In this document: positions 1-35,930 of the stretch, one piece after another | Position numbering within the stretch: the stretch's first letter is position 1 | How the letters are laid out: the number at the start of each line of letters is the position of its first letter | The notes under the pieces: generated by a model | Database searches by the model: none | Told to the model about the DNA's origin: nothing | The model's input: only the letters and a program-made list of their open reading frames with translations | Virus record (IMG/VR): IMGVR_UViG_3300037042_001630 | Span: 1 to 35,930 of that record | DNA from: a virus | Length of the DNA stretch: 35,930 nucleotides | Strand: one strand, 5' to 3' | Position numbers and translations under genes: made by a program

Positions 1-1
1 T

Positions 2-133
2 AAGAAAAACCTCATAATATATGTGCTTAGTGTTATAACACTGATAAGCCTTATAGGAATTCTTTCTAGTACCCCTGGGTTATTAGCAATTATTTCCTAC
101 TGCCTAGGTATAGGTACATTGAGAGAGAAATAA
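2..133 (+). CDS. Small membrane protein, open at the left edge
   Basis: The frame is open from base 2 to a TAA at 131-133 and encodes 43 visible residues. They are strongly hydrophobic (runs such as YVLSVITLISLIGIL and LLAIISYCLGIG), so one or two membrane segments are likely. No start codon lies inside the window. If the two window ends are joined, the frame continues back to an ATG at 35911 and gives a 50-residue protein starting MCLFTLSKK, which overlaps the end of the preceding gene by about 20 bases. I do not recognise a family. Small phage membrane proteins of this kind can act in host takeover or superinfection exclusion, but nothing here shows which. Confidence 0.5.
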   Translation, partial: KKNLIIYVLSVITLISLIGILSSTPGLLAIISYCLGIGTLREK

Positions 134-144
134 AAAACAAGACA

Positions 145-393
145 ATGACTAAAGAAGAAATAGAACAGTTAGCATTTAAAAGTTATGGTGATACCTTATT
201 AAAAGGTAGTTTTATGCATGGCTACACTCAATGCCAAGAAGATATGGATGATACCTCAAAAGTAACAAGGTTTGAAGTCATTGATACAAATGGTAGAGTA
301 TATCAAAAGTGGAACTGTAATGTAGAATTATCCTATCAAGATGATGGCAGAACTTTAAAAGTATTTATTAAACCACTAAACAAACAAGACTAA
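145..393 (+). CDS. Hypothetical phage protein, 82 aa
   Basis: This is an acidic, soluble 82-residue protein. The C-terminal half (about residues 38-78, containing TRFEVIDTNGRVY and DDGRTLKVFIK) reads as a compact beta-rich domain, a pattern I associate with small early proteins of Bacteroidota phages and prophages. The function is unknown. The stop overlaps the ATG of the next gene in TAATG, which suggests translational coupling. The leader is A-rich (aaaaaacaagaca) with no Shine-Dalgarno site, as usual in Bacteroidota. Confidence 0.65.
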   Translation: MTKEEIEQLAFKSYGDTLLKGSFMHGYTQCQEDMDDTSKVTRFEVIDTNGRVYQKWNCNVELSYQDDGRTLKVFIKPLNKQD

Positions 394-590
394 TGAAAGA
401 TATGGAGAAACCAATTTTAGATAAAAATATAAAGTTTGAAACTGCTTATGGGTGGTTAACTGGATGGTATAAAGAAGTAAAAATGAGTTGCGGAGATATT
501 CATTATTTTTTTATAGTAGAACACATTAGGGCAAATAAACATTGGACTTATTTTAAGGAAAATGAAGTGTATAAATGGGAGTACGTTTAA
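393..590 (+). CDS. Hypothetical phage protein, 65 aa
   Basis: A 65-residue protein with many aromatic residues (YGWLTGWYKEV, HYFFIVEHI, HWTYFKENEVYKWEYV), which suggests a small beta-barrel or beta-sheet domain. It starts within the stop codon of the upstream gene (TAATG), so the two are probably translated together. The second methionine (MEK, residue 4) is an alternative start. No family is recognised. It is followed at 594-605 by the sequence attacctataac, which recurs at 1899-1910. Confidence 0.6.
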   Translation: MKDMEKPILDKNIKFETAYGWLTGWYKEVKMSCGDIHYFFIVEHIRANKHWTYFKENEVYKWEYV

Positions 591-593
591 GGC

Positions 594-605
594 ATTACCT
601 ATAAC
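594..605 (+). repeat. 12-bp repeat attacctataac, copy 1
   Basis: The same 12 bases occur at 1899-1910, and their inner part occurs inverted (gttataggt) at 1001-1009. This copy continues into gttactcggctaaacg, which loosely resembles the stretch after the 654-908 gene (gctaacgttttgcggctta). The copies sit at gene borders, so they may mark the edges of small exchangeable gene units. Confidence 0.5.
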
Positions 606-653
606 GTTACTCGGCTAAACGATGTTATTTTTAACGATTAAATAAACGAAAAT

Positions 654-908
654 ATGAATTATACAGAACAAGAAATGATAGACTGCTTTACAGCAGGGGT
701 AAAATTTGCAAGGGATATGATGAACAACCCAAGTAATACTGAATACATAATGCAAATTAATAACGAAAAGCAAGTTAAAAATAATATTGTTTTAGCCGAT
801 GTTAGCGGTTCGTTTGGGTTCGATGAAGGCTATTCAAAGGGGTATAGTGATGCTCAAAGAGAAGCAGCCCAAGAAATACGAGAACACTACCACCCAAATG
901 ACCGCTAA
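654..908 (+). CDS. Hypothetical phage protein, 84 aa
   Basis: An 84-residue, acidic and probably helical protein. The start MNYTEQEMIDCFTAG and the C-terminal stretch DEGYSKGYSDAQREAA, with spaced Gly and Tyr residues, look like a small helical domain. The ATG is preceded by aaataaacgaaaat, a typical A-rich leader. The gene is bounded upstream by attacctataac (594-605) and downstream by ctaacgttttgcggctta (about 905-922) and then inverted gttataggt (1001). That layout suggests a small cassette. No function can be assigned. Confidence 0.6.
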   Translation: MNYTEQEMIDCFTAGVKFARDMMNNPSNTEYIMQINNEKQVKNNIVLADVSGSFGFDEGYSKGYSDAQREAAQEIREHYHPNDR

Positions 909-933
909 CGTTTTGCGGCTTAAAGAAGTAAAA

Positions 934-1056
934 ATGGCAAACGATAAACTTTCAAAATATGCACAAATGCTGATGCCATTTTTATTTCTTTTAAGGTGCT
1001 GTTATAGGTTAGTTTTTTTATCCATTATTTTTTTTCTCTGTGTCCTCAATTTTTAA
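934..1056 (+). CDS. Possible 40-aa ORF running into the repeat
   Basis: A short frame begins MANDKLSKYAQMLMPF after a good A-rich leader (aaagaagtaaaa). Its second half is encoded by the T-rich inverted-repeat arm at 1001-1035, which makes the C-terminus hydrophobic (FLSIIFFLCVLNF). It may be a small membrane peptide, or the start of an older gene cut by arrival of the neighbouring cassette. The same frame is open back to 799, but that upper part is only a shadow of the 654-908 gene. Confidence 0.25.
   Translation: MANDKLSKYAQMLMPFLFLLRCCYRLVFLSIIFFLCVLNF
1001..1035 (+). repeat. Left arm of inverted repeat around the 1068-1856 gene
   Basis: This arm reads gttataggt, a short spacer, then a T7-ATCCATTA-T8 core. 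Its reverse complement is at 1878-1910. The core match is 22 bp without mismatch, and the outer gttataggt also matches. The two arms enclose the PP-loop enzyme gene and look like terminal inverted repeats of a small mobile unit. I saw no transposase and no clear target-site duplication. Confidence 0.6.
1036..1047 (+). repeat. 12-bp direct repeat ctctgtgtcctc, left copy
   Basis: The sequence lies just inside the left inverted-repeat arm and recurs in the same orientation at 1864-1875, just inside the right arm. A direct repeat nested within an inverted repeat on both sides of a single gene is hard to explain by chance. Confidence 0.6.
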
Positions 1057-1067
1057 ACGACAAATAA

Positions 1068-1856
1068 ATGCAACAAGAATTATTTATAGAATATCAAGAT
1101 TACAGCAATAAGAAAGTACTAATCGGTTTATCAGGAGGCATAAATTCAATGGCTGTGCTTTGTTGGTTGGCTAAATACCCGACTGAGTACAAGCCAAAGG
1201 AGTTACATTTATTCTATGCACATTTTGAGGAACATTCAGAAGGAACATTGGAGTTTGTTTTGGCAGGGGTTGAATATGCAAAGGAGCACTTTGAAAATGT
1301 GCATTACAAGCAAACAAATAATTCAGTAGTTGATTTTTTTCGGGAAATGAATATGATACCGCACCCGACAGTTGCACCTTGCACACGACTTTTGAAAATT
1401 ATACCAATGGCTGAATATGCAAAGGAACATGGAACTGATATTGATTTGGTTGGATATGTGAAAGATGAAAAAAGGCGTATTAAAAATATGTGGGCAAAAA
1501 ATCCGCAAACGAAAACTACAAAAGGATTTCCGATTGCTGACAAAGAAAATGAATGGTGTTTTCAAATTGTATTGAGGGAACTTGGATTTTACCCTGCTAT
1601 TTACGATTTGAAAGACAATACAGGCAAACGGATTTTCTTACACAATAACTGCTTACCTTGCAAGAATTGGAATAAAAAAAACTTTGCTGCTGGAAACGAA
1701 TACTATCCCGAAAAAATGAAACCTGCCATTGAATTGCAACAGGATTTGGAAAAGCATTGGGGTAGAGAGGATTTAGATATTTATACACGATTTGATAAAC
1801 AAGAATGGGAAACAAACGAAGATGGTCAAACTTGCGAATACTGTGCATTTGATTAG
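1068..1856 (+). CDS. PAPS reductase / DndC-like PP-loop enzyme
   Basis: The 262-residue protein belongs to the phosphoadenosine-phosphosulfate reductase (PP-loop ATPase) superfamily. The ATP pyrophosphatase loop SGGINSMA is at residues 22-29, with Asn where SGGxDS usually has Asp. Other family-type elements are HLFYAHF (47-53), PCTRLLKIIP (104-113) and GYVKDEKRRI (129-138). Two Cys pairs, CLPC (195-198) and CEYC (256-259), plus Cys105 could hold an iron-sulfur cluster, as in DndC-type proteins. Phage members have been linked to sulfur transfer or nucleic-acid modification, but the substrate here is unknown. No dndA, dndB, dndD or dndE partner is visible. The gene is enclosed by inverted and direct repeats and may have arrived as a unit. 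The family call is firm and the role is not. Confidence 0.85.
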   Translation: MQQELFIEYQDYSNKKVLIGLSGGINSMAVLCWLAKYPTEYKPKELHLFYAHFEEHSEGTLEFVLAGVEYAKEHFENVHYKQTNNSVVDFFREMNMIPHPTVAPCTRLLKIIPMAEYAKEHGTDIDLVGYVKDEKRRIKNMWAKNPQTKTTKGFPIADKENEWCFQIVLRELGFYPAIYDLKDNTGKRIFLHNNCLPCKNWNKKNFAAGNEYYPEKMKPAIELQQDLEKHWGREDLDIYTRFDKQEWETNEDGQTCEYCAFD

Positions 1857-1863
1857 TTCCGCC

Positions 1864-1875
1864 TCTGTGTCCTCT
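1864..1875 (+). repeat. 12-bp direct repeat ctctgtgtcctc, right copy
   Basis: Identical to 1036-1047 and in the same orientation. It lies eight bases after the PP-loop gene's stop codon and two bases before the right inverted-repeat arm. Confidence 0.6.
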
Positions 1876-1877
1876 TT

Positions 1878-1910
1878 AAAAAAATAATGGATAAAAAAAT
1901 TACCTATAAC
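1878..1910 (+). repeat. Right arm of inverted repeat around the 1068-1856 gene
   Basis: Reverse complement of the arm at 1001-1035: A7-TAATGGAT-A7 followed by acctataac. Its outer end is also the second copy of the 12-bp repeat at 594-605. The next gene starts directly beside it (ATG at 1913). Confidence 0.6.
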
Positions 1911-1912
1911 TA

Positions 1913-2125
1913 ATGGCTAAACGTAACAAACATTGCAATAAAATGGAGAAACTAACTAATAGACAGGTAATTATGATTTCAGATAAACAATCAGAATCAT
2001 TAAAGGTTTTAAAGTCCTACAATGTAAACGTGTCCAAGTTCATAAGATTGGCTATCAAAGAAAAATTGGCGAAAGATTGGAAAAGCATTAAAGAGAAAAA
2101 AGAAAAAGTATATTGCCCTTTTTAA
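1913..2125 (+). CDS. Ribbon-helix-helix DNA-binding protein candidate
   Basis: A 70-residue, very basic protein. Residues about 24-56 (SDKQSESLKVL, YNVNVSKFIRLAIKEKLA) fit an Arc/MetJ-type ribbon-helix-helix fold, with a strand, the N-V-S-K-F helix start and a second amphipathic helix. Such proteins are usually dimeric repressors or accessory DNA-binding factors. The first ATG lies three bases after the inverted repeat. The in-frame ATG at 1943 (MEKLTNRQV) has a better A-rich leader and may be the real start, giving 60 residues. It is the last + gene before the convergent late genes. Confidence 0.6.
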   Translation: MAKRNKHCNKMEKLTNRQVIMISDKQSESLKVLKSYNVNVSKFIRLAIKEKLAKDWKSIKEKKEKVYCPF

Positions 2126-2126
2126 A

Positions 2127-2161
2127 CACTACCGAATTTTGTTGATTTCTTAATGGTAGTG
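2127..2161. terminator. Possible terminator between convergent units
   Basis: A 7-bp stem, cactacc (2127-2133) pairing with ggtagtg (2155-2161), encloses a 21-base loop just after the last + gene. The loop is large, and only the - strand is followed by a T-containing run (TTTAAAAAGG). The assignment rests mainly on position between converging genes. The rest of 2162-2204 shows nothing I can name. Confidence 0.3.
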
Positions 2162-2204
2162 AATAGGTTGCGTGAGTGTATGTCGAGTGAAAGGAAACTT
2201 GAGC

Positions 2205-2369
2205 CTATTGTTTTGTACTAAATGGTATTATACTAAAAAGTATAATTAAGCACCCTACAACCTGAATATCAAAGCTAGAATCATAAGGAAAGTCAATGGG
2301 TAGGTTATGGTTAAACTTTATCGAATACTCATAAACCTCTAGAGTGTCAAACAACTGATTGTCCTTCAT
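2205..2369 (-). CDS. Small hypothetical ORF, 54 aa
   Basis: The ATG at 2367-2369 lies inside the end of the SPFH gene (22-bp overlap). The frame runs 54 residues from MKDNQLFDTLEVYEYSIKF to a TAG. The C-terminus is hydrophobic (VVGCLIILFSIIPF), so a tail anchor is possible. An 8-bp perfect stem with a 4-base loop (attatact at 2227-2234, agtataat at 2239-2246) lies inside its coding part and could alternatively be a structure at the end of the late transcript. It would be the last late gene. No family is recognised. Confidence 0.4.
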   Translation of the reverse strand: MKDNQLFDTLEVYEYSIKFNHNLPIDFPYDSSFDIQVVGCLIILFSIIPFSTKQ

Positions 2370-2871
2370 TTATTAAACGGATTGTGCGGATTTTTGCGAT
2401 GTCGGTTAAAGTTACTTGAATAATCTCTACTCCGTATTTCTTTACCTCTGAGCGAACCTTTTTAGTTATTAGGTTGTCAATGTCATTATCTATACATTTA
2501 ACCCATTCACTACTCATAATAACACCCTTTATAATACCTTGAGAGATGTCAGAAATAGCATCTACATTATCAAACAATTCTAAACAAAATGTCTTAACAT
2601 CTACTATCCTATATTTAACTACCGATTTTATAACTATATTTTGTTCATCTAATGTTACCAAAGATTGAGCAGGTAAAGTTAAGGTAGTAAGCATCGTGTG
2701 TTGTTGGATGTACTCATCTACGAAAGGCAATTTAAAATGGATCCCTTTCTTTAGAACTTTATTAAACTTTCCGTTGCGTAAAAATACAGCCTCTTGATAT
2801 TCCCTTATAATAAATACAGGGTTTATGTGGTCGATTATGCTTATACAGAAGTCTATTAGTTTATCAAACAT
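2347..2871 (-). CDS. SPFH / band 7 (stomatin-like) domain protein
   Basis: A 174-residue protein with the layout of a short slipin/stomatin. The N-terminal stretch (residues 1-22) is moderately hydrophobic with NPVFIIREYQEAV. The SPFH core follows, with the GIHFKLPFVDE motif (43-53), DEQNIVIKSVVKYRI (about 95-109) and the later VKKYGVEIIQVTLTDI segment. SPFH proteins form membrane-attached oligomers and organise membrane microdomains or regulate proteases. The C-terminal coiled-coil oligomerisation region of cellular stomatins is mostly missing. The gene overlaps the phosphoesterase gene by one base (TAATG-type junction) at the end of the late operon beside the lysis genes. A role in altering the host membrane late in infection is inference. 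Confidence 0.75.
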   Translation of the reverse strand: MFDKLIDFCISIIDHINPVFIIREYQEAVFLRNGKFNKVLKKGIHFKLPFVDEYIQQHTMLTTLTLPAQSLVTLDEQNIVIKSVVKYRIVDVKTFCLELFDNVDAISDISQGIIKGVIMSSEWVKCIDNDIDNLITKKVRSEVKKYGVEIIQVTLTDIAKIRTIRLINEGQSVV

Positions 2872-3866
2872 TAGTACACCTTTCCGTTTACAATTTTTAA
2901 ATTCCTTACTCTGAAATTTTCTCCGTCCATTTCTACTACTGCAAACCCGTGATTATGATTGTTTACTTCCATATATCTAGGCTCTAATTCACACAAACAT
3001 CCAGTAGAATAAGTTACTACCACATCACTATCATATACCTTTTCCGTAGCTTCTGAAGTTCTGTGAAAGTGTCCACAAATAGCGTGTCGTTTCAATTTAG
3101 CAAATAAAGAACGGGCAGGATTAACACCTCCGCTACCTTTCATCTTATCCCCATGTTCAACCAACAATTTACCGAAGTAACACTTTGTCCCGTGTGGCAA
3201 ATAGTGAATGCCTTTCTCTCCTAACTTTAATAAAATATCAATCCTAAACTCTTGAACGTCTAATAATTCAGGTGCTTTAACTCGTAGGTATCTTTCTAGT
3301 CTATGCTCGTGGTTTCCTGTAATGTAATAAATTAAAGCCTTTGGAAAGTTCTTTTTTAGTGTATCAAAGAAATCTCTAGCCATTTCAAGTTCATCGGCTA
3401 TCGAAGTTACTCGTGGGTCTTTCTCGTGAAAACTTAATTGGTAAAAGTCAATCATATCACCATTGATAAAGATTGCATCTACATTCTCTTTTTGCCCGTA
3501 TTTTAAGGCTGTGGTGAGTGCTTCGTTATCGTGGTAAGGGAAATGTATATCCGACAATAAAAGTACTTTAGAAATTGATTTTGGTAATCGCCAAACCTCC
3601 CTAGCTTCTGACTTTGATTCGGGTAAGTTAAACGGGTTGTAATTAAATTTAGGCTCTTGGAATAATGATTTATCAGTAGTTTTTGTACTATTAACTAGCC
3701 CCCTTATCCTATTTATACAGCCTCTAGCGTGTTCAATAGAGTTGTAAATTTTTGGATTATCTTTATACAACTTCTTAGCTAGTGTTAATTTAGGGGAACT
3801 AGGAAATCGTTTTACTAATTCCCTTGCTGTTTTTGTTGGCAACCCTTCGCCTGATTTGTGAGCCAT
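2871..3866 (-). CDS. Calcineurin-like metallophosphoesterase
   Basis: The 331-residue protein has all five metal-binding blocks of the metallophosphoesterase superfamily: DIHFP with D106 and H108, INGDMID with D137, GNHEHRLERY at 184-193, HGD at 238-240, and GHFH at 265-268. These bind a two-metal centre that hydrolyses phosphoesters. About 90 residues precede the catalytic domain. They include a helical, basic part (TKTARELVKRFPSSPKLTLA) that looks like a helix-turn-helix or DNA-contacting segment, so a nucleic-acid substrate is plausible. It sits between the spanin-like pair and the SPFH gene with one-base overlaps. It might be a nuclease or a 2',3'-cyclic or linear phosphodiesterase; the sequence does not decide. 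Confidence 0.88.
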   Translation of the reverse strand: MAHKSGEGLPTKTARELVKRFPSSPKLTLAKKLYKDNPKIYNSIEHARGCINRIRGLVNSTKTTDKSLFQEPKFNYNPFNLPESKSEAREVWRLPKSISKVLLLSDIHFPYHDNEALTTALKYGQKENVDAIFINGDMIDFYQLSFHEKDPRVTSIADELEMARDFFDTLKKNFPKALIYYITGNHEHRLERYLRVKAPELLDVQEFRIDILLKLGEKGIHYLPHGTKCYFGKLLVEHGDKMKGSGGVNPARSLFAKLKRHAICGHFHRTSEATEKVYDSDVVVTYSTGCLCELEPRYMEVNNHNHGFAVVEMDGENFRVRNLKIVNGKVY

Positions 3867-4219
3867 TATCTAAAGATTAAGTAAACATTAGTAACCACCC
3901 CTACGATAATCGCCCCAAACATTCCGAACTTGTATTTTATGATTTGTCTTTTAGACTTTTTAACTTGCGATTCGCAAATTGCGATTTGCGATTTCTGACC
4001 TTTAATATATTCAGACTGCAAACTTATCTCTTTGCTTTTATCCCAAAGTAAAACGGAATCAGCCTTTATAATGTCAGTACAATTACCCCGTACTAATAAA
4101 TCGTTATACTCTCTAGCGGTTAGGCAAAGCGTGTCTTGTGCTATTGCGTATTGAATCCCGAATGTGTTTAAGCTGATTAAGAGTAAGATTGCTTTGAAAT
4201 GGTTTTGCATAGTTTTCAA
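3866..4219 (-). CDS. Spanin-like periplasmic subunit with C-terminal anchor
   Basis: A 117-residue protein. Residues 1-27 form a signal peptide (hydrophobic FKAILLLISLNTFG, cleavage after AIA), with no lipobox Cys. A periplasmic part with Cys residues and a charged helical region (about 60-95, KGQKSQIAICESQVKKSK) follows, then a C-terminal membrane segment (FGMFGAIIVGVVTNVYLIF, 97-115). The start lies 107 bases inside the upstream gene in another frame, the arrangement seen for Rz/Rz1 lysis genes. It differs from Rz1 in lacking the lipoprotein signal. It follows holin and lysin candidates, so a role in disrupting the outer envelope at lysis is likely but inferred. Confidence 0.55.
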   Translation of the reverse strand: MKTMQNHFKAILLLISLNTFGIQYAIAQDTLCLTAREYNDLLVRGNCTDIIKADSVLLWDKSKEISLQSEYIKGQKSQIAICESQVKKSKRQIIKYKFGMFGAIIVGVVTNVYLIFR

Positions 4220-4433
4220 GTATTTTATTGCGTTCTAATGAATCAATTTTACTCTTTGCTTGTATTCCGTTCAACTCCTTTTCAATCTCTTTTAAATGCG
4301 ATATAATGAACTCCTTTTGTGTTTTATACTCAATGTTATCACGCTGATATTTTAACGTATTATTTCGAAAAATATACGCAATTAAAACTATAAACAAAAT
4401 TAAAGTTAAATAATTATTCTTTAGGTACGTCAT
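4113..4433 (-). CDS. Rz-like inner-membrane spanin candidate
   Basis: A 106-residue protein with one N-terminal membrane helix (LTLILFIVLIAYIF, residues 9-22). A long charged, probably coiled-coil region follows (about 25-90, QRDNIEYKTQKEFI, HLKEIEKELNGI, IDSLERNKILENY). That is the topology of i-spanins (Rz): anchored in the inner membrane with a periplasmic coiled coil. The start touches the stop of the holin-like gene, and the last 107 bases overlap the next gene in a different frame. No sequence family is recognised. The call rests on topology, overlap and position. Confidence 0.6.
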   Translation of the reverse strand: MTYLKNNYLTLILFIVLIAYIFRNNTLKYQRDNIEYKTQKEFIISHLKEIEKELNGIQAKSKIDSLERNKILENYAKPFQSNLTLNQLKHIRDSIRNSTRHALPNR

Positions 4434-4627
4434 TAGTCCTCAGAAAAGAAGTTAGTTAAAAACTTACCCACAACACCCGTTAAGATAATTGCAATAGATA
4501 AGGCTTTGCCCCAATCATCCGCAATAGAGTAGGTAGTTAGCAAAGTTGAAATACTTAATAAAGCATCGCCTACCTTTCTCCACTTCTTAGGGGTTGCACT
4601 TTTGTACATATCTGCTATGTTTTTCAT
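4433..4627 (-). CDS. Holin candidate
   Basis: A 64-residue protein with a basic N-terminus (KSATPKKWRKVGDA) and two close hydrophobic segments, about 22-38 (LLSISTLLTTYSIA) and 43-59 (LSIAIILTGVVGKFLTNFF). The end is acidic. The size and hairpin-like topology fit small class II holins, and Bacteroidota phages often carry such a protein beside the lysin. The ATG overlaps the stop of the DUF5675 gene (ATGA), and the next gene begins at its stop. No enzymatic motif is present. Another small membrane protein (5133-5297) could be a second holin or an antiholin. Confidence 0.65.
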   Translation of the reverse strand: MKNIADMYKSATPKKWRKVGDALLSISTLLTTYSIADDWGKALSIAIILTGVVGKFLTNFFSED

Positions 4628-5007
4628 ACGATTGTTATATAAATATTATTTTGACCTTCTAGTTTTTTCATTAATTTCTCATAAGCTATTTTACTTAGCG
4701 AGATAGCATCTTTTGTTTTATCTAATCCAACTAAAATACATCCGTGAGTATCAATTGCCTTATTCCCTTTGTGTATTCTTATTCCCTCAAATTGCGGAAC
4801 ATCTAAAAGTAAAGGCATCATAACCTTAAAGCGATTGCTCATATTCACAATCACCTTATAACGTCCGTATGGGATACAAGTTTCTCCGTAGATTTTTACC
4901 TCTCGTTTCACATCTTCTAAAGTGTAACAAAAGAAAGTATTATCAATCCACATTTCGCCAATGGTTGAACTATCTGTAAACTCTTTTCTTATTACTTTTA
5001 GCTCCAT
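4624..5007 (-). CDS. DUF5675 family protein, lysin candidate
   Basis: The 127-residue protein matches the DUF5675 pattern known from Bacteroidota phages and prophages: MWIDNTFFCYTLED (19-32), CIPYGRYKV (44-52), and the signature GIRIHKGNKAIDTHGCILVG (75-94) with H79, H88 and C90. The H...HGC arrangement recalls the active site of L,D-transpeptidase-fold (YkuD) enzymes, so a peptidoglycan-acting role is plausible. It sits directly before a holin candidate in a lysis cassette. No signal peptide is present, as expected for a holin-dependent lysin. The enzymatic activity is inference. Confidence 0.7.
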   Translation of the reverse strand: MELKVIRKEFTDSSTIGEMWIDNTFFCYTLEDVKREVKIYGETCIPYGRYKVIVNMSNRFKVMMPLLLDVPQFEGIRIHKGNKAIDTHGCILVGLDKTKDAISLSKIAYEKLMKKLEGQNNIYITIV

Positions 5008-5136
5008 TATTCCTCTAGTTTTTCAACTCGTTTCTTTAAGTCTGTATGGTCATCCTTTAAGTTAGAATGGTCATTTGCTAATACCTTTTTTCTTTGCCTT
5101 CGTTATGGTTATAACGGATTCGGTTTTCTTTTTCAT
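5007..5136 (-). pseudogene. Small coiled-coil protein gene with a frameshift
   Basis: From the ATG at 5134-5136 (MKKKTESVITITKAKKK) the reading frame stops after 21 codons. The frame one base further on stays open and encodes VLANDHSNLKDDHTDLKKR and then VEKLEE, a clear heptad coiled coil. It ends in a TAATG overlap with the next gene. The switch falls at a run of six A on the coding strand (T at 5086-5091). With five A the frame would be a continuous 42-residue protein. ATGA coupling upstream and TAATG coupling downstream show that this was one gene. The cause is either an indel (real or a sequencing error) or a +1 frameshift at the A run. The coiled coil resembles XhlA-type lysis accessory peptides in style only. 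Confidence 0.55.
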
Positions 5137-5297
5137 TTGCCCTTCTTTAAAAATTCACTTCTCCATTTCCAAACAGTATAGCCGATAGCTAAGAGTAAAG
5201 AAAACAATTTTAAGGCATTTTCTATATCAGTAAATGTAATCGCAATAGCTACACAATGTAACACTGGTACATCAAAGTAATCTAATAATTTAGTCAC
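5133..5297 (-). CDS. Small membrane protein in lysis cassette, GTG start
   Basis: A 54-residue frame starts with GTG at 5295-5297 (MTKLLDYFDVPVLH) because no ATG exists between the preceding in-frame stop and this codon. It has a hydrophobic helix, about 29-45 (KLFSLLLAIGYTVW), followed by a basic tail (KWRSEFLKKGK). A single membrane span with a charged C-terminus fits a small holin-like or holin-partner protein. The stop TGA overlaps the ATG of the coiled-coil gene. Small proteins of this type are common just before lysins in Bacteroidota phages. Confidence 0.55.
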   Translation of the reverse strand: MTKLLDYFDVPVLHCVAIAITFTDIENALKLFSLLLAIGYTVWKWRSEFLKKGK

Positions 5298-5312
5298 AAC
5301 GGAGAGATGTTT

Positions 5313-5477
5313 TTAAGTTAAATAAATATAATTTTCGCCATCACAATCTACACTGATAGTGGATTCTTTTTCTTTTTCGGTTAGTTCTCTTTCGGGATAT
5401 AAAACAATATTTTCTACTGTCTTTCCGTTTTCATCAATACCTTTTATAGTATTTTTTATTGCTTTAATTGTTATCAT
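5313..5477 (-). CDS. Small hypothetical protein after tail fibre, 54 aa
   Basis: An acidic, soluble 54-residue protein starting MITIKAIKNTIKGIDENGK, with ENIVLYPERELTEKEKE in the middle. The ATG at 5475-5477 overlaps the stop of the fibre gene (ATGA), which supports real, coupled translation. It may be a fibre chaperone or another tail accessory by position. No family is recognised. Confidence 0.5.
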   Translation of the reverse strand: MITIKAIKNTIKGIDENGKTVENIVLYPERELTEKEKESTISVDCDGENYIYLT

Positions 5478-6715
5478 GGTTTTATATGCATTAATTGAAA
5501 TGATGAAAGAATTGCTGTATCTGCTGCATTTGTTAAAGTAGCTGTTATAATCAAATATTTTCCGCTTAAATCAGCGGTTATCGGTGTCATTGCTCCAGAA
5601 TTTGCGGTAAAATCATTTGCCGAATTTACTGTTGCCCTAAAAATCATTGCACTGGTTAAAGAATTTTTATATACTATTCGTCTTATAAATTGACCACCAT
5701 ACAATGAAGCTGCAGCGTGTGTGTATGTTCCAATCTTTACAGGTGTACCTGCCATATTGTTTGTAGTATTGTAGTATAAATTCCAAACAATAGTTCCTGC
5801 TGTTCCCGTTTTATTAGCTATAGCTAAGAAATCTAATGAACTATTAGCTGTTAATGTTGGAACTAATAAACCTGCTAAATATGTCTCTGCTGTTGTTCCC
5901 GTAATAGTTTTATCAGTGTTATCATACGCAGCATATTTTAAATCACGTGCATCGGTTAATGCTGAATTATTTGTTTCAACTATCCCTAATGTACTTGCAC
6001 TCTTATTTTTCCATAAACTTGTAGAACTTTCATAAGCTAATATATCCTTATCTGCTGAACTTGTTAGTAATACATTATGCAGTTCATCTAATTCATAACC
6101 ATTATCTACCTTTACATAGATAGTACCTTGTGTTATATGTGAATAAACTACATAACCAATAACAATCAAATGTAGAGGTGAAAGAGGTTTTATATTTGTT
6201 ATCCTTCCTGCTGTTACTCCACTTAAATAAAGTATATCACCATCTGCCCACGTTTCAGATTGTAAACTACCAGTAGTATTTATTCCTCTTACTAATCCGC
6301 TTGTAGTTATAAATCCTTCTTGATTATTTGCAATCGTTTCCGTTACAAGTCCTATAGTCTCAGCAGATAATCCATCATTAGTGGCTAATGCTAAATCTAC
6401 TTTTAATCGTTGCCCTTGTGATCCAGTTAGTCTGACAGCTTGATAATTAGCTTCTAATAAAGTAATACTTGTTGCTGTCTTATTTACTACCCGAACCACT
6501 TGCTCCTGACCAACTTGTAAAGTAACATTTCCACCTTTTAATTTAAGGTCTAAAGTACCATCAGTATCATTCCATACTAAACTACCTGCACCCGTTGGTA
6601 CATTTGTAGGTGTATTATCAAATTCTAAATTACCTAACTGAATCCCGAACTCTCCTAAATTAACATCCGATGTCGCTCCAGTATAAGGTACTACCCCTGT
6701 AAGATTTATTATCAT
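5474..6715 (-). CDS. Tail fibre / appendage protein
   Basis: A 413-residue, beta-rich, Ser/Thr/Asn-rich protein. The central region has a pattern I recognise from many phage appendage proteins: QEQVVRVVNKTATSITL, GSQGQRLKVDLALAT, NNQEGFITTSGLVRGINT, WADGDILYLSG and NGYELDELHNV. These are typical of trimeric fibre shafts. The last 130 residues look like a separate globular tip (GTIVWNLYYNT, ADLSGKYLIITATLT) that could bind the host surface. It is the last of three fibre-type genes before the lysis cassette and overlaps its upstream neighbour by one base. Receptor specificity cannot be read from the sequence. Confidence 0.7.
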   Translation of the reverse strand: MIINLTGVVPYTGATSDVNLGEFGIQLGNLEFDNTPTNVPTGAGSLVWNDTDGTLDLKLKGGNVTLQVGQEQVVRVVNKTATSITLLEANYQAVRLTGSQGQRLKVDLALATNDGLSAETIGLVTETIANNQEGFITTSGLVRGINTTGSLQSETWADGDILYLSGVTAGRITNIKPLSPLHLIVIGYVVYSHITQGTIYVKVDNGYELDELHNVLLTSSADKDILAYESSTSLWKNKSASTLGIVETNNSALTDARDLKYAAYDNTDKTITGTTAETYLAGLLVPTLTANSSLDFLAIANKTGTAGTIVWNLYYNTTNNMAGTPVKIGTYTHAAASLYGGQFIRRIVYKNSLTSAMIFRATVNSANDFTANSGAMTPITADLSGKYLIITATLTNAADTAILSSFQLMHIKP

Positions 6716-7464
6716 TATGCCGTTATATTAATAACCTCTGTTGTGAAGTCTGTTGTTGCTACCGATTGATTTAAAACCCCATCTATGTAAACATTAATAG
6801 TACCTGAACAGTCGCCACCACTATCGCAAACATAACTACCTCCACAATTAACTCTTGCAATCTCGACCCCGTCACCATCGTAAATAATTACATATCCATT
6901 TATTGGTAAGTCATTACATACATCAGTATAACATTGATTATTAGTAACGAATGTTAGGTTAAAGTCTATACTGAAATAAGCATATTGATAGTTAGCCTCA
7001 AAACTGATATTATCGTATTCTGCTTGTCCTACTGTTATTCTATCGGTCACATATTTTTCAGCTACTATACGAACTATCTTAGCTTTTAAACCTGCTTTTA
7101 ATGCTGAGTTGCTTGTTGTTACTACACTTATAATCTCAGAAATAAGATTGTCAGATAAATACTGGTCATCTGCATAAGTCTTTTTTAAGAAACCTACAAA
7201 CTTTAAAGGTATGTTAGTTCGGTATTGTACTCCTATCCCTCCTGTATTAGTTTCTTCAGTTACCGATACGTCCCCGTTCTTTCTCCAATAACAACAAGAG
7301 CCTAAAGAGTCTAAATTTATTTCAGCATATTCACCATTCGATGCGTATTGTGCTGGATAAATTCTACCCTCTCTCTCAATCCTTTCAGCTAGACAAATGA
7401 CATTATTAAAATACCCTAGATTAGATATTTTAGTATTTATGTATGTTATTACGTCCTTTATCAC
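6715..7464 (-). CDS. Virion protein of unknown role, Cys-rich C-terminus
   Basis: A 249-residue protein in two parts. The N-terminal ~170 residues (MIKDVITYINTKISNLGYF and later helices and strands) resemble in layout a tail-completion or terminator-type protein. The C-terminal part (about 175-249) is a beta-rich domain with six cysteines (NQCYTDVCND, VNCGGSYVCDSGGDC) that may form disulfides or bind metal. Cys-Cys also occurs earlier (GSCCYW). It lies between two fibre genes. The tail-completion idea is weak, and a fibre-attachment protein is equally possible. Confidence 0.45.
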   Translation of the reverse strand: MIKDVITYINTKISNLGYFNNVICLAERIEREGRIYPAQYASNGEYAEINLDSLGSCCYWRKNGDVSVTEETNTGGIGVQYRTNIPLKFVGFLKKTYADDQYLSDNLISEIISVVTTSNSALKAGLKAKIVRIVAEKYVTDRITVGQAEYDNISFEANYQYAYFSIDFNLTFVTNNQCYTDVCNDLPINGYVIIYDGDGVEIARVNCGGSYVCDSGGDCSGTINVYIDGVLNQSVATTDFTTEVINITA

Positions 7465-7515
7465 GTTATAAAAATAATTATTTTAAATGTTTGTTTTAAC
7501 CTATTATTAAAAAGT

Positions 7516-8754
7516 CTATGCTACGATTTCAGCACTTGCTGTATAGTGAACTCCTACTAAATCTCCTACTGCCCCGTTTACATCTCCCGTTGCAGATACT
7601 ACTAATCCATAATCCATTATCCCCGTTTGCGCTGATGCTGTTTGTACGGCAGGTGTTGTACCACTTATTCTATAAGGTACTGCTCCTGCTCCTACGGGTG
7701 TAAATAATGTAATAGCAGGTACTTTAAACATTCTTACAGGAAAGATTATATTAATGTAACAAGCTAATGCCGTTGCTGCTGCCTTACCGATTATTCCAGT
7801 AACTCCATTACCTGCCGTTGCTACTGCTAATGATGCAGCAGGGACAGTTGTTAAAGGGAATGATTTGCAAAAACGTCTTTGACATCTTAGTAAGTTTTCA
7901 GAAAAAGAAGGCTCGATATAATCAACAGCCTCAGTACCTAAAGTTATTTGTGCTTCTGCAATACTCACGTTATCCGTTGTACCTCCTGTTGCATCTGAAA
8001 AGAAAACCACTACTAAGTTCTTTGCATTTGTTGGTACTGTAAAAACTGCACTAGAACGTGTCCATGTATTCTCAACCGTTGCACAAACAAGATAAGCACC
8101 TGTTATTGTTCCGTTCTCTCCCGTTGGGCTTGGGTCTGGTGTTATAGCTGCTAAGTTTGTATTCCATGTTGGGTCTCCTGCTGTTGTAACACTCCATGCA
8201 CCACTTAAAAAAGCAGGGGACGTATCAATAGTTCCTGCACTTGTTAATTGCAAAAGTCCTAGTTTAAAGTTTTTAGAAGTTCCTACTTTCATATTATGCT
8301 TAATAGAAACCCTTACTTTCTTACCTAGTAAATGACGCATATCTTCGTTTAATATCCATTGACTAGCCATAACCTTTTTACCTGCTGTCGCTGCGATAAT
8401 AGAACCATAGTAACGAGAGTCTAGTCCCGTGTCAGGAGCAGAACCCGTGTCTACTTGTTGCCAATTTAAGTTAGTCGCTACCGAAGTAGTAACACTCCAA
8501 GCATCCGCTACAACACCTGCTCTCGTAGTTGTTGACACACTTGCAATAGCTGTCGATGCTACTGCTACCTTTTGCTGAACACTAAACCCTCCATTAACAA
8601 GTATATTACGTTCATCTAACCCGTTATGATTAAGAACAGATATAACTCCATTGTCATCTATCGTACAAGCTCTGCGGTTTGTATCAATATAAAATTCTGT
8701 TTTGTTAGCTGCTGGTGTTGAGGGTGCTGCGCCCTTTGTCATTTTTAATCCCAT
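7516..8754 (-). CDS. Tail fibre / receptor-binding protein
   Basis: A 412-residue protein. It starts MGLKMTKGAAPSTPAANKTEFYI, a capsid- or tail-attachment style N-terminus. It continues with ILVNGGFSVQQ and DAWSVTT, then a beta-sandwich region (about 80-270) ending EAVDYIEPSFSENLLRCQRR. That last motif is common in tail spike and fibre proteins just before the C-terminal tip domain. The final 115 residues form a hydrophobic, Ala/Val-rich tip that may trimerise or bind the receptor. It is separated from the next gene upstream by three bases. Fibre is the likely role; the ligand is unknown. Confidence 0.7.
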   Translation of the reverse strand: MGLKMTKGAAPSTPAANKTEFYIDTNRRACTIDDNGVISVLNHNGLDERNILVNGGFSVQQKVAVASTAIASVSTTTRAGVVADAWSVTTSVATNLNWQQVDTGSAPDTGLDSRYYGSIIAATAGKKVMASQWILNEDMRHLLGKKVRVSIKHNMKVGTSKNFKLGLLQLTSAGTIDTSPAFLSGAWSVTTAGDPTWNTNLAAITPDPSPTGENGTITGAYLVCATVENTWTRSSAVFTVPTNAKNLVVVFFSDATGGTTDNVSIAEAQITLGTEAVDYIEPSFSENLLRCQRRFCKSFPLTTVPAASLAVATAGNGVTGIIGKAAATALACYINIIFPVRMFKVPAITLFTPVGAGAVPYRISGTTPAVQTASAQTGIMDYGLVVSATGDVNGAVGDLVGVHYTASAEIVA

Positions 8755-8757
8755 TTT

Positions 8758-9591
8758 TTATCCTATTTCTAAAGTTGAACCTTCTCCTATTTCTAAATAT
8801 TTTGTATCTGCTATCTCGTAATACCCTGAGTAAAAAGCCGAATACCCGTCTGTTACCGTTTGGTCTAATGCAGGTGCATATTTTGTAATTACTAAGTCAG
8901 GTAAAGCAGAACTAACTATTAAGTCCCCTGCACCCAAAATACTTGAGCCGTTAATAGTTTTGATATTAGTAGCACTTACTAAGTCATCTTGCTTTGCATC
9001 TAAAGCACTTTGTAAATCGGATTGAGTAGATAAAGTTCCTGTAATAGAACCCCATGCAGAGCCCCCTCCGCTAGTTATATTCCCTAAAACATTATAATCA
9101 GTCCCATCATATTGAACTATTACACTATCGTCCTGACTTGTTATATCTAATGTAGCCCCCCCATCAATTAACGAAGGTGCAACAGGCGTTAAAACTATTT
9201 TACCTACCCCTGAATCAACTTTCTTTATGCTGTAAATTCTGTAATAAGTAGCACCATTAAATACATAAGATGTTGTTTGTCCGACAGGCAATGTAATAAT
9301 CCTATCCGTTCCTGCTGTTGTTACTAATATAGTCCCATCGGTATAAACCATTACATAGTCAGCACTTTTAGAATCTACCTTACTACCTATACTTGATCCA
9401 ATAGTATTAATATCATTTACAAGCGAACGAATAAAATCGTTTGTAATTGACGAATAAGTTAAGCTATTCCAAACCGTAGCCCCGTCACCTAATTTATAAT
9501 GACCAGTATCGGACTCAATACCATAGTCCCCATCTGCTAAAGTTGGATTACCTGAAGTAAATAAAGCCTGTGTAGTTATTCTTATAGCCAT
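8758..9591 (-). CDS. Fibre protein with Mtd-type N-terminal domain
   Basis: A 277-residue protein. Residues about 5-48 (ALFTSGNPTLADGDYGIE, TGHYKLGDGATVWNSLTY) match the short phage repeat domain at the N-terminus of major tropism determinant and hyaluronidase-like fibre proteins. It is followed by a beta-rich region with TDRIITLPVG and QDDSVIVQYDGTDYNVLGN, then a shaft-like STQSDLQSALDAKQDD segment. The C-terminus ends YLEIGEGSTLEIG. It is short for a complete receptor-binding protein, so it may be a base or adaptor carrying the fibre encoded downstream. Confidence 0.65.
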   Translation of the reverse strand: MAIRITTQALFTSGNPTLADGDYGIESDTGHYKLGDGATVWNSLTYSSITNDFIRSLVNDINTIGSSIGSKVDSKSADYVMVYTDGTILVTTAGTDRIITLPVGQTTSYVFNGATYYRIYSIKKVDSGVGKIVLTPVAPSLIDGGATLDITSQDDSVIVQYDGTDYNVLGNITSGGGSAWGSITGTLSTQSDLQSALDAKQDDLVSATNIKTINGSSILGAGDLIVSSALPDLVITKYAPALDQTVTDGYSAFYSGYYEIADTKYLEIGEGSTLEIG

Positions 9592-10157
9592 TACTTTAGT
9601 GCGTTCGCTAATTCAATGTTTAATACTCTTAAAAATTCAGACTTCTCTCTAGTGCTTAAATTAAAAACCCTTCCATATCTTTCTACTTTCTTAAAGTTTT
9701 CGTCTGACAATCTAGTTTGATAATGATTAGCATTTATCTTTACAGCTTGTGGTGGTGCGCCTATTTTAGCGTTCGCCCAATTTCTATGTAAGTCACCTGT
9801 TAAAAATAAATCTACATTTAACGTATTAGCATTTCTACCTATTGTCTTTTTATAGTTAAGCCAATTTTTAAAGTATCCTGTTTTATGAGGTTGCCCGTTA
9901 TCAAAAACAGACTTACCAGTCTTTCCTTTTGTTGCTACTTTCTTAACTCTATTAAAAGGATTCTTAGTAGGGTTAACATAAATCTCACCCCCTTTATAAA
10001 TACCTATTACTGAATTATCTGAATTTTGTGCTTGTAAGAATATTCGTCTACTTTGTAAAGACATAACACTACGAACCGCTAATTCCAAAGGCTTATTAAC
10101 CTTTTGTATTTGCGATACCTTTTCATTCATCTTTTTAATGAACTCATCAGTAGTCAT
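9591..10157 (-). CDS. HK97 gp10 / gpS-like neck or tail-completion protein
   Basis: A 188-residue, basic, mostly helical protein: an N-terminal helix (DEFIKKMNEKVSQIQK), a middle part rich in Lys/Asn (KNPFNRVKKVATKG), and LTGDLHRNWANAKIGAP, which recalls virion-morphogenesis proteins of the gpS/HK97 gp10 type that join head and tail. It overlaps the genes on both sides by one base and lies between a capsid-proximal protein and the fibre genes. The assignment rests on position, size and motif style. Confidence 0.5.
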   Translation of the reverse strand: MTTDEFIKKMNEKVSQIQKVNKPLELAVRSVMSLQSRRIFLQAQNSDNSVIGIYKGGEIYVNPTKNPFNRVKKVATKGKTGKSVFDNGQPHKTGYFKNWLNYKKTIGRNANTLNVDLFLTGDLHRNWANAKIGAPPQAVKINANHYQTRLSDENFKKVERYGRVFNLSTREKSEFLRVLNIELANALK

Positions 10158-11167
10158 TATGGTAGTATTATAGCGCTTTTAACGTAGTCCTGACACTTAA
10201 AACAAACGTCACCTTTAGGTATGTTTATCTTTTTAATAGTAGCCTCTAATGCCTCGTTATAGCTTTGAGTAAAAAACTCTAATGCTTTTTGATTTCTCTC
10301 AGCGTGAATATTTACTCCTGTATTTTGGCGATTAGAATAATATAAAGCGTATTGCATCACCTCCATACCTGTTTTATAAAGTATAGGCATTGCCATTAAA
10401 TTAGCTAATTCACATAGCCAATTATCAACAGCACATTGTACCGAATAATTAACACTTAACCCAAACGTATGAGTACCTGTTGAAAGTGAACTTCTAATCT
10501 TTGCATCCGATTCACCCAAGTAAACAGGCGAAGATGAAATATAATAATTGTTGTAAACATATCCTACACAAGATGCACAACCTTCGTATCTTAATGAAGT
10601 AGTGTTTGAACTTATACCTTCCGTATCGTAAACAAAGATTAAATCTAGTTTACGCTTAGGGCTTGAATATGTTTTATTGATTGTTTTAGTTACTATCGTA
10701 TCTGCTACCGCATCAATATTAATCGTGTCTAATAAAGTGCCTGAAACTAAGTCGTAAACAAATACTGGAATGGTTTGCGTTGTGCTAATCTGTATAGAAA
10801 TAGCATTTACAAACACATTAAAATAAGATTGATAATTTGAAAGAGTTAAACTAATACCTCCATAAGTAGAAGCAATGCCACTCTTTAATTGTAAAGAATC
10901 CTGATAGTGTCCCAATAGCTGAGAATCAATAACAGACTTTGAAATAATGTGTTCAGAGAAATGGTTTTGAATAGTTTTACGAACTAAATCCGTAGCTAAA
11001 CGAATCTTATCTTCTATAAATTCTATTCCACTTGAATAGTCGTTATTGATATACTGCCCTGCATAATCAGCAGAAATACCTATATCCTCAATAAAGAAAA
11101 CACTAGACCCTGTTGAGGTAGTGCATTTACTTTTTATTCCTATAATATCATCAAAACAAGTAGCCAT
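10157..11167 (-). CDS. Virion protein next to major capsid
   Basis: A 336-residue protein with a helical N-terminal section (about 45-75, EFIEDKIRLATDLVRKTI), a beta-sandwich middle (about 95-185) and a helical C-terminal section (ALEFFTQSYNEALEATI). It contains several Cys pairs (ASCVGY, QCAVDNWLCE, VCFKCQ). It follows the capsid gene after a hairpin. Position suggests a head-tail connector, decoration or neck protein. No family is recognised with certainty. Confidence 0.5.
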   Translation of the reverse strand: MATCFDDIIGIKSKCTTSTGSSVFFIEDIGISADYAGQYINNDYSSGIEFIEDKIRLATDLVRKTIQNHFSEHIISKSVIDSQLLGHYQDSLQLKSGIASTYGGISLTLSNYQSYFNVFVNAISIQISTTQTIPVFVYDLVSGTLLDTINIDAVADTIVTKTINKTYSSPKRKLDLIFVYDTEGISSNTTSLRYEGCASCVGYVYNNYYISSSPVYLGESDAKIRSSLSTGTHTFGLSVNYSVQCAVDNWLCELANLMAMPILYKTGMEVMQYALYYSNRQNTGVNIHAERNQKALEFFTQSYNEALEATIKKINIPKGDVCFKCQDYVKSAIILP

Positions 11168-11185
11168 TGGATTTTATAAATTAAA

Positions 11186-11214
11186 GGGGGTGCAGACTAT
11201 GAAACTACACCCCC
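11186..11214 (-). terminator. Hairpin terminator after major capsid gene
   Basis: A 10-bp GC-rich stem (gggggtgcag at 11186-11195 with ctacaccccc at 11205-11214, one G-U pair on the - strand RNA) with a 9-base loop. On the - strand it is followed by TTTAATTTAT. It would stop or attenuate transcription behind the capsid gene. The U tract is weak, so partial read-through into the neck and fibre genes is likely. Confidence 0.65.
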
Positions 11215-11224
11215 CTAATTAGTA

Positions 11225-12271
11225 CTAAGCAGCGTTCGTAACTAAGACTTTGTTTACATAAACAACACCTTGATACTCGTCACCGATTTTATACATATCC
11301 GTTGGTAATCCAACCAATTTAGTATTTGCATATCCAATTACTGAGATAGTTCCACAAGCATCAGATAAAACGATGTCAATAGGAATACCAGTACGTGGAG
11401 AATTAACTCTAAATTTAGCATAATTTGCACCTAAGTTAGCAACCTGTGGAGCTTCGTTATAGTGAATCAATGCTAATGAACCAGCTTGAAATACAATTGA
11501 TTTGTTTTCAGAACCTAAAGCAGTAGCAAGACGTTTATCGTACAAGAATGCTTTACCATACTTGTTACCAATATCCATAATGTCTACTCCTGTATCTGAA
11601 CAACAACCTGCATCTAGGTAACGACCATACTTAAACATTTTAGTCCCACCTACTACGATTGAAGTACCACAATATCCTGTTTGCATTAAAGCTAAATCTA
11701 AATCAGCAGAACCTGTGTAGTCGATTGTTTTAGCAGCCTCAGAAATCAATGTAGAAATAACTAATTCATCAGAACCATTTACTCCTGCAACATTTGTAGA
11801 CCAGTTACCAAAAAGCAAAGCCAATTGATTAGCTGTTTGTGTTGCAACTTTTCGCTCTAAAGCATCAATTACTTTACCAATCTTCTTAGCAATCATTGAT
11901 TGTACATCATTAGTACAAACAGTTGCCAAAGAAACAGTAGTAAAACTTTCTTCTGCTTTTAACCAAACATTTGGGTCAATATCATAGATTTGTGATTTGT
12001 CAAAAGTTTCAGTAGTAGAAGTACAAGTTCTTGCACCACTTCCTGAAGTAACCTCTGATTCTAATAGACGTTGGTCATAAACCACACGAATATTTTTTAC
12101 TTTACCGTTATCACCTGCAACCGATTGAGCGATACCCATAGCTTTTTGTGTAGCTAAGATTGCTTCAAGTGCTGGCATTGACTCCTGTGGAGTAGGACAA
12201 GTAACGAACTCGTCATTAAGCATTGACTGTAAAATTTCACAATCAACATAATTTGATGTTAAATAACTCAT
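11225..12271 (-). CDS. Major capsid protein candidate
   Basis: A 348-residue protein placed after the scaffold candidate and isolated by its own upstream terminator and downstream hairpin, which is common for very highly expressed capsid genes. It lacks signal or enzyme motifs. The order is an N-terminal arm, a helical spine (MIAKKIGKVIDALERKVATQ, about 126-145) and mixed alpha/beta domains (KYGKAFLYDKRLA, FRVNSPRTGIPIDIVLSD). That is compatible with an HK97-like fold. It has eight cysteines (11, 25, 83, 119, 201, 223, 224, 306), unusually many for a capsid protein. It starts 9 bases after a T-rich stretch with no Shine-Dalgarno site. Confidence 0.72.
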   Translation of the reverse strand: MSYLTSNYVDCEILQSMLNDEFVTCPTPQESMPALEAILATQKAMGIAQSVAGDNGKVKNIRVVYDQRLLESEVTSGSGARTCTSTTETFDKSQIYDIDPNVWLKAEESFTTVSLATVCTNDVQSMIAKKIGKVIDALERKVATQTANQLALLFGNWSTNVAGVNGSDELVISTLISEAAKTIDYTGSADLDLALMQTGYCGTSIVVGGTKMFKYGRYLDAGCCSDTGVDIMDIGNKYGKAFLYDKRLATALGSENKSIVFQAGSLALIHYNEAPQVANLGANYAKFRVNSPRTGIPIDIVLSDACGTISVIGYANTKLVGLPTDMYKIGDEYQGVVYVNKVLVTNAA

Positions 12272-12490
12272 TTTTTATATAAGATTTTTAAGAAGATTAA
12301 TTTTTATTTAAACCAGTTGAAGGATGGTTGCCTACGGTGTAGTTTAAAGGATACAGCCTACGGTAATAGTAACAATTGCGTTGTTGATGTAAAAATAATA
12401 CTTATATTTTATTGCTTTGCATATTATTAAAAAGTAAGCCCCAACTAAATTAATAGTCAGGGCTTAAATTGAGAGTAGTTTTTTATTATA
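12272..12490 (-). promoter_or_regulatory. Leader region of capsid gene with 9-bp direct repeats
   Basis: This 219-base gene-free stretch holds the terminator at 12435-12466, then a long leader to the capsid ATG. Two direct copies of gcctacggt lie at 12330-12338 and 12356-12364, 26 bases apart. An AT-rich patch (12414-12432, tttgcatattattaaaaa) weakly resembles the 22-bp repeat at 16864 and 32367. I found no good TTG-N19-TAnnTTTG promoter. TTG followed at 19 bases by TATCCTTT is the nearest match and is poor. A capsid-specific start or a structured leader is likely. Confidence 0.4.
12435..12466 (-). terminator. Rho-independent terminator after scaffold gene
   Basis: A perfect 7-bp stem, taagccc (12435-12441) with gggctta (12460-12466), and an 18-base loop. 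On the - strand the stem is followed by CTTTTTAATA. It separates the head-assembly genes from the capsid gene. Confidence 0.65.
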
Positions 12491-13315
12491 CTACAAAGGG
12501 GTTGCTACCTTTCTGCCATTTGGTGTTGTTGTGGTTGCAGTATTTGTTGTTGTAGTTGTTGTTCTGCGTTGCCCGTTATCAGGGTTTAACATATACAATT
12601 TACCCTTTACAGCTTCATCCTGCAATACATCTGCAATCTCCATAAACGAACCATTAACTTTAGGATTAGGTATTCTTTTCCCTTCTTTGTCAAGGATAAT
12701 AGCTTTTCCTGTTTCATCTAAATCAAATTTATAAGTCTTTTCAATCTTAGATAAATACCCTTCTTTTTCAAACTCATTAATATCTGCTTTGAACTTAACT
12801 TTGTTTAGTTCCTGAGCCTTAAAGAAATCTAACTTAACATTCTTTTTCTCGCTCTCAGAAGATTGTTTAAATGTTTCAAACTCAGAAGTAGTAGCTTTTA
12901 AAAGACTTTGATAGTCATTTGCTTTACCTAAAACTTTGTTGTATTTTTCTTCCAACTCTTTTACTTTTTCATCATTACCCTTACCTGCCTTTTCAGTCAA
13001 GTCAGCAATAACAGTCTTTTGTTTAGCATCGTACTCAGATACAACAAATTTTAGTTTGTCTGTTACCTTCTTATCCTTTAAGTCATCAGAGTTAAAGTCA
13101 ATATCTAAATCAAATCCTTTAGCTACTTTCTTGATCTCGTTTTCTAAAGTTCCAAAAGTTTTACCTAGAATCTTTTTTACTGATTCGTTTTCTTCTGTAA
13201 TGTTAGATTGTTTGATAAAGTCCTTTTCAAAGGTTGCTTTAAATGTATCTAAATCTTTAATGTCATCCGCTTTGATACCTAAGTATTCAAAGACTTCTTT
13301 TGTTTCTAAAGCCAT
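12491..13315 (-). CDS. Scaffolding protein candidate
   Basis: A 274-residue, highly charged, Lys/Glu/Asp-rich and mainly helical protein. It has long coiled-coil stretches (about 100-165, KVKELEEKYNKVLGKAND, SEFETFKQSSESEKKN) and almost no hydrophobic core in the first half. It lies just before the capsid gene, the usual place for a scaffold. The last 25 residues are low-complexity and Thr-rich (RRTTTTTTNTATTTT). Such tails may bind capsid or be flexible. No protease gene was seen nearby, so release without cleavage is possible. Confidence 0.6.
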   Translation of the reverse strand: MALETKEVFEYLGIKADDIKDLDTFKATFEKDFIKQSNITEENESVKKILGKTFGTLENEIKKVAKGFDLDIDFNSDDLKDKKVTDKLKFVVSEYDAKQKTVIADLTEKAGKGNDEKVKELEEKYNKVLGKANDYQSLLKATTSEFETFKQSSESEKKNVKLDFFKAQELNKVKFKADINEFEKEGYLSKIEKTYKFDLDETGKAIILDKEGKRIPNPKVNGSFMEIADVLQDEAVKGKLYMLNPDNGQRRTTTTTTNTATTTTPNGRKVATPL

Positions 13316-13318
13316 AGT

Positions 13319-13591
13319 TTATTTTGTTTTTGTCCCCTTAGATTTTGCAGTAAGAGGTTCTGCAACTTTTTTACTTTCTTCAATAGGTGTTAAATCTAAT
13401 TTTGTTTCGCTTCCGTTTTCGTGAATGATTGTTGTTTTCAATTCCTCGTAAAACGTAGGAGCTTCTACTACTTCCATGTGCATTGTCTTCATTAACTGAG
13501 CATCTTTAGCTAGTTTTTCAGCAATGTATTTTGGATTGCCTTTTGCATCCCGTACCAACACATCCCCTGCTTCGTTTCTTTTATAGTTCAT
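13319..13591 (-). CDS. Hypothetical small virion-region protein, 90 aa
   Basis: A 90-residue basic protein starting MNYKRNEAGDVLVRDAKGNP, with a middle beta-like part (TTIIHENGSETKLDLT) and a Lys-rich end. It overlaps the upstream gene by 11 bases and ends three bases before the scaffold candidate. It may be a head-assembly accessory. No family is recognised. Confidence 0.55.
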   Translation of the reverse strand: MNYKRNEAGDVLVRDAKGNPKYIAEKLAKDAQLMKTMHMEVVEAPTFYEELKTTIIHENGSETKLDLTPIEESKKVAEPLTAKSKGTKTK

Positions 13592-13946
13592 TTTTATTCT
13601 TTTTTAGTTGTTCTATTGTTAATTTAACTCTATTTGAAAAAGACTCTTTCTGAAGATTGATTAATTTGTTTTTACGATTAACAGATTTACAAAGTTCCTT
13701 CCACTTCTTATTGGTTAAGTCGAAAGCTATTGACATCTCTTTGTTATCTAAGTATGGAGTAGAGAAATAAGTTCTTAGATAAGAATTTAATATCTCATTA
13801 AACTTTTCCTTTTCGTCTTCTTGCTCTTTTCTACGCTTATCTAAATGGTCATTGATAGCGTGTTTCAATTCCTCATTAACAGCAGGGTGAACAAACTTGC
13901 CGAATGAAATAAATCGACCTAAAAATCTTTTTAATTTATTGTACAT
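13581..13946 (-). CDS. Hypothetical helical protein, 121 aa
   Basis: A 121-residue, very basic, helical protein (LDKRRKEQEDEKEKFNEIL, NKKWKELCKSVNRKNKL). It starts after a leader ending AAAAACTATG that carries a TATATTTG box. Its place between the minor head protein and the scaffold suggests a head-assembly role, but no family is recognised. Confidence 0.55.
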   Translation of the reverse strand: MYNKLKRFLGRFISFGKFVHPAVNEELKHAINDHLDKRRKEQEDEKEKFNEILNSYLRTYFSTPYLDNKEMSIAFDLTNKKWKELCKSVNRKNKLINLQKESFSNRVKLTIEQLKKNKNEL

Positions 13947-13963
13947 AGTTTTTAATATTTAGG

Positions 13964-13971
13964 CAAATATA
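13964..13971 (-). promoter_or_regulatory. Possible Bacteroidota -7 box (TATATTTG)
   Basis: On the - strand TATATTTG matches the TAnnTTTG consensus 18 bases before the ATG of the 121-aa protein. No clear TTG lies 17-21 bases further upstream, so this is a weak internal promoter candidate for the head genes. Confidence 0.35.
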
Positions 13972-13978
13972 CAAATTA

Positions 13979-14884
13979 TTATTCAATATAACCTAAACTT
14001 CTTGCTCTTTCTAAATCATTTTCTGATACGATTGCTTCTGAAACAGGAATTAAAGAATGCAAACAATTGTACCCACCTAAGTAAGAATAAATAGTACTCT
14101 CATTTGTCCCATCTATTTCACCTCCCCAAGTTCCATCGCCATTATCACAAGTACCTAAGTTTTGTCCGTTTCCCCAGCTCTCGATTTCTTTATAGTGGTA
14201 GTAATTTCCTACTCTCTCTCTACAAAAACATCTAGTATTTTTTACAATAGTTCCGCTAAAGTAAAACCAATCATTCCCCAATTCCTCAGATAAGATACTT
14301 GTATAACTCCTATCTGCTATCGCAAAAGAATCATTTGTAATCTGCTTGGTGTACTTTAATATTTGACTTGCCTGTTCTTCGTCACCTTTAATAAACAATT
14401 CAATAGATGAAATAGTGTCACCTATGTTAGCGCCATTCACAACAGCATTCTCTAACATTGATTGAATAGGCTTTACCGAAATGTTTACATACGGCTCACC
14501 TGCTAAAGCATCAACAGCATTACGTTTAGCAATCTCTAAATAACTTTCTGATGCTAATGGGTTTGGTGTTTCTCCGAATCCTTTACTAATTAACCTATCA
14601 TTTACTCCTGCTTGTACATCAAATTCTTTAGCGAACTCTTTAACAGCATCTAAATATTCACGATTAAGAAATATTGATTTTAACTCGTCCGAGATTTCGG
14701 CAATAGCCTTTAAGTTCTTTGAGTTAATTTTGATTTGACCATTAACCTTATCTAACTTATCTAACTGAGCAATAACATCGTTTAGAATACGTTTCTGTTG
14801 CTTCTGAGCAATAGTTTGTAGTTCTAATGGTATTTCTTCTAGCCTATCGCTTTTCTGCTTTATAAGGGCTTCAAATGAAGGCAT
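13979..14884 (-). CDS. Minor head protein (Mu gpF / SPP1 gp7-like)
   Basis: A 301-residue protein. The first two-thirds are helical (IPLELQTIAQKQQKRILND and a long KEFAKEFDV region). The C-terminal part contains the signature of phage head morphogenesis proteins: NTRCFCRERVGNYYHYKEI (about 215-235), then a Gly/Trp-rich loop, GTNESTIYSYLGGYNC and HSLIPVS. The Cys and His residues may bind a metal ion, as in this family. It lies directly after the portal gene, the usual position, with a four-base gap. It likely enters the procapsid through the portal vertex. Confidence 0.7.
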   Translation of the reverse strand: MPSFEALIKQKSDRLEEIPLELQTIAQKQQKRILNDVIAQLDKLDKVNGQIKINSKNLKAIAEISDELKSIFLNREYLDAVKEFAKEFDVQAGVNDRLISKGFGETPNPLASESYLEIAKRNAVDALAGEPYVNISVKPIQSMLENAVVNGANIGDTISSIELFIKGDEEQASQILKYTKQITNDSFAIADRSYTSILSEELGNDWFYFSGTIVKNTRCFCRERVGNYYHYKEIESWGNGQNLGTCDNGDGTWGGEIDGTNESTIYSYLGGYNCLHSLIPVSEAIVSENDLERARSLGYIE

Positions 14885-14888
14885 TTAG

Positions 14889-16715
14889 TTAGGCTTTTGG
14901 TGGTGTGTATATTTGTGGTTGAACAGATGCGTTTATTTCGTCAGCTTTTTTCTTTGCTAGATCATGCAATGTAGCTATCTGTAATTCTAAATCTTTATCC
15001 ATAAAGTTCTCATCGGTATTTAACGAATCGTTTATAAAATTCAATACAGACGAATGTAAAATGTCTTCCCATTTAGATACGGTACCTCTCGCTAACTTCA
15101 TATTAATCTCATCCTGAGAAAGTCCCAATAATCTATCAGCACTCATTACCAATTTAAAAATACCTGTCGACTTTTGGTTATCGCCATAATAAGCATTGAT
15201 GTATTGCAATAATAACAATTGGATGAATGCAGGAGGTAAGTTATTTTTAATCGCATTCCCAATATCAATTAAATAATCTTCTGAAGATTTAAAGTCAAAC
15301 GTCTTAGGATAACTCATAGCAACACCTTGAAAAGAATCGCCATATCTTTGCTCACCAATAGCATTTAAACAAAATTCGTATATCTCAAATATTTGGTCTG
15401 AGATAGGTTTAACAAAAGCATACATAGCTTTGTTATCTAAACTCATTCCAGTAGCTGTTAAATTCTCAGTACCTTTTACTTCGCTATTAGATGTCTGTAA
15501 ATGCAGAATCTTTCTAGCCTTATCCGTATCACTTGCTACTTTCTTATCTATAAAGTCTAAGGTATGAATCTCAGGAGAAACATATTTTAACGGGTCTTGT
15601 GTACTCTTTTCTTCACCTACTGCAAACTTAGTAGTAGGGTTTAATAATAATGTGCCTAATGGACTAATACGAGATTTTAAGCCTATGCCATTACAAGAAG
15701 GGCAAGTCTTTTCAATTCCATTAGCTATAATTCTACCTTCAGAACAAATAAATCCTTCTGAATCTTTAAACTCACAAGGCGAACCATACATTACTTTAAC
15801 AGGAAATACGCACGAATTAACTAAGGCTTGTAAAAAGTTAGCATTCGTAGCAACCAAATCTAGTAAGTCGGTAGCATAAGAGAAAGGTGATTGCCATAAA
15901 ATATCGTCACCCTTTAAAGTTGGTATTCCTTTTAATTGATGTACTTGACACTCGCCTATGTTATGCTCAAAGAATAATTCTATTCTAAATAAATTATCTT
16001 GTTTACGTCCGTATTGAACTATAAAATAGATTGCATTGCGTGTATATAGCTCATAAATGTTCCCTTCTTTTACTTGCTTACCTCCAAACTCTACAACCGA
16101 CTTATCACAACTAAGGAATAAATAATACTCGTTTTGTTCGTACTCGATTACGTCTTTTGATGGGTAATAATAAATAGTAGGCTTATATAATTCGTTTGAA
16201 ATTATAGGCTCATTAGCTTCGTTTAATTCATACTCAATTTCTTCAGGACGTACACCAATAAAACCATTAGCATCAATGGTTTTAATAGCTGGTAAGATTC
16301 CTTTTATAAAGGTTTCTAAAGAGCCATAAATAGGGATGTCATTTTCTACATAAGACTGAAAAGTTAAATCAGCACTTTTATAAGTAGCGTCATCTTCTCT
16401 ATAATCAATTCCCCAATTACCATCGGCAAAAGGTCTTTGAATCGTATTCATATAATCTAAGAATACAGGTAGAGTGTGTTGCTTGTAGTTGTTCTTTATG
16501 TAATCAGCCTCCTTTTGAGTTTGATTAGGAGATCGAAATTCAAATAGTTTATCAGGGTAAATGCCTTTTACAGCGTGGTATGAATTAGCCTCTGCAAGGT
16601 CTACCGTGTCCGTATAAAGGTCGTGTAGTCCTATTTGCTTCTTTTGTGATACGTTTTTAGTAGCCTCTACCGATAACAATAGGGCTTTATCAAGAATCTC
16701 CTGTTCTGTTGCCAT
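14889..16715 (-). CDS. Portal protein
   Basis: A 608-residue protein of usual portal length, followed by a minor head protein, scaffold and capsid. It has long helices near the end (DIGNAIKNNLPPAFIQLLLL, SQDEINMKLARGTVSKWEDIL) and a central region (ATDLLDLVATNANFLQALV, about 281-299) compatible with the portal core. An insertion at 314-350 contains four cysteines (C314, C324, then CPSC at 338-341, followed by NGIG). This looks like half of a DnaJ-type zinc ribbon and is unusual in a portal. The ATG overlaps the stop of the 40-aa gene (TAATG). The call rests on size, context and general pattern. Confidence 0.72.
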   Translation of the reverse strand: MATEQEILDKALLLSVEATKNVSQKKQIGLHDLYTDTVDLAEANSYHAVKGIYPDKLFEFRSPNQTQKEADYIKNNYKQHTLPVFLDYMNTIQRPFADGNWGIDYREDDATYKSADLTFQSYVENDIPIYGSLETFIKGILPAIKTIDANGFIGVRPEEIEYELNEANEPIISNELYKPTIYYYPSKDVIEYEQNEYYLFLSCDKSVVEFGGKQVKEGNIYELYTRNAIYFIVQYGRKQDNLFRIELFFEHNIGECQVHQLKGIPTLKGDDILWQSPFSYATDLLDLVATNANFLQALVNSCVFPVKVMYGSPCEFKDSEGFICSEGRIIANGIEKTCPSCNGIGLKSRISPLGTLLLNPTTKFAVGEEKSTQDPLKYVSPEIHTLDFIDKKVASDTDKARKILHLQTSNSEVKGTENLTATGMSLDNKAMYAFVKPISDQIFEIYEFCLNAIGEQRYGDSFQGVAMSYPKTFDFKSSEDYLIDIGNAIKNNLPPAFIQLLLLQYINAYYGDNQKSTGIFKLVMSADRLLGLSQDEINMKLARGTVSKWEDILHSSVLNFINDSLNTDENFMDKDLELQIATLHDLAKKKADEINASVQPQIYTPPKA

Positions 16716-16837
16716 TAAGCAGTAACCTTAATTTTAGTTTTAACGATGGTATCACCTGCCCAAACATTACAGCTACCTTTCTTTTTACCTCCACAAGCCT
16801 TAACCTGTGGGCGGTCTGTTTTTATAGTTTTTCGCAT
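16715..16837 (-). CDS. Small basic protein before portal, 40 aa
   Basis: A 40-residue, Lys-rich protein (MRKTIKTDRPQVKACGGKKK, then SCNVWAGDTIVKTKIKVTA). Its stop codon overlaps the portal ATG (TAATG), which supports real translation and coupling. Two Cys in a Gly/Lys-rich setting could bind nucleic acid or metal. The 22-bp repeat lies 27 bases upstream. Confidence 0.55.
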   Translation of the reverse strand: MRKTIKTDRPQVKACGGKKKGSCNVWAGDTIVKTKIKVTA

Positions 16838-16863
16838 ATTCAAAATTAATAATTATTAGACAC

Positions 16864-16885
16864 TTATTTGCATTTTATTAAATAC
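16864..16885. repeat. 22-bp exact repeat, copy A
   Basis: Identical to 32367-32388 in the same orientation. It starts ttatttgcatttt and ends attaaatac. It overlaps the last codons and stop of the C-methyltransferase gene and lies 27 bases before the 40-aa gene. It may be a shared regulatory element read from the - strand, or a recombination scar bracketing the 15.5-kb tail and glycosylation block. Confidence 0.7.
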
Positions 16886-18107
16886 AAATTAACTCAGGTA
16901 TAGGTATTAAATATTTGCCCTTGTAAATTGGATTTAACTTAGCCATTAATTCATCTTTAAAGTTCCAAGCTAATATAATACAAAACTCAGCATCACAGCC
17001 TTTTACCTCGTCTATTCCGACAATCTTTATTCCCGTTCCTGCTGCATACTTGCCTATCTTCTCAGGTGTTTCATCTGCTATAAATCTAATCAACTTGCTA
17101 TCAATCTGTGATGAATTTAACAACGTATTACCTTTTGCTGAAGCTCCAAACCCTATACAATTACCATTAATTGCTTGTAGGTTTAAATTTAGATTCTCAA
17201 TCATATCGTAAACCTTATCCGACCACCCTAAATAAATATCAGCCTTATTATAACCGCCTTTTATTTCTAAGTTTACAAAAGTAGATACATTACGACTTAC
17301 TTTGTGGTCGCTTTCTTCATGTGCAATAGTTACTCTTATTGTACCTCCGTGAATAGATTTCTTTTCAGCATCAATAATCTTCATATCTGAATTAGAACAC
17401 AATCTCATAATAGGCAATAAACTAAAATAAGAAAGATGCTCAAAGTAAATAGTATCAAACTCATTATTTTCAATAAAATCTACTAAGTAAGGAAACTCTA
17501 AAACTAGCACCCCGTTTTTATTTAATAAGTTCTTTGATGCTGATAAAAAATCAACTACATTATCAACGTGAGCAAATACATTAGTCGCTGTGATTAAATC
17601 AGCCTTACCAAACGTGCTTAAAATAATATCTGAATTTGGGTAATTAAAGAAGTCAGCATAGGAATCAACACCAATTTCTCTAGCTATTACGCAAAGGTTT
17701 TTTGCTGGATCTACATTTAAAACTCTTAATCCTATCTCATCTTTGAACTCTTTTAACAAAGCCCCGTCATTACCTGCTACGTCAATATGGAATGAATCTT
17801 TATTTAAGTTGAATTTAACGGCTAAGTCTTTAGCCATTTGTCGAGAGTGCTTTACATAACCACCATTGATTGAACTACGATAAGTATAATACTCGTATAG
17901 TTCCGATGGGTCAACAACAATAGATAATTGGGATAGCCCACATTCATCACAAAACATTAACTCTAAAGGATAGCGCTTTGCGTCTTTCGCCTCTTTCTCA
18001 GAATCAAAAAGACTATTAGCCATAGGCATTAATCCTAAGTCTAAGTATTTTACTAATTTATCGGAGTTACATACTCGACAATTGGTGTGCTGTTTTGGTG
18101 CTGCCAT
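16878..18107 (-). CDS. Sugar C-methyltransferase-like SAM enzyme
   Basis: A 409-residue protein with the three-part build of deoxysugar C-methyltransferases (NovU, EvaC and TylC3 type). An N-terminal zinc-binding domain has C10-x2-C13 and C53-x2-C56 (RVCNS, FCDECG). A SAM-binding core has HIDVAGNDGALL at 107-118. The C-terminal family domain has the GFGASAKGNTLLNSS motif (about 322-336) and FIADETPEKIGKY. Known members methylate C-3 of dTDP-4-keto-6-deoxysugars. It is the last gene of the glycosylation island. A short overlapping frame begins upstream at 18134 after a strong leader (ACTAAAACTATGG). The start at 18107 places the first Cys pair normally. The substrate is unknown. Confidence 0.85.
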   Translation of the reverse strand: MAAPKQHTNCRVCNSDKLVKYLDLGLMPMANSLFDSEKEAKDAKRYPLELMFCDECGLSQLSIVVDPSELYEYYTYRSSINGGYVKHSRQMAKDLAVKFNLNKDSFHIDVAGNDGALLKEFKDEIGLRVLNVDPAKNLCVIAREIGVDSYADFFNYPNSDIILSTFGKADLITATNVFAHVDNVVDFLSASKNLLNKNGVLVLEFPYLVDFIENNEFDTIYFEHLSYFSLLPIMRLCSNSDMKIIDAEKKSIHGGTIRVTIAHEESDHKVSRNVSTFVNLEIKGGYNKADIYLGWSDKVYDMIENLNLNLQAINGNCIGFGASAKGNTLLNSSQIDSKLIRFIADETPEKIGKYAAGTGIKIVGIDEVKGCDAEFCIILAWNFKDELMAKLNPIYKGKYLIPIPELICI

Positions 18108-18151
18108 AGCTTGGTGGTTTATTTAGTTTAGCCATAGTTTTAGTTGTTTAG

Positions 18152-18700
18152 TTAAAATCTTATTATTACTAATGCGTTATCGAATCTTCCGTTCGCTCTC
18201 ATGTCGATTATCTCTACGTTCTTGTGCATTCTCATATACCTGTGTCGCTCAATATCTAAAGCAAGTAAATCTTCAATGACGTATATCCCACCTTTATTCA
18301 TCTTGCCTTTTAATAGGTCAAACGTGTCGAGCTGGTCTTGTGTCATGTGGCTACCATCGTCTATGATAATATCAAATGTTTTAAACTCAATAGTCTTTAA
18401 GAAGTTTGCTTTTGTTGCATCTGCTTCGATAATTGCCACATCGTTTTTGTATTTCTTAGGTGTGAATACTACCGATATATCTACTCCAACAATCTCAGAG
18501 TTATCAAAGTACTCATCGAACAAGTCAATAGAGTCGCCCATTGCTAATCCTATTTCCATGAATGAACAGCCTTTTTGGAATGGTGCAAATAGTTTATCGT
18601 AGGTGTCTACGTAGGTGTGAATGCCGTCCTTGTCGTTGCATCCTATATCTACTCCTGAATGATTACCAATACGTGCAAAAATTTCTTTTAGTGTTTTCAT
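18152..18700 (-). CDS. Sugar O-methyltransferase-like (MycE/TylE type)
   Basis: A class I SAM methyltransferase of 182 residues from the start chosen at 18698-18700 (MKTLKEIF), which overlaps the upstream stop as ATGA. The frame is open 12 codons further up (18736), but that part is only overlap. Features are SFMEIGLAMGDSIDLF (SAM loop), EIVGVDIS, IIEADATKANF and TFDIIIDDGSHMTQDQL. The DDGSH motif is typical of metal-dependent macrolide-sugar O-methyltransferases such as MycE and TylE. Its place beside a sugar C-methyltransferase and glycosyltransferases supports glycan methylation. Substrate and linkage are not known. Confidence 0.75.
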   Translation of the reverse strand: MKTLKEIFARIGNHSGVDIGCNDKDGIHTYVDTYDKLFAPFQKGCSFMEIGLAMGDSIDLFDEYFDNSEIVGVDISVVFTPKKYKNDVAIIEADATKANFLKTIEFKTFDIIIDDGSHMTQDQLDTFDLLKGKMNKGGIYVIEDLLALDIERHRYMRMHKNVEIIDMRANGRFDNALVIIRF

Positions 18701-19515
18701 AATATTTCTTTTAAAGGTTTTATTTGTTCGTTCCATTTATAACCTTCGTCATATTCACAAAGGTAGGTGTAATTATTAGCGTATAAATCAACTTCGCTCA
18801 TTCTAACATTAGGCAAATGTAAGAATTTTTCATTCATTAACCTAAATATTTTTTGATTAAAGGCTTTCGATATGTGGTTAAACGTCCAAAAGTATCTTAC
18901 TTGTTTGTACTCGTTCTTAAATATCTCAGCAAACTCAGGAAAATCAGTCTTAGAACAAATATCGTAAAACCTTTGTAAGTTCTTTTCCCTTACTATATCT
19001 ATTTTTTGTAACGTGTAATCGCTTAACTTTCCGTTTACGTTATAATCCTGCGTTGCTAGTTTTCGTAGCTCTAAATCAAAAGAAATTATCTCTCTAGTAA
19101 GTACAAATATATCATTATAATTAGGCAAAGTAATATCCTGTTTAGGACTTAACCCAAATTGATAGATATTCTTTTCGGCTGACTTATCGCAGTTAAACAT
19201 CTCAGCATTGCCATAGTATTCATGGATAAATATTGAACAGCTTTTTAATACGTCTAATAGATATTGGTTGCTTTCTTGTTTGATTAGTTCGGCTGTATAG
19301 TCAGTTCTGTTTTCTTGCATATCCCAATTCCAATTAAAAGGGTCTAGAAAGTGAATCGTAAATCTGTTTCCGTTTTGATTATTCCAATCGTTAAGATAAG
19401 TTAAGTATGGAACAGCACGACACGAACCTATAATTAAAATAACCTCAGAGCCACTACCAGTAGAGTAAGTCCCTTTTTCGAATTGCTGTTGTTTTATTTG
19501 AATAGTGTTTATCAT
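18697..19515 (-). CDS. Unassigned protein of the island, possibly WcbI-like
   Basis: A 272-residue soluble protein. VILIIGSCRAVPYLTYLND near the N-terminus (about 25-43) looks like the first conserved loop of WcbI-type polysaccharide biosynthesis proteins, which have a G-x-C/S-x pattern at the start of an acyltransferase or sulfotransferase-like fold. Aromatic motifs follow (HFLDPFNWNWDMQE, IFIHEYYGNAEMFNC). The rest has no recognised motif. Its overlaps (ATGA on both sides) tie it firmly to the glycosylation operon. A role in sugar acylation or tailoring is a guess. Confidence 0.45.
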   Translation of the reverse strand: MINTIQIKQQQFEKGTYSTGSGSEVILIIGSCRAVPYLTYLNDWNNQNGNRFTIHFLDPFNWNWDMQENRTDYTAELIKQESNQYLLDVLKSCSIFIHEYYGNAEMFNCDKSAEKNIYQFGLSPKQDITLPNYNDIFVLTREIISFDLELRKLATQDYNVNGKLSDYTLQKIDIVREKNLQRFYDICSKTDFPEFAEIFKNEYKQVRYFWTFNHISKAFNQKIFRLMNEKFLHLPNVRMSEVDLYANNYTYLCEYDEGYKWNEQIKPLKEIL

Positions 19516-19706
19516 TCCATTTCGTATATGTGACGTTTAACTTCGTGCCAATAATCTAGGTCTTTTATTCCGTATTTGTGTAGCGTTCTAACTATTTCGC
19601 CTATCTGCATTGTTATCCTTTGCTTTGCTTCTAAAGTGTCATCAGCCCAATAAAAAGCGTGAATCTTCCAAAGGTTGTCGGCTTGTTGTTTAGGCGTTAA
19701 GTCCAT
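19512..19706 (-). CDS. Small hypothetical protein of the island, 64 aa
   Basis: A 64-residue helical protein (LTPKQQADNLWKIHAFYWAD, LEAKQRITMQIGEIVRTLHKY). It overlaps the genes on both sides (by 17 and 4 bases), so it belongs to the same operon. The function is unknown. It could be a small partner of a transferase. Confidence 0.5.
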   Translation of the reverse strand: MDLTPKQQADNLWKIHAFYWADDTLEAKQRITMQIGEIVRTLHKYGIKDLDYWHEVKRHIYEME

Positions 19707-20397
19707 GTAGCTTTATCATAATATACTCGTCTAATTCTCTACGCTGGTCTTGTTTAACTCTATAAAAGTAATGAGGGCTATTTGATACATCTTTAAAGTC
19801 TTCAAAGTTAAAACTTTTTCCGAAACCATAAGACAAAAGACTCCAACCAGTTTCTGTTTTATTTATAGAGCATGAATTGCCATCTTTAAATGGTATACCT
19901 AAATTTTTAACCACTAAAGACATTGACTCATCTTCCATATATTTATGATTCCACTCTGTTTTATTATCTACTATTTGCTTTACTACGTCCCTTGAAATAA
20001 TGTAATGACCTCCACCCCATACAAAGTCGAACGTATCTCTTTTTACTGTTAACCCTTCAAATATATTTTGGTCTGGTAATGTTTGAACGTACTGTATTAG
20101 CTTCTTTTTATTAACGTAGCAAGATGAGTGAACTCTAGCGATGTAATCAAACTCATAATTATTTAAAGCGTATTCTAAGCCTTGTATTGTTTTTTCTCCC
20201 ATATTTTCAAGTGATTCGCTTACAGGTAAGCAAACACAATCTTTGCTATTTCTAGGGAATGCAGATATGCCGAAATAATAAAGCGTTTCGCATCCTTCAA
20301 TATTGTGAGAATCCCACGTTGCTTTGCTCGTATCGACCATCTTTCCGTAAGGCCTTGTTTCACAACTGAGAACTAATATTAGGACTTTTTTACTCAT
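19690..20397 (-). CDS. GT31-like glycosyltransferase, DxD altered
   Basis: A 235-residue protein resembling beta-1,3-glycosyltransferases of the GT31/Fringe group: VLILVLSCETRPYG at 5-18, TWDSHN (27-32), a strand ending FDYIARVHSSCYVN (83-96), WGGGHYIISRDVV (127-139) and the catalytic-type MEDESMSLVV (154-163). In GT31 enzymes the strand normally ends in DDDxxVN, which binds the metal. Here the acidic triplet is replaced by His-Ser-Ser, so activity may be metal-independent or lost. It has no signal or membrane segment and would act in the cytoplasm. Confidence 0.65.
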   Translation of the reverse strand: MSKKVLILVLSCETRPYGKMVDTSKATWDSHNIEGCETLYYFGISAFPRNSKDCVCLPVSESLENMGEKTIQGLEYALNNYEFDYIARVHSSCYVNKKKLIQYVQTLPDQNIFEGLTVKRDTFDFVWGGGHYIISRDVVKQIVDNKTEWNHKYMEDESMSLVVKNLGIPFKDGNSCSINKTETGWSLLSYGFGKSFNFEDFKDVSNSPHYFYRVKQDQRRELDEYIMIKLHGLNA

Positions 20398-20400
20398 TGC

Positions 20401-20607
20401 TTAATCTATTGGAATAATATTAATTTTGTGAGGCGACATTATTGCTTGATGATAAGGGGTAAACACAAGCCTCTTTATACCATCTTTATCTTTTTTATAT
20501 ATGCCTATAAACTCCCCATTACTAGCTTTTACTTCATATTTTTTACCTAGCGTTAATGCCTCTAAGTCTTTAAACGATGTCCATTCTATCCAATTTTGTC
20601 TATTCAT
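20401..20607 (-). CDS. Small hypothetical protein of the island, 68 aa
   Basis: The start is placed at 20605-20607 (MNRQNWIEWTSFKDLEAL) rather than 27 codons upstream, because the upstream part only mirrors the end of the methyltransferase gene and the A-rich leader (TTTAAAACTATG) fits this ATG. The 68-residue product has a small beta-barrel look (LTLGKKYEVKASNGEFIGIY) with a conserved-style GLKYEV-like turn seen in small phage proteins. No function is recognised. Confidence 0.5.
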   Translation of the reverse strand: MNRQNWIEWTSFKDLEALTLGKKYEVKASNGEFIGIYKKDKDGIKRLVFTPYHQAIMSPHKINIIPID

Positions 20608-20611
20608 AGTT

Positions 20612-21151
20612 TTAAATTTTAGGATAAATAAAAATGATTCCTCTGTTAGCTCCGTTTGCCTCAGTATTATAATGGTATTCGTAACCACTAGGATAAATAG
20701 CTGGTAGCAATGATTCTATTTCTGAAAACTCCAAAGCATAGTTATACTCATCATATCCAAAGTCTTTATTCGGCACTTTAAAATCGTGAATACAAATAAC
20801 AGGATTAATATTTAGTTCTGCAATTAGTTTTAATTCGTCTTTTAATGGGCAAGGTGTATCGTGCCAATGCGAGTCGATGTAAATTAAGGTGCTTTTTGTG
20901 TGGTTTGCGTTCGCTAAGAAGTCAATTGAATACATCTCTAATACTGGTAAGTTCTTAGCTCTTGCAATGTCATAAAACTCTTTATTAGGCTCACAACCAA
21001 ATACTGTTTTAAAGTTTTTAGTAAACCATTCTAAAGATGCACCATATTGAGAGCCTGTTTCTAAAACAACCTCAATACCAAACCTCTTTTTTAGTTTAAG
21101 TATTTCAACAGGAATAAAAGTATCGTTTTCAAACGGGTGCTGACCATTCAT
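20612..21151 (-). CDS. SAM-dependent methyltransferase
   Basis: A 179-residue class I methyltransferase. The SAM loop is VVLETGSQYGASLEWF (28-43), the acidic residue after strand 2 is in FGCEPN (51-56), and strand 4 reads TLIYIDSHWHDTPCP (88-102). It resembles small methyltransferases found in polysaccharide loci (Methyltransf_24/FkbM style). The second motif, DSHWH, may bind a metal. The neighbouring glycosyltransferases suggest a sugar or glycan substrate, but a protein substrate is not excluded. Confidence 0.7.
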   Translation of the reverse strand: MNGQHPFENDTFIPVEILKLKKRFGIEVVLETGSQYGASLEWFTKNFKTVFGCEPNKEFYDIARAKNLPVLEMYSIDFLANANHTKSTLIYIDSHWHDTPCPLKDELKLIAELNINPVICIHDFKVPNKDFGYDEYNYALEFSEIESLLPAIYPSGYEYHYNTEANGANRGIIFIYPKI

Positions 21152-21153
21152 AG

Positions 21154-21837
21154 TTATAAGTCTTTAAATTCGTTAATCATTTTTTCAAACTCAGTATAAG
21201 AATGATACTGAATAGCTTTAGGTCTTGTGTATTCCCAAGTATCTGTATTCACAAAATTATACTTTTCTCTTTCGTATTTCCAAGCATAAGCCCCGATTGC
21301 ATTGTACTCCGAAAACCTTTGCGAAGTCATTATAATATACTCCAAATTAGGCTCGTATTTCTCAATATTAACCAATGTACTCCGATGGTATATTAAAGCG
21401 TTTCTACGCATCCATTCAAACTCTTGAGGCTCTTTAATAAACGTTTCCGTTGGTTCTTTCCAGCATATCGCATCGCCAACTTTATCATAAGAGGTGTATA
21501 GTATTTCGGGTTTCCCATCTGCAATAAAATCCTGTAAATTAATTGGGTGGTCAAAAATTAAATCTGAATCAGAGAATAAGATAAATTCAGCATCCGTATA
21601 TTTGTGGGCTTGAATCTTACAAAGCTGTTGGTATAAATAACCTGTTCCGTATTCTTTTACATATTGAATAGTCGCTCTTTCGGGCAACACAATACTTTCA
21701 AAATATCTTTTATCATTTATAGGAACTAAGATAACTATGTTTCTATATCCTGTTACGAATTTAGATAGCGAACGCAAAGAGTATTCGAGCCACTTTTTAT
21801 CTTGGTGATAGGTCTTATAAAATATGTCTATACTCAT
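21154..21837 (-). CDS. GT-A-type glycosyltransferase (DUF6492-like)
   Basis: A 227-residue protein with a GT-A fold pattern. It starts MSIDIFYKTYHQDKKWLEYS, continues with NIVILVPINDKRYF, and carries a DSD metal-binding motif in FILFSDSDLIFDHPI (86-99). It has acceptor-side aromatic residues (WEYTRPKAIQYHSY). The layout fits the DUF6492 group of predicted glycosyltransferases. It overlaps the upstream gene by four bases (ATGA). It lacks membrane segments and would act on a cytoplasmic acceptor. Confidence 0.7.
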   Translation of the reverse strand: MSIDIFYKTYHQDKKWLEYSLRSLSKFVTGYRNIVILVPINDKRYFESIVLPERATIQYVKEYGTGYLYQQLCKIQAHKYTDAEFILFSDSDLIFDHPINLQDFIADGKPEILYTSYDKVGDAICWKEPTETFIKEPQEFEWMRRNALIYHRSTLVNIEKYEPNLEYIIMTSQRFSEYNAIGAYAWKYEREKYNFVNTDTWEYTRPKAIQYHSYTEFEKMINEFKDL

Positions 21838-22547
21838 ATCTGCTTTCTTTTTGAATTAGTGTAAATGTAATTATAAACGTATGTACTCATTTTACCTACA
21901 TCTGTTGTACTATTGAAACTATAAAGTCCTGTTTCCCATATTAAATAACGTCCCGTTTTTAACCATTGATCGTGATTATATTGAGCATTATGGTTTAAGT
22001 GATAAGCGATATTCTGCTTTACAAATGTTAAATCTATTCCCTTTTGATTTGCTGAATAAGGTATCCAGTAATCAAAGTGGCATTGCCCTAAACAAAAGAT
22101 AGTCTGAGCAAACACACTTAACCACTTCTTATGAATAAAGAATAAGTCAATCCCTGCTAAGTATTGCGCCCCTACATAATCGCCATTATGATTAACTCTA
22201 TTCCCCATTACTATTGATGTTTCCATTTCAACACTTATCCTTTCAATAGTTGCAACATCACATCTTAACTCTATGTCTGAATTGATAATACAAAAATGGT
22301 CTTCGTTTTGTTCTTTAGCCCAATCCATAATAGCATTTACAGACGGGTAAGGTCTGCCAAATGTATGTTCCATAGTCCTTTGTGTAGGGATAAAAGTAAC
22401 ATCAGGATAAAGAGGGGCTAGTAGTTCACACTCATCTTTTCCGTTTATTGAGTAAACCTTAAAGCCAATAGCAATCCAAGACTTTACAGCTTTTAGTTGT
22501 ATGCCTTCGTTAATGTGTTTGGGTGCTATGGAAGTAACGGCTATCAT
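21834..22547 (-). CDS. Glycosyltransferase-like protein
   Basis: A 237-residue protein starting MIAVTSIAPKHINEGIQLKA. FKVYSINGKDE and HFCIINSDIELR (85-96) give a strand ending in N-S-D-I-E, the likely DxD equivalent of a GT-A enzyme. GRPYPSVNAIMDW (64-76) and HFDYWIPYSANQKG resemble acceptor or donor loops. It starts in a TAATG overlap with the preceding 42-aa gene and overlaps the next by four bases. The glycosyltransferase call is by fold pattern only. Confidence 0.6.
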   Translation of the reverse strand: MIAVTSIAPKHINEGIQLKAVKSWIAIGFKVYSINGKDECELLAPLYPDVTFIPTQRTMEHTFGRPYPSVNAIMDWAKEQNEDHFCIINSDIELRCDVATIERISVEMETSIVMGNRVNHNGDYVGAQYLAGIDLFFIHKKWLSVFAQTIFCLGQCHFDYWIPYSANQKGIDLTFVKQNIAYHLNHNAQYNHDQWLKTGRYLIWETGLYSFNSTTDVGKMSTYVYNYIYTNSKRKQI

Positions 22548-22675
22548 TAGTTAAGGCAAATATAAGTATAATGTAGTATATCCTTACTATAAAAAACCAT
22601 TAAACTAAAGTTTTCTTTTCCTTTAATTGTTGCGGTGTCCCCATTTATGCAGTTTAAATCTACTGTATAAATCAT
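22547..22675 (-). CDS. Small ORF linking two glycosyltransferases, 42 aa
   Basis: A 42-residue frame (MIYTVDLNCINGDTATIKGK, then ENFSLMVFYSKDILHYTYICLN). Its ATG overlaps the stop of the upstream gene (ATGA) and its stop overlaps the ATG of the downstream gene (TAATG). Both couplings make it likely to be translated. A TATATTTG box on the - strand at 22556-22563 lies in its end, so part of the stretch may also be promoter-like. No family is recognised. Confidence 0.45.
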   Translation of the reverse strand: MIYTVDLNCINGDTATIKGKENFSLMVFYSKDILHYTYICLN

Positions 22676-23493
22676 TTATTATTAACGTGCTTATTAGTTA
22701 ATATATCCCTTGCCTTAAACAAATGCTCAAAGCCTCTTGCCTTATTCATTACGTGGCAAATCCTATCGTAGAAATCTACGTAAACACTTCTTACCGTATG
22801 CCTGCCACCATATAAAGTAAACATAAAGAAGTCATTTTGTAACTCGCTTAATGTCCTAGCATCTATTAGATTACCGAAAAACATAGGCTCAAAATCAACT
22901 CTAGGATTCACCCCTAACTTAATTAATGAAGCATTAAAGAACAATTCATCAGGCAAACTTAACCCCCATTTAGGTTCTATCTTTTCAGAGTTAAACCCTT
23001 TACTATAATAATCATTAGCCTGTTCAAATACTTCGTTATTCTCAAAGTAAAACCAACTAGAATTAATCATTAAGCCTTGTTCAACTCCAAAAAACTCTTT
23101 GAATGTTTCCGCATCAGTCCATTGTACATAATTATCTAGCACATTGCCTTTAAATCCATTGCCTAATAGCTTATTGAATAGCGGTTGAATATCTTGTAAC
23201 ACTAAACTATCAGCATCGATATAGAGCGTTTTATCATAGCTAGAATACTTGTAAATATTTAACTTAGCTAATGCAGGTTGAAACATTCCATCGTTAATAT
23301 AGTGATGTCGGGCTATTGTTTTAATAGAATCAAATACTAAATAATGCTCAGGTCTGTAATGCTTTTGGTGTTCATTATCGGTTACTAAGGTTATACTAGT
23401 AGAAGGGTTATAATGCTTAATACTTAAAGCAAGGTTATAAGCTCCCATTGGATAGGACTTGTTTTTTAAAGAAAGGATTATTACACCTTGCAT
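22672..23493 (-). CDS. GT8-like glycosyltransferase
   Basis: A 273-residue protein with a clear nucleotide-diphospho-sugar transferase pattern: GVIILSLKNKSYPMGAYNLA at the start, SITLVTDNEHQKHY, ALAKLNIYKYSSYDKTLYID, and the DAD metal motif (93-95) in LYIDADSLVL. LPDELFFNASL and a C-terminal GGRH motif follow. The order fits GT8-type or related retaining transferases. It is the first large gene of the island behind the promoter at 23665. The donor sugar cannot be predicted. Confidence 0.75.
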   Translation of the reverse strand: MQGVIILSLKNKSYPMGAYNLALSIKHYNPSTSITLVTDNEHQKHYRPEHYLVFDSIKTIARHHYINDGMFQPALAKLNIYKYSSYDKTLYIDADSLVLQDIQPLFNKLLGNGFKGNVLDNYVQWTDAETFKEFFGVEQGLMINSSWFYFENNEVFEQANDYYSKGFNSEKIEPKWGLSLPDELFFNASLIKLGVNPRVDFEPMFFGNLIDARTLSELQNDFFMFTLYGGRHTVRSVYVDFYDRICHVMNKARGFEHLFKARDILTNKHVNNK

Positions 23494-23642
23494 TAAATTT
23501 TAGTGTCTTTTATAATCCCGTTACCATTCCATTGTTTACCATTCTCATAGAATACTTTGTACTTTCTTACAAAACGCTCTTTAAAGGATTCTAGCCCTAA
23601 CATAAAGCATTCTGCTCTTTGTTTACTCGATGTTTTACTCAT
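23493..23642 (-). CDS. First small gene of glycosylation island, 49 aa
   Basis: A 49-residue basic protein (MSKTSSKQRAECFMLGLESF, then KERFVRKYKVFYENGKQW). It starts after a textbook leader (ACTAAAACTATG) 22 bases from the promoter's -7 box, and its stop overlaps the ATG of the GT8-like gene (TAATG). It is the first product of the transcript. No family is recognised. Confidence 0.6.
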   Translation of the reverse strand: MSKTSSKQRAECFMLGLESFKERFVRKYKVFYENGKQWNGNGIIKDTKI

Positions 23643-23664
23643 AGTTTTAGTTTTTTAGTGTATG

Positions 23665-23695
23665 CAAATATAATAATTTATTTAATACAAACAAA
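23665..23695 (-). promoter_or_regulatory. Bacteroidota promoter of the glycosylation island
   Basis: On the - strand TTTG (23692-23695) is followed after 19 bases by TATATTTG (23665-23672), matching the TTTG-N19-TAnnTTTG consensus. It directly follows the terminator of the tail genes and precedes the first island gene, so the island has its own start of transcription. Confidence 0.75.
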
Positions 23696-23725
23696 AAAAC
23701 CTTACACATTTCTGCATAAGGTTTT
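23693..23725 (-). terminator. Rho-independent terminator after tail-tube gene
   Basis: A perfect 9-bp stem, aaaacctta (23696-23704) with taaggtttt (23717-23725), and a 12-base loop. On the - strand the stem runs into a T7 tract. It ends the tail transcript just before the island promoter, whose -33 box overlaps the T tract. Confidence 0.8.
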
Positions 23726-23749
23726 CCCCTTTAAAACACACGCCAAAAA

Positions 23750-24310
23750 CTAAGTGAAAATTCCTACTGGTGCTGTATAAAGTGAAGGCATATCTTTCTG
23801 TCTCCAAGTAAACTTGTTGTTGAAAAACATATTCACGTTATTGTCATTCTGAATCGGCAACCCTCCTGTAAAGGAAATAGCTGAATCAACCCACAAAACT
23901 TTAGCACCTGCTAAACTTTCTTCTGTTCCTTTTAAATACAAAATTGCACCTCCCATTACTTTACCTCCTAAAAGTTGGTTGTAAGTGTTGATGTTGTTTT
24001 GATTTACGTTTGAATCAATAGCTGTTCCTGAACGGTCATAAGTCACCAACTTGGGTGTTCCTCCTACTATGTTTGAATCAACAGTTACTGCACTCGGTTC
24101 GTCTAAACCGATTTTGAGATTGTCAAACTTGGTAGCTCTACCTGCTGCAATCTCAGCATTTATTTGTGATGCTGAACTTGGGTCTGTTAATTGGTGGTTA
24201 CACTCTAAAAGAATAGTCCCACTAATACCAGCCAATAGCTCCTCACCGCAATCATTAAGAAGATGCGTACCTAAAGTATCTGCACAATCATAATTAACAC
24301 AATTTGCCAT
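23750..24310 (-). CDS. Major tail (tube) protein candidate
   Basis: A 186-residue soluble, beta-rich protein (AVTVDSNIVGGTPKLVTYDR, KVLWVDSAISFTGGLPIQ). It ends the tail gene run and has a strong terminator after it and a long leader before it, as expected for an abundant structural protein. The size fits a tube subunit. Four Cys fall in the first 37 residues (C4, C9, C21, C37), suggesting a metal site or disulfides in an N-terminal arm. The neighbouring 178-aa protein is the other tube candidate. Confidence 0.5.
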   Translation of the reverse strand: MANCVNYDCADTLGTHLLNDCGEELLAGISGTILLECNHQLTDPSSASQINAEIAAGRATKFDNLKIGLDEPSAVTVDSNIVGGTPKLVTYDRSGTAIDSNVNQNNINTYNQLLGGKVMGGAILYLKGTEESLAGAKVLWVDSAISFTGGLPIQNDNNVNMFFNNKFTWRQKDMPSLYTAPVGIFT

Positions 24311-24341
24311 TTTTTATAATTTAATTTTTAATCATTCAATT

Positions 24342-24384
24342 TAGCCTTGAACGAATAGGCTACAACGCATTAAGTTACAACGCA
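24342..24384 (-). promoter_or_regulatory. Leader hairpin and 9-bp direct repeats before tube candidate
   Basis: Within the 80-base gap (24311-24390) lies a 6-bp stem, tagcct (24342-24347) with aggcta (24357-24362). Two direct copies of tacaacgca follow at 24361-24369 and 24376-24384. It could be a weak terminator for the gene upstream or a structured leader. The capsid leader also carries a pair of 9-bp direct repeats. Confidence 0.4.
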
Positions 24385-24390
24385 ATATAA

Positions 24391-24927
24391 CTATAATGTA
24401 ACTACTCTATAAAAAACATAAACAGTAATATCGCTATTACCTGCTGTTGGGTTTCCTGTTGCAACTTTAACTTGCAATGCAGTATTTGTTAGTATTTGAG
24501 TTTCACCTGCTGCTGCTGCCGTTCCTGATGTGAACTTTGTAGTTTTAGTAACCGTTCCAACCAAACAAGCAGTATTCTGCATTTGCGCAGCAGTAGCTCC
24601 AGTGTTTATTAATTGCAATGACGTATTAGTAGCGTAGGCTATCGAATTATATGTCATTAATGCACTTGCTGAAATAACTTCAATAGCCGTTCCTGCCCCA
24701 GTGGCTGCCACAATTGTAAGCGGAGTACCATTTAATACCAAAATCTGAGCGGTAGTTATTGTTAAAGATGCTTTGTAGGTCAGCTCTCCTGCCGTACCAC
24801 CTATAATAGAGGTTTGTAAGTCATCAAAGTCAATTTTATAATCTACGTTACTTCTTACAACGTGGTATAAGTCGCCTGATGTAGATGAGGCTAATGCCGT
24901 TAATTGTGGTACACTTTTATCTGCCAT
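24391..24927 (-). CDS. Virion protein, tail or decoration, 178 aa
   Basis: A 178-residue, Thr/Ala-rich, beta-type protein. The start MADKSVPQLTALASSTSGDL and the YKIDFDDLQTSIIGG segment are typical of fibre or decoration proteins that bind the particle by a short N-terminal stretch. The rest (TITTAQILVLNGTPLTIVAA, ITVYVFYRV) looks like a single beta-sandwich. It could be a tail-shaft decoration or the tube subunit itself. No firm family. Confidence 0.5.
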   Translation of the reverse strand: MADKSVPQLTALASSTSGDLYHVVRSNVDYKIDFDDLQTSIIGGTAGELTYKASLTITTAQILVLNGTPLTIVAATGAGTAIEVISASALMTYNSIAYATNTSLQLINTGATAAQMQNTACLVGTVTKTTKFTSGTAAAAGETQILTNTALQVKVATGNPTAGNSDITVYVFYRVVTL

Positions 24928-24930
24928 TTT

Positions 24931-26580
24931 TTATCCGTTTATTAATATTCCGTAACCGTCTGTTTGAACTATTCTAAATGCTAAGTCATTAGCTTGTAGT
25001 AAGTAATCAGGTGGCAATGTACAAACATTTTCAGTATCAGAACAGTTAATGTTTTTAATATTCTGCGTTGTTTTGCTTACTGCTATCTTTACCTTTCCTA
25101 AGTTATCTTGACTGTCATCGTACTCTACACTATATTCGTCATCCTCTACAAAATAAGGCTCTAAATTTATGTAAACATTATCAAAACCTAAAAGCAATCT
25201 TAAAAAATCGTGTACATATTCAGGTTGTAAATCAATGCACAAATCTTTTGTCTTTCTGCCTGAGAAATAAACATTCTTTTTAGTCCCCAAACTATCTTCA
25301 AATATTGTGCGTTCGTTTTTGTACTTCGATTGACGTAACTTTGCATTTAATCTTATTCTTGGAGTGAATCCACTATTAGAGAAGTTAAACCCTAATCCGT
25401 TTTCATTGTTACACGCATTAATTAATAAGGTGCAATCGTCTGTATAGTCAGATAAAACAAATGTATTAGAAGTTGAATTACATACATAATCAGCAGGCAA
25501 AACCTCACAAGCACTAACAGTATCTATTGTTGCTGTTCCGCTAATCATTACAAATACTAAACTAAAGCTACCTGCACATATTCCAGTTACTTGTTGCGTA
25601 CCAATACCTGAGATAGTGCCTACTAAATTGTTTCCAAAGTAAACTCCTATCGTACCTGCACCTGCTGATATAGTTACTGATATACAATACGTTGTAGTAA
25701 ATGAGTTAAAAACATTTGTTTGTGTTAAACCTTGAGACTCACTAACTGAATACAATCCTACCATTGTATTTGCTGAGTAAGTCCAATGTACACCATAGCT
25801 CCAACCCGTAGAAGAACCTGTAAAAGTTCCATTTGTAATATCGGCAGGGTAGTTTTGCCCGTTAGTATTTATACATGGGTCAAGCAAGCAAATATAGAAA
25901 CAACCATTTGATAAACCTTCGGTACTCCAGTCTAGAGTAACTGTAGCTGTATTGTCTACAAATTCAAAATAAGACGGGTGCATAACATAGCTTATTTGAG
26001 ACTCAAAAGTTCCATCGCTTCTATAAATAGCAAAAATTAAGTTCGTTAATATCTCAAGAGAAGTCAAGGACGAAATACAAATATTTGTATCGTCAGTCAT
26101 AGCCACTAAAAACAAAGGATAGTTAAACACACCAAAAGGCGTATCTGCAAATCCGTAAAAAGTATATGTTCCTGTTGAGGTTATGCTTCCAATCGTTAAA
26201 GCTCCTATTAACACATCGACTTGACCTCCTACACTTATAGAATCTACTATTACAGTTACTTGGTAGTAGCCACCTGCTGTAAAGATTGATAAAAAGGTTG
26301 TTCCGCTTGTACCCGTTGCTGCACTTGCTCCCAATAAATCACCTCCAGTTAAACATAGTGTATTATCAGCAATCGCCCAATTTTCAGATAAAACATAGTT
26401 ATCAGGGTCACTAAAATTAGGGTCTACTAATATTTCTTGGGCAGAAATACAAGGCTCTAGCTCAAATTGAAACTGAGTAGTGTCGGTATTATCTACCAAC
26501 TGATTAATAGTTGTTTCATCAGTATTACAAGCGTCTACTTCGCCAAAAAATACGGGTTGATTAGGTATCCAAGTTGCCAT
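24931..26580 (-). CDS. Large Cys-rich tail protein
   Basis: A 549-residue beta-rich protein with roughly 17 cysteines. Two beta-sandwich modules in the first 350 residues (around YTFYGFADTPFGV and TGSSTGWSYGVHW) have the look of carbohydrate-binding domains. A C-terminal domain (about 400-545, with SGRKTKDLCIDLQPEYVHDF and GFDNVYINLEPYFVEDD) looks like a tail-tip or baseplate element. It overlaps the upstream gene by one base and belongs to the tail module. A host-surface-contacting tail-tip protein is the best guess. Confidence 0.5.
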   Translation of the reverse strand: MATWIPNQPVFFGEVDACNTDETTINQLVDNTDTTQFQFELEPCISAQEILVDPNFSDPDNYVLSENWAIADNTLCLTGGDLLGASAATGTSGTTFLSIFTAGGYYQVTVIVDSISVGGQVDVLIGALTIGSITSTGTYTFYGFADTPFGVFNYPLFLVAMTDDTNICISSLTSLEILTNLIFAIYRSDGTFESQISYVMHPSYFEFVDNTATVTLDWSTEGLSNGCFYICLLDPCINTNGQNYPADITNGTFTGSSTGWSYGVHWTYSANTMVGLYSVSESQGLTQTNVFNSFTTTYCISVTISAGAGTIGVYFGNNLVGTISGIGTQQVTGICAGSFSLVFVMISGTATIDTVSACEVLPADYVCNSTSNTFVLSDYTDDCTLLINACNNENGLGFNFSNSGFTPRIRLNAKLRQSKYKNERTIFEDSLGTKKNVYFSGRKTKDLCIDLQPEYVHDFLRLLLGFDNVYINLEPYFVEDDEYSVEYDDSQDNLGKVKIAVSKTTQNIKNINCSDTENVCTLPPDYLLQANDLAFRIVQTDGYGILING

Positions 26581-28571
26581 TATTGACTATTAGTTATGTT
26601 GCTTATTAATTCTAATTTAGTTTCACCATTATAATACTTTCTAACAGTTTTTCTTATCCATCCCAATTTATTTGTTAATGGTCTATAATTAAAAACGATT
26701 GATTTAGATAAATCTAACTTTAAAGTATTATATGTATCGCTTGAAATTGGATATTCAAATTCAAATTTACTTGTTTTATATGGTGTAGTTATTTCAGATT
26801 GAAAAACCCCTCCCGATGTTGGTGCAGATAAAGTTCTAAACCATGTGTATTGAACATCTGCGGCTGCAAATCGCATAACAATACTGCTATTTATTAAACA
26901 GTTCACGGGGCAATAATGAAAATAGAATGCTACTCTCACATAATCACCTACTGCTAAAGTAAAGCTATCCGTATGGCTTACTTGGTGCCACCCCATTGCA
27001 CTATAAAACCCTGTCGGAGCAGAAGGGTCTTCATTACTAGACGTTTCAAGTAGTGTGCCTCCAGAATCAAACCTTCTAAACTCGGCAAACACCTTGTAAT
27101 ACATATTGAAATTAAACCCACCAAGAAGAGTAGGTGAATAAGCTAAAGCCGTTTGAAATACATACTCGCCAGCTACTGAAGCCGTGTACCTTGAAGTTCC
27201 TGCATTATAATTACCTGCTGTATCGTAATTTGGCAATGTAAAATCGTCTTCAAATGTAATATACTCAGCAGAACGGACGTAATATCTAGCTGATGGAGCA
27301 GCAGGGCAAGGCGCACCGCCTGACGGGAAAATGATACCACCCCATGAGTTTTGTGCTATGTTCTTAGTTGCCATAAACCCAACTATTGCACCTGATAATG
27401 ATAACGATAAAGAACCATTATAGTTATATCTAGCTGATACCTCTTTATTTGTTAAACTAGCGTTATAGTAATATGGCGCAGCTAGTGTTGTTGGACTTGC
27501 TGTTTGTGTTGCCTGTGTTGTACTTGCTTCTATAAAGAAAACATTTTCATCATAAGCATCATTAGATGTTACCGAATAATAAAGCTCCTCTATAATATTA
27601 GAATCACTTATAAACTCAGCATAAAGGTCTAAAACTTTATCTATATTACATTCACTTTGTAAGTAGTATTCCTCTTGCTTAAATGATAAGAACCTAATAT
27701 ATCCAAACGAATGAATAGAGGCATTAAATGTGGCTGTTATGCCTCCGAACTTAACACTAGAATAAAGAACTTCATTATTAAACGATTGCCTTAAATCTTC
27801 TATATTGTCTATCTGTATAGAACTAGTTTGATTAAAAAAATAACCCTCCTCCTCTATTTTTATTGTTGGTCTACCATCACTACCTGTTATCATAGTGAAA
27901 GCAATAGGATATTTTTTATTAACCTCTTTAAATAAATCCTCAAAAGATATAAAAGGCGATAACCCAGATGCAGGAACTCTTATCCCCTGCCCACTAATTA
28001 AGTTTAAGTTTAAAGTAGCTAAATAAGTACTCTCAAACCCAACTAAATTATCGGACATAAACTCAATTAGAAATCTAAAGGTATCATGTACCTCAAAAAC
28101 TTTTCTAGTTACTCCTGCATAAACTCCAGTACTTGGAATAAAAAAATCTACATCAGTAAAAGTTGTTGTTACTAAAGTTTCTTCGTTCTTTGTTTTATCT
28201 GTATCAATATAAACCTTTATTGATTTGTTCCTGTAAATTCTAGCCCCAAAATTATTATCTTCAACCTCGCAATCTACTATACATTTGTTTAGATTAAATT
28301 TACATTCGGTTAAAAAAATATAACCTTGTAGTATAGTGTTAAAATTAATTCCATCACAAGAATAATCGACCTTTAATTCAACTAATTTACAAAACCCATT
28401 CTGAGTATATTGGCTATAAATATAATCAAACCCTCCAGCATTAAATTGAAGTTTTATCTCATATTTAGGTAGCAGCCCTTTTATAACATCGTCCCTCTCT
28501 ATTGTTTCAGAGAAATCAGTCCAGTTAATAGGATCTGTTACTAATGTATTATCTAAATAGAATCTAAACAT
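26580..28571 (-). CDS. Tail-tip protein (Dit/Tal position)
   Basis: A 663-residue protein encoded directly after the tape measure, where distal-tail or tail-associated proteins are found. The N-terminal ~330 residues (DNTLVTDPINWTDF, YEIKLQFNAGGFDYI, FKEVNKKYPIAFTM) look like the hub domains of a tail tip. A beta-sandwich follows (about 400-590, with YITFEDDFTLPNYDTAGNY and VGDYVRVAFYFHY) that resembles a C1q/TNF-like or carbohydrate-binding module inserted in the chain. The last 60 residues return to a compact domain. The order of domains supports a baseplate hub with receptor-contacting insertion. Confidence 0.55.
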   Translation of the reverse strand: MFRFYLDNTLVTDPINWTDFSETIERDDVIKGLLPKYEIKLQFNAGGFDYIYSQYTQNGFCKLVELKVDYSCDGINFNTILQGYIFLTECKFNLNKCIVDCEVEDNNFGARIYRNKSIKVYIDTDKTKNEETLVTTTFTDVDFFIPSTGVYAGVTRKVFEVHDTFRFLIEFMSDNLVGFESTYLATLNLNLISGQGIRVPASGLSPFISFEDLFKEVNKKYPIAFTMITGSDGRPTIKIEEEGYFFNQTSSIQIDNIEDLRQSFNNEVLYSSVKFGGITATFNASIHSFGYIRFLSFKQEEYYLQSECNIDKVLDLYAEFISDSNIIEELYYSVTSNDAYDENVFFIEASTTQATQTASPTTLAAPYYYNASLTNKEVSARYNYNGSLSLSLSGAIVGFMATKNIAQNSWGGIIFPSGGAPCPAAPSARYYVRSAEYITFEDDFTLPNYDTAGNYNAGTSRYTASVAGEYVFQTALAYSPTLLGGFNFNMYYKVFAEFRRFDSGGTLLETSSNEDPSAPTGFYSAMGWHQVSHTDSFTLAVGDYVRVAFYFHYCPVNCLINSSIVMRFAAADVQYTWFRTLSAPTSGGVFQSEITTPYKTSKFEFEYPISSDTYNTLKLDLSKSIVFNYRPLTNKLGWIRKTVRKYYNGETKLELISNITNSQ

Positions 28572-30824
28572 TTACCATTTATGATTACTGCGTTGGCTTC
28601 CTTCTATTTTCTTACCTAAGTATAAAGCTATCTCCTTATCATTCTTTCTAGTTTGCTTCATGCTGTCTAATAAGTTACCATCCTTAAAATTAAGACCCAT
28701 AGAGTTTGCTAAGTTACTTGCAAATGATTTCTCTTTGTTTTCTGCGCTCTTTTGTTGTTGAGCCTTTAATGCAGGTGCAATATAGTGGTCAAATATAAAT
28801 TGTTGCCCTTTACCGCTATTGATTGCTCCTAATAGCTTATCGTTTTTCATTGCATCGTTACGATTGATAATCATTTCATCACGTTCTGCTTCGATTAAAG
28901 TGCCTCCTTGCGAGTGCAATCGCCCATCTATCTTACCACCTTTAGCAAACTTTGGTGTAGGCTGAGACGTTATTACGGCTATTTGAACAGCACCAGCAGC
29001 AGCCGTTAAAGCAGCTAAAGCAATATTTGCAGGAGTATAAGGAATAGAACCCAATGCAGCAATAGTAGCCTGAGCTGTTGCCATTATGGTCTGTATTAAC
29101 ATTATCTGTTTATTTGCTTCAAATGTTCTACGCTTTATCTCTTTTTCTTTTTCTGCTGACCTTTTATCTAACTCCGCTTTCTTTTGGTCGTACTGTTCTT
29201 GTGTAATTAACTTAGCGTCTAATTGTTTTTGTAGTTCGTATGTTTCAGCATCGTTTACTTCTTGTGTTTCTTGTATTCTTTTATCTGCAATATTGGTGTT
29301 TATCTGAGCAATACCGCTAAGTGTTGATTGCACAAAATTCACAAACTCTTGTTCTACTTTCTTTTTATCTTCTATAAACTTTTTATACTCAGCAATATCT
29401 ATTTTATATTGTTCTGCGTTTTGTCGCATTTGTTCTTCTTTCTCTCTTTTATCTATTGCTAATATTTCATCATCGATAATCTTTTGGTCGCTTAATTCAA
29501 GGTCGTGTTGTTTATCGTTAAATGTTTTATTAATGTTTGAAATAGCATTTTGGCTAATCAATGTAGCATCGGCTCTTTTAACCCCAGCATCTATTGCCGC
29601 CTTTTCTGCAATTAATACCTCTTGTATAGCTGTCCCTCTTGCTAATTCAATTTTTTCGTATTCTGTTTTAGCAAACTCTTTTACTCTTTCTTGGTCTGCT
29701 TTTACATCTAATTTAATCAACTCATCAAGCAACCCCTGCCTTTTATCTAAAGCATCTTGTATAGCTTTTTTTTCATCGTCACTTAATTCAGGCTTAATTC
29801 TTTCTTTATCTAAATTTTTAAGCCGCTCAGCAAATTTTAGTCTTAGCTGGTATTCTGTTAAGAAAGACCGCTTTAAATTAATATCTTGAGTTTTTAGCCC
29901 TTGCTCTTTAGCATATTGTATTTGGAACTCATTATCTTGTATAGCCTTTAATCTATCTTTCTCTGACTTTTTAGAGTTATCAGCTATTTGTTCAAACTCT
30001 TTTTTATAAAAGTCTTGAGTATTAGAATTAACTTGGGCTAAAACCTTTTCAGCTTTTGTTGCACCCTCACCAAATTGCTCGAAAAAATCAACAACACCTG
30101 CACCTGATTCAATTAAAAATTGACCAACACCTACCTTAAATTCATCCCACGCAACACCTAACTTAGCTATTTTATCGGCTGTTGTTTCCGCTAAATCTCC
30201 TTGTTCTTGAAGTGATTTATTTACAATACCTCCAACAGCTTTTGCAAAGTCCCCTGTTTTCTGAAACTCCTGTTGTATTTGCTGTGCTGAAATACCTAAG
30301 TTATCTAGAATAGGTATAGACTTGCGAGAAATACCTAACACAATAGACTCAGTAAGGTAATCAACCGACTCCCCTGTTTCCTGCGCTCTTTGTGTAGCAA
30401 ACTTAAAAAGTCCAGCTAATTGGTCTAATGGAAGTTTAAAGTTATTGGCTTGTACTGCTGACTTCATTAAATTTAAATCAGAAACAGTCCCCTTTGTTGC
30501 TTTTCTTAAATCATCAAGTAATTTAGGATTATTTAGCTTATTAAATGCCTTTTCAATCCCCTCTAATTTACCAGCTAAAGCAACAGCCTCTTTCCCAAAC
30601 TGAATAACTTGAGTTACTCCAAAAGCTACTCCCAAAGCCCCCGCCATTTGTACAGCAGTTTGTTTAATAGATGCCCCTGCCGATTCAAAATGTTTTTCTG
30701 TATTTTTTGCGGAGGCTTTAGCTGTTTCATCAATACTCTTTAAAGCCTGCTCAACAGATTTTAATTGAGCCCTCATCCCAGCTACCTCAACTTTATAATC
30801 TATTATTATTTGCTCACTTGCCAT
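28572..30824 (-). CDS. Tail tape measure protein
   Basis: A 750-residue protein, the longest product in the window. It is mainly helical with coiled coils (about 1-60 and 270-560, for example ELQKQLDAKLITQEQYDQKK). A hydrophobic stretch at about 573-619 (IMLIQTIMATAQATIAALG, then ALAALTAAAGAVQIAVIT) is followed by FAKGGKIDGRLHSQGGTLIE and EMIINR, a motif common at the C-terminal side of tape measures. At about 0.15 nm per residue, the length suggests a tail near 110 nm. The upstream pair of overlapping frames is in the usual tail-chaperone position. Confidence 0.85.
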   Translation of the reverse strand: MASEQIIIDYKVEVAGMRAQLKSVEQALKSIDETAKASAKNTEKHFESAGASIKQTAVQMAGALGVAFGVTQVIQFGKEAVALAGKLEGIEKAFNKLNNPKLLDDLRKATKGTVSDLNLMKSAVQANNFKLPLDQLAGLFKFATQRAQETGESVDYLTESIVLGISRKSIPILDNLGISAQQIQQEFQKTGDFAKAVGGIVNKSLQEQGDLAETTADKIAKLGVAWDEFKVGVGQFLIESGAGVVDFFEQFGEGATKAEKVLAQVNSNTQDFYKKEFEQIADNSKKSEKDRLKAIQDNEFQIQYAKEQGLKTQDINLKRSFLTEYQLRLKFAERLKNLDKERIKPELSDDEKKAIQDALDKRQGLLDELIKLDVKADQERVKEFAKTEYEKIELARGTAIQEVLIAEKAAIDAGVKRADATLISQNAISNINKTFNDKQHDLELSDQKIIDDEILAIDKREKEEQMRQNAEQYKIDIAEYKKFIEDKKKVEQEFVNFVQSTLSGIAQINTNIADKRIQETQEVNDAETYELQKQLDAKLITQEQYDQKKAELDKRSAEKEKEIKRRTFEANKQIMLIQTIMATAQATIAALGSIPYTPANIALAALTAAAGAVQIAVITSQPTPKFAKGGKIDGRLHSQGGTLIEAERDEMIINRNDAMKNDKLLGAINSGKGQQFIFDHYIAPALKAQQQKSAENKEKSFASNLANSMGLNFKDGNLLDSMKQTRKNDKEIALYLGKKIEGSQRSNHKW

Positions 30825-30927
30825 TGTCTATATCGTCAATAAAAAGTTTAAATCTTATTAAAAAATCTTCAACACTTAACTTTAATAACTCATTATACTC
30901 TATTAAGTTATTACCCGATATAATCAT
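30814..30927 (-). CDS. Overlapping frame, possible gpT-like chaperone part
   Basis: A 37-residue frame (MIISGNNLIEYNELLKLSVE, then DFLIRFKLFIDDIDNGK) whose ATG overlaps the stop of the preceding gene (ATGA) and whose end overlaps the tape-measure start by 11 bases. It reads as a natural helical protein. It lies in the -1 frame relative to the preceding gene, and that frame is open back to a T9 run (A at 31096-31104). It could therefore be translated alone by coupling, or as the C-terminal extension of a -1 frameshift product, as in lambda gpG/gpGT. The late part reads better as protein than the early part, which favours coupling or a late slip. Confidence 0.5.
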   Translation of the reverse strand: MIISGNNLIEYNELLKLSVEDFLIRFKLFIDDIDNGK

Positions 30928-31592
30928 AAGCGACTGCTTAAAATCTGAAGCTGACTTTCTGATAGTTTGCCGAATAAAGTTTCCACCATTTTTGCTGTTG
31001 CGTTGCGGTGGGTTACTGAGTCTAGAAGTAAGTTCTTGAATTCTTCCGTTGTAATATTCGACCAGTTTAATGCTTTTAAGAACTCTTGAATGTTCAAAAA
31101 AAAAGTGTCATTCTCTTGATTGAGCCTTCTGAATGATTCAACTTTTTGCATTTGAATATCATTGTTAAAGGTTGTTATATCTTCATCGTGTCTTATGAAT
31201 TGTACTGCGATAATGTTGTAAAATAACTCATCGTGTACTACCATTGTTTTTCTATCTCTTATCTCAGTAGAAACAAATCCAATCTTCGCCCACTCTTTAG
31301 GATTCTTAATAGCATTTACAATAGATGAATCTAATTTATCCAACAATACTTCTAATTCGTCCCCTGTTATTCCAGCACTTAACCATTTAATGTATTCGTG
31401 TAACTTACCTAATCGAGCCATTGGCAATCCTAACTCCTTTCCAAACTTATAATATCCATTACCCTCTAAGTCATTAAAAGCAAAGGTTAAATTTTCCTTT
31501 ACTATCTTTGTCCCGTTCTTTTTATGTAGGTAAGCTAAAAACTCTTTTTCATTCTTAGCAAAATACTTCTCTTTATTGAATATACTTAGCAT
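30924..31592 (-). CDS. Tail assembly chaperone candidate
   Basis: A 222-residue soluble, mainly helical protein immediately before the tape measure, where siphophages encode the tail assembly chaperone (gpG type). It has segments such as KEFLAYLHKKNGTKIV, LPMARLGKLHEYIKWLSAG and NWSNITTEEFKNLLLDSVTH. A run of nine T on the coding strand (bases 31096-31104) sits at codons Thr-Phe-Phe-Leu and offers a T TTT TTG slippery heptamer. The -1 frame is then open to the tape-measure start. The 0-frame stop overlaps the ATG of a 37-aa frame. Position and overlap support the call; there is no direct family match. Confidence 0.55.
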   Translation of the reverse strand: MLSIFNKEKYFAKNEKEFLAYLHKKNGTKIVKENLTFAFNDLEGNGYYKFGKELGLPMARLGKLHEYIKWLSAGITGDELEVLLDKLDSSIVNAIKNPKEWAKIGFVSTEIRDRKTMVVHDELFYNIIAVQFIRHDEDITTFNNDIQMQKVESFRRLNQENDTFFLNIQEFLKALNWSNITTEEFKNLLLDSVTHRNATAKMVETLFGKLSESQLQILSSRL

Positions 31593-31962
31593 AGATCGAC
31601 CATATAAAAGTTTGAATGAATGAAGCTGAGATACAAGTGATAATAAGAGTAGGTATAAGGTCTATCGTTAAGCCATTCAAGGCAACAAAGACCGTTACAC
31701 CCCATATACTCGCAAAGCAAGTAATACATAATACAAAAGGTTTACCAATGTAGTTTATTAATTTGTGCTTTAGTATAACTTTTTTAAGGCTAGGAACTAA
31801 AGACTTGTCGTACTTACTGAAGTGTTCAATACGTTGTGATATTGTTTCGTAGTGGTTATAATTATCGTCAAATGGTTTACGGATAAAGTGTAACAACTGC
31901 CCTTCGTCCGTTACGATGCGCCAACCTAAACAAAATGCTACTATCCAAAATAATGTTATCAT
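31573..31962 (-). CDS. Membrane protein, 129 aa
   Basis: A 129-residue protein with three likely membrane helices: residues 1-16 (MITLFWIVAFCLGWRI), about 73-95 (FVLCITCFASIWGVTVFVAL) and about 98-124 (LIPTLIITCISASFIQTFIW). A charged loop lies between the first two (about 20-70). It sits between a virion protein and the chaperone candidate and overlaps both neighbours. A membrane protein in a tail operon is unusual. It may act in DNA entry or superinfection exclusion, but that is speculation. Confidence 0.6.
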   Translation of the reverse strand: MITLFWIVAFCLGWRIVTDEGQLLHFIRKPFDDNYNHYETISQRIEHFSKYDKSLVPSLKKVILKHKLINYIGKPFVLCITCFASIWGVTVFVALNGLTIDLIPTLIITCISASFIQTFIWSIYAKYIQ

Positions 31963-32339
31963 GCTACTTCTAAAGTTTGTGATGAATAGTTTTGGTTAAT
32001 ATCGTAGTAAGAATTAAACACGTTTAAAGCCTGTATAGTATAACAGGTTGCTGTTGTTACTCCGATAATTAGATTCTCTTGTGATTCAATTGAGTCCCCT
32101 AAAGTATTTATCCATACTTCATAAGCTGTTAATGTAGCTAATGGAAAACCATCAGTTAAAGTAATAGTTAGAATCTTTGAAGCACTAGACGTTACGTAAT
32201 ACGTATGAATCTTACCAGTAGCTAGTGATTTAAAATAAATAGCGTATGGTGTTAAAGCTAAAGGTGCTTCTCCAATAATAATTGAATCAGTACACAAGCT
32301 AATAGCCTTTAATTTAGTACAAGCGGAACATAAACTCAT
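31959..32339 (-). CDS. Virion protein of unknown role, 126 aa
   Basis: A 126-residue beta-rich protein with three Cys in the first 16 residues (MSLCSACTKLKAISLC). The middle and end have a fibronectin-like look (TYYVTSSASKILTITLTDG, AYEVWINTLGD). It starts 27 bases after the second copy of the 22-bp repeat and is the first gene after the terminase. It could be a tail or neck component. Confidence 0.5.
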   Translation of the reverse strand: MSLCSACTKLKAISLCTDSIIIGEAPLALTPYAIYFKSLATGKIHTYYVTSSASKILTITLTDGFPLATLTAYEVWINTLGDSIESQENLIIGVTTATCYTIQALNVFNSYYDINQNYSSQTLEVA

Positions 32340-32366
32340 ATTGCAAATTTAACTTTTAATAGAGTT

Positions 32367-32388
32367 TTATTTGCATTTTATTAAATAC
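32367..32388. repeat. 22-bp exact repeat, copy B
   Basis: Identical to 16864-16885 in the same orientation. It lies at the stop of the large terminase gene, as copy A lies at the stop of the C-methyltransferase gene, and in both cases the next - strand gene starts 27 bases further on. Confidence 0.7.
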
Positions 32389-33731
32389 TATTTCCGTTGG
32401 TGTTGCTCAATCCATTTGTAGTAAATATTATGGATTAGATAACGTATCGTGTCAATATAATCGGCTCTTTGGTTTACGTCCTTTCGGTCTTTCTTTAATA
32501 TACCTCCAAAAGCATCTACCTGAACATTACGCATATCTCTTATTGAGTTTACGCATCGTTTGTTTATCTTAAAGTCAGGGAAATGATAAAGAACATAGTT
32601 TACATCAGCTCTGCTATTTTCGTGTGTTGGGTTATTGCTTACTTTAATCTGTGATTCTCGCATTCCTAGACCTCTAATTAACTGAAGGTATAAAGAAGCA
32701 TTGTCACGCTGAGATATGTCGCCACGATTACCCATTGCATCACCTGTTAGTATAGCATTAGGCAAAGAGTTATTATATTTTGTTTTAATCGCATCTACCA
32801 TAGCAGGAATACTACCCTGTTTAATTTCCATTTCATCAAATTGATGTCCGTGTATTCCTTTATCGTCTTGCCAATAGTGATGGAATGTTACACAGAACGG
32901 AGTTAAGTTAAAGTCAATACTAATAATTAGTTGTTTTTTAGTGTCGTACTCTACTGACTCAGACACATGCTTACTATCTAGCCATTGAGTAGCAAATGGG
33001 CTTTGTACCTCTCTCGATGCGTTCCAATCCCCGTATAATAACCTTTGCTTGTCATAGTCTGAGGTTAATCGTTCTAGCTGCTGAACATAAAGAGCCTTAA
33101 ACTTCTCATCAGGATTCTCACTAACTAAAGATTGCACGAACTTTTGATGTGGTTGTAACTCTACCCTTAGATCATCCTTTATGATAAACCTTTCTTTTAT
33201 AAATCCATCGGCAGGATTGCCAGTACAAAACAATTTAGGTACTAATCCGTAATCATCTAGCTTCCATCTTATACGAGTACTTACTATCTCAAAAGCCTTT
33301 AATGTTATTTCGGTAGCCTCGTCTATAAAAGCATCAGTATATTCTGTTGAGCCTAAAGAAGCAAAGTCAGGGTCGCTAGGATATAAGAATAAATCCTTTA
33401 GTACTGTTTGGCTACCATTAGCCCAATTGATTGTATGTTTTTGTGAGTTGTAGGTGTAGTGAGTCCCTGACTTATAGCCCATCATTGTTGCTACCTTAAA
33501 CAAGGTTACTAATGTAGACTGTTCAAGTATGGCAATCTTAGCTCTACCTATTAACCCTCTACTACCTGCGTATGTAGTCCTGCGATAGATGTGCCAAATG
33601 CAACCTAAGTAAGATTTACCACCTCCTGCACCACCACCATAAAGAATTTCATTAGTTGTTTTGTCCTCTAGAAAGTCCCAAGCTATTGTTTGTTTATGAG
33701 ACAACCCTATTTCTACCTGCCCTTTTTCCAA
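32388..33731 (-). CDS. terL: Terminase large subunit
   Basis: A 447-residue protein with the full ATPase-nuclease layout. Walker A is GGGAGGGKS (32-40), Walker B is DAFIDEA (133-139) with the catalytic Glu, and the coupling motif CTGNP is at 169-173. The C-terminal RNase H-like nuclease has acidic residues in SIDFN (271-275), TGDAMGNRGD (329-338) and SRADVNYVL (383-391). It cuts concatemeric DNA and pumps it into the procapsid through the portal. The small subunit is encoded just upstream. The portal gene is 15.7 kb away instead of adjacent, which is unusual. Confidence 0.95.
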   Translation of the reverse strand: MEKGQVEIGLSHKQTIAWDFLEDKTTNEILYGGGAGGGKSYLGCIWHIYRRTTYAGSRGLIGRAKIAILEQSTLVTLFKVATMMGYKSGTHYTYNSQKHTINWANGSQTVLKDLFLYPSDPDFASLGSTEYTDAFIDEATEITLKAFEIVSTRIRWKLDDYGLVPKLFCTGNPADGFIKERFIIKDDLRVELQPHQKFVQSLVSENPDEKFKALYVQQLERLTSDYDKQRLLYGDWNASREVQSPFATQWLDSKHVSESVEYDTKKQLIISIDFNLTPFCVTFHHYWQDDKGIHGHQFDEMEIKQGSIPAMVDAIKTKYNNSLPNAILTGDAMGNRGDISQRDNASLYLQLIRGLGMRESQIKVSNNPTHENSRADVNYVLYHFPDFKINKRCVNSIRDMRNVQVDAFGGILKKDRKDVNQRADYIDTIRYLIHNIYYKWIEQHQRK

Positions 33732-33770
33732 AGCCTTATTGTTATTGGTCTAGAGTACTTATTTTTTGAA

Positions 33771-34196
33771 TTATTCCGCACTTTTTCTTATGATTGGAGC
33801 TGGCATATCCAGTATTTTAACATCACTTTTAACAGGTGCGTTACTTCCAAACCTCTTATTGTATAAATCAATAGCCTTTAATTTGTCCCCATCATATTTA
33901 GCCTTTGTCATTATCCTGCATAAGTGGGCATCAACCTCAGCTTGTGTTAAAATATCCTTTATAGCGTTTTTAACGACCTCTGAATCATTTACATCGTTTA
34001 CTAGCTTAACGGCTTTATCTTTCGCCTGAGCTATCTCTATTGCGTATTTCTTGCCTAATCTACTGCCTTGAGTTCTAGAGTTTCCTCCTGTTGTATTTGT
34101 GTTACTGCTTGTTACATAGGCATCTTCTAAGCTATGCCCAATAGAAACAAGTCTAATAAACTCTAAATGCTCTTTACTGATTCCTTTAGATGCCAT
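33771..34196 (-). CDS. terS: Terminase small subunit
   Basis: A 141-residue protein from the start chosen at 34194-34196 (MASKGISKEHLEFIRLV), where the ATG overlaps the upstream stop as TAATG; two more codons are open upstream but only add overlap. The N-terminal helix-turn-helix (GHSLEDAYVTSSNTN, about 20-50), a central coiled region (AIEIAQAKDKAVKLVNDV) and the QAEVDAHLCRIMTKAKYDGD segment fit small terminases that recognise packaging sites. It precedes the large terminase by 39 bases. Confidence 0.8.
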   Translation of the reverse strand: MASKGISKEHLEFIRLVSIGHSLEDAYVTSSNTNTTGGNSRTQGSRLGKKYAIEIAQAKDKAVKLVNDVNDSEVVKNAIKDILTQAEVDAHLCRIMTKAKYDGDKLKAIDLYNKRFGSNAPVKSDVKILDMPAPIIRKSAE

Positions 34197-34588
34197 TAAC
34201 AATTGATTGCTTTCTCTATGCTGATGCTTCCCTCTCTTTCAAGTTGTTCAACAGCTAATTGATACTTTATTCTAAATACTTTGTTTGTTTTTAGTAAGTC
34301 CCTACAAGCAAGGTAAGAAGCCATTGCTGATTCAGGACGTTTTCTATTAAATGCTTTGCTTATCTCTCTGTATGTTAGCGGTTTAATTGAATATACGTTT
34401 ACTCTCTTGCCTTCTATCTTGCTCATTACCATTCTCTCATCGTAAATCCTATCTCTCATTAAGAATATTGCTATTAGTCTCGCATCTCTATATTTTTGGT
34501 TTATCTGTTTACCTTGAATGGTCATTTTATCCGTGTCAAGTTCTAATACTTGGCAAACTAGGTTAATTATGTATTCAGGTGTTAGCAC
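34196..34588 (-). CDS. DnaA domain IV-like DNA-binding protein
   Basis: A 130-residue protein whose residues about 31-118 follow the fold of the DnaA C-terminal DNA-binding domain. A first helix reads QKYRDARLIAIFLMRDRI. The helix-turn-helix is LTYREISKAFNRKRPESAMA (71-90), in the place of the DnaA box-reading motif (usually GRDHSTV). The helix CRDLLKTNKVFRIKYQLAVE follows. There is no ATPase domain. It could bind packaging or replication sites, or host DnaA boxes. It lies between the secreted small protein and the small terminase, with one-base overlaps. Confidence 0.7.
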   Translation of the reverse strand: MLTPEYIINLVCQVLELDTDKMTIQGKQINQKYRDARLIAIFLMRDRIYDERMVMSKIEGKRVNVYSIKPLTYREISKAFNRKRPESAMASYLACRDLLKTNKVFRIKYQLAVEQLEREGSISIEKAINC

Positions 34589-34887
34589 TAGAAATCAATT
34601 TTGATTGTTAATAATGCTACGCCTCCTATCCCGTACAAAGTTGTTGAAATTACTGAAAGATTCTTTTGTGTTTTGTCGTATTGTTTCTTTTGGCTTAGAT
34701 ACGTGTCGGGGTTGCTGTATGTTTCATATACAGGCTCTTTAGTGTATATCTTAGCGATGTTAATTAATGACCCAGCGACAAACATAGTACCACTAATGCC
34801 TAGTTTAACTCTTGCTTGTTTCTTTGTTTCCTGTGCATTGGTTATTGTAGTCAATAACATAAATGCTGATAATATCATAGGTTTCAT
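34588..34887 (-). CDS. Small secreted/membrane protein, first late gene
   Basis: The start is set at 34885-34887 (MKPMILSAFMLLTTITNAQE) because the ATG five codons upstream overlaps the promoter's -7 box. The 99-residue product has a signal peptide (residues 1-18, cleavage likely after TNA) and two hydrophobic segments (GISGTMFVAGSLINIAKI, SVISTTLYGIGGVALLTI) separated by a polar loop rich in Tyr and Lys. It may be a periplasmic or inner-membrane protein. A secreted protein as first late gene is unusual; exclusion of other phages is one possibility. Unknown family. Confidence 0.6.
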   Translation of the reverse strand: MKPMILSAFMLLTTITNAQETKKQARVKLGISGTMFVAGSLINIAKIYTKEPVYETYSNPDTYLSQKKQYDKTQKNLSVISTTLYGIGGVALLTIKIDF

Positions 34888-34891
34888 AATA

Positions 34892-34923
34892 CAAATGTAC
34901 AAATAATTTTAATATGATGCAAA
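34892..34923 (-). promoter_or_regulatory. Late promoter, leftward
   Basis: On the - strand TTTG (34920-34923) is followed after 20 bases by TACATTTG (34892-34899), an excellent Bacteroidota promoter. It lies just before the first late gene and would drive terminase and the tail genes. Confidence 0.8.
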
Positions 34924-34941
34924 TCTTTTTTAGTTTAATTA

Positions 34942-34976
34942 TCAATTAGTTACGTTATTTTATAAAAAATAATTGA
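34942..34976. promoter_or_regulatory. Inverted repeat between the divergent promoters
   Basis: tcaatta (34942-34948) and taattga (34970-34976) form a 7-bp inverted repeat with a 21-base spacer between the two promoters. It is a possible operator, for example for the ribbon-helix-helix protein encoded beside it. AT-rich sequence makes chance likely, so confidence is low. The rest of 34888-35034 shows only the two promoters. Confidence 0.3.
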
Positions 34977-34984
34977 AATAAAAC

Positions 34985-35014
34985 TTGCAGATTGAAAAAA
35001 AGGTGTTACATTTG
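34985..35014 (+). promoter_or_regulatory. Early promoter, rightward
   Basis: TTG (34985-34987), 19 bases, then TACATTTG (35007-35014): a full match to the Bacteroidota consensus, 20 bases before the ATG of the ribbon-helix-helix gene. Its -7 box is identical to that of the leftward promoter. Confidence 0.8.
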
Positions 35015-35034
35015 CCTAAACAAATAATAACACT

Positions 35035-35199
35035 ATGACAGAAAACACACTAGTACACGTAAGAATCAAACCCGAAGTCTTGGAGTTTGTAAAGCGACAA
35101 GCAAACAAAGATGGTAGAACCTTAAGCGGAATGATAAACAAATACTTATCCGACCAAAAGAACCGCACCGAGAATAAAGAGAGAAAAGATAAAGAGTAA
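35035..35199 (+). CDS. Ribbon-helix-helix regulator candidate
   Basis: A 54-residue protein with strand-helix-helix order: TLVHVRIKPEVLEFVKRQAN (5-24), then DGRTLSGMINKYLSDQKN (26-43) with the typical S-x-M-I-N-K helix, and a charged tail (ENKERKDKE). This fits Arc/CopG-type DNA-binding dimers. It is the first gene of the rightward unit, 20 bases from a strong promoter and beside the divergent late promoter. It is a good candidate for controlling both promoters. The ATG is preceded by aaataataacact. Confidence 0.7.
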   Translation: MTENTLVHVRIKPEVLEFVKRQANKDGRTLSGMINKYLSDQKNRTENKERKDKE

Positions 35200-35219
35200 T
35201 AACCTTAATAACTAAAACT

Positions 35220-35399
35220 ATGGAAGTACAAGATTTAAAAGTAGCAAAACAACAATTAGAGCAAAAGATATTTGAATTGATTTATCATTTTAATAATGAC
35301 ACTGGTTTAATGGTAAGTGATATAAATATTATAGAAGTTGATTTACATGCAACTCAACAAAAAACAGTAGTCGGAGTTAAAGTTAATGTTAATCTTTAA
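35220..35399 (+). CDS. Hypothetical early protein, 59 aa
   Basis: A 59-residue alpha/beta protein (MEVQDLKVAKQQLEQKIFEL, then DINIIEVDLHATQQKTVVGV). It starts after the standard leader AACTAAAACTATG. The pattern of a first helix followed by a two-stranded sheet is common in small early proteins of Bacteroidota phages. No function is recognised. Confidence 0.6.
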   Translation: MEVQDLKVAKQQLEQKIFELIYHFNNDTGLMVSDINIIEVDLHATQQKTVVGVKVNVNL

Positions 35400-35403
35400 A
35401 CCT

Positions 35404-35532
35404 ATGGAAATGCTAACAGGAGAAATAGTAACAATAGACCAAACATTTTACTGCGAGTTTAATGCTTGTATCTTATCGGCTAAACTTATTAGTCATATTG
35501 AGTTAATTAATTATGCAATCTGTTTGAACTAA
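35404..35532 (+). CDS. Hypothetical early protein, 42 aa
   Basis: A 42-residue frame starting MEMLTGEIVTIDQTFYCEFN, with an LSAKLISHIELINYAICLN end. It starts four bases after the preceding stop and its own stop overlaps the next ATG (TAATG), so coupled translation is likely. No family is recognised. Confidence 0.5.
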   Translation: MEMLTGEIVTIDQTFYCEFNACILSAKLISHIELINYAICLN

Positions 35533-35693
35533 TGGGATATGATGACTACAAATTTGAACAGCAACCCGATAACGAGGGGTGCAGATGTGACGAATGTAAC
35601 GAGTATTTTGATTGCTTTGATATGCGAACCGTTATGTTAAACTTTAAAGAGTTAGAGTTATGTCCTGAATGTTATAAAAAAATAAACGAATAA
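35532..35693 (+). CDS. Zinc-ribbon protein, 53 aa
   Basis: A 53-residue acidic protein with two Cys pairs: CRCDEC (residues 17-22) and CPEC (44-47). Spacing of about 20 residues fits a small zinc ribbon of the type that binds nucleic acid or partner proteins. It starts in a TAATG overlap with the preceding gene. Target unknown. Confidence 0.6.
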   Translation: MGYDDYKFEQQPDNEGCRCDECNEYFDCFDMRTVMLNFKELELCPECYKKINE

Positions 35694-35705
35694 TAAACTA
35701 AAACT

Positions 35706-35930
35706 ATGAGCCAAACACTAAAGTATCAAATCAAATCTTGCTTATCACAAGCGGATAGAATCTCAAAAGAATACCCTAACGTGGGTAAAGTAGAGTTCAC
35801 AATTAAAGACGCATCATACCAAGATGTTAAAGATATTGCAACAGAACGCAATAGAGAGGTTACAATAGCAAACGGAGTAGGGTTAATTTTGGTAACTGAA
35901 GGGATCGGATATGTGTTTGTTTACACTAAG
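35706..35930 (+). CDS. Hypothetical early protein, runs off the right edge
   Basis: The frame starts at an ATG after AACTAAAACTATG and gives 75 residues to the window end (MSQTLKYQIKSCLSQADRIS, then VKDIATERNREVTIANGVGL). The last full codon ends at base 35930. If the two ends are joined, bases 1-3 (taa) stop it exactly there, giving a complete 75-aa protein. An ATG at 35911 in another frame would start the membrane protein that ends at 133. It looks like a soluble alpha/beta protein; unknown family. Confidence 0.6.
   Translation, partial: MSQTLKYQIKSCLSQADRISKEYPNVGKVEFTIKDASYQDVKDIATERNREVTIANGVGLILVTEGIGYVFVYTK

Follow-up and report, generated by a model that had tools for sequence, protein, structure and literature searches.

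What does a block of glycosyltransferase and methyltransferase genes do inside the structural operon of a phage? Here we address this for a stretch of viral DNA of 35,930 nucleotides ("the window"; IMG/VR record IMGVR_UViG_3300037042_001630, positions 1 to 35,930). We report that the block probably serves to glycosylate the virion in an uncultured family of siphophages, likely to infect Bacteroidota, and that one of its genes, encoding a GT8 glycosyltransferase, is a core gene of this family.

Organization of the glycan block

The block comprises 12 genes on the - strand (16878-23642, counting two ORFs of 42 and 49 aa) and is bordered by the putative tail tube gene upstream and the portal gene downstream. 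The features of the region, and a second promoter further away in the window, are:

14889-16715, - strand, portal protein, downstream border of the slot (PHROG 7376 portal, E 9e-18)
16878-18107, - strand, sugar 3-C-methyltransferase of the TylC3/TcaB9/NovU type (Pfam Methyltransf_13/23/14; PDB matches)
18152-18736, - strand, catalytic domain of a MycE/TylE-type sugar O-methyltransferase (PDB 8ia9, E 1e-8; 3ssm, E 6e-8)
18697-19515, - strand, protein of 272 aa with a GSCRA motif near its N terminus (no family or structure match)
19512-19706, - strand, small conserved protein, 64 aa (94% identical in locus L002 of a relative)
19690-20397, - strand, Galactosyl_T/GT31-like protein (Pfam Galactosyl_T, E 8.4e-8)
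20401-20688, - strand, small ORF, 95 aa from GTG, start uncertain (ORF call)
20612-21151, - strand, probable small SAM methyltransferase (VLETGSQYGAS motif, read from the sequence)
21154-21837, - strand, GTa, putative GT-A-type glycosyltransferase (DUF6492; Pfam E 8.6e-6 and DSD motif)
21834-22547, - strand, GTb, glycosyltransferase of predicted GT-A fold (AlphaFold2 pLDDT 79, pTM 0.82, and Foldseek)
22547-22675, - strand, small protein, 42 aa (a homologue, 52% identical, occupies this place in L002)
22672-23493, - strand, GT8 glycosyltransferase, core gene of the slot (Pfam Glyco_transf_8, E 1.1e-6)
23493-23642, - strand, small ORF of 49 aa, uncertain whether coding, located between promoter and GT8 (ORF call)
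23665-23695, - strand, predicted Bacteroidota-type promoter TTTG-N19-TATATTTG (pattern and conserved position)
23693-23728, - strand, terminator-like hairpin 3' of the tube gene (stem of 16 pairs followed by a T run)
23750-24310, - strand, putative tail tube protein, 186 aa, directly upstream of the block (predicted fold)
34892-34923, - strand, another predicted promoter of this type, heading the late operon (the counterpart in a relative, L047 18983-19014, is upstream of terL)

Most genes of the block share a few bases with their neighbours or lie 2-44 bases away from them. The first-pass annotation had proposed a glycan-building island of twelve tightly overlapping genes within the structural operon. 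The island is real: GT8, two GT-A-type enzymes, a GT31-like protein and methyltransferases were matched by Pfam, PDB or Foldseek searches. Compared with the nearest relative dN/dS varies between 0.03 and 0.26, similar to the structural neighbours (one gene is saturated at synonymous sites), and because of this purifying selection we consider the ORFs to be real genes. The base composition is that of the neighbouring genes. Genes for nucleotide-sugar synthesis were seen neither in the window nor in a relative of 46.9 kb, and hence the donor sugars must be derived from the host and the block is not "self-contained", as had been suggested.

The tail tube gene and regulatory elements

The gene upstream of the block is identified by the predicted fold of its product as a tail tube gene. 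The AlphaFold2 model is of moderate confidence (pLDDT 77, pTM 0.74) and its Foldseek matches in the PDB are mostly tail-tube and Hcp proteins (Diffocin, Sf11, Hcp, lambda, 80alpha, monocin tube and SPP1; best match E 7.6e-4, TM 0.44/0.57). Tyr7 is the only fully conserved hydroxyl residue of the tube and lies within a Cys-rich N-terminal stretch, which may be structural.

The terminator and promoter at the start of the block were noted already in the first-pass annotation. Both are present, and the hairpin and the TTTG-N19-TAnnTTTG box recur at the matching position in the relative IMGVR_UViG_3300008267_000084: in the relative's locus L002 the stem-loop is nearly unchanged and the promoter counterpart (1726-1756) has a diverged spacer. 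The bare patterns are not rarer than expected by chance (four terminator-like sites vs 3.6 expected, two promoter patterns vs 1.7 expected), and for these predicted elements it is the conserved position, not the pattern frequency, that counts as evidence.

Glycosyltransferases

GT8 scores 28.9 bits against Pfam, above the gathering cut-off of 24.3, and the profile of the GT8 family is best matched by glycogenin-1 (E 5e-6). Glycogenin initiates a glycan on a protein tyrosine. Among 11 aligned GT8s (alignment A8) the DxD residues D93 and D95 are invariant; 14 of 80 GT8s escaped a strict search pattern for DxD. The enzymes share the Pfam GT8 domain, the DxD motif and the profile match with the GT8 family (glycogenin, Gat1), and differ in being phage enzymes of approximately 270 aa.

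Profile searches of the PDB with GTb, GTa and the tube gave no useful match; GTb and the tube were assigned through structure prediction followed by Foldseek. For GTb the matches include the WrtF fucosyltransferase (E 4e-6), LH3 and mimivirus R699; an NSD motif occupies the DxD position and N89, S90 and D91 are invariant. The assignment of GTa rests on Pfam and its motif, in which D90 and D92 are invariant. The GT31-like protein, as proposed, scores above the Pfam cut-off (32.7 vs 23 bits), but it lacks the DxD motif: by eye, VHSSC stands at the position of the DDD of GT31 (VNSSC in L002). It evolves fast (58% identity and dN/dS 0.26 vs the relative), and its activity is uncertain.

Methyltransferases and small proteins

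The C-methyltransferase, previously called NovU/EvaC-like, matches TylC3 (4rv9, E 4e-70) and TcaB9 (E 7e-50) over its full length and has the domain order Methyltransf_13, SAM domain and Methyltransf_14. Its invariant residues include the four zinc-binding cysteines C10, C13, C53 and C56 and the catalytic Y221, E223 and H224, with roles as established for TcaB9. In contrast to TylC3, TcaB9 and NovU it is phage-borne and adjoins the portal gene, and it lacks the N-terminal RmlD-like reductase domain present in its nearest bacterial homologues.

The second assignment of this kind, a MycE/TylE-like O-methyltransferase, was likewise borne out. The protein aligns to its PDB matches through the IDDGSH and IEDL motifs (IED(L/M) in the comparison with MycE and the demethylmacrocin enzyme TylE), which are the metal-ligand motifs established for MycE. 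The alignment spans residues 172-301 or 200-325 of the matched chains, corresponding to the catalytic domain, and at 182-194 aa the phage protein is without their long N-terminal region. It probably starts at 18700 rather than 18736, since the copy of the relative, which is 96% identical (dN/dS 0.03), begins there. The probable small SAM methyltransferase is 81% identical in the relative and reaches Pfam Methyltransf_11 only at E 0.15.

The 272-aa protein had been considered WcbI-like. This identity found no support, as no profile or structure match appeared in any library tried (Pfam, NCBIfam, PHROGs and PDB sequences); its sole viral relative found is in L071 (82%). At the position of the 95-aa ORF the relative has an unrelated hydrophobic ORF of 59 aa, and the 49-aa ORF has no match in the relative.

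The tube-GT8-portal slot in the phage family

GT8 relatives are encoded in 228 viral contigs, and in 139 of the loci read the tube, GT8 and portal genes occur together. Among the best 80 viral contigs of a search with GT8 only, a tube homologue is located upstream in 78 (within 9-234 bp in 77) and a portal gene is present in 73. In the converse test, with portals as queries, every contig found whose slot is complete (19/19 and 67/67) has GT8 between its tube and portal genes. The stop codon of the tube gene overlaps the GT8 start (TAATG) in L030, L168 and L165; L160 is an exception, with three GT-like genes between tube and GT8. Moreover, GT8 distances correlate with those of the portal (r 0.82) and the tube (r 0.78), values that none of 999 permutations reached; for tube against portal the correlation is 0.94. 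GT8 descends vertically and belongs to the core genes of this uncultured phage family.

The GT8-GTb-GTa trio is common to a whole sub-lineage, and the order of GTb, GTa and an FkbM methyltransferase is fixed where they recur. The distance from tube to GT8 hardly changes, whereas the stretch between GT8 and portal differs freely in content and spacing: its cargo ranges from a single methyltransferase gene to the 7.4 kb of the window, the largest among the slots. The exchangeable part is the portal-side cargo only; the distal seven genes of the island were found only in the window and one relative. The block is thus only in part the very large "moron" that had been described: it has its own promoter and terminator, but GT8 is not sporadic among relatives and the distal block alone is. 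Similarly, C- and O-methylation of a deoxysugar had been regarded as unusual for a phage; a recognised methyltransferase is present in 128 of the 139 complete slots, so methylation is normal for the slot and the C-methyltransferase is its rare part.

Relatives and host

Searches of cultured relatives gave no DNA match, and their portal and GT8 matches were limited to weak Polaribacter portals and one metagenomic phage; tblastn with GT8 and GTb against phage records gave no mycobacteriophage among the matches listed. A portal-based prophage search of 84,980 genomes gave no match, and the assignment of the host as probably Bacteroidota therefore rests on the terL relatives, the promoter type and the kin of the C-methyltransferase. 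The early region of the 46.9-kb relative, which is near-complete, encodes a cytosine methylase, ERF, YqaJ, NinG and a PAPS-reductase-like gene.

The target of the glycan block

Our data establish gene content, fold and family assignments, a conserved gene order, purifying selection and the vertical descent of GT8; the protein target, order of transfer, sugar and benefit of the module we infer. Transcription would be late, within the structural operon, and would start at the module's own promoter behind the tube gene. In the host cytoplasm GT8 would add the first sugar to a virion protein, for which the adjacent upstream tail tube is the best candidate, and the two GT-A enzymes, here perhaps with the GT31-like protein, would lengthen the chain. 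The methyltransferases would then C- and O-methylate the outer sugar, built from host nucleotide sugars. A constant GT8 with swappable downstream cargo would give related phages different methyl-capped glycans, which would likely change recognition, shielding or stability of the particle. A bolder version, which we put forward tentatively and consider somewhat doubtful, is that tail-tube glycosylation is obligate throughout this family of Bacteroidota phages, with the glycogenin-like GT8 priming the tube, perhaps at Tyr7, which is invariant in its N-terminal arm, and with a neighbouring, exchangeable "glycotype" cassette extending and methyl-capping the glycan.

Adjacency and vertical descent fall short of proving the substrate, and an enzyme of the late operon could act on capsid, fibres or other targets. 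That the target is a different virion protein (major capsid, scaffold-associated or fibre) and that adjacency to the tube merely reflects a fixed operon order is rather unlikely in our judgement: structural operon order is generally conserved, as the tube-portal correlation illustrates, mycobacteriophages modify the capsid besides the tube, and the scaffold-like protein (12491-13315) has a Thr-rich C-terminal tail, also in the closest relative; this tail is, however, absent from L003 and L006, and the near-fixed, at times overlapping, tube-GT8 junction contrasts with the free cargo on the portal side. Modification of the infected host surface (LPS, capsule or surface glycoprotein), leading to serotype conversion or superinfection exclusion, would fit the O-antigen-type locus (Wzm/Wzt-like ABC transporter and WbsX glycosyltransferases) that contains a close bacterial relative of the C-methyltransferase, and the MycE-type O-methyltransferase homologues near its bacterial kin in 15 loci. 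It is disfavoured because no island protein has a transmembrane segment (19-residue hydropathy maximum ≤1.22 for each); unlike the Gtr serotype-conversion cassettes, which also encode phage glycosyltransferases, the island has no membrane flippase or membrane glycosyltransferase, nor was a ligase or other membrane protein found in it. The island moreover lies in the late operon, an integrase was recognised in neither the window nor the 46.9-kb relative, and every complete slot located through its portal links GT8 to tube and portal; we regard this reading as improbable.

Glycosylation of phage DNA against restriction has precedents in DNA-modifying phage glycosyltransferases (as cited in PMC12619734), which like those here are phage-encoded. 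In the early region of the 46.9-kb relative, where unannotated genes remain, no genes for base pre-modification were recognised, and the module sits among late structural genes, a location that had been taken to favour the virion or the surface; the virion is the more likely target, and DNA appears very improbable. Hardly more credible is a horizontally inserted moron unconnected to virion biology: the block has its own terminator and promoter, its distal genes are sporadic and the C-methyltransferase also occurs in other phage and bacterial settings, but GT8 is never absent from complete slots located through the portal and tracks portal divergence, GTb, GTa and the FkbM methyltransferase keep their order, and the base composition is unremarkable.

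Virion glycosylation in other phages and its variation

To our knowledge, virion glycosylation by phages is documented for a few mycobacteriophages. Among them are Che8, Corndog and Myrna; known targets include subunits of the capsid and of the tail tube, modified by glycosyltransferases that the phages encode (Freeman 2023, Cell Host Microbe, as cited in PMC12363180 and PMC12619734). The putative module described here likewise consists of phage-encoded glycosyltransferases linked to virion genes, with the tail tube, among the known targets there, as the best candidate. It differs in the host phylum, in its core GT8 beside the tube, in its family-wide swappable cargo and in its sugar C-methyltransferase.

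Here, throughout a large uncultured family, GT8 belongs to the core genes and is tied to the tail tube, and the constant primer with a variable, methylation-rich cargo resembles a glycotype system. The module directs attention to new enzymes that glycosylate proteins and to a sugar C-methyltransferase carried by a phage, and comparing its natural variants offers a way to test why phages put glycans on their particles. Taken together, our data suggest that these phages coat their own particles with sugars and vary this coat.

Layout and gene content of the glycan block

The minus-strand structural genes of this 35.9-kb viral record are ordered terminase (32388-33731), tape measure, distal tail, tail tube, a block of twelve ORFs (16878-23642), portal, and head and fibre genes. 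The first-pass annotation had described the block as a set of glycan genes inside the structural operon; we confirm this observation, and homology supports the GT8, two GT-A-type, GT31-like and C- and O-methyltransferase assignments, while searches gave no support for the WcbI-like identity suggested for the 272-aa protein.

Annotated genes of the block
22672-23493 (-), GT8 (homology)
21834-22547 (-), GTb, GT-A-type enzyme (homology)
21154-21837 (-), GTa, GT-A-type enzyme (homology)
20612-21151 (-), SAM-binding-motif protein (motif; Pfam scores sub-threshold only)
19690-20397 (-), Galactosyl_T/GT31-like protein (homology)
18697-19515 (-), 272-aa protein without family assignment
18152-18736 (-), MycE/TylE-type O-methyltransferase domain (homology)
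16878-18107 (-), TylC3/TcaB9-type sugar C-methyltransferase (homology)

The gene directly upstream of the block (23750-24310) matched no family in the family search; its predicted structure (built from 12 relatives, pLDDT 77) finds most of its matches among tail-tube and Hcp-type proteins, and on this basis we name it, with moderate confidence, a tail tube protein. The interval between tube and GT8 contains a terminator hairpin and a promoter of the form TTTG-N19-TAnnTTTG. As bare patterns these occur at chance level; both are present at the same position in the closest relative (IMGVR_UViG_3300008267_000084, 46.9 kb), where the hairpin differs very little and the spacer of the promoter has diverged. 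At three loci the stop codon of the tube gene overlaps the start codon of GT8.

Elsewhere in the window, 1068-1856 gives a weak PAPS-reductase match and an SPFH/Band 7 protein gene (2347-2871, -) lies close to the late operon end. The early region of the closest relative holds a PAPS-reductase/DUF3440 gene that adjoins a ParB-like one (L047, 11983-14320, -), and an additional SPFH-like gene (L048; record position 37444-38259, -) lies between its glycan block and portal on the opposite strand.

GT8 is constant and the cargo varies

Portal-seeded searches provide the least biased set, since presence of the block was not a selection criterion. GT8 lies between tube and portal in all 19 tube-reaching contigs of one such search (29 contigs) and in 67/67 tube-reaching loci among 80 further ones from a distant branch. 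A GT8-seeded search identified 228 viral contigs with a GT8 relative; among the best 80, a tube homologue precedes GT8 in 78 (at 9-234 bp in 77) and a portal is present in 73, and of the two tube-less contigs one begins 168 bp before GT8 and in the other (L167) neither tube nor portal was recognised. The searches partly overlap in contigs, and the 139 three-gene loci (tube, GT8, portal) represent 104 distinct GT8 sequences. For 27 representatives GT8 distances correlate with those of the portal (0.82) and the tube (0.78), which shows that GT8 has mostly been inherited together with the structural genes.

The genes between GT8 and portal range from one methyltransferase gene (L168, L174 and L181) to about 7.4 kb in the window and its closest relative, where seven genes replace the FkbM gene of others. 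GTb-GTa-FkbM methyltransferase is present in 13/19 complete slots of the 29-contig portal-seeded set; in other sets GT2- or GT25-like genes occur, as do a hexapeptide transferase and a short DegT-like protein. Since the cargo varies while 128/139 slots have a recognised methyltransferase, GT8 is the fixed element of the slot and methylation the typical last step. One slot (L221, 5514-8929) combines a hexapeptide transferase with a GT25-like and a short DegT/DnrJ/EryC1-like protein; some members may thus be able to produce part of the sugar on their own. In another locus (L010, 6136-8364) GT8 is fused with further GT-like regions in a 742-aa protein, i.e. a module in one gene.

Individual enzymes

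The GT31-like protein lacks the DxD motif (read by eye, VHSSC in the window and VNSSC in the closest relative) and is the fastest-evolving of the block glycosyltransferases (58% identity to the closest relative), which makes its activity uncertain. The C-methyltransferase, found among the compared slots otherwise only in the closest relative, retains four zinc-domain cysteines and the Tyr-Phe-Glu-His motif. Its three nearest bacterial homologues, from Bacteroidota MAGs, are each fused to an RmlD-like reductase domain, and one is part of a locus of O-antigen type that also encodes a Wzm/Wzt-like transporter and WbsX glycosyltransferases. A MycE-type O-methyltransferase homologue is located near the C-methyltransferase homologue in 15/80 bacterial loci kept, which suggests that the two enzymes share one sugar substrate.

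Other relatives of the C-methyltransferase include a longer, 643-aa form (L013/L014), about as long as the bacterial proteins with the fused reductase domain, a relative in phages of an unrelated group whose gene immediately precedes that of the large terminase (L015-L018; 8001-9185 in L015), and a homologue sharing a Nitrospirae MAG contig with a GTb homologue (L109, 13328-14518; 33% identity).

Maintenance and hosts

Compared with the closest relative, dN/dS for the block is 0.03-0.26, similar to neighbouring structural genes, and its base composition is like the rest of the window; both indicate that the block is maintained, neither decaying nor recently acquired. In a GenBank-derived collection no cultured phage carries a portal or GT8 of this type, apart from weak matches (a partial portal in Polaribacter phages and a GT8-like gene in one metagenomic phage). 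Terminase relatives, promoter type and C-methyltransferase kin point to Bacteroidota as hosts.

Function and putative target

The functional interpretation in the first-pass annotation, where virion proteins, host surface and DNA were all possible targets and late location favoured virion or surface, is supported in part only. Membrane segments are absent from all proteins of the block, and the block genes are late genes. The 46.9-kb relative has no recognised gene for an integrase, for nucleotide-sugar synthesis or for base modification. Together these make glycosylation of virion proteins, with donor sugars made by the host, the best interpretation. Conversion of the host surface is unlikely given the late genes, the lack of membrane segments and the lack of a recognised integrase in that relative, and the late position together with the lack of a recognised base-modification gene in the relative likewise makes DNA an unlikely substrate.

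With respect to which virion protein would be modified, the GT8 profile has glycogenin as its best match, and the priming site of glycogenin is a protein tyrosine. An alignment of 21 diverse tubes has seven invariant columns, with Tyr7 as the sole invariant hydroxyl residue; it is positioned in an N-terminal arm that is rich in conserved cysteines and modelled with low confidence. We regard Tyr7 as a candidate glycosylation site, a hint and not evidence of a site. The scaffold-like protein (12491-13315, -) has a Thr-rich C-terminal tail (RRTTTTTTNTATTTTP); the closest relative shares the Thr-richness, whereas two other loci (L003 and L006) do not.

In mycobacteriophages capsid and tail-tube subunits are glycosylated, according to work cited in PMC12363180 and PMC12619734. 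This precedent, and the tube gene being the constant neighbour, make the tail tube the best candidate. We suggest that the block encodes a variant form of virion glycosylation, with the tube as the putative modified protein.
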